A DNA stretch of 64,000 bases, taken from contig PHSP01000003.1 in the NCBI GenBank assembly GCA_002862125.1, positions 1,550,001 through 1,614,000 on the forward strand, read 5' to 3'. How positions within the stretch are numbered: the stretch's first letter is position 1; every line of letters starts with the position of its first letter. The notes beneath the pieces were generated by a model, which searched no databases, had not been told where the DNA came from, and saw nothing but the letters and a program-made list of their open reading frames with translations. This document shows, in pieces, positions 1 to 64,000 of the stretch. This stretch comes from Methylobacter sp. KS41 (lineage in GTDB: Bacteria > Pseudomonadota > Gammaproteobacteria > Methylococcales > Methylomonadaceae). The translations under genes were made by a program, and so were the position numbers.

Positions 1-1
1 G

Positions 2-1165
2 GCGACTTTACAGGCATTTCGTGACATGGGCGTGGAAATTGATGGCCCGGTTAATGGCTGTCTGACTATTCATGGTGTTGGCAAGAATGGTTTAAAAGCG
101 CCTAAAAATGAGCTGTATCTTGGCAACTCGGGTACATCCATGCGTCTGTTGAGCGGATTATTGGCGGGGCAGCCGTTCAATTCAGTGTTGACTGGCGATA
201 AGTCTTTATCCGGAAGGCCGATGAAGCGTGTCACTGAGCCGCTGGCGGCGATGGGCGCCGATATAAAAACCACTGAAAAGGGGACTGCTCCGCTATATAT
301 TACCGGCAAGTCAGGGCAGTTGAAGGGTATAGATTATGTTATGCCAATGGCAAGCGCACAAGTAAAATCCTGTTTGTTGCTGGCGGGCATGTATGCCGAA
401 GGCGAAACCAGCGTCACTGAACCAGCGCCGACACGCGATCATACTGAACGAATGCTGTCCGGATTTTCCTATCCCGTCAAAAAAGAAGGCAGCAAAGTTA
501 CTGTTACGGCTAATGGGCATTTAAGCGCGGCGGATATTGATGTGCCGAGCGATATTTCCTCGGCGGCATTTTTTTTAGTCGGAGCGTCGATTGCCCCCGG
601 TTCTGATTTGTTATTAAAACATGTGGGCATTAATCCTACTCGTACCGGTATTATTGATATTCTCAGATTGATGGGTGCAAACATCGAAGTGCTTGATGCG
701 CGCATTGTCGGCGGCGAGCCGGTTGCTGATCTTCATGTTGTCTACAGTCCTCTAAAAGGAATTGATATTCCCGAGGAATTAGTGCCATTGGCTATTGATG
801 AATTTCCTGTGTTGTTTATTGCGGCAGCCTGTGCAAATGGACAAACCCGGTTAAGCGGCGCGGAAGAGCTTAGAGTTAAGGAGTCTGACCGTATTCAGGT
901 CATGGCGGATGGCTTGCAAATATTGGGCGTGGACGCGCGACCGACTGCGGATGGTATGATTATTCAAGGCGGTTCAATAGGCGGTGGCGTAGTAACATCA
1001 CATGGCGATCATCGCATTGCCATGTCTTTTTCGATTGCTGGATTGCGCGCCGATGCCCAGATCACTGTTCTGGATTGCGCCAATGTGAATACATCCTTTC
1101 CCGAGTTTAAAGATCTGGTTAGGCGTCTGGGTTTGGCTTTGGCTTTGGTCTGCGAGGAATCCTGA
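2..1165 (+). CDS. aroA: 3-phosphoshikimate 1-carboxyvinyltransferase (EPSP synthase), 5' end outside window
   Basis: The enzyme joins phosphoenolpyruvate to shikimate-3-phosphate in the cytosolic chorismate pathway. The frame is open from base 2 and the first Met at 26 follows coding-like residues (ATLQAFRD), so the N-terminal part (roughly the first 50 residues by family length) lies upstream of the window. Visible family motifs are LGNSGTSMRLL, the basic GRPMKR stretch, SAQVKSCLLLAG, the late DEFPVLFIAAA and the LRVKESDRI signature near the C-terminus. Its TGA overlaps the cmk ATG (TGATG at 1163-1167), so the two are probably co-translated. The order aroA-cmk-rpsA-ihfB is a standard gammaproteobacterial arrangement. 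No frameshift is visible. Confidence 0.95.
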   Translation, partial: ATLQAFRDMGVEIDGPVNGCLTIHGVGKNGLKAPKNELYLGNSGTSMRLLSGLLAGQPFNSVLTGDKSLSGRPMKRVTEPLAAMGADIKTTEKGTAPLYITGKSGQLKGIDYVMPMASAQVKSCLLLAGMYAEGETSVTEPAPTRDHTERMLSGFSYPVKKEGSKVTVTANGHLSAADIDVPSDISSAAFFLVGASIAPGSDLLLKHVGINPTRTGIIDILRLMGANIEVLDARIVGGEPVADLHVVYSPLKGIDIPEELVPLAIDEFPVLFIAAACANGQTRLSGAEELRVKESDRIQVMADGLQILGVDARPTADGMIIQGGSIGGGVVTSHGDHRIAMSFSIAGLRADAQITVLDCANVNTSFPEFKDLVRRLGLALALVCEES

Positions 1166-1821
1166 TGCCTATCCCTGTCTTGACTATTGATGGTCCTAGT
1201 GGCGCCGGCAAAGGCACAGTCAGCCGGTTGGTGGCAAAAAAACTGGGCTGGAACTATCTGGACAGCGGTTCAATTTACCGTTCTTTGGCTATTGCCTTGC
1301 AGCAGACGTCCGCCGGCTTGAAAAATGTAACCGAGATTGTTAGGGTTGCGCAAGCCATGGCGTTAGACTTTGAGTGCGGCGATGAGTTGATCGTTAAGCT
1401 CAACGGCGAAGATATAACCGGCCGGTTAGGGCTTGAAAGCACAGGCAGCGCCGCTTCACAAATTGCCGCTCTGCCAGAGGTTCGCCGGGTGTTATTACAG
1501 AAGCAGCAAGATTTCAGGCGGCTTCCGGGATTGGTTGCTGATGGCCGTGATATGGGCACAGTCGTTTTTCCAGATGCTGAAAATAAGGTGTTTTTAACGG
1601 CCAGCGCAGAAAAAAGAGCTGAAAGACGATATAAACAGTTGATGGAAAAAGAAATTGATGTTAATCTTGCAGAATTAATAAAAGAAATAGATGCGCGTGA
1701 CCGCCGCGATATGGAACGAGAAGCCGCTCCATTAGCTATGGCGGCGGGTGCGCTTTATATTGATACTTCCGACATGACTATAAATGCCGTGGTTGAAGAA
1801 GTTCTGAATTTAATCCGTTAA
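1165..1821 (+). CDS. cmk: Cytidylate kinase
   Basis: Phosphorylates CMP and dCMP with ATP in pyrimidine salvage and nucleotide recycling. The 218-residue product has the usual length. The P-loop GPSGAGKGT lies at about residues 10-18, the YLDSGSIYR substrate region follows, the DGRDMGTVVFPDA signature lies mid-protein, and the Arg-rich ERRYKQL and RDRRDMERE stretches belong to the lid. The start codon overlaps the aroA stop. It is followed after about 100 bp by rpsA, a conserved order in this class. Confidence 0.96.
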   Translation: MPIPVLTIDGPSGAGKGTVSRLVAKKLGWNYLDSGSIYRSLAIALQQTSAGLKNVTEIVRVAQAMALDFECGDELIVKLNGEDITGRLGLESTGSAASQIAALPEVRRVLLQKQQDFRRLPGLVADGRDMGTVVFPDAENKVFLTASAEKRAERRYKQLMEKEIDVNLAELIKEIDARDRRDMEREAAPLAMAAGALYIDTSDMTINAVVEEVLNLIR

Positions 1822-1917
1822 GGATTTTTGTCTGGCCGCATTATGTAATTGTGGTTTTTTTTAACTTTGATAAAGAAAAGGTTTGTTCGAGTTTCGACAA
1901 ACTTGGGAAATAATAAA

Positions 1918-3579
1918 ATGAGCGAAAGCTTTGCTGCATTACTCGAAGAAAGTTTAACCAAGACCAAAATGAGTCCTGGTGCCATGTTGATGGGTACAGT
2001 GATTGATATCGAAAATGATATGGTTATCGTCAGTACACATTCAAAATCCGAAGGCGTCATTCCGAAATGGCAGTTTCTAAACAACGATGGTGAAATAGAA
2101 GTTGCGATTGGCGATGAAATTGAAGTTGCCCTGGACTTATTTGAAGACGGTTTAGGCGCTACCCTTCTTTCCCGAGATAAAGCGAAGAAAAACAAAGCTT
2201 GGTCCGAACTTGAAACAGCATTTGAAAAAGAAGCGACTATTATTGGCCGAATTACCGGTAAGGTTCGCGGAGGTTTCACTGTGTCGGTTGGGGCGTTGCG
2301 CGCCTTTTTGCCGGGCTCTCTGGTTGATGTTCGTCCAATCAGGGATACGACTTTCCTTGAAAATCGTGATCTGGAATTTAAAGTTATAAAAATCGACCAA
2401 AAACGTAATAACGTCGTTCTGTCCCGTCGCGCAGTAGTAGAAAAAGAATACAGCGCGGAAAGAGAAGAATTGTTGAAAACACTGGAAGAAGGCGCAGTTG
2501 TTACCGGTGTTGTTAAAAATCTGACTGATTACGGCGCATTCATCGATTTGGGTGGTATTGACGGTCTTTTACATATTACCGATATGGCATGGCGTCGCGT
2601 TCGTCACCCGTCCGAGTGTGTTGAAATAGGTCAGGAAATTAAAGTTAAAGTCCTTAAATACGACAAAGACAAAAATCGTGTTTCTCTGGGCATGAAACAA
2701 ATGGGTGAAGATCCATGGCAAAATATCGCTCGTCGTTACCCGGCTGGAACCCGTGTTTTTGGAAAAGTTAACAATCTGACCGATTATGGTTGCTTTGTTG
2801 AGATTGAAGAAGGCGTCGAAGGTTTAGTTCATGTTTCTGAAATGGATTGGACTAACAAAAACGTTAACCCATCCAAGCTCGTCCAGTTAGGTGAGGAAGT
2901 TGAAGTGATGGTCCTGGAAATCGATGAAGAACGCCGTCGTATTTCTTTAGGCATGAAACAATGCAAAACCAATCCCTGGGATGAATTTGCAGCAACACAT
3001 AACAAAGGCGATAAAATCTCTGGAAAAATCAAATCCATTACTGATTTTGGTATTTTTATCGGCCTTGACGGCGGTATTGACGGTCTGGTTCACATGTCTG
3101 ATATTTCCTGGGCAGATGATGGTGAAGCATCGGTTCGCGAGTTCAAAAAAGGTGATGAACTGGAAACGGTTATACTTGCAGTTGATTCTGAACGTGAGCG
3201 TATTTCATTAGGCATCAAACAGCTTGAACAGGATCCATTCCAAAACTTTTTGGCAACTCACGAAAAGGGAAGTTTGGTAAAAGGGATAATTAAGGAAGTC
3301 GATGCCAAGGGTGCGGTTATCACTTTAGCCGACAATGTTGAGGGTTATTTACGCGCTTCCGAGATCCAGCGTGATCGAGTTGAGGATGCTCGCACTTTAT
3401 TGAAAGAAGGCGATGAACTTGAAGCCAAATTTATTGGTGTAGATAAGAAAAGCAAATCAATCTCCCTGTCAATTAAAGCGAAAGAACAAGACGAAGAAAC
3501 TCATTCAATTAAAGATCATTCTCAGCAATCAGTCGGCACGCCAACATTCGCTGACATTTTTAAGCAAATGGAAAAATAA
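1918..3579 (+). CDS. rpsA: 30S ribosomal protein S1
   Basis: S1 binds mRNA leaders and delivers structured messages to the 30S subunit. The product has 553 residues starting at [13 protein letters not shown], close to the 557 of E. coli. The frame is open upstream to 1849, but the ATG at 1918 gives the family N-terminus. Six repeated S1 (OB-fold) domains are visible; the later ones carry the repeated pattern [19 protein letters not shown]...VSLGMKQ (two segments). The leader 1822-1917 has only a weak Shine-Dalgarno sequence, as is known for rpsA, whose translation is autoregulated by S1. Confidence 0.97.
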
Positions 3580-3642
3580 AGGCCTTGATGGGGGTGTGTT
3601 AATAAGCATGCCCTCTGATTTTTTATTTTCATAGGATAGAAT

Positions 3643-3948
3643 GTGACAAAATCAGAATTAATTGAAGCACTTGCCAAAAAACAGCCGCATCTGGCACTGA
3701 AAGATATAGAACTAGCGGTAAAATGCATCATTGAAAAAATGAACCAGGCATTATCTTCCGGTGATAGAATTGAGATCAGAGGTTTCGGCAGTTTTTCGTT
3801 GCATAAGCGACCTCCTCGCATCGGGCGAAATCCAAAAACGGGTGAATCCGTGGCTTTGGCCGAAAAGCATGTTCCACATTTTAAACCAGGTAAGGAATTA
3901 CGCGATCGGGTCGATTCCGCAAGTAATAATTGTGAAATAATGGGCTAA
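3643..3948 (+). CDS. ihfB: Integration host factor subunit beta
   Basis: One half of the IHF heterodimer, which bends DNA sharply at sites used in transcription, recombination and replication. The 101 residues match the HU/IHF family length. The GRNPKTGE segment that contains the intercalating proline lies at about residues 61-68, preceded by the [13 protein letters not shown] beta arm. The start is a GTG (3643) preceded by AGGAT; the ATG two bases upstream is out of frame. The gene follows rpsA as in most gammaproteobacteria. The C-terminus (SNNCEIMG) is slightly longer than usual. Confidence 0.95.
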
Positions 3949-4399
3949 TCACCAATCGACGCAAGGCTAAAGTTGATAGAACAGATCAGGTTCATCACAT
4001 TCTGTAATTCCAGTTATTGCCTTGTATTTTTCATCCTCTGTTTTATCCCCTAGGCACAGCTTTCATTAACGCTATAGCCCGCCTTAGAATTTGCGGGCAT
4101 AACTCCTTAACGGTGTTTTTCATTTTATACCTTTGAAATTTGACTTGGCTTAGCTGAGAAAACATATTTCAATCAGATATATCCACCTCCCAGTAGCAGC
4201 TATTCTATTGCTAGCTTTTGAATTCTTCATTGATTAACATCAAGATAGAACTATTTTCCGGCAACATTTTTTAAATACGACTTGTTTTGTTTGGATTGGT
4301 TATATGATATATTCCTATTTAATGAGAATTATTATTAATTGATTGGTTAATTTTAGGTCTCGCAGGCTTCCAATACACTTTAAAAGCAAGGCTGAATTG
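3949..4399 (+). other. Intergenic region between ihfB and feoA
   Basis: About 450 bp that becomes AT-rich toward feoA. I see no ORF worth calling. It holds the Fur-box-like site listed separately and probably the feo promoter. A frame from 4343 reaches feoA without a stop, but it begins with TTG and encodes residues not typical of FeoA. Confidence 0.6.
4318..4336 (+). promoter_or_regulatory. Fur-box-like operator upstream of feoABC
   Basis: The 19 bases ttTAATGAGAATTATTATT match 14 of 19 positions of the classical Fur consensus GATAATGATAATCATTATC. The site lies 64 bp before the feoA start, where iron-dependent Fur repression of ferrous iron uptake would be expected. The match was counted by eye; binding is inferred. 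Confidence 0.6.
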
Positions 4400-4633
4400 A
4401 TGTCGATGAGCTTAAAAAATCTGATAGTAGGTGACAGGGGAAAGATAGTCGGCTTTGAACAGGCAGGAAAGGCTTATCGAAAACGATTACTTGCGATGGG
4501 GTTAACCCCTGGTACGCAATTTAGTGTTACCCGGTTTGCTCCTATGGGCGATCCGGTTGAAATTAAATTGCGTGGCTTTTCGTTAACCCTGCGTAAACAA
4601 GAAGCGGCTATATTATTGATAGAGAAGCTGTGA
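4400..4633 (+). CDS. feoA: Ferrous iron transport protein A
   Basis: A small cytosolic SH3-like protein needed for FeoB-dependent Fe(II) uptake. With the ATG at 4400 (AAGG about 10 bases upstream) the product has 77 residues, normal for FeoA. The pattern RLLAMGLTPGTQFSVTRFAP followed by GDPVEIKLRGFSLTLR is the family core. A second ATG at 4406 is also possible. The stop overlaps the feoB ATG (TGATG), which indicates coupled translation. Confidence 0.93.
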   Translation: MSMSLKNLIVGDRGKIVGFEQAGKAYRKRLLAMGLTPGTQFSVTRFAPMGDPVEIKLRGFSLTLRKQEAAILLIEKL

Positions 4634-6972
4634 TGAAAACTGATTTTACGGTTGGTGTTGTTGGTAATCCTAATTGCGGGAAAACAACTCTTTTTAATGT
4701 CCTTACCGGCTCCAGGCAGCATGTGGGTAATTGGCCGGGCGTAACCGTTGAAAAAAAGACCGGTGATTATTCTTATGCGAATAAACTTATTGAATTGGTT
4801 GATTTACCAGGCACTTATTCATTAGAGGCGGCGGATGATCAGGTTTCTTTGGATGAGAAAGTTGCCCGGGATTATGTTGCATCCAGGGAAGCCGACTTAA
4901 TTATCAATATTGTTGATGCTTCTAATATAGAACGAAATCTTTATTTAACGTCGCAACTTATTGAAATGCGCGTGCCAATGATATTAGTGCTCAATATGAT
5001 GGATGCGGTTAAACAACGCGGTATTAAAATAGATTGCGATTTTTTAGCTGCGCAACTGGGTTGCCCGGTTATTCCAATTACGGCATCTACCAGGTTAGGC
5101 ATTAGCTCATTAAAAGCGCAAATCAACAGTGCAGCCGTTACTAAGCCAGTTCCATCAGTAAATATCAAATATGCAGCAGCTTTAGAACAAGCCATCGATG
5201 ACATTTCAACCAAGTTGGTTGAAACAGCAAATGAGCGCCAGTGCGATTTACGCTGGCTGGCTGTCAGGTTATTAGAAGACGATACGCTGGCCAAACAATT
5301 TGCTGGCAGAGCCGTGATACCGGCAGTTGCCGAGTTGCAGCGCAGGGTAGAAATTGAAACAGAAGATGAAATAGATATTCTTGCAGCGGATGCCCGCTAT
5401 GGGTTCGTCAATGAACTGATTCAGGGCGCTGTTTGCAGACTCAATGAAGTGAGCAGGCACACTACTGAAAAAATCGACCGCATCGTTTTAAATAGGATTT
5501 TGGGAATTCCAGTATTTTTGCTGGTTATGTATGCAATGTTTATGTTTACCATAAACATTGGCAGTGCTTTTGTGGATTTTTTTGATCAATCGGTAGGAGC
5601 GTTATTGGTCGATGGTTTGAGCTTGGTGCTTTCAGATATGTATTTTCCGGAATGGTTGATTGTCCTGATTACCAAGGGCGCCGGAGGCGGCATTCAGGTT
5701 GTGGCTACCTTTATTCCCATTATTGGCTTTTTATTCATGTTTTTATCGGCCCTGGAAGATTCCGGTTACATGGCCAGAGCGGCCTTTGTCATGGATAGAT
5801 TCATGCGCATGATCGGTTTACCGGGAAAATCCTTTGTGCCGATGATAGTCGGTTTTGGTTGTAACGTGCCGGCCATCATGGCAACCCGAACGCTTGAAAA
5901 TCAACGAGACAGGATTCTTACCAACCTTATGAATCCCTTTATGTCTTGCGGCGCAAGATTACCTGTTTATGCTTTGTTTGCGGCCGCCTTTTTTCCGGTT
6001 GGCGGCCAGAATCTGGTTTTTGGCTTATATTTATTGGGCATTGCGGTCGCTGTATTAACGGGTTTGATAATGCGTCATACCTTATTTAAAGGCGAGTCAG
6101 CGCCCTTTATTATGGAATTACCCGCTTACCATTTGCCGACTTTACACGGGGTTTTTATCAGAACCTGGGATAGGCTCAAATCCTTTTTGTTCAATGCGGG
6201 CAAGGTGATTGTACCGATGGTGATAGTATTAAACTTTCTTAATGCATTGGGTACAGATGGCAGTTTTGGACAGGAAAATAGCAATAAATCCGTATTAAGT
6301 GAAATCGGACGAGGGTTAACTCCCGCGTTTAAACCCATGGGCATTGAAAAAGATAACTGGCCTGCAACAGTTGGTATTTTCACGGGTGTTTTAGCTAAAG
6401 AGGCTGTTGTCGGAACTCTCGACGCCTTATATGGCCAGCTTACAACGCAATCAGCACCGCCGGATGAAAAAGCGTCGTTTAATCTTAAAGATGCATTACT
6501 GGCCGCTTGTTCGACCGTGCCTGAGAACTTAAGCGCTATTGCAGATAATCTTTTGGACCCGCTCGGGCTTAATATTGGTCCGGTTGATGATTTAGCCTCG
6601 GCAGCCAGCGAGCAGGAGGTTAAAACGGATACTTTTTCAGCTATGCAGCATAGTTTTGATGGTAAAGCGGGAGCTTTTGCTTATTTGTTGTTTATTTTAT
6701 TGTACGCGCCCTGTGTCGCAGCAACAGCGGCTATTTATAGAGAAACTAATGTCGGCTGGACCTTCTTTGTGGTGCTCTGGACAACCGGCATTGCCTATAT
6801 GACAGCTACCATTTCTTATCAAGCAATAACTTATAGCCAACATCCTGAATATTCCCTGGTTTGGATTAGCGGATTAATCAGCGCTTTTTTATTGGTTTTA
6901 GCGGGGTTATGGCTAACAGGAAAAAACACGTTTGCAAAACACAGCCAGGGATCGATAAATGATTTTATCTGA
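4633..6972 (+). CDS. feoB: Ferrous iron transporter FeoB, GTPase-permease
   Basis: Inner-membrane Fe(II) importer. The product has about 779 residues. An N-terminal G domain shows G1 GNPNCGKTT (residues 11-19), G3 DLPGTYSL and G4 NMMD (about 122-125). A cytosolic helical spacer follows, and from about residue 285 come the hydrophobic membrane segments, including the two gate repeats with Cys (VPMIVGFGCNVPAIMATRT and FMSCGARLPVYALF). The ATG at 4633 overlaps the feoA stop. The 3' end overlaps feoC by 14 bp. A Fur-like site lies upstream of the operon. Confidence 0.97.
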   Translation: MKTDFTVGVVGNPNCGKTTLFNVLTGSRQHVGNWPGVTVEKKTGDYSYANKLIELVDLPGTYSLEAADDQVSLDEKVARDYVASREADLIINIVDASNIERNLYLTSQLIEMRVPMILVLNMMDAVKQRGIKIDCDFLAAQLGCPVIPITASTRLGISSLKAQINSAAVTKPVPSVNIKYAAALEQAIDDISTKLVETANERQCDLRWLAVRLLEDDTLAKQFAGRAVIPAVAELQRRVEIETEDEIDILAADARYGFVNELIQGAVCRLNEVSRHTTEKIDRIVLNRILGIPVFLLVMYAMFMFTINIGSAFVDFFDQSVGALLVDGLSLVLSDMYFPEWLIVLITKGAGGGIQVVATFIPIIGFLFMFLSALEDSGYMARAAFVMDRFMRMIGLPGKSFVPMIVGFGCNVPAIMATRTLENQRDRILTNLMNPFMSCGARLPVYALFAAAFFPVGGQNLVFGLYLLGIAVAVLTGLIMRHTLFKGESAPFIMELPAYHLPTLHGVFIRTWDRLKSFLFNAGKVIVPMVIVLNFLNALGTDGSFGQENSNKSVLSEIGRGLTPAFKPMGIEKDNWPATVGIFTGVLAKEAVVGTLDALYGQLTTQSAPPDEKASFNLKDALLAACSTVPENLSAIADNLLDPLGLNIGPVDDLASAASEQEVKTDTFSAMQHSFDGKAGAFAYLLFILLYAPCVAATAAIYRETNVGWTFFVVLWTTGIAYMTATISYQAITYSQHPEYSLVWISGLISAFLLVLAGLWLTGKNTFAKHSQGSINDFI

Positions 6973-7183
6973 TTTGCGAAGTTATTTAAAACAACAGCAT
7001 CGAGTTGCGTTAGCTGATTTGGTTAATCATTTTAATATGGATGCCGATGCCTTGCGCGGTATGCTGGGCAAATGGATAAGCAAAGGCAATGTTCGCAAAT
7101 TACCGCTGGAAACTTCCTGCGGGACAAGTTGCTGCAAATGTGATCCTGCTTTGACTGAGCTCTATGAATGGATAGAAAGATAA
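6959..7183 (+). CDS. feoC: FeoC-like winged-helix protein with Cys cluster
   Basis: The third feo gene; FeoC proteins are small winged-helix proteins, often with an Fe-S-binding Cys motif, and are thought to modulate FeoB. The 74-residue product has an HTH-like N-terminus (MILSDLRSYLKQQHRVALADL) and the cluster CGTSCCKCDP at about residues 54-63. The ATG lies inside the end of feoB, 14 bp before the feoB stop codon ends, so it is translationally coupled. The position and the cysteines make the call safe although the sequence is short. Confidence 0.9.
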   Translation: MILSDLRSYLKQQHRVALADLVNHFNMDADALRGMLGKWISKGNVRKLPLETSCGTSCCKCDPALTELYEWIER

Positions 7184-7360
7184 AAAACCTGGATTTATAA
7201 AAACGGATATCGCCCGCCCAGCTTTTTATCAATTGAAATTAATCGCGCTGAATAAATTTTAATAGCCATTCGACCTATTACTGACTTTTTACTCTAAAAA
7301 ACAAATAAATAACAAAACGTAAGCATATCAAGCCCGGCTTTATGGTAAAATTGCAACATT

Positions 7361-7437
7361 GCCCCGATAGCTCAGCAGGATAGAGCGGTCCCCTCCTAAG
7401 GGACAGGCCGGTGGTTCAAATCCGCCTCGGGGCACCA
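7361..7437 (+). tRNA. tRNA-Arg (anticodon CCT)
   Basis: A complete cloverleaf can be folded: acceptor GCCCCGA pairs with TCGGGGC, the D arm is GCTC...GAGC, the anticodon stem-loop is GTCCC-CTCCTAA-GGGAC with anticodon CCT, and the T arm is CCGGTGGTTCAAATCCGCC-like with GGTTCAAATCC. CCA is encoded (7435-7437). It reads rare AGG codons. The Zorya island starts about 520 bp downstream, and tRNA genes are common island entry sites. Confidence 0.97.
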
Positions 7438-7960
7438 AACAGGCGTTTAAACAAATTCAACGAAGTACAAAAACCCACAAGTTATCTGGCTTAGCGGGTT
7501 TTTTCATTGTCCAACGAAATGCAATAGGGTTTGTGTAGGTAGCATGAGCTTGAAAAGTAGATTGGCAATACTTAAATTGACCTTGCCTAAAACATCACAT
7601 CACAAGATTTTGATCGTTGGGTACTGCGTATCAAGAATGATCAGAATTAATGTTTAAATTCAAAAGAACACGCATTTTGCAGTGGTAATGTTTAATTGGT
7701 GGCATATTCCCCAAGATCAATTAACCTTGAACAATTTCGCGTTTTTCCTGGCTTCCAATATAATCTGTCATGATGATTCCATCGAAGATAATCAGTGCCT
7801 TTAAGGTTGGATTGGTTTTTAAAGTAAGAGGATAATTTACAAACAATTTAGCTTTGTGTCGTCTTTTGAGTGCCAGTCTTTATTTTAACCACAAGTTATT
7901 GATACGGGTGGATTAAAGAGACGCTTAGGACAAACCGTTTTCTTGGATAGATAATACCCC
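7438..7960 (+). other. Intergenic region between tRNA-Arg and Zorya
   Basis: About 520 bp with no convincing ORF on either strand. It contains the possible tRNA terminator and presumably the zor promoter. I looked for an integrase remnant and for a repeat of the tRNA 3' end elsewhere in the window and did not find either. A weak Shine-Dalgarno-like sequence (TTGGATAG) precedes the zorA ATG. Confidence 0.5.
7469..7504 (+). terminator. Possible weak terminator after tRNA-Arg
   Basis: AAAAACCC (7469-7476) can pair with GGGTTTTT (7496-7503) around a 19-base loop and is followed by T residues. The stem is AT-rich with a long loop, so termination is only possible. Confidence 0.35.
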
Positions 7961-9121
7961 ATGACTGATCTCATCTTCAATTTTCTTCCTGGCTTTTTTA
8001 GCGACTTACTTGGAATACCCATCAGCAATAACCCGCGAGTCGTTATCAATCTGGTTGCCGTCTTGCTGCTTTTATTTTTGGGTTGGTATGTCGTGCAAGC
8101 CGTTCGGGCGCTATTTCGCCTTGGACTTGCCGTGCGGGATTTAGAAAAAGTCCGCCAGCAAAAGACTAATGACGAGATCGTCACCAAGGATGATCTTCAG
8201 CAGGTGTTCAGGACTGCTTTTTTCGCTAGCGTTTGGAATAGTTTCCGCGACACACTGCATGAGCAATACGACTATCAAGACGGACAAAAGCGGTTGGTGC
8301 GTATTCGCTCCACGGTGCCCGCCGAAACTGTATTCAGCCCGCAATCGCTGGTGGATGCCCGGTTGAATGTCGAGTTTTTCAAGCATCTACCGGGCATCTT
8401 AACTGGCATTGGTATCATCGGCACTTTCTATGGGCTGATTAACGGCATTCAACATTTCGATCCTTCGTTACTGGCTAAAGCGAAAACCGATCCCGCGCAA
8501 ATGGACAAACTGTTCGTCGGGCTGAAAGTCCTGTTTGATGAAGTCCAAGGCGCGTTCATCGCCTCGTTCTTTGCGATTGGTACGGCGATGGTGATAACTG
8601 TGCTGGAGAAATTTCTACTCAATGTCTGCTACCGCAAGCTGGAGCAACTTTGCCGGATACTGGACGAGCTTTATGAGAGCGGAGTGGGCGAGGACTATCT
8701 CGCCTCATTGGTTAAATCTTCTGCGGAAAGTGCGACGCAAACGGCGCAACTAAAACAGAGCCTGGTGACGGAACTGTCCGAATTGCTACGGGACTTGAAC
8801 GCGCAGCAGATCAAGCAATCGGAAGTGCTTGGGAGCTTACTTTCGGCGAAAATTCAAGAGCATATAGACGCCAGCGAACATCATGGCGAACGGTTTCGCA
8901 CAGAACTGAAGGATGGGTTGGCTGATATTGGCAAGACCGTCGCCGGAGTCGCTGGTGGACAAGGTGAGACGGTGACGGGAATGTTAGAACACTTGATCCA
9001 CACCTTCTCGGCCAATATCCAGAGTACCTTCGGCGACCAGATGCAAGGTCAGGCTGAAATGATGAATACGGCTGTCACCTCAATGGCGGAGATGCAAACC
9101 GGCTTCAACCCATCTTCGTGA
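7961..9121 (+). CDS. zorA: ZorA, N-terminal fragment (MotA/TolQ/ExbB-like motor subunit), interrupted by IS
   Basis: ZorA is the membrane stator-like subunit of Zorya; with ZorB it forms a proton-driven motor carrying a long cytoplasmic tail. This fragment has 386 residues, of which 382 are native. It shows a first membrane helix (about residues 25-45), then HLPGILTGIGIIGTFYGLI and GAFIASFFAIGTAMVITVLE, which match the MotA/TolQ/ExbB channel helices. After about residue 250 the sequence is helical and polar, the start of the tail. An IS1634-family element begins at 9109 and adds four foreign residues before a TGA at 9119. Removing 9109-11217 plus one TCAA copy rejoins the gene in frame with the downstream fragment. 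G+C looks higher than in the feo genes. Confidence 0.92.
   Translation: MTDLIFNFLPGFFSDLLGIPISNNPRVVINLVAVLLLLFLGWYVVQAVRALFRLGLAVRDLEKVRQQKTNDEIVTKDDLQQVFRTAFFASVWNSFRDTLHEQYDYQDGQKRLVRIRSTVPAETVFSPQSLVDARLNVEFFKHLPGILTGIGIIGTFYGLINGIQHFDPSLLAKAKTDPAQMDKLFVGLKVLFDEVQGAFIASFFAIGTAMVITVLEKFLLNVCYRKLEQLCRILDELYESGVGEDYLASLVKSSAESATQTAQLKQSLVTELSELLRDLNAQQIKQSEVLGSLLSAKIQEHIDASEHHGERFRTELKDGLADIGKTVAGVAGGQGETVTGMLEHLIHTFSANIQSTFGDQMQGQAEMMNTAVTSMAEMQTGFNPSS
9105..9108. repeat. Target site duplication, left copy (TCAA)
   Basis: TCAA directly precedes the left end of the IS element and is repeated directly after its right end at 11218-11221. Removing one copy restores the zorA frame (GGC TTC AAG ACG CTG), which supports these as the true insertion scars. 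Confidence 0.85.
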
Positions 9122-11217
9122 ATTCTACTGATAATTTCTTGTTATTTCAATAAGTTAAAATTTTAATTTATCTCAAATGGCACTACATATTTTTTCTTAT
9201 CAATAATCGTCTTACATTTACCTATCAGGTCAGGTTTGATACTTAAGGCTGCGTATAGTTGTTTTTGGCGTGTTTCGGCTTGGGTTGTTGTGCGCAGGTG
9301 AATGGTCTTATTATCCTCTGTCGGCAAGGTAATCGTGAGGCGTTGTTGGGTCGACATAATGTTGCGTATGCTGTCCCAGCTTAAATGGATACCCTGCTGC
9401 TTGAGTTGATAGCGCAGGGTATGCACCAGATGGTAGGCCATTAAAGTAATGAACAAGTGTCCGGTGACGCGTTCTTCTTTATGGTGGAAAACTGGACGTA
9501 AGCCGAGGTCGGTTTTCAAGCTTCTGAACGTGGCTTCGATCTCGGTCAGCATGATATAGGTTGACCACAATTGTTCTTCCGACCAGTCCGGAGTAGTGGT
9601 TCTCAGGCAGTAAACTCCGCAGTGCCGGTCTTTTTGTTCACTTTTGGGTTCACGCTGCCATTCAATACGGATGGCGTTGTTTTTCGCGTCATCAGCAATG
9701 ACTTCAATGCGGTAGTCTTGCGCGACGCGGCTGTTTTTTTCGCGCAGCCGGCCAATGCGTTCGAGTATTTTCGCGTAGTTTTTGATCGTGCCTTTTTTGT
9801 CCAAACCGGCATGGAGCTTGTCGAGCCCCTCTTCCAGACGAACGTGGAAGCGGTTGCGGATGGCCTGTTCTTTTTTGGCTTTTTGATCGGAGTGGCAATA
9901 GAGCCGGGTTTCCCCGGTTTCTGCATCGATTGTGCGGTAAACGCTGACTTTGCTCTGTCCGGTTTCCCTAACCAGTACGGCATTATCCTGGTCTCTGGGA
10001 TCTTGTAGGTAGCGTTCCCGGCTGACCACCAGGTAAAGATAACCGCGCGCGCTTAACCAGGCGAGATTGTCAGCGCTGGCAATGCCGGCATCCATGATAA
10101 TGACCGGTTTTTCTCCGGCTAATGGATTTTTCCCCTGCAGACCGTCCAGCATCAGCGCCAACGTGGCGGGCTCGCTGGCGTTGCCTGGAAAGACCTGGCT
10201 GCTGAGCGGGAAGCCATTGCCATCCAGAACCAGACCTAAGGTCACCAATGGGCAATCACGGCGTTTTTCTTTGGAGCGGCCGAACCGGGCCTTGGGGTTT
10301 TGGGCGCACTGGCCTTCAAAATAGGTGTTGGTCAAGTCGTACAAGACGATGCTCCGGTTTAAATCGAATAAGGTCTGCTCCTGAGCACCCAGAAAAGTTT
10401 CCAGCGCCGACTGGTGTTTGAGCAACTTATCGCTGATGGTGTACAGGCGCGTCAGACTGGTGCTGCCGTAGTCATGATCAAGCAGTTCACCCAGGCCGGT
10501 ACGCGCTTGCAGCCAGTCATGGGTCTGCAGTTCGCTGCCGGGTGAAATCATGCGCCCTATGATGCTGCCCAATGCCGCCGCGGCATCGATTTTGTTAAAG
10601 CCCAGTGCGGCAAGCTTCTGATCCAGCTGCAACTGCATGACCGCATGCAACGCCAACGTTTCCCCGCCGATGCTGCGGGCTTGATGGGCTTCGATATGAT
10701 TAATGCCGACACTATGATAATCCTGCCCGGGCGTCGCTGCCGCCACCGGTTGCGCCAGTTTCGCGATGATGAGGTCGCTATAGCGCACGGCGGCGGCCTC
10801 CAGAAGTTGACCGGCATCATCCTCTAAATGAAACAACTCGTCTTGGCGCGGCGCTGAGCCTTGCAGAAGCTGTTCAATTCTGGCCGCAAGCAAGGGCCAG
10901 TGCGCGGGCTCAATGGCAAAGTCTTTGCCCAGATTGAGTAGCGTACGTTGCTTGACTTGTGTTCCCTCACGCACGGATTCAACGATCCGATAGGTATAGG
11001 AATCTTCGCCATGATCCGCTGTTTTGGTTTTGGTTCTTCGAATATACATGGCTCTAGCATGGGCGCTATTCCGGAAAAAATCAAGATGCAAACCTAAATG
11101 GATGGCACTACAAGAGAGAGCGAAAAATGAGCATTGATTTTAAAGGGTTTTTTCGAAATGAAAACCGCCGGTAACCAAAAATCAATAACTTAGGGAGACT
11201 GGAGTCACGAAGATGGG
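9109..11217 (-). mobile_element. Complete IS1634-family insertion sequence inside zorA
   Basis: A 2109-bp element bounded by 13-bp perfect terminal inverted repeats, CCCATCTTCGTGA at 9109-9121 and its complement at 11205-11217, with 4-bp direct repeats TCAA outside. It carries one full-length transposase on the minus strand, opposite to zorA. Everything needed for transposition appears intact, and the restorable target gene suggests a recent insertion. A decayed relative lies at 31889-34183. Confidence 0.93.
9163..11049 (-). CDS. IS1634-family transposase (IS4 superfamily, DDE)
   Basis: A 628-residue DDE transposase. The frame extends to 11091, but MYIRRTKTKTADHG at 11049 is the usual family N-terminus. 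Family marks are the YDLTNTYFEG motif with the first catalytic Asp, LVLDGNGFPLSSQVFPGN, IIMDAGIASADNLAWL with the second Asp, and the C-terminal IEATFRSLKTDLGLRPVFHH carrying the catalytic Glu. No stop or frameshift is present. It is encoded against the direction of zorA, so its transcription would not drive zorB-D. Confidence 0.93.
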   Translation of the reverse strand: MYIRRTKTKTADHGEDSYTYRIVESVREGTQVKQRTLLNLGKDFAIEPAHWPLLAARIEQLLQGSAPRQDELFHLEDDAGQLLEAAAVRYSDLIIAKLAQPVAAATPGQDYHSVGINHIEAHQARSIGGETLALHAVMQLQLDQKLAALGFNKIDAAAALGSIIGRMISPGSELQTHDWLQARTGLGELLDHDYGSTSLTRLYTISDKLLKHQSALETFLGAQEQTLFDLNRSIVLYDLTNTYFEGQCAQNPKARFGRSKEKRRDCPLVTLGLVLDGNGFPLSSQVFPGNASEPATLALMLDGLQGKNPLAGEKPVIIMDAGIASADNLAWLSARGYLYLVVSRERYLQDPRDQDNAVLVRETGQSKVSVYRTIDAETGETRLYCHSDQKAKKEQAIRNRFHVRLEEGLDKLHAGLDKKGTIKNYAKILERIGRLREKNSRVAQDYRIEVIADDAKNNAIRIEWQREPKSEQKDRHCGVYCLRTTTPDWSEEQLWSTYIMLTEIEATFRSLKTDLGLRPVFHHKEERVTGHLFITLMAYHLVHTLRYQLKQQGIHLSWDSIRNIMSTQQRLTITLPTEDNKTIHLRTTTQAETRQKQLYAALSIKPDLIGKCKTIIDKKKYVVPFEIN

Positions 11218-11221
11218 TCAA

Positions 11222-12164
11222 GACGCTGCTGCAAGACTTGCGCGAATCAGGCAAGTTAGAGCGCGAAGACTTGACGACCAAAATCACCTCTTTAGTCGGG
11301 ACGCTTGAGGCGCAGCAAGGCAAGCTTGAAAGTCAGATGACTGCCTTCATTGAAGCAATCCAAACCCAGATTGGCGCGAGTCAGCAGGAAACCATGGTCC
11401 AAGTGCGGGAGAGTCTACACGAGATTCATGACTCGGTTAGCAATCTCCTCGCCGATATGGAGAAGGAACGACGGGCTATCGTAGACACAGAGCGGGATCT
11501 TCATCGTCAATTTACCGACACATCAAACCAACTCGTGCTGGATATGGACAAACACATCCGTAATTTAGTTGAAGAAATTGGGAAAACGGTTGTCGCTCTT
11601 AACAACAATGTTACGGCTCTGGATAATACCTCCATCGCCGCCATCAAGGGCATGGACGAAGGCGCTGCTCGGATTTCCCTGGCGACTGACCATTTTGCCA
11701 AGGCTGGGAATGTTGTTAGCGGAGTGATGCAACAGGCCGAGATGGTTTCATCTCAACTTTCCGGCAGCGCCGGTTCATTGGCCCAAGCGTCCAAAGCCCT
11801 GGAGAGCCAATTGAGCCAATATGCCGTCACGCGGGATGCTCTCGCCCGAATGGTCGCCGAAATGAACGTAATGCTAGAGCGGGCCAAACAGGAGGCTGGA
11901 GTAAACCAGCAAATCGTTGAGGACATGCGCCGTATGGTGGCGAGCTTTGGCGTACTCAAAGACGATATGGACGAATTCGTGGACAGCGTTTCCAAATTGC
12001 TTGCCGAAACAATGACCAAGTTCAGACAGGACATGGGAACCCATAACGCGGAATTCCACATACATCATGCCGATATGCTTAACCAGGTAGCTTCAGCTTA
12101 TGAACCCTTGGCGGCATCTATTGGCGGTCTCACAGAAATGATCGCCAAAACAAGGAGGAGCTGA
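11222..12164 (+). CDS. zorA: ZorA, C-terminal fragment (cytoplasmic tail) after the IS
   Basis: About 313 residues that continue zorA directly: the frame runs from the codon split by the IS (AA|G) through TLLQDLRESGKLEREDL and so on. The sequence is almost entirely charged, Gln/Glu/Ala-rich helix, as expected for the long intracellular ZorA tail; no membrane helix is present. It has no proper start of its own; TTG at 11238 or Met codons farther down would be needed. With the upstream part the ancestral protein had about 696 residues, similar to type I ZorA. The stop overlaps the zorB ATG (TGATG). Confidence 0.88.
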
Positions 12165-12859
12165 TGCTCTCGCGTGGCATCCGCACTCCGCGTGCTAAGG
12201 AAGAAGGCGAAAAGCCGTTCTGGATTTCTTACGCCGACCTGATGACAGCAATGATGATGCTGTTCCTCATCGTGATGACTTTTTCCTTAGTTATTATCAC
12301 TAATCCAGGGCCGGAGCTGGATCATCTTAAAAAAATCCAGCAAATCTGCGATCAGATCAAAACAGCGGCCAAGGATGTCCAAGGCGTCACTGTCGATTGC
12401 ATCAACAACCGCATCGATTTTGGTGTTCAAGCTCAATTTGGCAACAACGATTCCAAACTATCCGATAATGCCAAACAAAAACTGCGCGAATTTGTGCCCA
12501 TCTTGCTGGCTGTGGCCCGCAAAGACCTGGGTAAACTGCTCAAGCGCGTGGTAGTGGAAGGCTACGCCTCGCCGACCGGCAGTTATTTGCTCAATATCCA
12601 ATTGAGTATGCGCCGCGCCGAGACCGTTTTGTGCAGCCTGTTTGATGCACCAAAACCCTACGAAATACCATTGTCCATCGCGGATAAACAGATGGTGCGT
12701 GACCTCTTTCTAGTGGGTGGCTACAGTTTCAATAACGGGCAGGGAAAGTCGGTGGCAGAAATGCGGCGGGTAGAATTCAAATTGGATTTTTTGGGTTTTG
12801 AAGAGCAAGTACCTTCGACAAAACTAAGCAGTATCGATAATTTTGGGCAGTGCCAATGA
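12164..12859 (+). CDS. zorB: ZorB, MotB/OmpA-like stator subunit of Zorya
   Basis: A 231-residue membrane-anchored partner of ZorA. A cytoplasmic N-terminus is followed by one membrane helix, ISYADLMTAMMMLFLIVMTF, with the conserved proton-binding aspartate at residue 25. The periplasmic part has the OmpA/MotB peptidoglycan-binding fold (LLKRVVVEGYASPTGSYLLN and SMRRAETV). Its ATG overlaps the zorA stop and is preceded by AGGAGG, so expression depends on the zorA message or on transcription starting inside the IS or the tail fragment. Confidence 0.93.
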   Translation: MLSRGIRTPRAKEEGEKPFWISYADLMTAMMMLFLIVMTFSLVIITNPGPELDHLKKIQQICDQIKTAAKDVQGVTVDCINNRIDFGVQAQFGNNDSKLSDNAKQKLREFVPILLAVARKDLGKLLKRVVVEGYASPTGSYLLNIQLSMRRAETVLCSLFDAPKPYEIPLSIADKQMVRDLFLVGGYSFNNGQGKSVAEMRRVEFKLDFLGFEEQVPSTKLSSIDNFGQCQ

Positions 12860-12893
12860 AGCGTCAGGATAGAAATCAGCCATATGGCGGTTT

Positions 12894-14459
12894 GTGAGTA
12901 AAACAGTGCGATACCTAAACCGCTTTAACCAATACATCAGGGAGTATGAAAAAATCTACCCTTTGCCCCGGTTGGAAAATTCCATCCAACATATGGAAGC
13001 GGTAAGTAAACAGATTGAGGAAAAGTTGAAAGATGCGGCCATGGGAGAGCCTAACCCGGAATTGGTGCAGCAGACCATCCAAAAGTTTTTCCGCTGGGCG
13101 GTAAAGCCATCAAGCGAAAATTTCAGTTGGCTGGAAGTCGCTTTATTGTGCCGTGGATTGTTAGTCGATATTCCAAAATACGGCTCGTTGATAAAATCCG
13201 GACATGACGTTAAGGATTTGCTAAGGAAATTTTTTCCCCAGTATGAAAGCTCGATGTTGAGCGCCTATCCATGGCAAGGCTTACTTAATGCCTATTTGAA
13301 CGCTTCCCCTCGCCAAAATCCAGTGCTTGATGAAAACTGGCAAGAGTTGCGGACGTTTTTGGAAAACACGCTGGAGAAGGTCGCCATGCAATCGAGTTTC
13401 AAACCACGCTGGCTGGAGGCGCTCATCTGCCATCGAATTGTGCTTACGGAAAATGCGACGCAGAGTCTGGCGATAGATGCCTTGCAGGGCCGAATGGAAA
13501 GAGTTGATCGCATCGCCCGCGAGGTGAACATACCATCAACGAGCTGGTTTTGGCCCGAGTTGCTGATGTCTCAAGTTGAAGCTATCACCGCTTACCCTGA
13601 CGAGCAATTCAAACCGGCTATCGACCTGATTTTGCCTCAATTACAAGATCGCAAGGAGTGTTTGGACGATGGACTGGCGCGGATACTTAACCGCTATGCC
13701 AAGTGCGCCAGTTTGGAGTCGCAACAAGAACTCGAATCCATGTCGATTTCCCGTTGGAAAAATCCTTCTCTGGAGAAACAGCGTAATTGGGAGAGAGTAA
13801 CCCCAGAAGCCAAGCGGATGGTGCAGCGTTGGCTTGCGCAGAAAGATATTTACGACATATTAGGGAAGCTTGTTGAGGACAATCGGCGATATGAGTTCTG
13901 GCTACAATTTCTGGATCAAATTGAGTATACCTTCGTTTGGCTTGGAAAAGACGCACGAGAGTCTTTCCCGGATCTTTTGCATAATCGTCAAGATCGGTGC
14001 GCCGTGCTGAATCATTCCGGAAAGCCCGACAACAATGTCATCATGATGAAAATACGGGATGTGTTCATTACCGAATCTGGCGCTAGAGCGGGTGGAAAGT
14101 GCTGGGCATATCGAGAGGAAAAAATGCGGCCACTACTCCAAAGATCAAGTCTTAGTTACGATTTCTTCCGTGACCCTAATAATAATCTTTTCAAAACCAA
14201 TTGGGGCGAAAGCGATGGCCTTATCCATATATCCGGTTCTTGGGAGAAAATATTCCAAAACGAGCTAACGAGGTTTAATATCGAGCCAGACACGATGGCT
14301 TTCGACGAAATAGTTCACCGTTATCAATTGCGCGTTGAAACCCTGCCCAGTGGCACGGAAAGGATACGTCATGATTATGCCGCAGGAATTCTCGCTGATT
14401 TATTACGTCGGCATGGATTTTCTTACTCGTATAAAGGTGGTTTTTATAGAAACCCCTGA
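12894..14459 (+). CDS. zorC: ZorC, EH-signature-domain protein of type I Zorya
   Basis: A 521-residue soluble protein without membrane segments. In type I Zorya ZorC is a cytosolic component with an EH signature domain, reported to bind DNA and work with ZorD. The segment RRYEFWLQFLDQIEYTFVWLG (about residues 328-348) resembles the EH signature core. The position between zorB and zorD supports the call. The start is GTG at 12894, 34 bp after zorB; the Shine-Dalgarno sequence is weak. Function rests on family and context, not on recognisable catalytic residues. Confidence 0.88.
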   Translation: MSKTVRYLNRFNQYIREYEKIYPLPRLENSIQHMEAVSKQIEEKLKDAAMGEPNPELVQQTIQKFFRWAVKPSSENFSWLEVALLCRGLLVDIPKYGSLIKSGHDVKDLLRKFFPQYESSMLSAYPWQGLLNAYLNASPRQNPVLDENWQELRTFLENTLEKVAMQSSFKPRWLEALICHRIVLTENATQSLAIDALQGRMERVDRIAREVNIPSTSWFWPELLMSQVEAITAYPDEQFKPAIDLILPQLQDRKECLDDGLARILNRYAKCASLESQQELESMSISRWKNPSLEKQRNWERVTPEAKRMVQRWLAQKDIYDILGKLVEDNRRYEFWLQFLDQIEYTFVWLGKDARESFPDLLHNRQDRCAVLNHSGKPDNNVIMMKIRDVFITESGARAGGKCWAYREEKMRPLLQRSSLSYDFFRDPNNNLFKTNWGESDGLIHISGSWEKIFQNELTRFNIEPDTMAFDEIVHRYQLRVETLPSGTERIRHDYAAGILADLLRRHGFSYSYKGGFYRNP

Positions 14460-14480
14460 AATTCAACCTGATATTGACCC

Positions 14481-17400
14481 ATGTTTTTCAAAAGAAAGCC
14501 AGGCGTAACCCAGCCTTTGGTAATGTTTTCGGCCGAAGGTGTTACCTTCATAGACTCTCCAGCGTCAGACCGTGCCGCCTATCTGGCCCAATTAGCCGAA
14601 ATCGGTTTAGTCACGCCTAAGGATAACGGCTATCTCCTTAGTTGGCCGGATTTGTACGAGTTGGCTGGCGACACCGAGCATGCGGACAGTTTAAGTCTGC
14701 TGGGGCTACCGCCGTGGAGCGAAGCCAGACCCGCGCTGTCTAGCGCCGGGGCGTTAACTGACCCTGGCTTTCGCATCAACCTCGAAGGCTGGCGCAATCT
14801 GAACGGGACATCTCTTCAAGCCGCAAGTCCGGTTCAGGGCGGCTTGCTTGAAATTGGCGGGCTGAAAACGCTGCTACTCCAGCCCGTCTGGGCCTTGGTG
14901 GACGAGGTGATTCGCTTTGCCTCCCTGCCGTCCAGTCACCGAACCGTAGAGAAGAACTATCAAAGCTGGGGGCGGATTCGCCGCCTGGCACTCGCAGCAG
15001 GGGCGAACCTCGACGACTTTCTGACAAAGACCATTGTGCTGACCCCAGAAACACTGAACCTGGTACTTGAACGCTTGGAAGATGCGGCGATTCAAGTTAC
15101 ACCCACATTTCAAGATGCCCCGGCGGAATGGCTGGACCGTTTCGACTGTTTATCCACCATCCCCGATTACTACAACCTTCCACAACCTGGGTGCGGGTTG
15201 ATACATGTTGCGATTGCCGAACCCGTAAAAAAAGTGCTACGCGAGATCAAGCGGATGCCAGGGCGGGTGGCGCGTGGCCCGAGGGCGCAGGCATTTGTCC
15301 GTAATCCTTACGCTGTATTGGGCGAGGCCGCCGAAGCAGTGCTTCCCCCGGAAAAATACGAGGCTTCGCTGCATAGCGCGGATATTGTGTTTTATAGGTT
15401 TGAGCTTGCCGCCAAGCAGGACGGCAAGGGCAATATCCTCTCCGTGTTTCTCGATTTGGAGGCCACCCGCGCCGGGGCCATACCTGCTTTTGAGCGCTGT
15501 GTTTTTAATTCGCCCGGTGCCTTGTCGCGATTAAGGGAGGAAATCCAGCGCCAGTTGGACGAGGGCTATCCCTGTTTCAACTGGGAAGGCTTTGAGGTGG
15601 AGTTGCGTGGCGACGCAGGAGAAAAGCTGGCGCAATTGCGGACTTGGCATGAACGCTGGCTGCATCCTGTCCCGGCGATCACTTACGAGGAGGTTTACGA
15701 GTTTCCCGATTATGCCCAGCGGGTGATCAAAATTGGCGAGCGCCAGCCATATTACTCGCCGTTTATCTTCAAAATCGAAGCAACAGAGCCTTGGTTGTCC
15801 ACAAATACCTTGGTTGGCTTCGGCAAGTCCACAGACAGTCCTATCACGTTAATCCGCACCCAAGCCGATTTGGATCAATTCGCTACTGCCATGGCGCTAG
15901 CCAAGGCTGATGGCAAAGAGACGTTTGACTATCCGGGTCTGGATAAGCCCATGCCTGTCCAAGAAGCGGAATCGATGATTCCTTTGGTTCAAGGGGTTAT
16001 CAGCGCCGCTTGCGAAGGAAAGCCGCTGCCTGACAAAGTGGAAAAGTCTCAGCAATCCCGAAAAGCGCTGCTCATCGAAACCAATATCGAAGCGGTCGGT
16101 TATGCGGAAGGCCAAAGTACGGCCCATTTAGCGTTCAACAAAAGCCGTGCAACTGGCGTGACCCTCCCTGCTACATTGCGGGCCGACTTGAAAGAGCACC
16201 AACGCATTGGCGTCGCGTGGTTACAGCATCTTTGGCGCAATAGCCCTGCAACCTATTCAGGCTGCGTACTGGGCGATGACATGGGGCTGGGCAAAACGCT
16301 TCAGTTGCTGGCCTTCATTGTCTGGTATTTGGAACAACCTAATCCTTTGCCGGTGTTGATTGTAGCGCCAGTCAGTCTGCTGGAAAACTGGCAAAACGAA
16401 ATCAAGAAATTCTTCGCACCCGGCTGCGTCCGTGTGTTGACCTTATATGGCAAGTTGCTGGCAGAGAAGAAAGTCGCTCAGTCGGCGATTGACCAACGCC
16501 TGCTTGAAGACGGATTAACGAAGTTTCTGATCGACGGCTGGCTAGGCGACGCCAATTTGGTGTTGACGACTTACGAAACGATGCGCGATTTGTCCATTTC
16601 ACTGGGCCAGCAAACATGGAGCATTATGGTCTGTGACGAGGCGCAGAAAATCAAAACACCCGGTACACTAGTCACGGACGCCGCCAAGGCGCAAAAAGCC
16701 GGTTTCAAGATTGCCTGCACCGGGACGCCGGTGGAAAACTCGCTGACGGATTTATGGTGCTTGTTCGACTTTGTGCAGCCCGGCTTGCTTGGGCCGCTCA
16801 ACCGTTTTGGCTTGAACTATCGCCGCCCCATTGAAAACACCCATGGCGATGCCGAACAGAACGCAGCGCTGGAGCAGTTGAAAATTTTGATCGAGCCGCA
16901 ATTACTTCGCCGCACCAAGCGCGAAGTCGCAGAAGATTTGCCTATCAAATATGACGACAGCCACGAACATATCCGGCAGATAAACCGGATACCGTTAAGC
17001 GACAATCAGCGGCAGTTATACGGCGAGGCCATTGCCGATTACCAACGTAATCGGCAGGTGGCGCAGGAAGCAACGCGGCGCAGCAATCCCATCCTCGCGG
17101 TGCTGCACCGTCTGCGGGCGATTTGCGCCGACCCTAGACCTAAAGGCTTGCAGCCTGATTTAAGCCTTTCGGTCGATAGCTACCGGAAGCAATCACCTAA
17201 ATTCAACTGGTTGATTGAGCGGCTAGACGAGGTGCGCGGTAAGAATGAAAAGGCGCTTATTTTCACCGAGTATCTGGATTTGCAAAGAGCCTTGCAACAT
17301 TACCTGCGTTTGCATTACCGCCTATCGCCGTTATCGCCGCGCATTATTAACGGGTCGGTAAAAAGTAGCAGCGAAGCCACCGAAAGCCGTCAAAAATTTA

Positions 17401-18176
17401 TTGACGAGTTCCAAGCGAGCAAGGGCTTCAATGTATTGATTCTATCGCCCAAAGCCGCTGGTTTCGGCCTTAACATCCAAGCCGCCAACCATGTGATCCA
17501 CTACACCCGCCCATGGAACCCGGCTGTGGAAGACCAAGCCACCGACCGTGCTTATCGCATAGGCCAAACAAGGGACGTTCATATTTATTACCCTACTGTT
17601 TGCGCCGAAGAACTGTTGACGTTCGAGGCGAAACTGGATGATTTATTACGGCACAAAAGGGAACTGGCAGGTGATATGCTGAATGGGACGCCGACGGTAA
17701 GCCAAGATGAGCTGGTTGATTTGCTCGATGAGGCAGGATATGCAGAATCCGTCGAGGCAGAAGCGCGGATTACGACAGAACAATTACCCCGGATTGTCGG
17801 GAAGCCCTTTGAGGCGCTTTGCAGTGCGCTGTGGAAATGCCAAGGTTATCATTGCCTAACAACGCCTACTGCGGGCGACGGCGGCGTTGACATTGTTGCG
17901 ATCAAAGGCCAGCATGGTTTGTTGATTCAATGCAAGTCCTCCACAGCCACCAAAGGCTTAGGTTGGGAGGCGGTTAAGGATGTCGTGGCCGGAGAAGCAG
18001 CTTATCAACAAGCTTACCCAAGCGTGAAATTCAGCAAAGTAGCCGTCACCAATCAATTTTTTAATGATAACTCGATCCGGCAAGCGGAGATAAACGGGGT
18101 AAGTTTGATTGATAGTGGCATTTTGATGGAGTGGCTTTCGCTGTACCCTCAGCCATTTAAGGTTTTACAGCAATGA
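14481..18176 (+). CDS. zorD: ZorD, SNF2-type helicase with C-terminal Mrr-like nuclease domain
   Basis: A 1231-residue effector. The N-terminal 550 residues are a ZorD-specific region. The SNF2 ATPase follows: motif I DDMGLGKTLQLL (about 598-609), a DEAQ Walker B (about 717), TGTPVENSLTDLWCLFDF, and the helicase C part with SPKAAGFGLNIQAAN and DRAYRIGQTRDVHIY (about 1020-1035). The last 120 residues form a restriction-endonuclease-like (Mrr_cat) domain: FEALCSALWKCQGY, then GDGGVDIVA and LLIQCKSS, a PD-(D/E)xK pattern. Helicase-nuclease architecture fits degradation of invading DNA. It lies 21 bp after zorC. No frameshift is seen. Confidence 0.94.
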   Translation: MFFKRKPGVTQPLVMFSAEGVTFIDSPASDRAAYLAQLAEIGLVTPKDNGYLLSWPDLYELAGDTEHADSLSLLGLPPWSEARPALSSAGALTDPGFRINLEGWRNLNGTSLQAASPVQGGLLEIGGLKTLLLQPVWALVDEVIRFASLPSSHRTVEKNYQSWGRIRRLALAAGANLDDFLTKTIVLTPETLNLVLERLEDAAIQVTPTFQDAPAEWLDRFDCLSTIPDYYNLPQPGCGLIHVAIAEPVKKVLREIKRMPGRVARGPRAQAFVRNPYAVLGEAAEAVLPPEKYEASLHSADIVFYRFELAAKQDGKGNILSVFLDLEATRAGAIPAFERCVFNSPGALSRLREEIQRQLDEGYPCFNWEGFEVELRGDAGEKLAQLRTWHERWLHPVPAITYEEVYEFPDYAQRVIKIGERQPYYSPFIFKIEATEPWLSTNTLVGFGKSTDSPITLIRTQADLDQFATAMALAKADGKETFDYPGLDKPMPVQEAESMIPLVQGVISAACEGKPLPDKVEKSQQSRKALLIETNIEAVGYAEGQSTAHLAFNKSRATGVTLPATLRADLKEHQRIGVAWLQHLWRNSPATYSGCVLGDDMGLGKTLQLLAFIVWYLEQPNPLPVLIVAPVSLLENWQNEIKKFFAPGCVRVLTLYGKLLAEKKVAQSAIDQRLLEDGLTKFLIDGWLGDANLVLTTYETMRDLSISLGQQTWSIMVCDEAQKIKTPGTLVTDAAKAQKAGFKIACTGTPVENSLTDLWCLFDFVQPGLLGPLNRFGLNYRRPIENTHGDAEQNAALEQLKILIEPQLLRRTKREVAEDLPIKYDDSHEHIRQINRIPLSDNQRQLYGEAIADYQRNRQVAQEATRRSNPILAVLHRLRAICADPRPKGLQPDLSLSVDSYRKQSPKFNWLIERLDEVRGKNEKALIFTEYLDLQRALQHYLRLHYRLSPLSPRIINGSVKSSSEATESRQKFIDEFQASKGFNVLILSPKAAGFGLNIQAANHVIHYTRPWNPAVEDQATDRAYRIGQTRDVHIYYPTVCAEELLTFEAKLDDLLRHKRELAGDMLNGTPTVSQDELVDLLDEAGYAESVEAEARITTEQLPRIVGKPFEALCSALWKCQGYHCLTTPTAGDGGVDIVAIKGQHGLLIQCKSSTATKGLGWEAVKDVVAGEAAYQQAYPSVKFSKVAVTNQFFNDNSIRQAEINGVSLIDSGILMEWLSLYPQPFKVLQQ

Positions 18177-18796
18177 TTAGACTGCGTGGTTTGAAGTGTA
18201 AATTAACGCCCAAGAGCTACCAATTTTAGCATCCATTTTCATCGGTTTACACACAAATTACTTTCTGTCTTACGGTTGGCTCTCTTGCACCAAAATCAAA
18301 GAAGCTAATCCATATACTGGGTGGGTTCAGAAGGAAGAAAATCGCCATTATCAGCAGAGGCGATCTTGGTTTGTAGCAACGTTCGCAAAGAACTGAGCGC
18401 AAGAAAAAGGTTATTTACTGCTGAATACAGATTATTAAATCCAACCCCATGCACGAAAAAGTCAAGGTCGGGTAATTCCGGCATTTTTGTGTTATATTAG
18501 GGACAGTATTGTTTTGTTGGCGGTAAAGCAATAAATCAAGAATCCTTTAATATAATTACCTACAGGCCAACGTTGTATAGAGCCTCGGCACGCACAAAAC
18601 TGATAGAATTCGCGAACCTGCGTAACCGATACGTCCTGAAACCTCACTACCATATACGCCATTAGCCTTTAGAAACATCTACAATTTTAATTTGCTTGCT
18701 GTTCTTAAATCGTGGTTTGGCAAGAAATTCATTTTTATAAAGCGCTGCAAGACATACATCACATCAATAGCTGCTATCAATTGAGATCCAACCATT
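18177..18796 (+). other. Intergenic region at the right edge of the Zorya island
   Basis: About 620 bp with no credible gene. Its composition returns to AT-rich after the GC-richer zorD. Short coding-like stretches (around 18300-18460) may be decayed mobile DNA, but I cannot name a family. No repeat of the tRNA-Arg 3' end is visible. Confidence 0.45.
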
Positions 18797-20056
18797 ATGC
18801 CATTTTCCCAACTCGGTTTATCAGATCCGCTCTTGCGTGCCATCGCTGATGCCGGTTATTCCACGCCATCCCCTATTCAGTTACAGGCCATTCCCGCTGT
18901 TTTAAGCGGTCATGATCTTCTTGCCGCCGCGCAAACGGGTACTGGTAAAACGGCGGGCTTTGCCTTGCCCATCCTGCACCGTTTGTCGCAACATTCATAC
19001 GGTGCGAACCGTCCGGTCAGAGTGCTGATATTAACGCCAACCCGTGAACTTGCCGCGCAAGTCGGTGAATCGGTAGCCAAGTATGGCGCGCACTTGCATC
19101 CTCGCTTAAAATCCGAAGTCGTGTTTGGCGGAGTAAAAATCAACCCGCAGATGATGCGTTTAAGAGGCGGCGTTGATGTGCTGGTGGCGACTCCCGGAAG
19201 GTTGCTGGATTTAGTCAATCAGAATGCCGTCAAGCTGGACAAAGTAGAAACACTGGTACTGGACGAAGCGGACCGGATGCTGGATATGGGCTTTATTCGC
19301 GATATTCGCAAAATTATCGCCCTTCTGCCGAAAAGACGCCAAAACCTATTGTTTTCAGCGACTTTTTCCGAAGATATACGCAAGCTCACCACGGGTTTGC
19401 TGGTTAATCCGGTGAAAATCGAAGTGGCGGCCCGTAACACCGCAGCGGAAACGGTTGAGCAAATAGCTTATCTATGCAATAAAGCCAACAAGGCCGAACT
19501 GCTTTGCCATCTGATAAAAACCAACAACTGGCAACAGGTTTTGGTATTTACCAGCACCAAGCATGGCGCTAACCGGCTCACTGATAAGCTCAACAAGATT
19601 GATATAAAAGCCGCCGCAATTCATGGCAACAAAAGCCAGGGAGCGAGAACCAGTGCATTGGCGGGGTTCAAGGCGGGTGAGATCAGGGTGCTGGTAGCTA
19701 CCGATGTGGCTGCGCGGGGCATTGATATTGCTTTACTTCCACATGTAGTCAATTATGAGTTGCCGCGTTCTCCAGCCGATTATGTGCATCGAATTGGCCG
19801 CACCGGCAGGGCAGGGGAGGAGGGTCAAGCCGTATCGCTGGTATCCCACGATGAATACGCGGTCTTGCGCTTGATTGAAAAGCTGATTGGCACGCCGGTT
19901 AAACGCGAACAGATTGCCGGTTTTGAAGCCTCCGAAGCCGCACCGCCAATGCCGCCTGAACCTCCTCGCGCGCCAAGGCCCCGCAGAAACTCAACTCAGT
20001 CCTGCAAGACTTCTGCTAATTCAAGTAATAAACCCAAAGCTAGAGGCAGCGCTTAA
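18797..20056 (+). CDS. rhlE: DEAD-box RNA helicase, RhlE type
   Basis: ATP-dependent RNA helicase of the ribosome-assembly and RNA-decay group. The 419-residue protein opens with the Q motif [11 protein letters not shown]...[10 protein letters not shown], followed by [30 protein letters not shown], the SAT motif LLFSATF, and [10 protein letters not shown]. The basic, Pro/Arg-rich C-terminus ([13 protein letters not shown]) is typical of RhlE. The gene stands alone after a long intergenic space. Confidence 0.93.
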
Positions 20057-20355
20057 GTAAATGCATGGATAAATTGTTTTGTTTCGCCAGATCATAAATA
20101 TTTATATATTGTATATCAAATACAATGGGTTGTATTTCTATCTCACTCCATCTCCAGCTGGGGATGGTTGGGGAGAGAGGAGTAAAATCGCATATTATAT
20201 TTCTCCCTCATTCCAAGTCCTTCGACACTGCTTAGCAGGTTTCTCATTCAACGGAACAGGAGAGCAAGCATTTATAAAGAGCCTTATGCCCAAGTTGTTG
20301 CGGGTACAGTTTTCTACCTAAAAAAAGCGCATAGCGCCCCTTGCAGTTAGTCGCC
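20057..20355 (+). other. Intergenic region between rhlE and queG
   Basis: About 300 bp. The stretch near 20140-20185 (CTCCATCTCCAGCTGGGGAT and following purine-rich bases) has the look of a short interspersed repeat, but no second copy lies in this window, so this cannot be tested here. No gene is supported. Confidence 0.35.
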
Positions 20356-21462
20356 GTGAACGAGAATAGCAATCAGAAAATGGCACGCCTTGCCTTGCGG
20401 ATTAAGGAGTGGGGGCTGGACCTTGGTTTTCAGCAGGTAGGCATCACCGATACTGATTTATCGGAAGCTGAAGCTCATCTGCAAAATTGGCTGGCAAATA
20501 ACTTTCATGGCGAAATGACTTATATGCAGCGTCATGGCCTTAAACGCAGCCGCCCGGCTTTATTGCATGAAGGAACTGTCAGGGTTATTTCCGTGCGCAT
20601 GGATTATCTGCCGGAGTCAACTGCCGTGATTCTTCAGTCGCTTTCTGATCCGGCTTCAGCCTACATTTCCCGTTATGCCTTGGGTCGCGATTACCACAAA
20701 TTGATGCGTAACCGCCTACAAAAACTGGTCGATAAAATACAGTCCGAAGAGCGTTTATTTCCTCAATCGCAGGAAATCGATTCGGGAATGCGCGCTTTTG
20801 TTGACAGCGCGCCGGTTTTGGAAAAAGCGCTGGCAGAAAAGGCGGGATTAGGATGGATAGGTAAACATTCCAATTTAATTAACCGCAAAGCCGGTTCATG
20901 GTTTTTTCTGGGGGAAATTTATACTTATTTGCAGTTGCCTTTAGATACTCCCGCCACGGCGCATTGCGGCGCGTGTACTGCTTGTCTGGCTATTTGTCCG
21001 ACCCAAGCGATTGTTGCCCCCTATCAGGTTGATGCGCGGCGCTGCGTCTCTTATCTAACCATAGAGCTGCAAGGCTCAATACCTGAAGAATTAAGGCCGC
21101 TAATCGGTAATCGTATTTATGGCTGCGATGACTGCCAGATTATTTGTCCGTGGAATAGATTTGCCGGAATTACAGGCGAAAATGACTTTAATCCCCGGCA
21201 CCGGCTCAATACACAGCAATTGCAGGATGTTTTTGCCTGGAGCGAAGAAACTTTTCTGGCGAAAACTGAAGGCTCGGCGATACGCCGCATTGGTCATGAC
21301 CGCTGGCTGAGAAACATTGCCGTGGCCTTGGGCAATGCGCCTGGGTCGCCGCTTATTATCGAGTCTTTAAAATCAAGGCTCAACCAGCGCTCTGAAATGG
21401 TCAGAGAGCATGTGCAATGGGCATTGGATCAACAACAAGAGAAAACCGGTTTTTGTGGCTGA
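20356..21462 (+). CDS. queG: Epoxyqueuosine reductase
   Basis: The last step of queuosine synthesis: a cobalamin and Fe-S dependent reductase that turns epoxyqueuosine into queuosine on tRNA. GTG at 20356 gives 368 residues and the N-terminal length of E. coli QueG; ATG at 20380 is the alternative. Visible are WGLDLGFQQVGITDTDLS, the conserved GRDYHKLMRNRL, and two [4Fe-4S] ferredoxin motifs, CGACTACLAICPTQAI and CDDCQIICPWN. The C-terminal HEAT-like tail carries IRRIGHDRWLRNIAVALGN. Confidence 0.95.
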   Translation: MNENSNQKMARLALRIKEWGLDLGFQQVGITDTDLSEAEAHLQNWLANNFHGEMTYMQRHGLKRSRPALLHEGTVRVISVRMDYLPESTAVILQSLSDPASAYISRYALGRDYHKLMRNRLQKLVDKIQSEERLFPQSQEIDSGMRAFVDSAPVLEKALAEKAGLGWIGKHSNLINRKAGSWFFLGEIYTYLQLPLDTPATAHCGACTACLAICPTQAIVAPYQVDARRCVSYLTIELQGSIPEELRPLIGNRIYGCDDCQIICPWNRFAGITGENDFNPRHRLNTQQLQDVFAWSEETFLAKTEGSAIRRIGHDRWLRNIAVALGNAPGSPLIIESLKSRLNQRSEMVREHVQWALDQQQEKTGFCG

Positions 21463-21512
21463 ATGGACGGATTTTTTACTATCGCTCCGATACAGCCACA
21501 AGTGGTCAAGCT

Positions 21513-22235
21513 TTAGCTGAGGGAAAAATCGCGATCGTTTGCGTAGTTCTTAACAGTGAAAAAATTTTTGAAATATGGCATAAAACTGGCGGTAATAGGA
21601 ATCGAATAGAAGCAATAAATGGCGGCAGCTTCTCCTGTTGAAACGCCCAAAAGCCATTGCGGCATAAATAAAGTCATTAATGCCATAAAACAATGGTAGC
21701 TGGAGATTTTCCAGTTGTCTTTCCAGACGAATCCGCTCAAAGCCAATGCAAATAACGAGCCGTGGGTGACAAAGGTTCCGAACGCACTGGATATGTGATA
21801 ACCGATATGATATTTCCCCATAAATAAACAGGAAACCATATTGCCGATAAAATTAGGCGTGGCGCCGAGCTGCCAAGTATCTGGCAGAAACGAACAGATC
21901 AAGAATAAAAAACTTAAGGTTGCTCCAAATATGGTTGCATGCTTGAGTGCTGATTTATCGGAGGAGTAGGTTGCCAATGCCGGCATAATGGCCAGCGCCT
22001 GGAAAGCAATATGATAAGTCGATAATTCACTTAAAAAGAGATTAGTTCCATACCCGCATTGATCGGCGACCGGATAAGCGAAATACTGAATGAATTCCAT
22101 GATCGAAAAATGGAAAATCGCATAGGCTCTTGCGAACCTCACCCAAAAAGTTTCCGTTTTATCAAGAAAAGTCACGCCTGAAGCGGCGAAACCTATAACG
22201 CCAAGTCCCAACGACATATCAGCACTAAAACACAT
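21513..22235 (-). CDS. DUF6629-like multi-spanning membrane protein
   Basis: About 240 residues starting at MCFSADMSLGLGVIGFA, with GGGAGG-like Shine-Dalgarno bases (GGGAGG) just upstream; the longer frame to 22283 is unlikely. The MCFSA start and seven or so hydrophobic helices with conserved His, Glu and Tyr (FSIMEFIQYFAYP, KYHIGYHISSAFG) fit the DUF6629 family of unknown function. It converges with queG with a 50-bp gap. I infer an inner-membrane protein; no function is assigned. Confidence 0.75.
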   Translation of the reverse strand: MCFSADMSLGLGVIGFAASGVTFLDKTETFWVRFARAYAIFHFSIMEFIQYFAYPVADQCGYGTNLFLSELSTYHIAFQALAIMPALATYSSDKSALKHATIFGATLSFLFLICSFLPDTWQLGATPNFIGNMVSCLFMGKYHIGYHISSAFGTFVTHGSLFALALSGFVWKDNWKISSYHCFMALMTLFMPQWLLGVSTGEAAAIYCFYSIPITASFMPYFKNFFTVKNYANDRDFSLS

Positions 22236-22637
22236 ATTCCCTCCCAAAATGTTGATAATATAATAAAAAACGCATGAACTCAAAGTGCAAAATTAAGCGC
22301 TTCTGGGAATAATTGATTACTAGGCTAACACATAATTCAATTCAAGACGGTTCAAACGGTGTTGCCAGCTCATTAAATATAGTATTGTAATGCCGGAAAT
22401 ATGAAAGCAACTGGATAAAGATGGATATGACAGGCACAAAAATACTTTCTGAAAACAGCATTCATAAGCAGTTTGCGCTTCCATCTCTTTTTAAAGGCAG
22501 GCTGGGACAAATACAAACAAAACCGATAAAATGTTAATTTCACGGCTGGGCGGATCTCCTTGCGGGCAAGAAGGCAGCGCGGGGAAAAAATTGCTGATGT
22601 CAGACGACTCGCGCTATTCATTTAAAAAGGCACTTAT
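22236..22637 (+). other. Divergent intergenic region
   Basis: About 400 bp between two divergently transcribed genes, so it must hold both promoters. I see no gene and no clear operator. Confidence 0.4.
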
Positions 22638-23174
22638 ATGCAAGCACTAAAAAAACAATTAAAACAAAATCTGGCTTTGATTTTTTTCAGCTCTCTGCTT
22701 TTGGCTTACTACCCTGCATTGGCGGAATCAGATAAGCAAATTCAAGAAAAAGTCCTCAAGGCGCGTGAAATTAGCAATCAACAAAACACAGATCACGCCG
22801 CCCATGTAAACCCTATCGATAAAAGTCTGGAGTTTCATGGTGTTTTTTACGGTTTCCTTCCTTGCAAGGATTGCAATGGGATTAAAACGACGCTGTCTTT
22901 AAAACAACATGACAATTATCTGTTGGTGACCCAGCCAGCTAGGGAATCCTCAAGGGAGTATTATGAAAAAGGCAAATATACCTGGAATGATGAAAACCAT
23001 ACCGTTGTTTTAACGCCACGCAAGGATTCAGGAATACGGCAATATCATATTGAAAATGAAGGGACGCTGATTCAGCTAAGCAGCGGTGGCGCAAGGATTA
23101 CTGGCGATGAGGCGGACCGATACATTTTGCGCAGAAGCGATGTGCTAAAGTCACGCGAGGTACATATTCACTAG
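22638..23174 (+). CDS. NlpE-like copper resistance/envelope stress protein
   Basis: A 178-residue exported protein. Residues 1-29 form a signal peptide (basic start, LALIFFSSLLLAYYPALA). The core FHGVFYGFLPCKDCNGIKTTLSL matches the NlpE N-terminal domain, whose CxxC motif binds metal or senses folding; NlpE homologues signal surface contact and copper stress. Unlike E. coli NlpE there is no lipobox Cys after the signal peptide, so it is probably periplasmic. The rest (KYTWNDENHTVVLTP, RYILRRSD) is the family beta barrel. Confidence 0.82.
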   Translation: MQALKKQLKQNLALIFFSSLLLAYYPALAESDKQIQEKVLKAREISNQQNTDHAAHVNPIDKSLEFHGVFYGFLPCKDCNGIKTTLSLKQHDNYLLVTQPARESSREYYEKGKYTWNDENHTVVLTPRKDSGIRQYHIENEGTLIQLSSGGARITGDEADRYILRRSDVLKSREVHIH

Positions 23175-23314
23175 AGATGTGTCTGAATTCTGTATAAACG
23201 GATTTTTACTAACCGGTCAGGCATCCGATCTTCAAGTAAAACGTTAATATTGATGTAGCGTTGTCGAGCAAACTTATTTGTACACGATCTTTTATGCTGT
23301 TTCATCAAATAAAG

Positions 23315-24064
23315 CTAACGCTTTGGGATGCCGGCGTGCTCTTGCTTGATCTTGAAGAGCAAGTCCACAATCGTGTCGGAGTTGATGTAGGCATCATTGG
23401 TCACCGTGACTAAGTCGGCGCCTTTTGCACTGAAAGCGCCCAGGACATTGTAACGTCTACGCCCGCTGGATGACTTGAGAAACAGCCGCTCAAAACACCA
23501 AAGCATTCCCAAAAAAGCGCCCATGACAAAGTGCGCGGCGTCAACGAAGAAGACCTTGCGCCGGCCTTGTTTTTCTTCTTCCAACAAGGGCTCAAGTTGG
23601 TTGTTTAAGAACTCGGCCTGCTTTTTTGGGTCGGCTTTTGCCGGGATAACCGCCATTTTGCGGAACTTCATGCCAAGGCGCTTGCGCATGAAGTCACGGC
23701 AGGCGCTGGGGCCTAATTTGATCCCGGTCAGCGCCTCGATTTCATGAGACGCCGCGGAGACGGTATGAGGCGGCTGTTTTAAAAAGTGCGACTTAATTTG
23801 ATCGTGATAAGGCTGCAATGAACTGACCGGACGGTGAGTGCGCGATACACCCAGGGCAGCTAAGCCGCCCGCGTTATAATCTTTCAGGTAGCGCGTCACA
23901 CTGTCAGCGCTGGTACGGGCAATGCGTTCGATTTCCTTATGCGATAAGCCCAATGCTTTGAGGTATACGACATGCAGTTTTTTCTTGGTCACTCCTGATG
24001 GATGCTCCATGAATTGTTGATACACTTCGTCTATGGCTTTTTCGGTAAACTCGATCTTTAGCAT
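23315..24064 (-). pseudogene. IS630-family transposase, 3'-truncated
   Basis: 249 residues with an N-terminal HTH (VYLKALGLSHKEIERIARTS), a second HTH-like part (LTGIKLGPSACRDFMRKRLG) and the start of the DDE domain, VFFVDAAHFVMGAFLG with the first Asp. The sequence then ends after NSDTIVDLLFKIKQEHAGIPKR (two segments joined); family members continue about 90 residues through a VLDNARYQ-like second Asp and the Glu. So the C-terminal catalytic part is gone and the element is probably immobile. The missing part is not seen at 23175-23314. It ends 107 bp before hypE. Confidence 0.85.
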
Positions 24065-24170
24065 GTCTGCTTTTGTGCTTAAATTTGGCTATTATACACG
24101 GTTCATTTTCCGCAAAAATGGCCGCATGGAGTATAGAATGCACGCTGATAAACTTTTTCAGAACTGATTA

Positions 24171-25196
24171 ATGAAGCCAGAATACACTTTTCCTGATACC
24201 CATATCAGCCTCGCTCATGGTAATGGCGGGCGAATGATGCGGGAGCTGATCGATCAGCTTTTTGCTCGGCACCTAAAAAATGAATTGCTGGATACCCGCA
24301 CCGATGCCGCGCTCATTCCGCTAGCGTTGAATTCTGGTGATGTAGTAATTACAACTGATGGCTTTACCGTGGAACCGCTCGAATTTCCCGGCGGCAACAT
24401 CGGCAGTCTGGCGGTGCATGGCACAGTCAATGATTTAGCAGTTTCCGGAGCCACCCCCCTTTACTTGACATTGAATGTCTTTATCGAAGAAGGTTTGGAA
24501 ATTGCTGTGCTGGACCGGATTATTCAAAGCATGGCGAAAACTTGCCTGGAATGCGGGGTGAAGATTGTGGCTGGCGATACTAAAGTATTGCGTCGAGGGC
24601 AGGGCGGCGGCATCTATTTCGCAACCACCGGCATCGGGATTCGTGATCCGCGGTTAAATTTGGGGATGGACCGGATAAAATCAGGCGATGCGATTTTACT
24701 CAGCGGGACTGCCGGCGATCATGGCACCGCAGTACTGCTGGCGCGCGAGCAATTCGGCTTGAGCGGCAACTTAAAATCCGATGCTGCAAGCGTTTTCGCA
24801 ATAACCCAGGCCTTGATTGAAACGCCCGGATTACGTTTTATGCGCGATCCGACCCGTGGCGGCATTGCCACGATAGCCCATGAAATTGCGCGGGCAACCG
24901 ATAATGCTGTCCGCTTTTATGAGAACAGGATTCCCATCAATGACCAGGTCAGAGCAGTCGCTGAAATGCTCGGTTATGACCCTTTATATATGGCTTGCGA
25001 AGGGCGTGTGCTCGCCGTCATCGACGCTGCCCACGCGGAAACGGCGATACGGAATTTGCAAAACTTAGGCTATTTTGATGCTGCAATAATAGGCCGGATA
25101 GAAGCGGGGCATGCGCATGCGCTTATTGAAACCATGTTGGGTGGAGAGCGTATTTTACAAGAACTTGAGGATGATCCTTTACCCCGTATTTGTTAA
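24171..25196 (+). CDS. hypE: Hydrogenase maturation protein HypE
   Basis: HypE dehydrates the thiocarbamoylated C-terminal Cys to a thiocyanate, the donor of CN ligands for [NiFe]-hydrogenase. The 341-residue protein has the PurM/AIR-synthetase fold: LAHGNGGRMMRELI, TTDGFTVEPLEFPGGNIG, GTVNDLAVSGATPLYL, GDTKVLRRG, and ends with the obligate PRIC tail. hypE is normally the last gene of a hypABFCDE operon; here it is alone, with an IS630 remnant directly upstream and an unrelated convergent gene downstream. Confidence 0.95.
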   Translation: MKPEYTFPDTHISLAHGNGGRMMRELIDQLFARHLKNELLDTRTDAALIPLALNSGDVVITTDGFTVEPLEFPGGNIGSLAVHGTVNDLAVSGATPLYLTLNVFIEEGLEIAVLDRIIQSMAKTCLECGVKIVAGDTKVLRRGQGGGIYFATTGIGIRDPRLNLGMDRIKSGDAILLSGTAGDHGTAVLLAREQFGLSGNLKSDAASVFAITQALIETPGLRFMRDPTRGGIATIAHEIARATDNAVRFYENRIPINDQVRAVAEMLGYDPLYMACEGRVLAVIDAAHAETAIRNLQNLGYFDAAIIGRIEAGHAHALIETMLGGERILQELEDDPLPRIC

Positions 25197-25273
25197 GCCT
25201 ATCCGAGATCGAACAGGATTACAGGCATCAACCAGAAAAATACAGCCTATTAGCTTGTTGAGCGATTGGTAAA

Positions 25274-26674
25274 TTAAAACGTAATCCTGTCTCCGGCTTT
25301 GGGAATTGTGGCGTTCCATCCAGTGCGATTAAAGCAGGTTTGCAGTGATAAGGCGGCTGTTTTTTCACCATGAATCAGATAAAGTCGGGGTTTGGGAGCT
25401 TTAAAATGACTTGCCCATGCTAATAATTGGCTTTGGTCGGCATGAGCGCTTAAAGCGCCGAGTGTATGGATTTTTGCCGCTACATTGATTTCAGAGCCCA
25501 GGATTTTTAAATATTTCTTTCTACCATCAACAATTGTCCGGCCTAAGGTGCCTTCAGCCTGAAAACCGGCAATGATGATATGGGCATTGCGCCGCCATAA
25601 ATTGTATTTGAGATGATGACGGATGCGTCCACCGGTGCACATGCCGCTTCCGGCAATAATAATCGCGCCGCCGGTAATCCGGTTGACAGCCATCGATTCT
25701 TCGGCGGTCTCTGAATAAATCAGGCCTTTTAGCCAGGCTTGCCAACCCTGTGGGGCTATTTTGGTGAATTCCGGGTCGTCAATATTAAAAAGCCTGGTAT
25801 TGTCAGCATAGATTTCACTGGCGCTGATCGCCATCGGGCTATCCAGGTAGATTTGTTGTTGCGGCAATCTGCCTTGCCGCTGAATTTTACCCAGCCAATA
25901 AATCAAATCCTGGGTTCGACCAACTGCAAATGCCGGAATAATCACATTACCGCCGCTTTTTCCCGCTTCTTCCAGTGTTTCGCGTAATTCGTCGAGGGTA
26001 TTTTCCAGGGGTTTATGGTCGCGGTCTCCGTAGGTGGATTCAAGCAGTAAAACGTCAGCTTCGGTTAGAATTGCCGGGTCACGCAGCAATGGTGATTTTG
26101 GATTACCCAAATCACCTGAAAATACCAGTGTTTTGGTTTCATCATGATCTTTGATGCGCAGGCGCACAATAGATGAACCAAGAATGTGTCCTGCTTCGTG
26201 GAAAGAAACTGTTATTCCTGCGAGAATTTCTTTTTCCTCGCTATAGGCAACAGGCTGTCTAAGTTTTAAAAGCGTTTCTACATCATCCAGTTCATAAAGC
26301 GGTTCAAGCAGTTTTTTTCCGGCTCGTTGCCTGCGTTTATTTTCCCACTCGGTATCCCTCAATTGCAGATGCACTGCATCCCTTAGCATCAATTCAAGCA
26401 GGGGAAAACTTGCCTTGGTCAGGAACACGCGGCCTTTAAAACCATCTTTAACCAGTTTGGGCAGGCGTCCGCAGTGGTCAAGATGGGCATGGGAAAGAAC
26501 AACTGCATCTATGCTGCGCGGGTTGAAAGGAAATTCCGCTTCATTTTGCTTTTCCGTTTCTTTTGAGCCCTGAAACAACCCGCAGTCAAGCAGTATGCGA
26601 TGGGTGCCGGTTTCCAGCAAATAACAGGAGCCCGTTACCTGTCCTGTTGCGCCCAAGAATGTGAGAGATGTCAT
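25274..26674 (-). CDS. MBL-fold RNA-processing nuclease (beta-CASP)
   Basis: A 466-residue beta-lactamase-fold protein of the CPSF/beta-CASP group, which process RNA. The ATG at 26674 (MTSLTFLGATGQVTGSCYLL) gives the family N-terminus; the frame open to 26740 is not needed. The metal site is VVLSHAHLDHCGRLP (HxHxDH), further ligands are EAGHILGSS and SGDLG, and the beta-CASP motifs include LLESTYGDR, IPAFAVGRTQDLIYWL, IAGSGMCTGGRI and ALSAHADQ. Substrate is unknown. Confidence 0.92.
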   Translation of the reverse strand: MTSLTFLGATGQVTGSCYLLETGTHRILLDCGLFQGSKETEKQNEAEFPFNPRSIDAVVLSHAHLDHCGRLPKLVKDGFKGRVFLTKASFPLLELMLRDAVHLQLRDTEWENKRRQRAGKKLLEPLYELDDVETLLKLRQPVAYSEEKEILAGITVSFHEAGHILGSSIVRLRIKDHDETKTLVFSGDLGNPKSPLLRDPAILTEADVLLLESTYGDRDHKPLENTLDELRETLEEAGKSGGNVIIPAFAVGRTQDLIYWLGKIQRQGRLPQQQIYLDSPMAISASEIYADNTRLFNIDDPEFTKIAPQGWQAWLKGLIYSETAEESMAVNRITGGAIIIAGSGMCTGGRIRHHLKYNLWRRNAHIIIAGFQAEGTLGRTIVDGRKKYLKILGSEINVAAKIHTLGALSAHADQSQLLAWASHFKAPKPRLYLIHGEKTAALSLQTCFNRTGWNATIPKAGDRITF

Positions 26675-27404
26675 AGTGTTGCCTATTTGTCTGAATAATT
26701 GCCGCAGTTCATGGCGTAGCTTTCCAGGATAAAATGGCACGCCTGTCCAGCCGTTTCAACATAATTAAATGGTTACGATTCCCTGCGTGCAAAGGTCATC
26801 TTCAACCAGAATACCGGAGTAAATGAGTTTATTCCAGCATTCCTGCCAAACAGGATGACGGGGATGTTTCCGGCCTTAATAGTTTGAATCGGATCAAGAG
26901 CCTTAAAAACTAATTCAGTATTTCATAACCGCCCGGAAAAGCAATCAATGCGGCACCCCCCCCCCATTAGAAAGAGCATTTTATGGATATGGCGATTATG
27001 AAGGTGAAAACGCAATTCAAATGTAAAACTGATAGAGGTTTTTTGTTCATCAGTAGTCACCGTTTTAAGCCCGTTGCTTATGACGCTAAATCAGCAAGGT
27101 TCTGGTTAGCAGTTTTCATAATGCCGGGCCGCCCGTTCGCCGGTAACTGGGTTTATAGTCTTACTAAGATTTTTTTGCGCCATCGGCTTTCCTTGACAAA
27201 GTCGTGTAAAATGGAGGTTTCGTTTCGTATAAAGAACCAACCAAACCACTTTGGTTTAGTTTAGTTTAGATACATCGTTTATTTGTTTCAAAACAGACTG
27301 TAGGTGTTAGTATTACGGCAACAGACAACGAAAAAATTAAAAGCTGAATTTATATAATGGGCTCTTGTTGCACTCAGCTGAGTAAATTGGAAAATGGAGT
27401 GTTT
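26675..27404 (+). other. Intergenic region with a C10 tract
   Basis: About 730 bp. A run of ten C residues lies at 26956-26965. A 93-codon frame at 26983-27264 lacks family resemblance and a good start, and I do not call it. Near 27250 a short TTTAG repetition occurs. The region presumably holds the L,D-transpeptidase promoter. Confidence 0.45.
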
Positions 27405-29315
27405 ATGTTTGATTCGAGAATATTATTTTTCTCTCAAAAAAGTTATTTAAAAAACAGGGGCAGGCGCACTGCGGAAGGTTCCGGGATTAAAATGCTGGCT
27501 ACTTATGCCTTGAGCCGGGTATTGGTGTTTTTTTTTCTGAATTTGCCGGCTCAAACGCTGCTGGCAGAAGGCATAATCAATCACGAAACCAATCTTGGCA
27601 CTGAAGAGAGCGCTAGCCTAAAAGCCGGTTCGTATAGTCCTGTTGCGACTGTGGCTACTGAAAATATGGCTAATGAAGGCCCCGGTATAGCTAATGAAAT
27701 TAACAGTATAATTTCTACAAAACAGCACCCTTACCTGTCACTGCCGAATTTTGCCAATCGCTCTCAAGATCTTGAAACGCTGTATAAGTCCAATGGTTAC
27801 AATTTGTTATGGCTAGGCAATGCCGAAGCCGAAAAAAAAATTCACGACGTCCTCGATTTGTTGGAAAGCGCCCCGTCCGAAGGCTTGAATCCGGCAAACT
27901 ACGATAGTCTAATGTTGCGGCAAAAACTGCCCTCCGCCTTAAAAATCGCTTCCGGTGATTATAAACAATTAGCGCTCTATGACACTGCTATCAGTCTGTC
28001 ACTGTTGCGTTTTCTTCATGATATACATTATGGCCGGGTGAATCCCCAGGGAATAAACTATAAACTCAAGTTAAGGGAAAAAAAGCTGATTGATTTGCCG
28101 GTCCTGATTAAAGACAGTTTATTGCATGGCTCCATTAAGGAGTTGCCTCAGTTAGTAGAGCCTAAATTGCAACAATATCAAAAGTTAAAAACGGCATTGG
28201 CTGCTTATCGTTTGCTTATCCGGAAATCACCGGTTTTTCAACTGCGCAGTGAAAAACCTGTAAAGCCTGGTGACAATCTTCCCCAAATTGAAGAACTACA
28301 GCGGTTTTTAGCTTCCGTAGGCGATATTGCCGAGGACGAGGCAGGAACCGGGAAATCCACTCGCTACACTGGCAAAATCGTTGCCGGCGTTAAACAATTT
28401 CAACTCCGGCATGGGCTTGACGCAGATGGAGTTATCGGTAAAGGAACAGTTGCCGCTCTGAATGTGCCCTTAAGCGGAAGAGCGACGCAAATTGAATTGG
28501 CCATGGAAAGAGTGCGCTGGTTGCCTGAACTTAATGCAGGGCCTTATATCATTGTCAATATTCCGGCTTTTCAACTATGGGTATATGACGACGTAGATAA
28601 GTTCTACTCAGATTTGCCCAACATGAAAGTGGTTGTAGGCAAAGCAATGAAAAACGAAACTCCGGTGTTGATGGCGGAAATGCGCTTTATCGATTTTATG
28701 CCCTATTGGAATGTGCCTTACAGTATCGTTAAACAAGAAATACTGCCCAAATTAATGCAAAATCCCGGTTACCTGGACAAGGAAAATATGGAGTTGGTTA
28801 CAACTTCCGGCAATGGAGCCCAGGTTGTCGGTTTTACAGCCTCATCTATTGCTGGGCTTAGGCAAGGTGCGCTAAGGATAAGGCAGCGACCGGGGAAAAA
28901 GAATGCGCTGGGCAGGGTAAAGTTTATTTTTCCTAACAAGGAAGATGTTTATTTACACGATACGCCTTCTCAAAATTTGTTCAGCAAAACACGGAGAGAT
29001 TTCAGCCATGGTTGCGTGCGGGTTGAAAACCCGGAAGGTCTGGCTGATTTCGTGCTAAAAAATCAATGGAGCAAGGAGGCTGTTCAGCAAGCGTTGAATA
29101 CTCCCCAAACGCAACGAGTCGTCTTGAAAAAACCGATACCCGTATTGTTTTTTTATATCACAGCTTTTTTCGACCAGTATGATAACCTGGAATTTTATCC
29201 GGATATCTACGGATATGACGCAACATTGCTTGATGCGCTTAGAAAGTCTGAAGACTTATCGGATCTGTCAATTTTTGTTGGCGCAAATGCAGAGAGATTG
29301 ATGCAGCCCTTATAA
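27405..29315 (+). CDS. L,D-transpeptidase, YcbB/LdtD type
   Basis: A cell-wall enzyme that makes 3-3 cross-links in peptidoglycan. The ATG at 27405 (TGGAGTG upstream) gives 636 residues; the frame opens at 27357 with a poorer start. A hydrophobic export segment lies at about residues 30-52. Then come a scaffold region (SNGYNLLWLG, EGLNPANYDSL), a PG-binding domain (VAGVKQFQLRHGLDADGVIG, about 325-345) and the YkuD domain with the catalytic HGCVRVENPEGL (about 530). All YcbB parts are present in order. It converges with a Tat-exported M15 family protein. Confidence 0.93.
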   Translation: MFDSRILFFSQKSYLKNRGRRTAEGSGIKMLATYALSRVLVFFFLNLPAQTLLAEGIINHETNLGTEESASLKAGSYSPVATVATENMANEGPGIANEINSIISTKQHPYLSLPNFANRSQDLETLYKSNGYNLLWLGNAEAEKKIHDVLDLLESAPSEGLNPANYDSLMLRQKLPSALKIASGDYKQLALYDTAISLSLLRFLHDIHYGRVNPQGINYKLKLREKKLIDLPVLIKDSLLHGSIKELPQLVEPKLQQYQKLKTALAAYRLLIRKSPVFQLRSEKPVKPGDNLPQIEELQRFLASVGDIAEDEAGTGKSTRYTGKIVAGVKQFQLRHGLDADGVIGKGTVAALNVPLSGRATQIELAMERVRWLPELNAGPYIIVNIPAFQLWVYDDVDKFYSDLPNMKVVVGKAMKNETPVLMAEMRFIDFMPYWNVPYSIVKQEILPKLMQNPGYLDKENMELVTTSGNGAQVVGFTASSIAGLRQGALRIRQRPGKKNALGRVKFIFPNKEDVYLHDTPSQNLFSKTRRDFSHGCVRVENPEGLADFVLKNQWSKEAVQQALNTPQTQRVVLKKPIPVLFFYITAFFDQYDNLEFYPDIYGYDATLLDALRKSEDLSDLSIFVGANAERLMQPL

Positions 29316-29430
29316 AAAACAAACCAGCATTTTTGGTGCGTGATATGATTGTCTAATAGTCAACATGTTATGTAGTATTTGAGGCTTGATCAGCAAGAGG
29401 TTTAAATGGCTTGGAGCTGACAAGCTCTTC

Positions 29431-30147
29431 TCACCAGGTTCTAAAATCGCCTGTATCCAAATGGACAAAATTATTCTGGGGATAATAGCCGACGCCGCCT
29501 TGCGCCATGGCGAGCGCGGCGTTTTTGATTGTTCTGGATGATACTCCTTCAACTCTTATGTCAATGGCCCTGCCTTGCATATGGAAACTGTGTTCTGCAA
29601 CACCATGACTATGTTTGCGTAACTGGGCATTGGTGAAAGGAGAACGGTAACCGGAGATAATGTGAAAAGGTTTATTAACGCCCAGAGTTTGCTTCAGATC
29701 AAACAATTGATCCAGTAATGCGGTATCAATAGGGTGAATATCATCGGTATGGTAGTCGCGAAGCAGATAATTGATTTCATGCAGCGCATCTTTAATATAA
29801 CTACCGCGTTCGAAATAGGTTAACTTCAATTTATCGCCCGTATGGGTGTGCTCGAACGAGAGCGTTTTATATAAGGGTGTGTGGAGGTAAGGCGATGGAG
29901 TTGGGGTGCGCTCTGAAATGAAGCGCGAGTGAAACTGCCGCGCCAGGGCGCGGATAGGTTTTGCATGCACGACCTGTTTGTGTCCATGCCGCCCCGGATA
30001 GATAACATGCCGGACTGCAGCTGTTGCAGTAGCGGAACCGCCTAATGCCAGCAAGGAGCCGCAAGCCAGCTTTTTCAGAAACTTGCGTCTTGATGTAATA
30101 CTGATATCTTCGTCAATCTTCGTGTTGTTTAATGGTTGCTCGTTCAT
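29431..30147 (-). CDS. YcbK/DUF882-family M15-type peptidase with Tat signal
   Basis: A 238-residue exported protein. The N-terminus has a twin-arginine signal, SRRKFLKKLACGSLLALGG (residues 19-37). The C-terminal 150 residues are the DUF882/peptidase M15 fold: HIISGYRSPFTNAQLRKH, HSFHMQGRAIDIRVEG and YYPQNNFVHLDTGDFRTW, with the zinc ligands H, D and H. It probably trims peptide stems in peptidoglycan. The neighbouring L,D-transpeptidase has the same substrate; ycbB and ycbK are also adjacent in E. coli. Confidence 0.9.
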   Translation of the reverse strand: MNEQPLNNTKIDEDISITSRRKFLKKLACGSLLALGGSATATAAVRHVIYPGRHGHKQVVHAKPIRALARQFHSRFISERTPTPSPYLHTPLYKTLSFEHTHTGDKLKLTYFERGSYIKDALHEINYLLRDYHTDDIHPIDTALLDQLFDLKQTLGVNKPFHIISGYRSPFTNAQLRKHSHGVAEHSFHMQGRAIDIRVEGVSSRTIKNAALAMAQGGVGYYPQNNFVHLDTGDFRTW

Positions 30148-30526
30148 AGCTTTAACTCAGATAACGTTTTTACTTTATTGTCCACCAAAAAGTCTTAAAT
30201 TACCCTTAAGAAGTCTTAATTAGTTCAATTGCATTAAATTTGAATGTGGATTTTCTGCCGATGATGTAAAACCCGGATGTGCAATCACTGTGGCTTAAGC
30301 GGTCGCACGTACTATCGCGGGTAATCATCTGATTTCTTGTGTAACCGGAAACGTCAGCATAGTATAAAATGCGGAAAATTCAAGGGCTACGGTTTATTAG
30401 AAGTTGCCTGTGTGTGCTAATTCACTTGGGCTTTTTCAATCTATTGGTATACTGAACGTGATTTGCAATATCAACAGATTGTCTTTATAAATTATTTGCG
30501 ATGAGCCGTAAACGGACGCCATTGAG
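30148..30526 (+). other. Divergent intergenic region
   Basis: About 380 bp between divergent genes. I see no ORF. Both promoters should be here; I cannot point to clear boxes. Confidence 0.4.
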
Positions 30527-31819
30527 ATGACTAAAAAAATCGTTAAACCATCGACCTATCTAACTGAAGTTAAAGCGCTTTCTGATCGCATTGTCAAAGC
30601 GCAACAACCGATACGCATTCTTGATGCGATTAAATGGGATGACAATATCAAACAGGATTTTTTTAAGAATAAGTGCAAAAAACCACCGGCAGTGACAACT
30701 GAATATTATCAAAATCGGCACTTAGGCTTTGATCCTGATGAGAAAAGGGACGAGTTTTATCAGATTGAGCGTGATCTGGTGCGTAAACTTGGGCAACTTA
30801 ATCCGCTCAGCGTTATCATGCGCCGCATTTGCCGTGAGTATCAAGATGTTGTGCGTATGCTGGAAGCCAGGGGAATGCAAACGTTTTCCAATATTTCACA
30901 AGAATTGTACGGTTCTTCCCAAGATGTTTTTCATGTCGGCGACCCAACTATTGCCAGTCTTGGCAGTATGATGGAAGAAACCTTGTCTCAACTCCTGCAA
31001 CTGGATTTTTTAACTGAAGAACCAAAAACCATTAACGCAGTTGATGCAGTAACCATCCTAAACGAAAAAATAGAATCCATGTTTCCTGGTGACGGTCTGC
31101 GTGCAATGATTAGCGATGGAATTCTTGCCGATGCCGCAGCGGGCACGGATTACATTAAACTGCGAGCGGACGCTTCTTTTAATATGCGTGATTTACGTGT
31201 GCTTGAAGTTCACGAAATATGGGTGCATTTAGGCACTACTTTGAATGGTCTGGCCCAGCCTTATTGCACATTTCTTGGTAAAGGACCGCCTTCTGCGACT
31301 GTCACGCAAGAAGGATTGGCGGTATTGATGGAAATTTTGACCTTCAGTTCCACTCCCAACCGGCTTATGCGCCTGATTAACCGTGTGCGCGCCATTACGC
31401 TGACTGAAGAAGGCGCGAATTTCATGGATATATTCGCTTTCTTCAAGGACAAAGGGATGGATGACGAAGAAAACTACACACTCAGTAGCCGTGTTTTTAG
31501 AGGCAGCCGCCCCGATGGTTTACCGTTTACCAAAGACCTAACCTATATTAAAGGTTTCGTGCTCACTTATAATTTTATGCGTCTGGCGGTCAGCAAGGGG
31601 AAGCCGGATAGAATTCCGTTATTATTTTGCGGTAAGACCATGATTGAGGATATGAAAGTCCTGGTCGATCTGGTTGAGGAAGGTACAGTAATAGCGCCCC
31701 GTTTTCTACCGCCGCAGTTCAGGGATCTGATGGGATTGTCGTCGTGGCTAAGTTTTAGCCGTTTTATGTCATCGCTGAATTTCCGGCAACTGGAACAGGA
31801 TTATGCGAATATTCTGTGA
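30527..31819 (+). CDS. DUF1704 / flavohemoglobin expression-modulating QEGLA motif protein
   Basis: A 430-residue soluble protein. It contains the QEGLA motif (TVTQEGLAVLMEILTF, about residue 264) that names the family, and upstream VLEVHEIWVHLGTTLNG (about residue 225), a metallopeptidase-like HExxxH helix of the DUF1704 fold. Related proteins are zinc peptidases removing C-terminal residues in eukaryotes; the bacterial role is unknown and the name reflects an old genetic observation. It is a single gene with its own upstream region; downstream lies IS and intron DNA. Confidence 0.82.
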   Translation: MTKKIVKPSTYLTEVKALSDRIVKAQQPIRILDAIKWDDNIKQDFFKNKCKKPPAVTTEYYQNRHLGFDPDEKRDEFYQIERDLVRKLGQLNPLSVIMRRICREYQDVVRMLEARGMQTFSNISQELYGSSQDVFHVGDPTIASLGSMMEETLSQLLQLDFLTEEPKTINAVDAVTILNEKIESMFPGDGLRAMISDGILADAAAGTDYIKLRADASFNMRDLRVLEVHEIWVHLGTTLNGLAQPYCTFLGKGPPSATVTQEGLAVLMEILTFSSTPNRLMRLINRVRAITLTEEGANFMDIFAFFKDKGMDDEENYTLSSRVFRGSRPDGLPFTKDLTYIKGFVLTYNFMRLAVSKGKPDRIPLLFCGKTMIEDMKVLVDLVEEGTVIAPRFLPPQFRDLMGLSSWLSFSRFMSSLNFRQLEQDYANIL

Positions 31820-32756
31820 GGTCCGTTGACGGCTAAAGCATAGGCGAACCTCTATTAATTGTATATTAGAGTAATAGCTAATTCGTCGGCTCAATGGCAA
31901 AGTCTCAGCATGGATTGAGAATTGTGCATTGCTTGGCTAGCATGCCCATACCAAGGGATTGAACGGTCCGGTAAGTATGGGGTTCTCCATCATCAGCTGC
32001 GGTTTTTGTTTTTGTTCTTCGCGTAATCAAGGCTTTGGCATTGGCGAAAAACGCGAAAAATATCAAGACGTCTCGTCAAATGGATGTCGCTAAAAAGAAG
32101 AGTTAAAATATCCAATTGATGTTAAATGATATTTTTAGATAGGAAATCGCCGATAATAATAAATCAATAACTGTGCGACAAGCTAAGCTTGTCATTTCTT
32201 GCAAGGTGAAAGTCCTTGTCTGGAACTCAAGGGAATGAGTTCAAAGGCCTAACCAGCCACCAGTATCGAGTGTTGCACCTTTGGCGGAGTATTGATGTGG
32301 CTATATGGCTACACTAATGCGAACAAAATAGGTGAAGCGTACACAGAGAACCGTATAGGTCACAGGGGGCTTGCACGTCCCTGAAGCTATTTCAGCATCG
32401 TTAGTTTATAAAACAAACGGCGACATTTTAGTTATGATGGAAGCCAATACTAAGGAATCATTTTGGTGAGATTCTGGAGGGTTTGTCGGTGTCAGAGAGC
32501 GTGACATGTATAGAGAGAAATGATGAGAACTTGTGAGACCCTCTTGGTTCCTGGTAACAAGATAAGTTGACTAAACCTGAATCTTGTTTATGCAGGTAAG
32601 CCTACCCAACTAAAAGAAGGGTGGCTGAAGACTGGAAGGGAGTCAGATACATTCATAGTACTCTGAGCGCGGGAAAGCCGCGTACATTGGGGAAGGGATG
32701 TACAAAACTGTGTAGCCCGCAAAGGCAACTCTTACCGAACATGACGGATTGGATAA

Positions 32757-34043
32757 ATGGAGCAAACCTCACTGCGGGGAATAGCCAATAAAGCGGTACA
32801 AGATAAGACTTACCGATTTCGGAATTTGTTTGGCTTACTAACGGTTGGATTCTTGTTTTGGTGTTGGGGGTTTGTCAACAAGAAAGCAAGTGCGGGTGTA
32901 GATCGCATCGATGCTCGGATGTACGAAGAGCATCTCATCGGCAATATTGAACAGTTGGTTGAGCAAATCAAAGGAAAGACGTATCGGACTAAGTTGGTGC
33001 TTAGAAAGTATATTCCGAAGCTGGGCGGGAAGTTACGCCCTCTAGGAATACCTGCACTAGCAGATAAGCTGTTGCAATTAGCAGTAGCTAAGATTTTAGA
33101 GGCAATCTACGAGCAGGATTTTCTAGGCTGTAGTTATGGTTATCGGCCCAATACAGGTGCGCTTAAAGCGGTCAAGGATTTGTCACAGGCGCTCATGTTT
33201 GGACGGTATCACTACCTTGTTGAGGCTGATATTAAAGGCTTTTTCAACAATATAGACCATGATCTATTGATGGAAATGTTGGGAAAGCGAATAGATGACA
33301 AAGCCTTCTTGAATCTGATTTGGAAATGGCTGAAGGCAGGCATACTTGATAAAGGGCAGGTCATTTGCCCGCTAACGGGTACGCCGCAAGGTGGAGTGGT
33401 ATCGCCAATTTTGGCTAATATTTATCTTCACACGGTGCTGGATGTTTGGTTTTATGAAACAGTACAAACGCATTGCCGAGGACAGGTTTATCTCTGTCGT
33501 TATGCGGATGATTTTGTTTGTGCTTTTGAATATGAAAATGATGCGCAACGTTTCTACGAAGCCTTAGAGAAAAGACTCAATAAATTTAACTTGGAAGTAG
33601 CGGAAAATAAAACCCATCTGTTGGTTTTCAGTCGCTGCAAGATAAGAAATGGATCGAGTTTTGATTTTCTAGGGTTTGAGTTTCGCTGGGGAGTAAATCG
33701 TCATATTAAGAATCGGTCACGTATTCCGATTATAAAGCGGCGTACTTCACGAGAGAAATTGTACGCATCATTGGCAAATTTTAAAGTGTGGCTTAAGAAA
33801 TCGAGTCTGTTACCCAAGAACATTCTGTTTGCAATGTTAAACAGGAAATTACGTGGATATTATAATTACTACGGAATCATAGGTAACTACAAGAGTTTAG
33901 GCTGCTTTGTTTATCGTGTTACGCAAGCTCTTTTCAAATGGCTGAATCGGCGCTCACAGCGCAAGAGCTACAATTGGGAAGGGTTTAAAGAACTGGTAAA
34001 ACACTTTGGAATCGTCAAACCGCGAATCTGTCATGCTTTCTGA
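32757..34043 (+). CDS. ltrA: Group II intron reverse transcriptase/maturase
   Basis: A 428-residue intron-encoded protein. RT motifs are LRPLGIPALADKLLQ, YGYRPNTGALKAVKDL, EADIKGFFNNIDHD, GTPQGGVVSPILANIYLH and the catalytic YADDFV (about residue 250). The C-terminal part is the maturase (X) domain with KLRGYYNYYGIIGN. There is no HNH endonuclease domain, so mobility would need nicks made elsewhere, as in endonuclease-less lineages. ATG at 32757 follows the 5' RNA domains; no frameshift is seen. Confidence 0.95.
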   Translation: MEQTSLRGIANKAVQDKTYRFRNLFGLLTVGFLFWCWGFVNKKASAGVDRIDARMYEEHLIGNIEQLVEQIKGKTYRTKLVLRKYIPKLGGKLRPLGIPALADKLLQLAVAKILEAIYEQDFLGCSYGYRPNTGALKAVKDLSQALMFGRYHYLVEADIKGFFNNIDHDLLMEMLGKRIDDKAFLNLIWKWLKAGILDKGQVICPLTGTPQGGVVSPILANIYLHTVLDVWFYETVQTHCRGQVYLCRYADDFVCAFEYENDAQRFYEALEKRLNKFNLEVAENKTHLLVFSRCKIRNGSSFDFLGFEFRWGVNRHIKNRSRIPIIKRRTSREKLYASLANFKVWLKKSSLLPKNILFAMLNRKLRGYYNYYGIIGNYKSLGCFVYRVTQALFKWLNRRSQRKSYNWEGFKELVKHFGIVKPRICHAF

Positions 34044-34082
34044 GGGCTTAATCTGTACCGTGTGCAAGTGAGCAGTTTTGAA

Positions 34083-34115
34083 GAGCCTTGTGCGGTAATT
34101 CCGCACGCAGGGATC
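34083..34115 (+). ncRNA. Group II intron domain V
   Basis: GAGCCTTGTGCGG...CCGCACGCAGGGATC folds as the catalytic domain V hairpin with the AGC triad at 34084-34086 and a TAAT-type loop. Domain VI and the 3' splice site (34155) follow. One pair (G with A near the base) departs from the consensus. Confidence 0.8.
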
Positions 34116-34227
34116 TGTGAGGGGGCAGTCGGGTAACTGGCTGTTCTACCTCGATTAAGCAAGCTGGGGAGCGCGAAGATGGGTTAAAATCATAGACCTC
34201 GCCCCGTTGCCAAATGAAGGTTAAATA

Positions 34228-34608
34228 ATGAGTATTAAATCAGGTTTAATAAAAATAGCGATAAAATGGACCCCTAAAATGTTGGTTTTATGGGTGGCAA
34301 ACATAATACTTAAAGGCGTAGCAGAATTAACAGATTTTAGTTTTGACCTTGAAGCACGAAAAGCATACATACAAATACAACTTGCCGGTGAATCAGAAAC
34401 GATTGAGGTTTGGCTTGAAGGATTTGCCATTATCAGCGATGAGGAGTCTCATAAATTGATCATTCAACAGGCACACTCGAACCGTCTCTGGTTGGAAAAT
34501 TTACTATCCCGTATCGTAGGAAAATCGTGGAAAATCCCCGTTACTTCTCAAATGACGTCGCAAATTGAGCTTCTCAGCGAGCTTTTCAAGGCCGGAAGTC
34601 CGAATTAA
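34228..34608 (+). CDS. Hypothetical protein
   Basis: 126 residues from an ATG preceded by AAGG. The N-terminal part has an amphipathic to hydrophobic helix (MLVLWVANIILKGVAEL), then a beta-rich stretch (ARKAYIQIQLAGESETIEVWLEGF) and helices. I recognise no family. The pattern would fit a small membrane-associated or lipid-binding protein, but this is only inference. It stands just right of the IS remnant and is not clearly linked to neighbours. Confidence 0.6.
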   Translation: MSIKSGLIKIAIKWTPKMLVLWVANIILKGVAELTDFSFDLEARKAYIQIQLAGESETIEVWLEGFAIISDEESHKLIIQQAHSNRLWLENLLSRIVGKSWKIPVTSQMTSQIELLSELFKAGSPN

Positions 34609-34911
34609 TTGGAGTTGACTGGCTTAATTTGTGTGTCCGTGGATTGGTTTATTGAATACGGTGACAGAAAATATCCTGCCAGGAGCAGAGTCGATCATGT
34701 CTGTTTTTATACGGCTAAGATGGCATCCGGACTATTGGCATGCGATAAACTGGTTTTCATAAAACTTTATGGCTGGAGACATTAACCCAGGAAGGTTAAT
34801 TATTGACCCAATTTCCATAGGGTTTTAAGGTGAAGGTACGCGCGATTAAGAACAATAGCATGGAAAAGTGATATTTTAAATTCAACTTGCTCAAGTAAAG
34901 CAGATGAACCG
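34609..34911 (+). other. Intergenic region
   Basis: About 300 bp without a credible gene; nothing distinctive was seen. Confidence 0.4.
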
Positions 34912-35577
34912 ATGAATCAAGACGACAAAAAATCAGCTGAACGCACTTTGGTAAGCAGTTCACTGGAGAGCGTGGAGCAAGCTGATGGAAAAAAATTTCT
35001 AGGCGTAGCTGCAAAAGTTGGCGAAATCGAGAAAGAGCTTGCTCATGTTTCCGTGGCGTTGCACGAAAAAGCCAAGAGGCTTGGTTGTGATGCTTTGGAT
35101 TTGGTTAAACATCCAAGCCGTTACGCGGAGCTGGGAGCAAGTTTTGCTGAAAGCATGGCTGGTGAAAGTTTGGGGGAAATAGTGGGCGCCAGCTTGGGTA
35201 CGGTGTTCGGGCCGGAGGGAACCGTGATCGGCGCCGAAGTGGGGGGCATGGCCGGTGAAGTATTCGGAGCCCGTCATGGAGACCAAGTTGCAAAAAAGCT
35301 TCTTCATAAAACTGAGATTGAACCCCCATTGACTGAAGACTTGCAAAAAGAAGGCAGCGCAAAAGTAAGCAGTCACGCCGGAAAAATGATCGGAGGCATG
35401 GTAGGTAATGCCTTATTTGACGATGCAGGGGGCGAAATTGGGGAGGTGATTGGCGACAAGTTAGGAAAACTAGCTGGCTCGCTTGCATTTGAACACGTCG
35501 AGAAAATGCATATCAAGAATGACGATGAGCCTCCGCTCTGCGATGTCTCGAAAACAACCAGCTTAGCCAAGGATTAA
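34912..35577 (+). CDS. Hypothetical protein with glycine-zipper repeats
   Basis: 221 residues without a signal peptide. A charged helical N-terminus (KVGEIEKELAHVSVALHEKA) is followed by two Gly/Ala-rich zipper blocks, LGEIVGASLGTVFGPEGTVI and IGGMVGNALFDDAGGEIGEV, each of GxxxG spacing. The two halves look like a duplication. Glycine zippers pack helices in membranes or assemblies. No family is recognised. The gene has no obvious operon partner. Confidence 0.6.
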   Translation: MNQDDKKSAERTLVSSSLESVEQADGKKFLGVAAKVGEIEKELAHVSVALHEKAKRLGCDALDLVKHPSRYAELGASFAESMAGESLGEIVGASLGTVFGPEGTVIGAEVGGMAGEVFGARHGDQVAKKLLHKTEIEPPLTEDLQKEGSAKVSSHAGKMIGGMVGNALFDDAGGEIGEVIGDKLGKLAGSLAFEHVEKMHIKNDDEPPLCDVSKTTSLAKD

Positions 35578-36163
35578 GGTAAATATATTGGAAAAATGGG
35601 TCAAGTCTCGAAATCAAAGCTCGAAATCAAAGCTCGAAATCAAAGCGTCCAACCAAGGGGTCCTTGCCCATGGGTTTAAACCGGAAACTCCGGACATCGG
35701 TCACGACATTGTTGCTGTGTGCATCACCGGGAAGACGCAGTAAAAGGACAATAGGTGGAAGATGCCGGATGTGATTCTGTATGTTAACCGTGCATGGCGT
35801 GCGTTACGTTTGTTTTCCCAGTGCTTCCTAATCCGGCCAAATGCCTATGGCTATTTTCACCGCTGTACTGGCATAGTACGTGGTAAAACATGTTCGAAAT
35901 TTTGCGGTGGCTTTCATAAGGCGCAAAGCCCGGCGTCATACGCTTTCCACGCCATAATCGCTTGTCTGGGCATCTTGAGTCTCCAAGAATCTGGATATGA
36001 TCCAATCAGCTAAGACTTCATTTCTTCTACATCGTTATGGCCAATACGATGCTGAAAAGAGGCGCGAGGCCAAACTTTTAAAGATATTTCGAGATATGCT
36101 TTCGTCAAAGCTTAAGCCTGATTTCCAAATGAAATATTTTTGTTGATAAGCATCGGGGTATAA
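35578..36163 (+). other. Intergenic region with tandem repeat
   Basis: About 590 bp. It begins with the 13-bp tandem repeat listed separately. Frames of 60-85 codons on both strands (35762-36013) have no family resemblance and no good start; the region may be decayed mobile DNA. Confidence 0.4.
35607..35645 (+). repeat. Three perfect 13-bp tandem repeats
   Basis: CTCGAAATCAAAG occurs three times without change at 35607-35619, 35620-35632 and 35633-35645. There are no spacers, so it is not a CRISPR. Function is unknown. Confidence 0.9.
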
Positions 36164-36478
36164 CTATTTCACAATGAGGCTGTTATTAACCATTTTTACG
36201 CCCTTTACTTTTCTTGCAACCTCGGCAGCTCTGGCGGCCATGGCACTGGAATCAACGAAACCGCTAAGCTGCACGGTACCTTTAAAGGTTTTTACACTAA
36301 TCTGAAAAACTTTAAGTTTGGAATCACTCAATATTGAAGTTTTTACTTTGGTGGTAATGGCGGAGTCGTCTACATACTCACCTGTACTTTCATACGTTCT
36401 GCCGCCTGCGCAACCCGCAACAGAAACGGCCAACACAAGACTTATTAATAACCGGAGCATCAAGTTTAATTTGTTCAT
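36164..36478 (-). CDS. BON-domain lipoprotein
   Basis: 104 residues from MNKLNLMLRLL (36478); the open frame extends to 36661, but the lipoprotein signal with lipobox VAGC fixes this start. After the Cys comes one BON domain: DSAITTKVKTSILSDSKLK, VFQISVKTFKGTVQLSGFVDS and VKGVKMVNNSLIVK. BON proteins (OsmY, DolP type) bind phospholipids and stabilise the envelope. The gene is divergent from the SNase gene. Confidence 0.88.
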   Translation of the reverse strand: MNKLNLMLRLLISLVLAVSVAGCAGGRTYESTGEYVDDSAITTKVKTSILSDSKLKVFQISVKTFKGTVQLSGFVDSSAMAARAAEVARKVKGVKMVNNSLIVK

Positions 36479-36851
36479 AATGGTTCTGTTTAAGAAAAAT
36501 AAGTTATAAAGTTGTAGGTGAAGACAGTTAAGCGAACCGTTCGGTTTCGGTGTAATTCGTATCGGGACAGCCAAACGGTTGACGGTAAAATGATACAACA
36601 ATATCGAATAGTTGTAACCCGCGACAGAAAATGAAGCGGGAATAGTGTTGCTATTTAACATACACTACCGTGGTAAGTTTTTTGATGGGTTTGCTTCGAT
36701 GGAGGATTTTCCATGCCTATCCGGCATTTTACTGGGTCCTTTTACACAATCAAATTCCGTGAAACTAAAGAGAAATACCGAGCCCTGCTCCCACTATCTA
36801 AAACATTCTGAATATATGGATCTTCATTTTCCGTGCTTTAAGGTTCATTGA
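36479..36851 (+). other. Divergent intergenic region
   Basis: About 370 bp between the BON and SNase genes. I see no gene; a frame at 36645-36851 lacks support. Confidence 0.4.
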
Positions 36852-37718
36852 ATGCAAGAAAATCAGCCCTTAAGGCATCAATTTAGTGAACACAGTGCAA
36901 AGTTTTTGCTGGGTTTATTGATTTTATGGTTATGTTTGCCTGCTTGGGTAGACGCAAAAATATATCAATGGCAGGACTCAAACGGCAGCGAGCACTTTTC
37001 AGATCGATTTTATCCTGATGCTAAAATTGTCGATGTAAAACCCGGCTATGGCTATTTTAAGGTTAAAAAGGTATATGATGGCGATACAGTTGAGCTGGAG
37101 GATGGCCGTAAAATTCGATTATTGGCTATCAACACGCCGGAAGTCCAGCATAAAGATAAGATGGCTGAAGCGGGCGGAGAGGAGGCCAAGGCCTGGTTAA
37201 TTAATAAACTGCAGCATGCCAAGGTTCGTCTGGAGTTTGATGTTGAGAGAACCGATAAATACGGGAGAACTTTAGCGCATCTGTTCAGTGATAAAAATGA
37301 GCATATTAATTTGTCCCTGGTCAAGGAAGGTTTGGCGGAAGTCAGCATTTATCCGCCTAATTTGCTGTATGTCAATGAGCTAATTACTGCCGGGAACAAG
37401 GCTGAGCAAGACAGGCTGGGCGTTTGGCAGCGCCCTCAGTATGCCGCAATACCCGTTAACAATCTTACATCTGCCGGGCATCCTGGCTGGTCTCGGCTAG
37501 TGGGCAAGGTTGCCGCTATTCGCAATACATCCAAATCTATTTATCTGGTGTTTTCCAGCCGGTTTGAGGCGCGTATTGAACGCCAATGGCAGTCTTTATT
37601 TCCTGATGTGAATGACTATTTGGGCAAAACTGTTGAAGTCCGTGGCTGGTTGAGCAAAAACGGAAATCATTTTTCACTATTAATTCGTCATTCTAGTGCG
37701 ATCAAGCAAAAATTATAA
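36852..37718 (+). CDS. SNase-like thermonuclease with N-terminal DUF4124
   Basis: 288 residues. After a hydrophobic export helix (about 21-35) a short DUF4124 segment (AKIYQWQDSNGSEHFSDRF) precedes the staphylococcal-nuclease domain (about 70-200): VKKVYDGDTVELEDGRKIRL with the active Arg, then LAINTPEV and TDKYGRTLAHLF with the second Arg. The C-terminal 80 residues (VGKVAAIRNTSKSIYLVFSS) form an OB-fold-like extension. A secreted or periplasmic nuclease is likely. Confidence 0.88.
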   Translation: MQENQPLRHQFSEHSAKFLLGLLILWLCLPAWVDAKIYQWQDSNGSEHFSDRFYPDAKIVDVKPGYGYFKVKKVYDGDTVELEDGRKIRLLAINTPEVQHKDKMAEAGGEEAKAWLINKLQHAKVRLEFDVERTDKYGRTLAHLFSDKNEHINLSLVKEGLAEVSIYPPNLLYVNELITAGNKAEQDRLGVWQRPQYAAIPVNNLTSAGHPGWSRLVGKVAAIRNTSKSIYLVFSSRFEARIERQWQSLFPDVNDYLGKTVEVRGWLSKNGNHFSLLIRHSSAIKQKL

Positions 37719-37883
37719 AGTAAAGGTCCAGTTTCATTTTTTGTGGTAACTTTAGCGATACATCCAGGCGCCTTTGTCAGGGATTTGCTGATTATATTAA
37801 TGACGCCATGTCAATGCGGTGCTAGAGTTTTGAAAGTCAAATGCTACAATGACTCGCTAATTAAAAATACCTAAACTATTCCC

Positions 37884-39674
37884 GTGCGATCAAAACAGCC
37901 CAAACACTCTTATACTTGGAACTCTATCTATCAGATTGTATTGGAACACAAAAAAACACTGATTTATTCCCATATCATCGCTATTTTAGCGACCATAGTG
38001 AGTGTTCCAGTGCCTTTACTGATGCCTTTGCTGGTCGATGAGGTGTTACTGAAAAAACCGGGGGCGGCAATCGGGTTTATAAATCGATTTTTTCCTGAAG
38101 CATGGCACCTTCCAGTTCTTTATATTTCTGTTATTTTGATTGCCAGTTTAATACTGAGAATCATCGCAAGCGTTTTTAACATCATTCAGGGGCGTCACTT
38201 TTCCTGCATTTCTAAAGACATTATTTTCCGTATCCGCAAAAATCTGATCGGACATTTACAAACCATTTCCATGGCTGAATATGAGAGTCTTGGCACGGGC
38301 ACGGTCGTTACAAATCTGGTCAAAGACCTTGATACGATAGATACGTTTATCGGCACTACCGTTAGCAAATTACTGGTAGCCAGTCTGACTATTACCGGAA
38401 CCGCGGTTATTTTACTCTGGATGCACTGGCAATTGGGTTTGTTTATTATGTTGTTAAATCCGGTAGTGATTTATTTCACGCGGGTGATCGGTTCCCGCGT
38501 TAAAGAGCTAAAATCCAGGGAAAATTCTGCCTACGAAATTTTTCAACAATCGCTAACTGAAACGCTGGAAGCGATCCATCAAATTCGCGCCAGTAACCGC
38601 GAGCACTTTTATTGCCAGCAATTGATTGAATCCGCCCGGTCGGTTAAAGATTTTTCAACTGTTTTTGCCTGGAAAAGCGATGCGGCGTCGCGTTTAAGTT
38701 TTCTGGTGTTTCTGTTCGGGTTTGATATTTTCCGCGCCTGCGCCATGCTGATGGTATTTTATTCTAACCTTAGCATCGGTCAAATGCTTGCGGTATTCGG
38801 CTATCTGTGGTTCATGATGGCGCCCGTACAGGAAATTCTGGGCATTCAATATGCCTTTTATGCCGCTAAAGCCGCATTGTCCCGCATTAACAGGTTAAAT
38901 GAGCTGAAACAGGAGCCGCATTATCCGCATCTTGAAAATCCGTTTTTGAATAAAAAAACCGTCGCTGTACGTGTCGATAATCTGCATTTCAGTTACGGAG
39001 AAGAAAAAATACTTAACGGCATACAGTTAAAAATCAGTGCCGGAGAAAAGGTTGCCCTGGTCGGCGCCAGCGGAGGCGGCAAGTCAACCTTGATACAAAC
39101 CTTGATCGGTCTATATTTGCCGAGTGCTGGCCGGATTTGTTTTGACAACGTGCCGATTGAACGCATAGGTTTGGAGATTGTCAGGGAACATGTGGTTACA
39201 GTGCTGCAACATCCTGTTCTTTTTAATGATACTATCCGCGCCAATCTCACTTTGGGCAAGCCAGCTAGCGATGCAGCTTTATGGAATGCCCTGGCTATCG
39301 CGCAATTGGAAGATGCGGTTAAAGACCTGCCGGGTGGTCTAGATACTATTGTCGGTCGACTGGGGATGAGGCTTTCAGGCGGTCAACGGCAAAGAATGGC
39401 CATTGCACGCATGATTGTAGCCAATCCTAAAGTGGTGATACTGGATGAAGCGACTTCGGCGCTGGATAGCGAAACAGAACACAAATTACATCAAGCGCTG
39501 GCAACTTTTTTAAAAGGCCGTACTACTATCATAATTGCTCATCGTTTGAGCGCCGTTAAACAGGCCGATCATGTTTATGTCTTTGAACAGGGAGTTATCT
39601 GTGAACAAGGACGTCATGAAACATTAATTAGTCAAAACGGTCTTTATGCCAAACTTTATGGTGAATACCAATAA
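37884..39674 (+). CDS. ABC transporter, fused permease-ATPase (exporter type)
   Basis: 596 residues: a six-helix membrane domain (to about residue 320) and an ATPase with Walker A GASGGGKST (about 394-402), signature LSGGQRQRMAIAR, Walker B VVILDEATSALD and H-loop IIIAHRLS. A homodimeric exporter of the MsbA/lipid or peptide group is likely; the substrate cannot be told. The start is GTG at 37884. It is followed after 44 bp by a PHP phosphoesterase gene. Confidence 0.9.
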   Translation: MRSKQPKHSYTWNSIYQIVLEHKKTLIYSHIIAILATIVSVPVPLLMPLLVDEVLLKKPGAAIGFINRFFPEAWHLPVLYISVILIASLILRIIASVFNIIQGRHFSCISKDIIFRIRKNLIGHLQTISMAEYESLGTGTVVTNLVKDLDTIDTFIGTTVSKLLVASLTITGTAVILLWMHWQLGLFIMLLNPVVIYFTRVIGSRVKELKSRENSAYEIFQQSLTETLEAIHQIRASNREHFYCQQLIESARSVKDFSTVFAWKSDAASRLSFLVFLFGFDIFRACAMLMVFYSNLSIGQMLAVFGYLWFMMAPVQEILGIQYAFYAAKAALSRINRLNELKQEPHYPHLENPFLNKKTVAVRVDNLHFSYGEEKILNGIQLKISAGEKVALVGASGGGKSTLIQTLIGLYLPSAGRICFDNVPIERIGLEIVREHVVTVLQHPVLFNDTIRANLTLGKPASDAALWNALAIAQLEDAVKDLPGGLDTIVGRLGMRLSGGQRQRMAIARMIVANPKVVILDEATSALDSETEHKLHQALATFLKGRTTIIIAHRLSAVKQADHVYVFEQGVICEQGRHETLISQNGLYAKLYGEYQ

Positions 39675-39718
39675 GGTAAAAGGCGAATATAAAAACAATT
39701 TCCTTGAACCGGATATTT

Positions 39719-40552
39719 ATGACTGAACTTTACGATTTACATTGTCATTCAACTGCCTCCGACGGCGCATTATCGCCTGCGGAACTAGTGCAACGGGCGC
39801 ATCAGCAGGGTGTTACATCGCTGGCCTTAACCGATCACGACACTACAGCAGGACTTCCGGAAGCGCAATTGCGTGCTGCTGCAACCGGCATCAAGCTAAT
39901 AGCGGGCATTGAGCTTTCTACAAACTGGCAAGATAAATGTTTTCACATAGTGGGGCTGGGCATCGATCCAGCTTATGCGCCTTTGGCTGAGGCTACCCTT
40001 ATGTTACAGGGAATTCGCCTGGAACGGGCCCAAAAAATCGCCTTAAAATTGGAGAAAAAACGCATTTCCGGGGCATTCGAAGCGGTCAAAAAAGCCGCCG
40101 GCGAAGGCATGATAACGCGCACCCATTTTGCTGATTTCCTGATATCACAAAATCATGTGTCTACACAGCAAGAAGCATTCGACCGCTATCTGGCAAAAGG
40201 CAAATCCGCTTATGTTCCTACCTCCTGGGCGGAACTTGAGTTGGCTATAAGCTGGATCACCGGATCCGGAGGTGTCGCTGTTTTGGCGCATCCTTTGCGA
40301 TATAAATTGACTGCTAATTGGATGAAACGCCTGCTCGCTGTATTCAAGGATGCCGGAGGGCAAGGAATAGAAGTTATAACGAGCAGAATGAATGCCGATG
40401 AGATACAAGTGGTATCGAATTATGCAACGCAGTTTAAATTGGCCGGTTCGATGGGCTCTGACTTTCACAATGCAGTCAATCAATGGGTTGAATTGGGCAG
40501 GCTTTCGCCTTTACCTAAGAACATCAAACCGGTATGGGAATTGCTCGGTTAG
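39719..40552 (+). CDS. PHP-domain phosphoesterase (RNase AM/YciV type)
   Basis: 277 residues from MTELYDLHCHSTASDG (39719). The PHP metal motifs are LHCHS (residues 6-10), LTDHDT (about 38-43), the HF of RTHFADFL, LAHPLRY (about 187) and SDFH near the C-terminus. The YciV group comprises 5'-3' exoribonucleases and phosphatases for 3',5'-bisphosphate nucleotides. The start at 39704 would add five residues and is less likely. Confidence 0.9.
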   Translation: MTELYDLHCHSTASDGALSPAELVQRAHQQGVTSLALTDHDTTAGLPEAQLRAAATGIKLIAGIELSTNWQDKCFHIVGLGIDPAYAPLAEATLMLQGIRLERAQKIALKLEKKRISGAFEAVKKAAGEGMITRTHFADFLISQNHVSTQQEAFDRYLAKGKSAYVPTSWAELELAISWITGSGGVAVLAHPLRYKLTANWMKRLLAVFKDAGGQGIEVITSRMNADEIQVVSNYATQFKLAGSMGSDFHNAVNQWVELGRLSPLPKNIKPVWELLG

Positions 40553-40650
40553 GGTTGCACTCCGAGCGGCTTTCCGTTAAAAACAGTTTCATCATCCAAG
40601 AGGGCTAGTGGGAAAAATGTCACTTAAAGCCAAAATGAGCCTGATGAAAA

Positions 40651-41091
40651 TCACTTCAAAAGGTCAAGCGCTTTCTTTGTAGCCTCTTCTTGAGCTTTAC
40701 CTTTAACCGCCTTGGTGGCTTCAGCGGAAGATTTAGGGATATTGGCCTTCAGTTTTTTTGCGGTTTTTGCACCACTCTCAACTGTTTTAATGTCTTGCTT
40801 TGCTTTTTCCGGAACCGCTTCGTTCAACTTTTGCTTGGCTGTTTTTGTGGCCATGTCTTGGCCTTGTTTTTTAAGCGCATCTGGAGCGATTTTCACGCTT
40901 TCTTTCAATTTGTTGGCGTCGTCCAATTTCCGGTTGGCTGCTTCAACGCTTTTAACAGCTTCTTTTGGAACAGCTGAGGTTGCGGTATCTTTCAACAATT
41001 GTTTGCCTGCATTGCCTAGCAAGTCTTGTTCAGCCCGAACTGAGCCGGATGCAATCAACAATGTTATGAGTAAAAAGGCTTTGTTTTGCAT
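40651..41091 (-). CDS. Exported Lys/Ala-rich hypothetical protein
   Basis: 146 residues from MQNKAFLLITLLIASG, with GAGGA upstream; the frame to 41202 is longer than needed. A signal peptide (to about residue 20, SVRA|E) is followed by a highly charged helical protein full of Lys and Ala (VEAANRKLDDANKLKESVK). No family is recognised. A soluble periplasmic helical protein is the inference. It is followed in the opposite direction by the PHP gene end. Confidence 0.65.
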   Translation of the reverse strand: MQNKAFLLITLLIASGSVRAEQDLLGNAGKQLLKDTATSAVPKEAVKSVEAANRKLDDANKLKESVKIAPDALKKQGQDMATKTAKQKLNEAVPEKAKQDIKTVESGAKTAKKLKANIPKSSAEATKAVKGKAQEEATKKALDLLK

Positions 41092-41227
41092 GGTGCGTTC
41101 CTCAATTAAAGTTATTTGAAATTGCAGGATACCAAAGCGAATATGAATTGGAAATGAATCAGTTTGAAAGAAGGGATCAACGCGTTTACGCGGGGAGGGC
41201 ATCTGTTATCTGAAGTTGATTGAGCAT

Positions 41228-42073
41228 TCAATTGGCTTTATCAACTTTGACTAAAATATGCAGATTGTTTTGATTGGTCTGGTGGACGGTTACAAGATTT
41301 CCGTTAGAACTGCTGTGACTGTCTTCATTGCTTCCGCCCAGTTCCACCCACTCGCCCAGATTAATTTTTAGCGTTGATTGAGCGTTCCTGGTTTCAAGCT
41401 GACCACTTGTATTTAGTTTTTCCGACCAGGGCGAGACATCAAGGATAACTTGTTGTTTTGCAGAGCGCGGATTTGCTTCTACAAGTTTTGGAGTGACTTC
41501 GAAACCGGTCGTCGCTTCGATAAATCCGGTTGAAGTGGAGATGGCCGGGTAACCATAGCCATAACCATATCCGTAGTTGTTGATTTGAATGTTTTGCGTT
41601 GGATAGGTTTTTCCGACGGTAATATGCGCCGCCTTGCCTTCCATGGTTCTGATGGTTTGGGTGCTTTCAGTAGAACTCTGCTCTTCGGTCTGATAAATTT
41701 TGCTGGAGATTTGTCCGCTGGATTTTAATCGGCCATTGCGTTGATGATCCAGAGTTACTTTGGCTGCCGCATTGAGTTCCTCGGCGGTGCTGTGCCTGCT
41801 TTGAATTACGGTGATTATCAGATTATTCAGCGGGGTATCAAGTTTATCGATGAGCATGATAATTTCCCCTAGCCGTTCGGGACTTGTTTTTACCAATAAA
41901 TTAGCGCCGTCGGCAATTACATGGTCATTATTTTCAAGCAATGGATTGAGCAGCTCTTGTATTTCCGTGGCCGGTCTGTTGAATAAAGGTATTACTTCAA
42001 TGACCGTTTCAGCTGCAAATGAGGTATTGTCGAGCAGGGCAAGAATGATCAATGACAATAGCTTTCTTTTCAA
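41228..42073 (-). CDS. Secretin N-domain-like (NolW) exported protein
   Basis: 281 residues. A signal peptide (to about residue 20) is followed by a secretin N0/N1-type domain (VIEVIPLFNRPATEIQELL, DKLDTPLNNLIITVIQSRHS). The middle contains a NNYGYGYGYGYP repeat and the C-terminus an SPWSEKLNTSGQLE, STLKINLGEWVELGG stretch that resembles the secretin beta domain edge. At 281 residues it is shorter than secretins and lacks the pore-forming length, so it is likely an accessory or divergent protein. Confidence 0.7.
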   Translation of the reverse strand: MKRKLLSLIILALLDNTSFAAETVIEVIPLFNRPATEIQELLNPLLENNDHVIADGANLLVKTSPERLGEIIMLIDKLDTPLNNLIITVIQSRHSTAEELNAAAKVTLDHQRNGRLKSSGQISSKIYQTEEQSSTESTQTIRTMEGKAAHITVGKTYPTQNIQINNYGYGYGYGYPAISTSTGFIEATTGFEVTPKLVEANPRSAKQQVILDVSPWSEKLNTSGQLETRNAQSTLKINLGEWVELGGSNEDSHSSSNGNLVTVHQTNQNNLHILVKVDKAN

Positions 42074-42169
42074 AATAAACCTCTTGGGGTGCTTGTTGAG
42101 GTGAGGGCGGCGCCCGGTTTTCTACATTGTTGCAGATAATCATTGGCGGATATGGAAAGTGTTTGCAGT

Positions 42170-42430
42170 TTACCGCTGCTGCCTCCAACGATAATAAATT
42201 TTGCTGTCATCGCATTTCCAGCTTAAACGCCGGGTCCCGGTTCCGGTCGTTAGCAAAGTGCAGTTATGTTCAGACTTAAATTGTTCCCAATTGCCATCAT
42301 CGGCATTAATGCTGAAGTATAAGCCGGCCAGTTTTATGATGGCTACGGCAAATAAGAACACAAGTAAGACATCAAGCGGTTTTTGACGAATGAATTGCCA
42401 GGTTTTTCTACCCAGCCGTTTTAAAGCCAT
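42170..42430 (-). CDS. Small membrane protein, hypothetical
   Basis: 86 residues from MALKRLGRKTWQF (42430); a longer frame reaches 42649 but overlaps the deformylase gene. One membrane helix (about residues 18-38, LLVFLFAVAIIKLAGLYF) is followed by a polar C-terminus with Cys and Trp (EHNCTLLTTG, LSWKCDD). It is last in the minus-strand run with def and ppk. No function recognised. Confidence 0.65.
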   Translation of the reverse strand: MALKRLGRKTWQFIRQKPLDVLLVFLFAVAIIKLAGLYFSINADDGNWEQFKSEHNCTLLTTGTGTRRLSWKCDDSKIYYRWRQQR

Positions 42431-42491
42431 GTTGATGCCTGCTTCTAATTTGAGATTTGCAATTAAACAACGGAACCGCCGTGCGATAGGC

Positions 42492-43028
42492 TTAACCCAT
42501 CGAAGAGCTGGAAATTTTAAAATACTCGCTCTCAGCAAAAATATCCCTGTTATCCTCAACCCTGTCCAGATAAACTTTCCCTTCCAGATGATCAAACTCA
42601 TGCTGAAAGATCCTTGCAACAAACCCTTCCAGCCCGGCTTCCACCACAATGCCCTGTTGATTGGTATAGTTGATACGGATTTCTTTATATCTTGGGACTA
42701 AGGCGCGAATGCCCGGAACACTCAAACAGCCCTCCCAGTCCTTTTCCATGGTATCCGGCAAAGCTTCAAAAGCTGGATTAATCATCACCGCCGGTTCCAT
42801 CAGTGGAGCGGACGGATAACGCGGGGTAGGGCGGGAGGCAATGATGATAATCCGCTTTGAAACGCTAATCTGAGGCGCGGCAATGCCGACTCCCTGTGTT
42901 GTCGCCAAGGTGTCCAGCATGGTTTCGATAATCCGCTGAGTTTCAGCACACTGTATATCAGTGATCACTTGGGCCCGCAGACGCAGCACTGCTGCGCCCA
43001 ATTGGGCAATCTCAGGGATGTTAGCCAT
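42492..43028 (-). CDS. def: Peptide deformylase
   Basis: Removes formyl from the initiator Met. The 178-residue protein shows the three metal motifs: GVGIAAPQI, EGCLSVPG (Cys ligand) and QHEFDHLEG (HExxH). Its ATG touches the stop of ppk (4-bp overlap or less), so it is co-translated with it, an unusual operon partner. The C-terminus is somewhat extended (RDIFAESEYFKISSSSMG). Confidence 0.95.
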   Translation of the reverse strand: MANIPEIAQLGAAVLRLRAQVITDIQCAETQRIIETMLDTLATTQGVGIAAPQISVSKRIIIIASRPTPRYPSAPLMEPAVMINPAFEALPDTMEKDWEGCLSVPGIRALVPRYKEIRINYTNQQGIVVEAGLEGFVARIFQHEFDHLEGKVYLDRVEDNRDIFAESEYFKISSSSMG

Positions 43029-45121
43029 TATGAAGCCAGCAATTCATTTAAAATCTCCGATTGGGCCTGTACGGGTTCGTCGTTATCAATGTGTAATAAC
43101 TGTAAATAACAGCCATCAGGCTGTAACAGCCAGGCCTCCGTATTATCATTCAAATACAAATCAAGGTCATGCAATATACGGTTATACAGGCGTTTACTTT
43201 CAATTGGAAAACAAATTTCCACGCGGCGGAACATATTCCGATTCATTAAATCAGCGCTGGAGGCATACACTTCCTGATTGCCGTCATTGGCAAACGCATA
43301 AATGCGCGCATGCTCCAGAAAGCGTCCGATAATGGCGCGAACTTCTATGTTTTCAGAAACGCCCGGAATACCGGGCCTTAGGCAGCAAATGCCCCTGACG
43401 ATTAATTTAACTTCAACCCCCGCCTGGGATGCGCGGTAAAGCGCTTGTATTGATTGCTCTTCAACGATGGCGTTGACCTGGATGATGATTTTTGCCGGTT
43501 TGCCATTTTTAGCGTGGGTGATCTCCCGTTCGATTTTTTCAAGTATGCCCTTATGCAAGGTAAACGGTGACTGCAATAATTTATTTAATTGAGTCACCTT
43601 GCCCAAACTGGTCAGCTGTGCAAATACGCGTCTGACATCTTCACCCAATTCTTTATTACAGGAAAACAAGCCATAATCGGTGTAGAGCTGGGCGGTTTTA
43701 GAATGGTAGTTGCCAGTGCCCAAATGCACATAATTTCGCAATTCCTTTCCTTCCCGGCGTAATACCAGACACATTTTGGCGTGAGTTTTATAGCCCACGA
43801 CGCCATAGACGACATGGACAGCGGCCTCCTGTAATTTAGAGGCTAAATCAATATTGGCTTTTTCATCAAAGCGCGCTCTTAACTCAATAACAACGGTGAC
43901 TTCCTTGCCTGCCCGCGCGGCTCTGACCAACGCAGCAACGATGGGCGAATCCGCGCCGGCGCGGTAGAGCGTTTGTTTAATGGCCAATACTTCCGGGGCT
44001 GCCGCCGCCTGGCGGATAAATTCAACGACGGGCGAAAAAGATTCAAAAGGGTGATGCAATAAAATATCATGGCGTCTAATTGCCGCAAAAATGTCTTTGT
44101 TACGCCCAAGTTGCGGGGGGATGCTGGGTTTAAAAGGGGTAAACTTAAGATCCGGCCGGTCAACCAGTTTATTGATTTCCTGGATTCGGTTCAGATTGAC
44201 CGGGCCATCCACTAAAAACAGCCGGTCCCGGTTCAATTCAAAACGTTCCAGTAAAAAATTCACCGTATCATAAGGGCATGCGGCATCAATTTCCAATCGC
44301 ACTTCATCGCCATAATTGCGCATGGCCAATTCGCCTTGAACGGCCAGCAATAAATCGTCAATGGCATCATCATCCACAAAAAAATCACTGTTCCGGGTGA
44401 CCCTGAACTGATAGCAGCCTTTAACGGTCATGCCTGTGAACAATTCACTGACGAATGCATGAATAATCGATGACAAAAACACAAAATCGGCCGGGCCGCT
44501 TTGGGTTTCGTCAGCAGGTAATTGAATGACACGCGGCAAGGCTCTGGGAGCTTGTAAAATAGCTCTGCCGCTATTTCTGCCAAAAGCATCTTTGCCAGTC
44601 AGGGAAATAATAAAATTTAAACTTTTATTAAGTATTCGCGGAAAAGGGTGCGCGGAATCCAGTCCAACCGGGGTTAAAATAGGCAATAACTCATCATTAA
44701 AGTAATTTTCCAGCCATTTGTTTTGCGATTCATTCCATTCATTCCGGCGAATAAATCGGATATTTTCTGCATTGAGTTTTGGAATTAAAATCTCATTAAG
44801 AACTTGATATTGCTCATCCACCAGTTTATGCGCATGAATAGATATCTGTTCCAATTGTTCATTAGGTGTTAAGCCATCCGGCCCGATTGCTTTAGGGTCA
44901 ATGGCGACCATTTCCAGTACGCTGGCAACCCGGACCTCGAAAAATTCATCCAGGTTTGAACAGGAGATGCACAAGTAGTTAAGGCGCTCAAGCAATGGCA
45001 CGGCCTCATTTTTGGCCTGCGCCAAAACCCGCTTGTTAAACTCCAGCAAGCTCAGGTCGCGATTGATATAAAGCTCCGGGCTTCCGAGGTCTATTGCTTC
45101 AACTGTTTCGATTATGTCCAT
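43028..45121 (-). CDS. ppk: Polyphosphate kinase 1
   Basis: Makes polyphosphate from ATP. The product has 697 residues from MDIIETVEAI (45121), with AAGGA upstream; an open frame to 45184 overlaps the methyltransferase gene and is unlikely. Domain order N, head, C1, C2: YINRDLSLLEFNKRVLAQA and VASVLEMVAI at the start, LLHHPFESFSPV, then RARFDEKANIDLASKLQEA with the auto-phosphorylated His region YGVVGYKTHAKMCLVLRRE (about 430-450), and ASSADLMNRNMFRRVEICFP near the end. Second in a minus-strand run that also contains a methyltransferase and def. Confidence 0.95.
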   Translation of the reverse strand: MDIIETVEAIDLGSPELYINRDLSLLEFNKRVLAQAKNEAVPLLERLNYLCISCSNLDEFFEVRVASVLEMVAIDPKAIGPDGLTPNEQLEQISIHAHKLVDEQYQVLNEILIPKLNAENIRFIRRNEWNESQNKWLENYFNDELLPILTPVGLDSAHPFPRILNKSLNFIISLTGKDAFGRNSGRAILQAPRALPRVIQLPADETQSGPADFVFLSSIIHAFVSELFTGMTVKGCYQFRVTRNSDFFVDDDAIDDLLLAVQGELAMRNYGDEVRLEIDAACPYDTVNFLLERFELNRDRLFLVDGPVNLNRIQEINKLVDRPDLKFTPFKPSIPPQLGRNKDIFAAIRRHDILLHHPFESFSPVVEFIRQAAAAPEVLAIKQTLYRAGADSPIVAALVRAARAGKEVTVVIELRARFDEKANIDLASKLQEAAVHVVYGVVGYKTHAKMCLVLRREGKELRNYVHLGTGNYHSKTAQLYTDYGLFSCNKELGEDVRRVFAQLTSLGKVTQLNKLLQSPFTLHKGILEKIEREITHAKNGKPAKIIIQVNAIVEEQSIQALYRASQAGVEVKLIVRGICCLRPGIPGVSENIEVRAIIGRFLEHARIYAFANDGNQEVYASSADLMNRNMFRRVEICFPIESKRLYNRILHDLDLYLNDNTEAWLLQPDGCYLQLLHIDNDEPVQAQSEILNELLAS

Positions 45122-45128
45122 TTTTTCC

Positions 45129-45791
45129 TTAATCGGGTATAACGCCTGTGATGAAAACATGCCGGTCGCTGATTTGCTCGACATTCAAATTTAGACCCGC
45201 GAACGCTAATTGTGCCTTAATTTCTTCCATGCTAAAAGCCGCCAGTAAAGAATGATAAAAATCCCGTTGCAGAATTTCAGGTTCGCTGGCGGCATAGCTA
45301 TTCACCATGGTTTGCGCATCCTTAATGTCAGCGGGACGCAATAAATCCATAACGATGATACGGGCGCCCGGCCTGGAATATTTTTTGATGCTGTGCCAAA
45401 GCGCCCGCGGATCGGGTAAGTGATGCAAAAGACTATTACTGAAAATTATCTCATAAGCGGGCCGGGGTAAGGTGACATCAGGCAAAAGTCCCGGCATAAA
45501 GCTTATGCGCTCCGCCAGATCAGCCGTTAATGCGGATTTTGCATAATTCAGCATAGTCTGTGAACCATCAAGCGCATGTACTTTGCTCAAAGGAAAGGCT
45601 TTGGCAAACCGGAAACTGATATCACCGGGGCCGCATCCTAAGTCCAGCGCAGTGCCGTTAAACCCGGGACAGTCAATGAATGATTGCAGGCGTTCTATAA
45701 ATTCATTATGCGGTATTTCAAAATCTGCTTCAGCATAAGCTTTTACCTGACTTTCATCTTCCATTAACTCGGGCTCTAACAAACGTTTCAT
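45129..45791 (-). CDS. Class I SAM-dependent methyltransferase
   Basis: 220 residues with motif I ALDLGCGPGDISFRF (about 47-61), SNSLLHHLPDP and the DLLRPAD block. The Rossmann methyltransferase fold is clear; the substrate is not. It sits 7 bp upstream of ppk and its ATG overlaps the stop of the desulfhydrase-like gene, which suggests an operon. Confidence 0.85.
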   Translation of the reverse strand: MKRLLEPELMEDESQVKAYAEADFEIPHNEFIERLQSFIDCPGFNGTALDLGCGPGDISFRFAKAFPLSKVHALDGSQTMLNYAKSALTADLAERISFMPGLLPDVTLPRPAYEIIFSNSLLHHLPDPRALWHSIKKYSRPGARIIVMDLLRPADIKDAQTMVNSYAASEPEILQRDFYHSLLAAFSMEEIKAQLAFAGLNLNVEQISDRHVFITGVIPD

Positions 45792-46693
45792 GGTCTGAAT
45801 CCTCTTTTTCCCTGTAGTCCTCCGGAATGAACGGCAATAATACGCTGGCCGGGTTTAAAAGCGTGTTTTGCAATCAGATCGTAGAGCGCGTACATCATTT
45901 TTCCGGTATAGACGGGTTCAAGTATAATTCCGGTTTTAAATTCAAAATCTTCAATAAACGTCATGAGTGCAGGATTGGTTTTGGCAAAACCGCCGAAGTG
46001 GTAATTATGGTTAATTTGCCAATTTGTACAAGCCTTGGGTAGTAATGATTCAACATCAGACTGTAAAAAATCCGCGTTTTTCAATGTTGCAAAGCCCATG
46101 ACTGATACTTTGTCGGGTGCGGCATTAATCATGCCCGCTAATGTAGTTCCCGTTCCGCAGGGTGCGCAGAGAATGTCATAACTGACATCTATTTCGTTAA
46201 CCAGTTCCGCAACGCCAGTTAACGCTAACGGCTGCATACCGCCTTCAGGCAGCCAGTATTGTTCCGGTTTTAATCCCGGCAAATCGTGACAGCCTTTATA
46301 TTGTCTGAGCAATCTGTAATCGGGTCTGGATACAAACCTTAACTCCATGCCCCATTTTTGTATATCAGATAAAGTCGGTGTTAAGGTTTCCGCTTGCTCG
46401 CCCCGGATAAATGCTTTGGTCTTTAATCCTATTGACTTACCCGCGTAAGCCAGGGCATGCAGGTGATTTGAATAAGGCCCTCCCATGCTGATGATCGTAT
46501 CCGCGCCTATGGAAAGGGCATGATCAAGGCTATATTTAAGTTTGCGCCATTTATTCCCGGAAATGACGCGATGCAGCAATTCATCGCGTTTCATCCATAA
46601 TTCGATTTCATACCGCGCCAGCAGCGGATTATCAATCTTTGTTAAAATCGATGGCTTGAAGGTTTTTTCCAGTTTAATGAGTTCAGGGTGCAT
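45788..46693 (-). CDS. PLP-dependent D-cysteine desulfhydrase/ACC deaminase-like enzyme
   Basis: 301 residues of the fold type II PLP family. RVISGNKWRKLKYSL holds the lysine that binds PLP, MGGPYSNHLHALAYAGK is the nearby Ser/Asn motif, CAPCGTGTTLAG is the phosphate loop and HSGGLQGKRG lies near the end. Known members act as ACC deaminase or D-cysteine desulfhydrase; the sequence alone does not decide. Its start is 2 bp from the start of a relic SRAP frame on the other strand. Confidence 0.88.
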   Translation of the reverse strand: MHPELIKLEKTFKPSILTKIDNPLLARYEIELWMKRDELLHRVISGNKWRKLKYSLDHALSIGADTIISMGGPYSNHLHALAYAGKSIGLKTKAFIRGEQAETLTPTLSDIQKWGMELRFVSRPDYRLLRQYKGCHDLPGLKPEQYWLPEGGMQPLALTGVAELVNEIDVSYDILCAPCGTGTTLAGMINAAPDKVSVMGFATLKNADFLQSDVESLLPKACTNWQINHNYHFGGFAKTNPALMTFIEDFEFKTGIILEPVYTGKMMYALYDLIAKHAFKPGQRIIAVHSGGLQGKRGFRP

Positions 46694-46695
46694 TT

Positions 46696-46884
46696 ATGTG
46701 TGGGCGTTTTAACTTGATCGCAACAAAGCGGCTAATTATGGGGCATTTTAGTTTAAATCGCTTAGCTGATTATCAACCTGATTTCAATATTCCGCACGGC
46801 ATTACAACTTCCCCCCTACTGGCCTGCGCGCCGTTTGCTGTTCCTGATGGAAGACCAATAATAGTTATAACACGCCAGGTATAA
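46696..46884 (+). pseudogene. SRAP/YedK (HMCES-type) remnant
   Basis: A 62-codon relic with the SRAP N-terminus MCGRFNLIATKRLIMGHF, where Cys2 is the catalytic residue that cross-links to abasic DNA sites, then RLADYQPDFNIPHG (family: YNIAPTQ-type motif). The rest, normally about 150 more residues, is missing, and the frame runs into a stop at 46884 inside the end of the opposite gene. The start abuts the divergent gene with only 2 bp between them, so there is no room for a promoter. Confidence 0.78.
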
Positions 46885-47962
46885 AGCGATGCCGCACGGT
46901 TTCACAATATTTGTCATAGTCGCCATCCACCTTCCTGAGATGATCCTCTTCGGTTAATGCACGCAAGACATAGATCAACGTCCATCCTGTCATTGAAGCA
47001 AGCACAAGAAAGACAGTCCAGGGCGAGGAAATCTGCAAACCCGCATTAATTGCCGGCAATGAACCTATCCACCAGGCCAGGTTTTTGCAGGTATAAGCCG
47101 GGTGACGGATGATCCGGTAAGGCCCGCTTGCAATAATGCCGCGATGTGTCAGGTTACTGGCCTTAAAATTTAATGCTACTGACGCCGAGGCATAAATAGC
47201 CATTAACAGCAACAAAAGAAGATTGGTCGCGATGTGTACAACCGGATTGTCGAATTGGGGGAGATACGTTGGTTGCCAGCTTAAAATCCGTCCGGTTATG
47301 CCATTAAACGGTGGGTAGCACACCAGCGCTACTGCCCAACCCGTTAGGGTTGGGTCAACGGAACGGATGGTATTGTTCAGGCATGGCAACTCTATCAAAT
47401 AACCCAACGTAAAGAAAAAAACATCAAAAAACAGAATGGCTTTTAATAAAAACCAAAAACCATGTTTGTTAAAAACCAGCAAAAATTCGCTAGTCAGTAA
47501 GCCCGTATGATTAAAAATATAAAGTCCATGATTAAGCATTAGGTTTGTATGATCGAGTAACCAGGCAACCATCAGCGGGGCGAAAAAACCTTTCAACAGG
47601 ATGCTCAGAATCCCCTGGCGCTCGTCCTGATTTAGCCCCTCTGTATAAATCAGGCGGGGAGTTTTCAGAATTTTTTTAAGCGCCAGCAGGCAATAAACGG
47701 ATTTTGCGATTTGGGGCTGCTTTTCGCTCAGGTAGTAAAGCAGCAACAAAACCCCGTAAACTGCGTAAAGCGCCGGTAATACATCCCGTACCTGACAATG
47801 GAAGGAAAATAATTGCAGTTTCGTGTCGGCATAAATCTGGTAGTAAGGAACGCGGCGATAAAACCAGTAAGCCGCTACCAGAATAAAAAAAGAGGCTGAA
47901 ACATTTTTCAGCTTGAGTATCCACTCATTCCTTATATGGGGGATGAACTGCGCAATATCCAT
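46865..47962 (-). CDS. Isoprenylcysteine-methyltransferase-like integral membrane protein
   Basis: 365 residues from MDIAQFIPHIRNEW (47962); the frame extends to 48016 but overlaps a strong hairpin. Several membrane helices are followed by the ICMT/PEMT domain: ASGPYRIIRHPAYTCKNLAWW (about 290-310), LTEEDHLRKVDGDYDKYCET and RFIPG. These residues bind S-adenosylmethionine in the family. The substrate is unknown; it may be a lipid or small molecule. Confidence 0.82.
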   Translation of the reverse strand: MDIAQFIPHIRNEWILKLKNVSASFFILVAAYWFYRRVPYYQIYADTKLQLFSFHCQVRDVLPALYAVYGVLLLLYYLSEKQPQIAKSVYCLLALKKILKTPRLIYTEGLNQDERQGILSILLKGFFAPLMVAWLLDHTNLMLNHGLYIFNHTGLLTSEFLLVFNKHGFWFLLKAILFFDVFFFTLGYLIELPCLNNTIRSVDPTLTGWAVALVCYPPFNGITGRILSWQPTYLPQFDNPVVHIATNLLLLLLMAIYASASVALNFKASNLTHRGIIASGPYRIIRHPAYTCKNLAWWIGSLPAINAGLQISSPWTVFLVLASMTGWTLIYVLRALTEEDHLRKVDGDYDKYCETVRHRFIPGVL

Positions 47963-48003
47963 CTGTTTAGTAATGCGGATAAAAAAGAAATATGCCTTTA
48001 ACA

Positions 48004-48050
48004 AAAAACGCAGCATCCATTCCGGTAAAACCGGAAGGGATGCTGCGTTT
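48004..48050. terminator. Strong bidirectional terminator
   Basis: A near-perfect inverted repeat: AAACGCAGCATCC...ACCGGAA...GGATGCTGCGTTT, with inner stem TTCCGGT/ACCGGAA around AAA. It lies 29 bp after the PEP-CTERM gene and overlaps the start of the longer frame of the next gene, so I take the Met at 47962 there. A/T runs flank both sides. Confidence 0.9.
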
Positions 48051-48078
48051 GAATTGAAGTCTTGAAAAAGCTCAGATA

Positions 48079-48786
48079 TCAGGCTTGAAGAGCGCGGCGG
48101 CGCATTGCAAATACGCCGGCTATCAAACCCAGACCCAGCAATGTCAGACTACTTGGTTCAGGAGCACTGGTTACATCACCTCCGGTGCTGGGAGTACCTG
48201 TAGATCCACTAGAAGATGTGGACGAGGTGGTGGTGAATTCAAAAGAACCTTGAGCAGTCTGGTATTTGAAACCGATTGGAGCAATGTCCACCGATGCGCC
48301 CCAAGTCCCAGCAAGTATAATCGAAAATGCATCGAATCCCCCCGCACCATAGATGCCGCCATTGGCGCCACCTTGACAGTTAGAGCCACCAAACGAGCAG
48401 ACCTCAATGGTTGCAAGGCTTGGGATACTGGACAATGAGGCATTAATCATTCCTCCATCTGAGGTGTCACTAAATGAGATGTCCGTGGCATTGGGGTCTA
48501 TGCCAAAGCCGAATGCCGTTAGACGGTCACCACCCAGTCCCCCCGCTGGGGCTGTGTTCGTCAGCGAAATTGCCACTGTAAGGCTTGACGAGTTAAATCC
48601 AGAGACAGTGAGCGACCCTGAACCGGATAACGTATCGGTACCGTCAAAATACGACCATGTGAAACCTAAGGGATTATTCGAAGAGCTACTGATCACCGTC
48701 GCTTGCCCCGAAATTGAAAAGAGAGTTAGTGAGGCCACGCCTACCAAAACTCTTAAAGTTTTTAGTGTTTTTGCTGTTATGTTCAT
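48079..48786 (-). CDS. PEP-CTERM sorting-domain protein
   Basis: 235 residues from MNITAKTLKTLRVLV (48786; AGAGGGG upstream); the longer frame to 48840 lacks a signal-like start. A signal peptide (to about residue 34) is followed by a Ser/Gly/Thr-rich beta-type domain with a Cys pair (VCSFGGSNCQGG), a Ser/Thr/Gly linker and the C-terminal sorting tail SAPEPSSLTLLGLGLIAGVF plus MRRRALQA. EpsH-type exosortases cut such tails and release the protein to the exterior, so an exosortase should exist elsewhere. Confidence 0.9.
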   Translation of the reverse strand: MNITAKTLKTLRVLVGVASLTLFSISGQATVISSSSNNPLGFTWSYFDGTDTLSGSGSLTVSGFNSSSLTVAISLTNTAPAGGLGGDRLTAFGFGIDPNATDISFSDTSDGGMINASLSSIPSLATIEVCSFGGSNCQGGANGGIYGAGGFDAFSIILAGTWGASVDIAPIGFKYQTAQGSFEFTTTSSTSSSGSTGTPSTGGDVTSAPEPSSLTLLGLGLIAGVFAMRRRALQA

Positions 48787-49603
48787 AAAGAGACCCCTCT
48801 TAAAAATTGGCAAATATATTTCAATCCGCAACTCAGCCATCTCTTATGATTTAGTGAAGAGATCTGTAACTTTCTGGCCCTGCTTCACAGCAGGTGTAGC
48901 TTTCTCCAATTTAAGCGCACATTCAACTTAATTGTCACATCTTTCTAAATAGCACATAAAGTGCCATAAATTATTTTATAATAAATAACAATATGTTAAA
49001 GTTAATTATCGTTGATTGATACTTAATGCTGTAACAAAAGTGTAAAAAATCCTGACAGCGCAAATTTGTAACTTAAATCATTGCATAGAACCGTGTATCT
49101 GCTGCCTGGCATAGTGTTCTTCATTTTAGCGCTTTATTTTTGTATCTTAATACAATTTCAATTAATTCAATAGCTTGATGATTTATTATGTAAGTAAAGG
49201 AGCGGATAGAAAAACATCAACCCAAGCATTTATCGATTAATCACAGGGTTTCCGCTTGCGCTTCAAACCAACTCATAACACTTATCCCTAGACTATTTTC
49301 TCAAGTGTCAGGTTTTTTTACATTTTATTACTTGACGAAATGTTAATTTTTTAAACTTTTACCTCGTTTTTTCCTATTTTGTTTACGGTTTGGCAGCCTT
49401 TTAGAACCCATTAGCAACTCAGGAATTTATAGGTTATTGATTATATAAATCTTGCCAATATCTACTTGCTTGACGATGCCCTATTTGAGAGGTGTCAGAA
49501 AATTTTACAGTTTTATTCGGTATTATGTAGCAACAGCACAAAGCCTATAACCCAGTAGGCCATTAAAATATCCCCCAGTCTAAAACCAAAGGCGGATAAA
49601 GAA
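48787..49603 (+). other. Long AT-rich intergenic region
   Basis: About 820 bp, very AT-rich around 48930-49450. No ORF stands out on either strand. It contains the promoter of the PEP-CTERM gene and of the gene at 49604. I see no named regulatory element. Confidence 0.45.
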
Positions 49604-50038
49604 ATGGCAGAACCTCACGTTATAAGCGCACTCACGGCAAAACGCTCAGAGCTTGCCGGAATCATCGCCCACCATCGCAAAGAGATAATGAGACTATTGG
49701 CTGAAGTAAATGCCATGGACACCACCATCAAGCTCTTTGATCCTGAATACCGTATAAATGCCATCAAGCCAAAGCGTTACCATCGAAGAAATGATTTTTT
49801 CAGGCATGGTGAAGCTCATAAGCTATTGCTGGATATTATCAGAGAAGCCGGAAAACCCATAAATACCATAGAAATTGCAGAAGAAGCCCAGCGCCGAAAA
49901 GGTTTAGAGCTTGATGCCGATAAATTATCTGCATTCAAAGCATCCATTGGCGCGGCGCTTAGCCGCCAACGTAAAGTAGGGTTAATCTCTGAGGTTGGTA
50001 AGGATAAAGGTGCTTCGGTTTGGGTGATTTCTAAATGA
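49604..50038 (+). CDS. Hypothetical protein with winged-helix-like C-terminal part
   Basis: 144 residues. A coiled N-terminus (LTAKRSELAGIIAHHRKEIMR) is followed by a winged-helix-like segment (GKPINTIEIAEEAQRRKGLE, SIGAALSRQRKVGLISEVGK). I read it as a possible DNA-binding protein; no family is named. It begins an accessory patch with an IS1595 transposase and other unknowns. Confidence 0.65.
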   Translation: MAEPHVISALTAKRSELAGIIAHHRKEIMRLLAEVNAMDTTIKLFDPEYRINAIKPKRYHRRNDFFRHGEAHKLLLDIIREAGKPINTIEIAEEAQRRKGLELDADKLSAFKASIGAALSRQRKVGLISEVGKDKGASVWVISK

Positions 50039-50123
50039 TTAGTAATGATTGAGTAAATTACTTATGGAAATTGGTATCATAGCCTTTCTTTTAGCTTGGC
50101 TTTTAGATTAGGAGAAAGCACCA

Positions 50124-50444
50124 ATGTCAAACTTCGCATTATTGATAATAGGGCATGATGAAAAACGGCCTTTGGAAGAAGGATGCAAAACCTTATCCTC
50201 GATACTTGAAGGCGCAGGAACCAGCAAAGGTAATTTTCAATTTCTGGGAGAAGGCGCTCTTTTATTCGATTTGAGGACTCAGTTAATTGATTTTTGCAAA
50301 GCGACAGCGTTTGCACATAGCCAAGGCCGCGAATTGCGGGTTTTGTTTTCAGAAGAAGATTTTTCATTTATTAAACAAAATCCTATAAGTGTAAATAACG
50401 GTTTAATGGAAACGATTGATGATATGTTTAAAGACCTTGATTAA
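50124..50444 (+). CDS. Hypothetical protein
   Basis: 106 residues from an ATG preceded by AGGAG. The sequence (MSNFALLIIGHDEKRPLEEG) has an alternating alpha/beta pattern without catalytic motifs or membrane segments. No family is recognised. It ends 50 bp from the end of the opposite IS1595 transposase. Confidence 0.6.
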   Translation: MSNFALLIIGHDEKRPLEEGCKTLSSILEGAGTSKGNFQFLGEGALLFDLRTQLIDFCKATAFAHSQGRELRVLFSEEDFSFIKQNPISVNNGLMETIDDMFKDLD

Positions 50445-50493
50445 GATTCTACTATGTGAATGGCGTTTTATTGCTTAGGTTTTCCGGTTAATC

Positions 50494-51498
50494 CTAAGCC
50501 GCAAGCTTCTCGACAGCCTTATTCCCTTGCCAATACCCACACCAGTTACGCGAAGTAGGCTTTTTAGCGCAGCGACTTGTAATATCGGCAAAAATTTCAC
50601 CGGTTGAAGTACGGCGCGTGTCTTCACGATATGCAATTTCATTGGCGTAGGCCGCAAGATTCTGGGTACCCATTTTATGAACTTGTCCATGTTGCATTCG
50701 ACGGAAACGGGAGAAATAAGACTCGGCTTGGTTGGTGCATTCCCCCTTTTTGCCTTTGTAGCGTTCCTGGTGATTAACGCGCTTCATTTCGAATTTGGCA
50801 TGTAACGGATCGTAAGCCTTGGCTTCGTCGGCATGGATCGTGGCATCATTGTCAATATTTTCATCTGCAAGCTTTTTCATGTCGGCTTGATTCTCTGACT
50901 TCACCATGAATACTTTAGTTTTGATTGCGCCTTCGCCTTTCTCGCCGCGCTTACGAATCGTAATGATGCAGCGTTTATTGGGGTTTTGGTTTTCAGCAAC
51001 GCGTAAATCTACCCGGTCTGTTTTTTCATTGCGTGGGCGCACATGGCCGTTCACATAAGCCCCATCAATCTCTACCTCACCATTCAATTTATCGGCCATT
51101 GTCATATCAATCAATGATTCACGTATCTTGTGCATCATGACGAAAGCCGTCTTGTACTGCACATCCAGATCACGAGAAAGCTGTAAGGCGGAAAATCCTT
51201 TCGCTGTATTGGTATAGAGCGCAATGGCTCCAAGGTAAATACGTAGCGGTAGCTTGTGATTTGCGAATAAGGTTCCTGATGTAACGCTGAATGTATGATT
51301 ACAGCCTTTACAACGCCATTGCTTACGAGTTTTGATGAAATAGTGATTGTCGATACAGCCACAAACAGGGCAAACCGGATAGTCATCACCCCAACGGGAT
51401 TCTCTGAACAGATCAAACGCCGCTTCATCGGTCATGGTAAAAATTTGTATCAATGACATTGATCTGGCTTTTGCTGAAAGTAAAAAGTGTTGTGCCAT
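50494..51498 (-). CDS. IS1595-family transposase
   Basis: 334 residues. The N-terminal zinc ribbon CPVCGCIDNHYFIKTR...WRCKGC (about residues 42-65) and FSVTSGTLFANHKLPLRIYLG are marks of IS1595-type transposases. The DDE domain starts with EVEIDGAYVNGHVRP (first Asp), has HADEAKAYDPL (second Asp) and an NQAESYFSRFRRMQHG (Glu) motif. The protein looks intact. I could not find clear terminal inverted repeats; GCTTAGG/CCTAAGC at 50473-50499 forms a hairpin over the stop. A 14-bp palindrome (51516-51529) lies just upstream of the start. Confidence 0.9.
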   Translation of the reverse strand: MAQHFLLSAKARSMSLIQIFTMTDEAAFDLFRESRWGDDYPVCPVCGCIDNHYFIKTRKQWRCKGCNHTFSVTSGTLFANHKLPLRIYLGAIALYTNTAKGFSALQLSRDLDVQYKTAFVMMHKIRESLIDMTMADKLNGEVEIDGAYVNGHVRPRNEKTDRVDLRVAENQNPNKRCIITIRKRGEKGEGAIKTKVFMVKSENQADMKKLADENIDNDATIHADEAKAYDPLHAKFEMKRVNHQERYKGKKGECTNQAESYFSRFRRMQHGQVHKMGTQNLAAYANEIAYREDTRRTSTGEIFADITSRCAKKPTSRNWCGYWQGNKAVEKLAA

Positions 51499-51515
51499 GT
51501 TTGCTGCTCTATAAG

Positions 51516-51529
51516 TGTCAAATATGACA
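51516..51529. promoter_or_regulatory. Palindrome TGTCA-AATA-TGACA upstream of the transposase
   Basis: A perfect 5-bp inverted repeat with a 4-bp centre, 18-31 bp before the transposase start codon. It may be an operator for this divergent region, with the DUF6471 gene starting at 51637 on the other strand. Regulatory role is inferred only. Confidence 0.35.
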
Positions 51530-51636
51530 TTAATATAGCATATACAAAATTATTTACAACGCTTTTATTTTATATATGAAACATAAAGTGCTTTTATGCT
51601 ATCCTTTAGCAGAATTATTAATATAGGAGCTTTACA

Positions 51637-51858
51637 ATGGAAGAACAAGACTGGAAATCAACCGCTAAGAACATACTCAAAGCAGAGTTGGCACGTAAAG
51701 GCGTGGATTATGAAACACTTGCTACTAGGCTTAAAAGCCTCGGCATTGATGAAAGTTATAACAGCGTTAACACCAAGATAAACAGAGGGGCGTTTACCTT
51801 CCAGTTCTTCTTGCAGTGTATGAAGGCAATCGGAGTTGATATGGTTAGATTTGGTTAA
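51637..51858 (+). CDS. DUF6471-like small HTH-type protein
   Basis: 73 residues from an ATG preceded by AGGAGC. WKSTAKNILKAELARKGVDY and AFTFQFFLQCMKAIGVDMVRF match the DUF6471 type, which has a Cro/HTH-like layout. It stands divergent to the IS1595 transposase and its possible target is the palindrome between them. Function is unknown. Confidence 0.75.
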   Translation: MEEQDWKSTAKNILKAELARKGVDYETLATRLKSLGIDESYNSVNTKINRGAFTFQFFLQCMKAIGVDMVRFG

Positions 51859-51877
51859 TAACAAACAGGCAAAAAAT

Positions 51878-52141
51878 ATGACTGAAAAAATTATTTATCA
51901 ACTTCAAGGGCAGATTGAATCGATAAGCGAGATAGTAACCGCTTTAGCCTTAAGAAATGACCCAGAAGTTTTACGGGATCAACTAGAGCGCATAAAAGAG
52001 CGCAAAGCGCAGGTTTTCGATGAAAATGGGGATGCATATACCAAGGAGTATGTTGCGATAGAAAATCAGTTGATTGTTTCTTTAGCTTTACTCGAAGGCT
52101 ATCAGAAAAGCATTCAAGCTGGTGATCCCGGAGCGCACTAA
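51878..52141 (+). CDS. Hypothetical protein
   Basis: 87 residues from ATG at 51878; a longer frame begins at 51836 inside the previous gene. It is helical and charged (IYQLQGQIESISEIVTALAL, DQLERIKERKAQVF), probably a coiled-coil. Nineteen bases separate it from the DUF6471 gene, so they are likely cotranscribed. No family recognised. Confidence 0.6.
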   Translation: MTEKIIYQLQGQIESISEIVTALALRNDPEVLRDQLERIKERKAQVFDENGDAYTKEYVAIENQLIVSLALLEGYQKSIQAGDPGAH

Positions 52142-52297
52142 TATTAGCGATAATATTTTCATCATTCGGGGTTGTATCGGTCTGCGGTTTTATTTTCATG
52201 TGTCCACCATAAGTAATTTTGTCTTACGTTAGCTTGTGCAAGCGTGGTGATTTGTCTTGTTTTCCTGGGTTGATACGGTTGGGTTTAATTAAGAATA

Positions 52298-52693
52298 ATG
52301 TCTATGCGTTTAAAAGAAAGATTTGACCAGTGGAAGAAAGGCAAATTTGTACCTAATAATTTTGATGGTTATAAGGATGATCAAAAGACTTTAGGCGGAA
52401 TGGGGATAATACGTGATGGTAAATATGTTCAACCAAAAACAGTCTTATTGACTAATAGTATTCTGAAATTCGCCAAGAGAAACTGGGATAAAATAATTTT
52501 ATCAACTTGCGCGATTATTACCGCTGCTGTCGCTATCTACGCAATGAAGTCTGGTCAACCTACGAAAGATGCGATTCTTCCACCTACAGTTAACAAGGAG
52601 CATACAGATAACAAATCCGTTGAGCCAGGAAAAAATAACCATAAAACCATTCCACACCATATCGCACCCAAGCCAAAAGAAAGCGTGACTTGA
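52298..52693 (+). CDS. Hypothetical protein with one membrane helix
   Basis: 131 residues. The basic N-terminal half (MRLKERFDQWKKGKF) is followed by a single hydrophobic helix (about residues 68-88, IILSTCAIITAAVAIYAMKS) and a Pro/Lys-rich tail (PPTVNKEHTDNKSVEPGKN). I recognise no family; an inner-membrane anchored protein is likely. Confidence 0.6.
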   Translation: MSMRLKERFDQWKKGKFVPNNFDGYKDDQKTLGGMGIIRDGKYVQPKTVLLTNSILKFAKRNWDKIILSTCAIITAAVAIYAMKSGQPTKDAILPPTVNKEHTDNKSVEPGKNNHKTIPHHIAPKPKESVT

Positions 52694-53155
52694 TGATACA
52701 CGCTGATCATGATGGGTCCGATTAGATTTTCCGACCTTGTGCAACTGCTACATAATACCGGTTTTATTACAGCTTTATTAAGCGGATAAATAGACCGGTT
52801 TGACTCTATCGAGCCGGACTAAGTAACCGCTGCCGTATATACGCTAATGGTTGCAATGCTTTTCTGCCTACATTTTTCTGATGCCGTTGAAAAAAAGACT
52901 GCCTACTCGGCTAATATTGTCTGCTTTAAAAACCAGGGATAAACATCCGGAACTTAAAATAACAACTTGTTGTGCATAACCAGTGGTCTTAATGGCGAGA
53001 CTCCGGAGACCCCTGCTTGCTTTTCTATCTCAATTTACAGAGGTGTTAACTAATTACGACTAAAACAAGAAACGGTTTTGATTTTACAGCCACTTAGGGT
53101 ATTATGAGTAGGAATTTATATTTGTTTTCTTACTTCTTACCTGCTGGAGACTATC
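52694..53155 (+). other. Intergenic region before the AbrB/PIN pair
   Basis: About 460 bp with no gene seen. It should hold the TA operon promoter and autorepressor site; no palindrome is evident by eye. Confidence 0.4.
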
Positions 53156-53410
53156 ATGCCTGAAGTACGCGTGCGACAAAAGCATCAAATTACCTTGCCG
53201 TCCACCATCGTGCAGGAAGCACATATTGCTCCGAATGATACTTTAGAGATCGCTCTCGTCAATGGTGTTATCACACTCACGCCAACCAAGCGCCGGGAGC
53301 GCAAAAATTCTGTCATGTCTTATGCAGGTATTGCCCGAGGTTTGTGGGGGAGTACAATGGAAGAGCGGGATGAAACACTCCGTAATGATCGTGACTCATG
53401 GGAAAGATAG
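53156..53410 (+). CDS. AbrB/SpoVT-family antitoxin
   Basis: 84 residues. The N-terminal swapped-hairpin DNA-binding domain VRVRQKHQITLPSTIVQEA and LEIALVNGVITLTP is followed by a C-terminal tail that binds the toxin (ARGLWGSTMEERDETLR). It overlaps the PIN toxin gene by 13 bp. Repression of its own operon is typical. Confidence 0.88.
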   Translation: MPEVRVRQKHQITLPSTIVQEAHIAPNDTLEIALVNGVITLTPTKRRERKNSVMSYAGIARGLWGSTMEERDETLRNDRDSWER

Positions 53411-53856
53411 AGGCGCTTTTGGCTCGTATAAGCGGGAAGCGTGTCTATCTGGACACGAACATTTTCATTTATTTTCTCGAACAAAGTGATGGTTATTATG
53501 AGAGTGTCGCGCCAATCATCGAAGCCTGCGAGGCTGGAAAGTTCTTCGGATACACGGGCGATGTGGCGATAGCTGAAACCATGATTCAGCCCTATCGAGA
53601 AAATAACCTAACACTCATTGCAAATTTCAAAGCCTTTTTTGCAACCGAAAATTTCCTCTCAATCCAACCACATGATGCCGTTATTTTCGACCTTGCCGCT
53701 CAGCTTCGTGCCAAGCGAGGGATGAAATTCATCGACGCACTGCACTATGCGAGCGCTCTCAAGGCGGGTTGTTCGTTTTTTCTTTCGAACGATGCCGGCA
53801 TTAAATCCGATTCCTTAATAGAAGTCATCGCCATCAATACTTTATTACAAAATTAA
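53398..53856 (+). CDS. PIN-domain toxin (VapC-like RNase)
   Basis: 152 residues. The PIN acidic residues are in VYLDTNIFIYFLEQ (D), AETMIQP (E), KFIDALHYASALK (D) and FLSNDAGIKS (D). PIN toxins cut RNA, often tRNA or rRNA, and are inhibited by the upstream AbrB-like antitoxin. The start lies inside the antitoxin gene, 13 bp before its end. The module lies in an IS-containing patch. Confidence 0.88.
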   Translation: MGKIEALLARISGKRVYLDTNIFIYFLEQSDGYYESVAPIIEACEAGKFFGYTGDVAIAETMIQPYRENNLTLIANFKAFFATENFLSIQPHDAVIFDLAAQLRAKRGMKFIDALHYASALKAGCSFFLSNDAGIKSDSLIEVIAINTLLQN

Positions 53857-53964
53857 TGAGTCGTGTAGTATGGTGTAACCCTTTTCATTCCACCTGTATC
53901 GGATTATCCCGGTTGGCAATGTTCTTTTGTCTACCTAATTGACTGATTCAGGCTTCAACCCCGC

Positions 53965-53996
53965 AAAAAACGCCGGTCAATGACCGGCGTTTTTTG
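53965..53996. terminator. Bidirectional rho-independent terminator
   Basis: AAAAAACGCCGG-TCAATGA-CCGGCGTTTTTT: a GC-rich hairpin with A run before and T run after, between convergent genes (toxin end at 53856, metallopeptidase end at 54024). Confidence 0.93.
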
Positions 53997-54023
53997 TCGC
54001 CTTTTTTGTTGAGTGACTGGTAT

Positions 54024-55895
54024 CTATTTGGTCACCGAAACAGATTGGCTGCCAATATTATTGGATGGATCGGCGGCTTGCGAGCTGATGGTGTGGGCGC
54101 CAGCACTGACTTTCCTGGTGTTCCAGTTATAGTTCAGAGAACTTGCGCTACTGGAGCTTACCAGTTTGCCGTCGATGTAAAGCTTAAGGCTGCTTATGCT
54201 GACGTTATCTCTGGCACTTACTTGAACCGCAACCATTCCACTGACTCTTGAGCCATTGGTGGGGTTCAATATACTGACAACCGGTACGGTGGTGTCCATC
54301 ACAGCCGCACTTGTTGTTGCGGTACCAATATTGGAATAGCTTGAATTACCAGCGCTGTTATAGGCGTTGACGCGGTAATTGTATGTGGTTGAAGCGGCAA
54401 GGCCGGTATCGGTATAACTGACAATATTGCTGCCGACCATAGCAAATTGGCTCCAGTTAATGCCGTCGGCCGATCTTTCAAGTGAGAATCCGGTTTCGTT
54501 ACTGGAATTATCCGACCAGGTTAATGTAATTTGACTGCTGGAAAGGGCGGACGCCGATAAATTGCTGGGAGCATTCGGCAATGTTGCTGGTGAAGGCATA
54601 AATGATGCGACAAGGGGTGCGGTATTCGTCATGGACAGAGCGTTATTGGCTGTAGAGGTACCCGTTACTTCTCCGCTGGTTAAAGTAACATTCGGATTGG
54701 AAAAATAACTAATCCTGCCGCCACCGGCGCAAGGATAGGACATGACAGTTTGAAAGCCGCCCGTTTGGCATAACTGGTAACCGTAAGAGTACGAATAGGC
54801 GCCTGGTCCCGAGGCGTCCGCTATATCGTGTTGATCCCCTTGGACATGACCCATTTCATGAGCAAGCGTATTATTGGACAGACAAGCATAGACCGAGTCA
54901 TCATGTACCACGCTGTATGCCCAAGGTGCAAAGGCGCTGCTCAGCCAAGAACTGCTCATCCCGTAAGAGTAGCCACAATAATTAGTATCAGCAGAAATTA
55001 ATGCCACCTGATCGGCGCCGAGCTGGCTACGCAAAACCGGAACATCATCCATGTAACCGTCGCTGGGATTGGCTAGTCTGGTTAACGATACAGTCATATC
55101 ACCGGTTTCGGCGTATTGGGTTTCCGCCATGCCGACAAGGTTAACCTGCATAGGTATGTTACTGTTGATATAGGCCTGGTTTGCCATCGCCACCGCATTG
55201 GTGATTTTGGTTTGAATGCCTGCCAGGCTTGTGGCATCGCTTAATGCTTTCGGTGTATAAACCACCAGTACATTAATGACAGTTGCTCCGGTCGTCGCTG
55301 CACTGGTTGAGGGTGCGGCGGCAGTTGTTGTAGTAGAAATTGGCGCTCCAGCAGTGATCGGATTTTCCGGCTGTTTTGGCTGGCTGTGCTCAGGATTTTT
55401 ACTTGGATCGACTTGGGTAATATCATGCTGGCCGTTGTCAATAGGCTTTATTTCATAGGTTATTGCACCGATTTGCACATTGCCTGACAAGGTCTTACCG
55501 TGCAGTGTCAAGAACACTTCGCTGTACTGTTCACCATCTATATGGCCAATCCAGGTTGTATGGCCGTTAACATTATCGATTATACGATCACGAACGGCGG
55601 TTACCACGACATCGTTAAACAGATTAAGCGTCATGGTATCTGACGAAAGCAGATCAGTATGAACATTTACGATGCGGTTTTTACCTTTGACCGCTTTTGG
55701 GGGCAATGTTTTGCCTGTTATTTGCTGAATGCCAAAATCATCAAATAAATCAGGCGCGGGAGAATGATTATTACCCGAGGCGGCTGCGGGATTCAATGCA
55801 ATTATTGACCCGGCAAACAAGGATAAAGCACATATATTTTTTAGCGCGGTTAAAGTTTTTGGGTTGGGGTTACTGGTTTGAATTTTTGAGTTCAC
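54024..55895 (-). CDS. Secreted reprolysin-like zinc metallopeptidase with FN3 and Ig-like domains
   Basis: 623 residues from GTG at 55895 (AGGAG upstream). A signal peptide (LTALKNICALSLFAGSIIALNPAAA) and a propeptide-like region are followed by the catalytic domain with HEMGHVQGDQHD (HExxHxxGxxH; about residue 342-353). Downstream are a fibronectin type III domain (about 440-530) and a Ser-rich Ig-like domain at the C-terminus (about 540-620). Exported protease; substrate unknown. Frame to 55964 is not needed. Confidence 0.9.
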   Translation of the reverse strand: MNSKIQTSNPNPKTLTALKNICALSLFAGSIIALNPAAASGNNHSPAPDLFDDFGIQQITGKTLPPKAVKGKNRIVNVHTDLLSSDTMTLNLFNDVVVTAVRDRIIDNVNGHTTWIGHIDGEQYSEVFLTLHGKTLSGNVQIGAITYEIKPIDNGQHDITQVDPSKNPEHSQPKQPENPITAGAPISTTTTAAAPSTSAATTGATVINVLVVYTPKALSDATSLAGIQTKITNAVAMANQAYINSNIPMQVNLVGMAETQYAETGDMTVSLTRLANPSDGYMDDVPVLRSQLGADQVALISADTNYCGYSYGMSSSWLSSAFAPWAYSVVHDDSVYACLSNNTLAHEMGHVQGDQHDIADASGPGAYSYSYGYQLCQTGGFQTVMSYPCAGGGRISYFSNPNVTLTSGEVTGTSTANNALSMTNTAPLVASFMPSPATLPNAPSNLSASALSSSQITLTWSDNSSNETGFSLERSADGINWSQFAMVGSNIVSYTDTGLAASTTYNYRVNAYNSAGNSSYSNIGTATTSAAVMDTTVPVVSILNPTNGSRVSGMVAVQVSARDNVSISSLKLYIDGKLVSSSSASSLNYNWNTRKVSAGAHTISSQAADPSNNIGSQSVSVTK

Positions 55896-56370
55896 AACTC
55901 TTCTCCTAAATAATTTAGGTCCGAGGAGTTCCGAGACGGGTGAGCGAGTATCAATAGACTGCACTAAGCTAGCCTTTGGTCTGGCAATCCCACTGTCATA
56001 GGAAAGTTCCTTTAGACTGGTAATTTTGCGTCGCCACCTTTCGATGGTTTTGCCATTTTCAGATTAATTTACTTGTATCAGGACAGGTACGCTTTTAGCT
56101 GAAGCTTTCTGTTGATCCTGCCGGTTGAAAGCTTAGCTGATGATTATTATATTACAAGCTGGCTTGGGCTGCATCTTTGGCAAGCCGGTTCATTAGTGCA
56201 ACCGGCGTGGTCTGGATAGGGCTTGCGGAATCAGGGATGATTAAGCGCCTGTCTGCTTTAGCGCTTATTGAAAACCAGCGGGCAAGATTTTAATCGCGTC
56301 GTAAGCGCCGCTCCCACGTAGCTAAGCTGGCTGGTTTTTATCGCTGCAATGATTTAAATCCCGAGTATTT

Positions 56371-56496
56371 TCACCACAATATTTTGAAAATATCGCGAAT
56401 TTCATCACGGCTTAATTCCACGTAATTGTTGATTAACAGCCGTTGTTGTTCGCGAACCGCGCTGTCAGCGAACGTCTCAATTTCGAATTCTTTCAT
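56371..56496 (-). CDS. Possible small protein (41 residues)
   Basis: An ATG-initiated frame on the minus strand, MKEFEIETFADSAVREQQ then LLINNYVELSRDEIRDIF and KILW, acidic and helical. No ribosome-binding site is obvious. Composition looks coding-like; no family. Too short for confidence. Confidence 0.3.
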   Translation of the reverse strand: MKEFEIETFADSAVREQQRLLINNYVELSRDEIRDIFKILW

Positions 56497-56689
56497 GCCA
56501 TATTCGTTGTTTTAGAATATAAACTCATTGACTTTTAAAGAATTTCTTATAAAGATGCACGGTTGATATAAATTAATATATTTCCGAAACTCAGTAAGTT
56601 GTCCAAAAAAGAAAATATGTAGCGCCGTTTTGCCCTTTTTAAAAATTTCAAGCTATTGATTTACATTAAGTGCACTCGAAATAGTAACC

Positions 56690-56986
56690 AAGATGGGTTA
56701 GCTTGACTGACCAGGTAAATTGCCAGGAACCAAATAGTTAGCGCCAAGTGAGTGCTTTGGAACAAGGTGCCTGCGATCAGGGATGCCCGCAACCGGCAGC
56801 ATTTGCATTGGAATGTCTTATGTTCCCTACCTTGAGCAAGTAGTAATCTGCGTTGCCGCACTCTGGGCAACGGAATCCCTGTGGTCAACGTGACGCTTCC
56901 AGTGCGTCCCCGCATTGCTCTTCGGCGCCAAACCGCGCAAGAAATGCGGGCAAGGACAAGCCTTGTTGGAATTGGATACGGTTCAT
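56690..56986 (-). pseudogene. Decayed IS1595-family transposase N-terminus
   Basis: Reading the minus strand from ATG at 56986 gives MNRIQFQQGLSLPAFLARFG, a stop after EASR, then PQGFRCPECGNADYYLL (zinc ribbon), then a frameshift into EHKTFQCKCCRLRASLIAGT followed by LFQSTHLALTIWFLAIYLV. All these match ISPna2-like IS1595 transposases in order. Stop plus frameshift and loss of the DDE part make it a pseudogene. It is not the same lineage as the intact IS1595 transposase at 50494-51498. Confidence 0.85.
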
Positions 56987-57111
56987 GGCCAGGACAGTTT
57001 CTCTTTGGCGGGTTTGTTTAAGTCAGTATGCGCCTTATAATTGACAAAATTTGGTTTGGCTGAAAAATCTTTCTAATCAGGAACGCTTAAGCTGTTTGAC
57101 CAACGAATGAT

Positions 57112-57540
57112 CTATTTCAGTTTTTCTATGTGTATTAATGTGGATTTTAAAGAAGTCAACACATCTAAAAACAGAAAAACCATTGAACTGAAGATAAATA
57201 AGACGCAGAGTACCACAAATAAAATCAGGAATTCTTCACTGATATGCGCTATAAAGCTGGAAAAAATTGATCCCAGCAAGAACATTCCACTGCTTAGTGC
57301 GCTGCATAACAACAGGCCAAAACTCCATTTAAGTATCTGGCATCGATAAACCATCATATTGAGTTCTTTTGCAAGCTTGGTTGTATCATGGCTTTTTTGC
57401 ATCTCTTCATAGATTTCTCGTACTCGCCCTATTGCATGGGTATAGCGGGCGTTTAGAGTCAAGGCAAAAAGTCCAATACTGGAAAATAAGACCAAAGAAC
57501 CGGTAACCAGGGTAACGATGCCCTCAAGGTTGCCGGTCAT
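57112..57540 (-). CDS. DUF2721-family membrane protein
   Basis: 142 residues with three hydrophobic segments (IVTLVTGSLVLFSSIGLFAL, LLLCSALSSGMFLLGSIF, LFVVLCVLFIFSSMVFLF) separated by an Arg/Glu-rich cytosolic helix (RVREIYEEMQ). This is the DUF2721 layout, function unknown. Its ATG overlaps the NnrS stop (TAATG), so it is last in a three-gene set with NnrS and DUF455. Confidence 0.8.
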   Translation of the reverse strand: MTGNLEGIVTLVTGSLVLFSSIGLFALTLNARYTHAIGRVREIYEEMQKSHDTTKLAKELNMMVYRCQILKWSFGLLLCSALSSGMFLLGSIFSSFIAHISEEFLILFVVLCVLFIFSSMVFLFLDVLTSLKSTLIHIEKLK

Positions 57541-58715
57541 TAGCCTTCTTGCCCATCCAAACGTGGACTAGATAGAATAGGTGCATAAACAAACATAAAT
57601 AAAGAAAATGCAGCCAGCCAGGAAAGTGTTGAACCATAAATTAAAATGTTGTACCAGTTGGGCAAAGCTGCCGGTAATAAAACCCTGAGCAAGGCGGCTA
57701 AATTAATCAATACAAAAGCAATAGCCATCGCATTTGAGACTTTGAGCGCCCGGCCGGTATGTCCTAATGATACTCGCGCCATCATCCCCAGTGTTAACAC
57801 GCCTATGCCGCCAAGAGTAAATGCATGTAAAGCCAAAGAAGGTAACACCCATGCGTATGCGGACAATGCCGTTAAAATAAACCCCAAAATAATCCAGCCA
57901 TAACCCGCATAAAGTATCCATAACAAAGGCACATACCAAATCCGTTGCTGATACCAGCTGTATAGACGGGCGCTATTGACTATGGCGGCGAAAATCGCGG
58001 TTAGCGCTAAAAAAGTCCCAGTGACGGGCCATATTTGCAAGGCGAATACAACAACCGCAGAGCCAATTGATAAGGCATCCAATAACGGATTTCTTATGAT
58101 TAGAGTTCCGGACAAACCCCGTTCCGTGAAAAAGGGAAATAATCGTCCGGCAAGGACCAGAATCAGGATAATAATAGCCGCGACAATCAGTTGAAGGCCA
58201 GTCCATGCCGTGTTTTGACATAGCCCGAGAATTTCAGCATGGATTAGACCGTTACCTACTGTTAACAACAGCAACAGTCCGATAAAAACCAGGCTTTTAA
58301 AGTGCCGTGCCTGCATAACCGGGATGCTGATTTGATAAGCCAGAATAGGCAGGAAAGCAAAATCAATGAGGGCAATCAAGGCATCAGGCAATAAACCGGC
58401 ATAAAAAGGCAGAATACGCCCATAAAGCCACAACAAAGCCAGGCCGGCTAATTTATCGCCGGTCAAAGTGGGCTTGTCTGTCCAGTTTTTAACCGCGGTT
58501 AATAAAAATCCGGCAATAACGGCGACAGAATAGCCCAGCAGCATTTCATGGGCATGCCAATAATTAGGGGCAAAATAATTATCTACGGTTAACGCGCCAT
58601 TAAAAATAGCATTCCAAAGCACGATTAAAATTAGCGCCGATAATCCGGCCAGGGCGAAGAAAACTCTAAAGCCCAAGCCAAACATAGGGGTATCAAAAAT
58701 TTTTTGTGTGTTCAT
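57540..58715 (-). CDS. NnrS-family membrane protein
   Basis: 391 residues with about twelve hydrophobic helices. The NYWHAHEMLLGYSVAVIAGFL segment (in two parts) and GRLFPFFTERGLSG are NnrS marks. NnrS is a haem/copper-containing membrane protein linked to nitric oxide stress. It overlaps the upstream DUF455 gene by 4 bp and DUF2721 by 1 bp, so the three are probably one transcript. Confidence 0.9.
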   Translation of the reverse strand: MNTQKIFDTPMFGLGFRVFFALAGLSALILIVLWNAIFNGALTVDNYFAPNYWHAHEMLLGYSVAVIAGFLLTAVKNWTDKPTLTGDKLAGLALLWLYGRILPFYAGLLPDALIALIDFAFLPILAYQISIPVMQARHFKSLVFIGLLLLLTVGNGLIHAEILGLCQNTAWTGLQLIVAAIIILILVLAGRLFPFFTERGLSGTLIIRNPLLDALSIGSAVVVFALQIWPVTGTFLALTAIFAAIVNSARLYSWYQQRIWYVPLLWILYAGYGWIILGFILTALSAYAWVLPSLALHAFTLGGIGVLTLGMMARVSLGHTGRALKVSNAMAIAFVLINLAALLRVLLPAALPNWYNILIYGSTLSWLAAFSLFMFVYAPILSSPRLDGQEG

Positions 58716-59515
58716 AGAGTTGTATTTTCCAGCCAGTCAAGCTCATCATTCGAGAAGCCTGCAATTATACGCATTTCCCGGTTAAAAGGTCCTTTTGGCT
58801 TACCCCCCAGGTAATATTGCCTGATTAACCGGCGATACTTATCTTCAGGTTCAAACCCTTGCTGTTTACAGACGAATTTAAACCAGTATGACCCGCGTTC
58901 CACATGTCCCACTTCATCGGTTAAAATGCGATTTAACACAGCTACGCTGGCATCGTCATCCAACTGCTTGAATTTCGCGATGATAGCCGGAGTTACATCC
59001 AAACCACGCGCCTCCATACAGCGAGGCACCATTGCCAATCTTGCCAGCAAATCATCAGCGGTCTCTTTAGCATGATCCCAGAGGCCGCTATGCGCGGGTA
59101 AATCACCATAATCAACATGCATTGCCAGCAAATGCGCGCGGATTAATTCAAAGTGCTGCGCTTCTTCATCTGCAATCCGAAGCCAATCCTGGTAAAATTG
59201 GTCTGGCATGCCGCGAAAACGATAGAGCAAATCCCAAGCCAGATAAATTGCCACAAATTCAACGTGAGCAATGGCATGAAAGAAGGCGGCAATACCTTCG
59301 ACGGAGCCGAGTTTTCGTTTGGGCATATCGCGGGGCGGCAATAATACCGGCTGGTCAGGAAATCTTACCTGAGCAATTGGCAATGCCGGATGATCCGGTA
59401 TAAAGCTTAACTGGTCATTTTCAAAAGCGTGCCAAGCCTGATGCGTCAGTGCCAATTTTTCGCCGATAGCGGCGCCATGCAAACACGCTTCGGCAAATAC
59501 AAATATATTTTTCAT
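58712..59515 (-). CDS. DUF455 ferritin-like protein
   Basis: 267 residues, ferritin-like four-helix diiron type. FFHAIAHVEFVAIYLAWDLL, RIADEEAQHFELIRAHL, RCMEARGLDVTPAII and LTDEVGHVERGSYWFKF supply the Glu/His pattern of the metal site. Function is unsettled in the family. It is translationally coupled to nnrS (4-bp overlap). Confidence 0.88.
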   Translation of the reverse strand: MKNIFVFAEACLHGAAIGEKLALTHQAWHAFENDQLSFIPDHPALPIAQVRFPDQPVLLPPRDMPKRKLGSVEGIAAFFHAIAHVEFVAIYLAWDLLYRFRGMPDQFYQDWLRIADEEAQHFELIRAHLLAMHVDYGDLPAHSGLWDHAKETADDLLARLAMVPRCMEARGLDVTPAIIAKFKQLDDDASVAVLNRILTDEVGHVERGSYWFKFVCKQQGFEPEDKYRRLIRQYYLGGKPKGPFNREMRIIAGFSNDELDWLENTTL

Positions 59516-59535
59516 TACTGATAGCTTGCGTTTAC

Positions 59536-59904
59536 ATGATTAAAATTCTGGATTTCACGTTTTTGTTATTTTATTGTCTGATTATTTACTGGCTTTCTGA
59601 TCAATCAACATTGCCTGCGCCGATGTGGTTTGAGTTTCAGGATAAACTTTACCACGCCGGCGCCTATTCTGTTATGGGGTTGTTGGCATGGCGCAGTTTC
59701 AAGCATTTCATAGAACCGTCCATTATACTGGGTTTGCTCTGCCTTGCCTTTTGCAGTTTATACGGCTTGTCTGATGAATGGCATCAATCGTTTGTAGCTG
59801 GACGCGAGTCAGATAGCGCTGATTGGCTTGCCGATACCAGCGGCGCGGCCCTGGCAATTTTTTTCTGCTTAAACTACACAAATAATAAATGGGTTAAAGG
59901 CTGA
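59536..59904 (+). CDS. VanZ-family protein
   Basis: 122 residues with about three membrane helices; the VanZ mark LSDEWHQSFVAGRESDSADW (about 81-100) is present. The function of VanZ-like proteins is not settled. It is divergent from DUF455, only 20 bp away. Confidence 0.85.
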   Translation: MIKILDFTFLLFYCLIIYWLSDQSTLPAPMWFEFQDKLYHAGAYSVMGLLAWRSFKHFIEPSIILGLLCLAFCSLYGLSDEWHQSFVAGRESDSADWLADTSGAALAIFFCLNYTNNKWVKG

Positions 59905-59997
59905 AAGGCGCTCTTTGGCATCGCGCTTTCGGCTGGTATCTTTTTTTATCAGTTAGTCTAGAATGCACCGTTTTTTACATTTACCTTGATATAAACC

Positions 59998-60597
59998 ATG
60001 TCCAAAGAAATTCGCATTGAAAGATGCAGCGGTGCGGCCCTTCAGCAATATATCCCTGAGCTCGCGCGTCTAAGAATCGAAGTTTTTCATGATTTCCCAT
60101 ATTTGTACGACGGGGATTATGACTATGAAAAAAAATACCTGCAAATCTATATTGACACTCCTGAAAGCGTAATCGTATTGGCTCTTGATGGCGATAAAGT
60201 GGTCGGAGCCTCTACCGCCATCCCCATGAAATATGAAACGGATCAAATTAAAAAGCCCTTTATTGAACAGGGCTACAACCTTGATGATGTATTTTATTGC
60301 AGCGAATCTGTTTTAAATAAGGATTACCGCGGCTTGGGCTTAGGCGTGCGGTTTTTTGAGCAAAGAGAAGCTCATGCCGAGGAGCTGGGTGGTTTCAAAA
60401 TTATTACTTTCTGTTGTGTGGAGCGGCCTCCGGATCACCCGCGCCGTCCAGCTGATTTTGTGCCGCTGGATCAGTTCTGGAACAAACGCGGCTATTTCAA
60501 ACATCCTGAACTTGCTACAACCTACTCATGGAAAGATCTGGATGATATGGAAGAAACACCTAAGCCAATGATTTTTTGGATTAAACATGAGCGTTAA
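59998..60597 (+). CDS. GNAT-family N-acetyltransferase
   Basis: 199 residues. The acetyl-CoA loop is NKDYRGLGLGVRFFEQRE (about 103-120), preceded by VVGASTAIPM and followed by FCCVERPPDHPRRP. It overlaps the nitrilase gene by 11 bp. In some bacteria a GNAT and a carbon-nitrogen hydrolase are fused in one protein (YhcX type), so the pair may act together here. Substrate unknown. Confidence 0.88.
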   Translation: MSKEIRIERCSGAALQQYIPELARLRIEVFHDFPYLYDGDYDYEKKYLQIYIDTPESVIVLALDGDKVVGASTAIPMKYETDQIKKPFIEQGYNLDDVFYCSESVLNKDYRGLGLGVRFFEQREAHAEELGGFKIITFCCVERPPDHPRRPADFVPLDQFWNKRGYFKHPELATTYSWKDLDDMEETPKPMIFWIKHER

Positions 60598-61450
60598 AAT
60601 TGCAGCCGCCCAGTACGACATCAGTTTTCTGGAGAATTGGCAGGCTTATCAACTAAAAATTGAACGCTGGGTTGCCGATGCTACTGCAAAAGACGCCAAA
60701 ATTCTGGTGTTCCCCGAATATTTCAGCATGGAACTGGCGTCCCTGTTCGGCCGCGAGATTTACTCATCATTGAGCAGGCAGCTGACGGCCATGCAATCAT
60801 TGCATGATGATTTTACCGGCCTGTTCAAAAAGCTGGCCCGGAAATACCAGTGTATTATTCAATCGGGTACATTTCCGGTATGCATCGAGCCAGGAATCTA
60901 CCGGAATCGTGGTTACTTATTTATGCCTGATGGCCGGTTTGATTATCAGGATAAAGTTATGATGACCCGTTTTGAAAATGAAAAATGGCTGATTAAAGGC
61001 GGTCATGAATTAAGGTGTTTTGATACCGAATACGGAAAAATCGCTATTAACATTTGTTATGACAGTGAATTTCCGCTGCTGGCCAGAAAGCAGGTCGAAG
61101 CCGGATGTGTGTTGATTTTAGTGCCTAGCTGTACCGATACTGTCGCCGGTTATCATCGGGTTAAAATAGGCTGTCAGGCAAGGGCCCTGGAGAATCAGTG
61201 TTATGTTGTTCAAGCTTCATTGGTGGGCGAGGCCGCATGGTCGGAAGCGGTCGATGTCAATGTTGGCGCAGCGGCGATCTACACGCCAGTGGATAGGGGT
61301 TTTCCGGATAACGGTGTTTTGTCGTCAGGCGCATTCAACGCGGTGCAATGGGTTATTGGAGACATATCGCCAAACGACTGCGAGACAGTACGGGAGCATG
61401 GGCAGGTTTTTAATTACCGGGACTGGCCCCTGCAAAATACGCTTGGTTAA
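60587..61450 (+). CDS. Carbon-nitrogen hydrolase (nitrilase superfamily)
   Basis: 287 residues with the catalytic triad in place: Glu in VFPEYFSME, Lys in [10 protein letters not shown] and Cys in [10 protein letters not shown]. The fold cleaves amides or nitriles; the substrate is not known. The start codon lies inside the end of the GNAT gene. It converges with rpoS (4-bp overlap of ends). Confidence 0.9.
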
Positions 61451-62421
61451 TTAAATACAGCCTCAAAAGCAAAGCCGTTAGTTTGTAAAATTACTTTTAA
61501 TTTTTTTAATCCGTCCATTTGGATTTGTCTAACGCGCTCTCTTGTTACCTCCAGCTCTTGAGCAATCTGCTCAAGAGTTGCTTGTTCATAGCCGCAAATC
61601 CCATAGCGGCGGCAGATAACTTCACGCTGTTTTTCAGGTAGTTCAAACACGCAGGTAGTTATATTTTTTTTCATGCAGTTTTTCTGTAGCTGCTCATCGT
61701 GAGCTAAATCATTGGCATCCGAAATAGACTCAATCAAAGGAACATCTATATTTTTGGCTCCCGGCAAATCGACTGAAGTTACCCGTTCATTGAGTTTGAG
61801 CATTTTTTCAACCTTATCCACCGGCTTATCCATATAATCAGCTATTTCCTGGGAGCTGGGATCATGATCCAGTGTTTGCGTCAAATAGCGCTGGGCCTTA
61901 AGGTAGGTATTCATTTCCTTGACAATATGAATTGGCAAACGAATGGTTCGTGTTTGATCCATTATCGCCCGTTCAATAGTTTGTCTTATCCACCATGTCG
62001 CATAGGTCGAAAATCTGAAACCTCTTTCAGGATCAAATTTTCCAACTGCGCGTATTAACCCCAGATTTCCTTCCTCAATCAAGTCCAGCAAGGGTAATCC
62101 CTTGTTCATATAACGGTAAGAAATCTTTACCACCAGGCGCAAGTTGCTTTCAATCATGATCTTGCGGGCTTTCTGGTCGCCTTGCAAGGCGAGGGCGCCA
62201 TACTTTTTTTCCTCATCGGCAGTCAGCAATTTTGACCGGCTGAGTTCATTCAAATAGGAGCGGGTTGCATCGAACTCGCAGTTATTTGCTGTTTTAGTGG
62301 ATATAGTCTCCAGTTTTTCAGTTATGACCGTTGCTACATCAGTATCTTCATCTAACGATGATTCTTCTTCACCGAGAATAACAATTTCATCGAAAGATGG
62401 TTCTAATAATGTTTCATTCAT
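61447..62421 (-). CDS. rpoS: RNA polymerase sigma factor RpoS
   Basis: 324 residues of the sigma-70 group 2 type. An acidic N-terminal segment is followed by region 1.2 ([20 protein letters not shown]), region 2 with [40 protein letters not shown] and [18 protein letters not shown], region 3 with [20 protein letters not shown], and region 4 with [20 protein letters not shown] and [17 protein letters not shown]. It lies downstream of nlpD, the usual gammaproteobacterial order; in other members rpoS promoters lie inside nlpD. Confidence 0.95.
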
Positions 62422-62461
62422 ATTAACTCACTGATTGATTGGTCTTAGCCGGACAGCATGA

Positions 62462-63379
62462 TTATTTTTTCGGCAAAAATTTAAGTGGATTAACCGGCTT
62501 TCCATTTTCTCTTATTTCAAAGTGCAAGGATATTCGTTTGATTCCCGCCTTGCCGACTTCAGCGACAACCTGGCCCTTTTTTACCAGTTCTCCTTCATTT
62601 ACCAGCAAGACGCTATTATTGGCATAAGCGCTTAAATAAACATCATTATGCTTGATAATAAGTAACTTGCCAAAGCCAATCAGGCCTTGTCCGCCATAGA
62701 CGACCTTGCCGGCTTCAGCCGCTTTTACCGGTTGTCCATTCCGGCCGGCTATATCGATGCCTTTATTGCGGGATGGAGAATAACTTTTTAAAACTTTTCC
62801 CTTGATTGGCCAGCAAAAGCCTAACTCTAACATTTTTTTATTATCAATTGAAGCAATTGATTTTTCTCGTTGACGTTTCGGCTGTTGAGCAAGGTGGGAT
62901 TCAGCAGGCTGTTTTTTATGCGCGTTTCCAATTTTTGAATTCGATTTATCAATTGCAGACTTAACGGTTTTAGTTTGTCGAGTGACCGTGTTTACCCCTG
63001 ATGAATTTAGTTTTTTCTTATTTGTACCCGCTTTTTCAATTGCCGGACTTGCTGTTTTATTTTTTGCCAAATTATTGTTTGCAGCTAATTTTTTATTCCA
63101 TAAAGCCGGACGTTGACTGCCAAGGCGGGTGCTTGAGTCCATAGAATGAAAAGTTTGCAAGTTGGCGGCTGTATGCTGCGTTCCGATGTTGCTGGCAACG
63201 ATCAGGTTGCCTGTGTCTATATGCTGCTTGCTGATTAATGGTTTTGGTATATTTCCGGCAAATACTTGGTTGTTATCAGTTCTCACGGGTGCATAATAAC
63301 TACTGGTAGTACAGCTGGTTAGGAAAGCAAACAGGACCAGGATTACAAAAATGTTGAACTTTGTGCGGCACAAATGCAT
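62462..63379 (-). CDS. nlpD: NlpD-like LytM-domain lipoprotein
   Basis: 305 residues. A lipoprotein signal with lipobox LTSC ends at about Cys23. A Lys/Ser/Thr-rich linker leads to the C-terminal M23/LytM domain, FCWPIKGKVLKSYSPSRNKG and IDIAGRNGQPVKAAEAGKVV, then LHFEIRENGKPVNPLKFLPK. The expected zinc His are partly missing (NKGIDI rather than HxGxD, AYANN in place of HxH), as in NlpD, which activates amidase rather than cutting. I see no LysM repeat. It is directly upstream of rpoS. Confidence 0.88.
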   Translation of the reverse strand: MHLCRTKFNIFVILVLFAFLTSCTTSSYYAPVRTDNNQVFAGNIPKPLISKQHIDTGNLIVASNIGTQHTAANLQTFHSMDSSTRLGSQRPALWNKKLAANNNLAKNKTASPAIEKAGTNKKKLNSSGVNTVTRQTKTVKSAIDKSNSKIGNAHKKQPAESHLAQQPKRQREKSIASIDNKKMLELGFCWPIKGKVLKSYSPSRNKGIDIAGRNGQPVKAAEAGKVVYGGQGLIGFGKLLIIKHNDVYLSAYANNSVLLVNEGELVKKGQVVAEVGKAGIKRISLHFEIRENGKPVNPLKFLPKK

Positions 63380-63385
63380 GGACTG

Positions 63386-63880
63386 CTAATTTTTCAATAA
63401 AATTTTTTTTGCAAGGTTTATTTTTGCGGCCAAATAATCTGACCCGCCACGGTCAGGATGTATTTTTTGCATTAATTTGCGGTGAGCGGAAATGATGTCC
63501 TGTTCTGATGCTCCAGGTTTCAAACCCAGTACCTCATAAGCTTCTTCAACTGACATTTTTCCTTTAGCGCTGGAATCGCTTTGCCGTTGTGATGAGCTTT
63601 TTTTTGAACCTGAAAATCCCTGCCACAGTCTGTGCAAGTGAGGCGCATAGTGCAATAGCGCGGGCAATAACCTGAGCATAAACGCAACAACTACCCCTGC
63701 CAGAGCGAAAAGCCAGTTTAACCGTCCGGTCGCAGTTAGATAAAGAAGCGTTACGCCAAGCATGCATAACAATAAAATTCTGGCGTATTTCGCCAATAAG
63801 GAAGGGGACGCTTTTAGAAAGGCGCGAAAGCCATAAAATGCTAGAACGGCAAGCAGCAAAATCAGATAAATTCGAATCAA
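63386..63880 (-). CDS. Membrane-anchored J-domain protein
   Basis: 164 residues. Hydrophobic helices occupy about residues 1-75 ([39 protein letters not shown]). The C-terminal J domain (from about 112) has [20 protein letters not shown] and the HPD motif in KIHPDRGGS. Such proteins recruit DnaK at the membrane; layout recalls Tim14/DjlC-type proteins. It ends 6 bp before nlpD, so an operon is likely. Confidence 0.85.
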
Positions 63881-63965
63881 TGTTTTCTCCAGGATTAATG
63901 ATCCCAGGTCAATAATACCTTAGAATAAGCAGTCTCACGATAACAGTCTGATGAAATAATTTAGT

Positions 63966-64000
63966 ATGCAACACGCACATGTCCCTATTTTAGGTTTTGC
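63966..64000 (+). CDS. Start of a gene cut by the window edge
   Basis: ATG at 63966 opens MQHAHVPILGF. The opening PILGF resembles the N-terminus of MobB (molybdopterin-guanine dinucleotide synthesis), but eleven residues cannot prove it. It is divergent from the J-domain gene. Confidence 0.3.
   Translation, partial: MQHAHVPILGF

Follow-up and report, generated by a model that had tools for sequence, protein, structure and literature searches.

Organization of the Zorya locus

The window (the whole stretch of 64,000 nucleotides that was analysed) contains a type I Zorya operon, zorABCD, at 7961-18176, in which zorA lies in two pieces on either side of an insertion sequence (Table 1). The operon shares its gene order with other type I systems, as well as MotA/MotB-like ZorAB, an EH-signature ZorC and a ZorD with SNF2 and Mrr domains, and differs from them in its split zorA. 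Both pieces of zorA match the same ZorA profile (the match of the 3' part was made with its ORF from 11238), which upholds the identity given to this gene in the preliminary description. The 3' part encodes most of the cytoplasmic tail, and its stop codon overlaps the start of zorB. The preliminary description also reported that zorB, zorC and zorD show no decay, and we found all three open over the lengths in Table 1, with no visible decay.

Table 1 Features of the interrupted Zorya operon (window coordinates)
Feature	Position	Strand	Details
zorA 5' part	7961..9108	+	382 codons + 2 bases; PDLC00598 ZorA1, E 3.2e-122, profile positions 15-352 of 663
Left direct repeat TCAA	9105..9108		target-site duplication
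Insertion sequence	9109..11217	-	2109 bp; at least 18 complete copies in the genome
Left inverted repeat CCCATCTTCGTGA	9109..9121		perfect match to the right one over 13 bp
Transposase ORF	9163..11091	-	642 aa from TTG; NF033559, PF01609 DDE_Tnp_1
Right inverted repeat TCACGAAGATGGG	11205..11217		perfect, 13 bp
Right direct repeat TCAA	11218..11221		
zorA 3' part	11220..12164	+	314 codons + stop; PDLC00598, profile positions 358-659 of 663
zorB	12164..12859	+	231 aa; PDLC00611, E 1.4e-83; MotB_plug, OmpA
zorC	12894..14459	+	521 aa; PDLC00613, E 1.7e-67; EH_Signature
zorD	14481..18176	+	1231 aa; PDLC00632, 1269.9 bits; SNF2-rel_dom, Helicase_C, Mrr_cat

In ZorB, MotB_plug scores above its cut-off and OmpA slightly below (26.5 vs 27.2); PF15611 in ZorC and PF00176, PF00271 and PF04471 in ZorD exceed their Pfam cut-offs, and the PADLOC ZorC1 and ZorD1 profiles match ZorC and ZorD. 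The N-terminal piece of ZorA alone passes NF033916 (284, cut-off 250) and stays under the ZorA1 equivalog NF041794 (320, cut-off 750). Because the NCBIfam type I equivalog cut-offs are missed by ZorB (216 of 400 bits, NF041788), ZorC (125 of 490) and ZorD (1021 of 1500), the operon appears to represent a divergent branch, which has close relatives in other Methylococcales. Among named records, the nearest relatives of its ZorB are assigned to Methylococcales, Methylobacter, Candidatus Methylobacter oryzae, Methylococcaceae, Crenothrix polyspora and Methylomicrobium. The host genome (4.74 Mb, four contigs) has two above-cut-off matches to the AMO/pMMO family PF02461, which together with these relatives makes a gammaproteobacterial methanotroph the most likely host. 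A search of the genome for a second ZorA returned only the two halves of the interrupted gene.

A tRNA-Arg (CCT) gene is found 0.5 kb upstream of zorA (window 7361-7437), and other tRNA genes lie near the operons of some relatives. To see whether Zorya might be an island at this tRNA-Arg gene, we compared the operon flanks by blastn with the relatives' loci. L057 shares 57 bp immediately before zorA, and L078 shares 353 bp of the DEAD-helicase gene at a distance of 9 kb upstream of zorB; nothing further matched among the loci compared.

The insertion element and its copies

The element had been placed correctly to the base, and its perfect inverted repeats and flanking TCAA repeats are as first described. 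The preliminary description called the site a readable scar; the target-site duplication is indeed readable, although the word scar is loose for a site where the whole element is still present. When the element is taken out, an open frame of 697 codons from stop to stop spans the site, and the codons before and after it add up to the 696 residues proposed for the ancestral ZorA. In all five close relatives (L053-L057) the site is uninterrupted, with TTCAA present once and no element. L057 is identical to the zorA flanks for 64 nt before the element and 61 nt after it, and the order GGC TTC AAG ACG CTG, which had been obtained by removing the element and one repeat, is the natural order in that locus. 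zorA is a single frame of 696, 710, 697 and 769 residues in L053, L054, L056 and L057, respectively, and is frameshifted in L055. The zorA of L057 has 73 extra codons that resemble a diverged duplication (22 of 50 positions match at a lag of 73).

The sole long ORF of the element reads against zorA and encodes a transposase, whose first ATG is at residue 15 (a start at 11049 would give 628 aa). Among NCBIfam profiles, this protein scores 314 bits against NF033559 (transpos_IS1634, cut-off 100), in line with the earlier IS1634 assignment, and scores far below the cut-offs of the IS4, IS1380, IS701, IS1182 and IS5 models. According to the available portion of PMC2266710, members of the IS1634 family have AT-rich direct repeats of 5-6 bp, a length of 1500-2000 bp and ends of the form C-----YT, with two members being exceptions that carry long variable direct repeats. 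The element resembles this family in its single ORF, its transposase score and its end CCCATCTT, which fits the end consensus, but it is slightly longer (2109 bp) and has direct repeats of 4 bp at all 18 copies examined. Since these repeats are 4 bp and not 5-6 bp, we describe the element only as bearing an IS1634-type transposase; a 4-bp target duplication for such a transposase is a mild surprise.

A genome search with the element, in which 40 of 56 candidate matches were scored, returned at least 18 full-length matches at ~100% identity, three at 87% and seven fragments. The full copies differ from the copy in zorA at 0-5 of 2109 positions (two are identical to it), with a mean pairwise difference of 2.5 and a maximum of 6. 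After the copies were oriented, exact 4-bp direct repeats were found at 18 of 18 full copies examined (TTAA at eleven, TCAA at two, and CCAG, TTAT, ATAA, TTAG and GTAA at one each), and chance is therefore excluded in practice. These results demonstrate that the insertion in zorA is a genuine transposition, into TCAA and with duplication of those four bases. Across the genus, matches to the element were found in 7 of 35 genomes, the source genome counted, and the best of those outside the source genome, in G114, covers the full length at 87%.

Three of the 18 insertion sites lie within frames of more than 600 codons, namely zorA, a transposase gene and a comEC-like gene, and the frames at the remaining 15 do not exceed 177 codons. 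The copy in the comEC-like gene (L017; own genome, C1:1109289-1111397) leaves DUF4131, Competence and Lactamase_B domains spread across both pieces, and the only match to the competence family PF03772 in the genome adjoins this copy. DNA uptake may thus have been lost too through this insertion, a second mild surprise. The copy in the transposase gene (L016; own genome, C1:2098162-2100270) is a nested insertion between DUF772 and DDE_Tnp_1_6 pieces. Elsewhere in the window, a remnant resembling the element at 70% (31888-32172) lies near a gene for a group II intron-type reverse transcriptase (32757-34043; RVT_1, GIIM), and an IS1595-type transposase gene occupies 50494-51498.

Other zorA loci and the age of the insertion

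We surveyed zorA in other loci, using zorB to find them so that their selection did not depend on the condition of zorA. An order-level search of 311 genomes gave 26 strong ZorB matches besides the operon's own (E up to 1e-30; weaker matches were unused), from which 25 loci were taken (G235:C152, at a contig edge, was omitted) and 21 had at least 2.5 kb upstream of zorB. A contig scan contributed 80 of 306 loci, 76 of them with enough upstream sequence, and six contigs common to both sets leave 91 zorA loci overall. L058, L064, L067, L074, L085, L091, L096 and L142 were dropped for short upstream sequence (L067 and L142 are one contig). We called zorA intact if its frame reached 520 aa or more and lay no further than 400 bp from zorB; by this measure, one long frame adjoins zorB in 89 of the 91 loci. 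In the remaining two, zorA is broken without an insertion: one carries frameshifts (L055, the same locus as L082), and the other, L077, shows independent decay, with the start lost and in-frame stops present next to an open zorB. An insertion sequence in zorA was seen in none of the 91 assessable loci, a count that may be slightly optimistic, as some of the dropped contigs end in zorA and insertion sequences break short-read contigs. This absence argues against a recurrent or programmed interruption of zorA, and the insertion described here looks isolated. Tail length itself varies among relatives, with ZorA being 605 aa in L059 and L060; these two loci match zorA, zorB and zorC and have no zorD match above 60 bits in the downstream stretch available.

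Substitution patterns were compared between the operon and its closest relatives. Both zorA pieces have a dS of 0.21 against L057, and pairwise dN/dS with L056 and L057 is 0.06-0.17 for both pieces and zorB. For zorD the ratio is 0.15 (with L056), and for zorC it is 0.34 with L056 and 0.18 with L053. On the operon's own branch, synonymous and non-synonymous changes number 23/10 in the N-terminal piece of zorA, 14.5/12.5 in the C-terminal piece and 18/2 in zorB (sister L057, outgroup L056), and 118/46 in zorD (sister L056, outgroup L053). The non-synonymous share is below a neutral value of 0.73, which is assumed and not derived from these genes, in every case (binomial P 1.6e-3 to 6e-33). Purifying selection thus appears to have predominated in the zorA pieces, zorB and zorD, as would be expected if the element arrived recently; because the own-branch changes are mainly synonymous, most of the branch would be older than the insertion. 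The preliminary description had left open whether the insertion was recent or the remaining genes were kept for another reason, and recency suffices, given these mainly synonymous changes and the near identity of the element's copies.

The C-terminal piece of zorA has more amino-acid changes on its own branch than on that of L057 (14.5/12.5 vs 19/3; Fisher P 0.015-0.03, uncorrected, from one of two tests of this kind). This difference hints that constraint on the tail may already have been relaxed for a while. With L056 as sister and L053 as outgroup, its own branch counts 18/2, and in the N-terminal piece it is the sister branch that is richer in amino-acid changes (14.5/12.5; P 0.19). zorC is 65% identical to L056 and 76% to L053, and zorD is 85% and 76% identical, respectively. 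These values suggest that zorC (window 12894-14459; compared with L053, L054 and L056) may have been exchanged between operons, and because of its higher ratios and discordant history zorC says little about the age of the insertion.

Predicted consequences for Zorya defense

In place, zorA is a 386-aa ORF that ends in FNPSS at a TGA within the left inverted repeat (9119-9121). Residues 24-380 align to residues 19-363 of E. coli ZorA (729 residues), with E. coli residue 363 opposite residue 380 here, two before the split. In Shewanella ZorA, the C-terminal extension comprises residues 236-696 (PMC11890865, in the portion available). From the sequence, translation halts at the stop supplied by the element after 386 residues, so that the membrane motor and the initial part of the cytoplasmic tail are kept and ~314 tail residues are cut off. 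Signals are reported to travel through the long ZorA tail to ZorC and ZorD (available text of PMC12409362), and none of the cytoplasmic-domain mutants examined, whether of type I or type II ZorA, retained anti-phage activity (available text of PMC11890865). Given the reported relay of the motor's signal by the tail and the loss of defense in published tail mutants, the strain most likely lacks a working Zorya system, and we consider this the best reading. We are highly confident of an ordinary loss-of-function event, in which an element that encodes an IS1634-type transposase and is multiplying in a methanotroph genome recently entered the TTAA-like target TCAA in zorA, duplicated those four bases and most likely disabled Zorya. 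On this reading, the insertion is probably young relative to the split from the nearest relatives, and the rest of the operon would for that reason be without visible decay.

The preliminary description named an assembly artefact as what would refute the insertion, and the element is indeed a near-identical repeat through which unrelated contigs could be joined, or a rare allele could enter the consensus. Three end fragments of the element lie at contig ends (C3 and C4 each terminate in one, and the third is 52 bases from the end of C1), so the assembly did break at this element. A false join, however, would produce unmatched repeats and unrelated flanks, whereas matching repeats border all 18 copies examined, and the flanks here form one gene that corresponds to a contiguous natural allele in five of five close relatives, which makes an artefact extremely unlikely. 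The culture may nevertheless hold a mixture of alleles. A genuine insertion might still leave a working ZorA if a short-tailed motor and a tail made from an internal start reassembled. Both pieces are open and under what appears to be mainly purifying selection, and internal starts are present (TTG 11238 and ATG 11337). ZorA chains of 280, 434 and 495 residues, each with ZorB, occur in PDB entries 8qyh, 8qyy and 8qyk; judging from their lengths these would be tail-shortened constructs, and a short-tailed motor may therefore still assemble. However, tail mutations abolish defense in two other Zorya systems (available text of PMC11890865), and a recent insertion accounts equally well for the open frames. 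A scan of 7438-12400 found nine promoter-like sites (4.9 +/- 2.1 expected) and ten terminator-like sites (5.6 +/- 2.5 expected). At the element's right end it found no promoter-like site pointing outward on the plus strand. A functional split ZorA accordingly has very little chance of being correct.

It is also very unlikely that the remaining genes are kept for a role independent of ZorAB, with ZorC and ZorD defending without an intact motor. The open frames of zorB, zorC and zorD would agree with such a role, and type II ZorE is reported to be active against one phage alongside Druantia III with no need for ZorAB (available text of PMC13192584). That precedent, however, concerns a type II system and another effector, and the young age of the insertion suffices to explain the open genes, the substitution data fitting both readings equally. 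Finally, we give a very small chance to a reversible off-switch, in which exact excision of the element would re-form zorA in a subpopulation and make Zorya a bet-hedged defense, and the same lineage of elements may disarm both phage defense and DNA uptake. If exact excision does occur, the element would provide simple on/off control of a rotary-motor defense.

The loss of a defense gene to an insertion sequence is otherwise familiar, and the literature searched, as far as its text was available, held no earlier report of an insertion in zorA. In Acinetobacter, comM is often interrupted by mobile elements, some of which carry Zorya (available text of PMC11472951). The event here is of the same known kind, a mobile element interrupting a gene, and differs in that a plain insertion sequence interrupts a Zorya gene. 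The locus would offer a methanotroph in which the Zorya tail has been cleanly knocked out by nature. It also carries a warning for surveys of such systems, since this operon would pass as complete wherever defense systems are counted from zorB, zorC and zorD.
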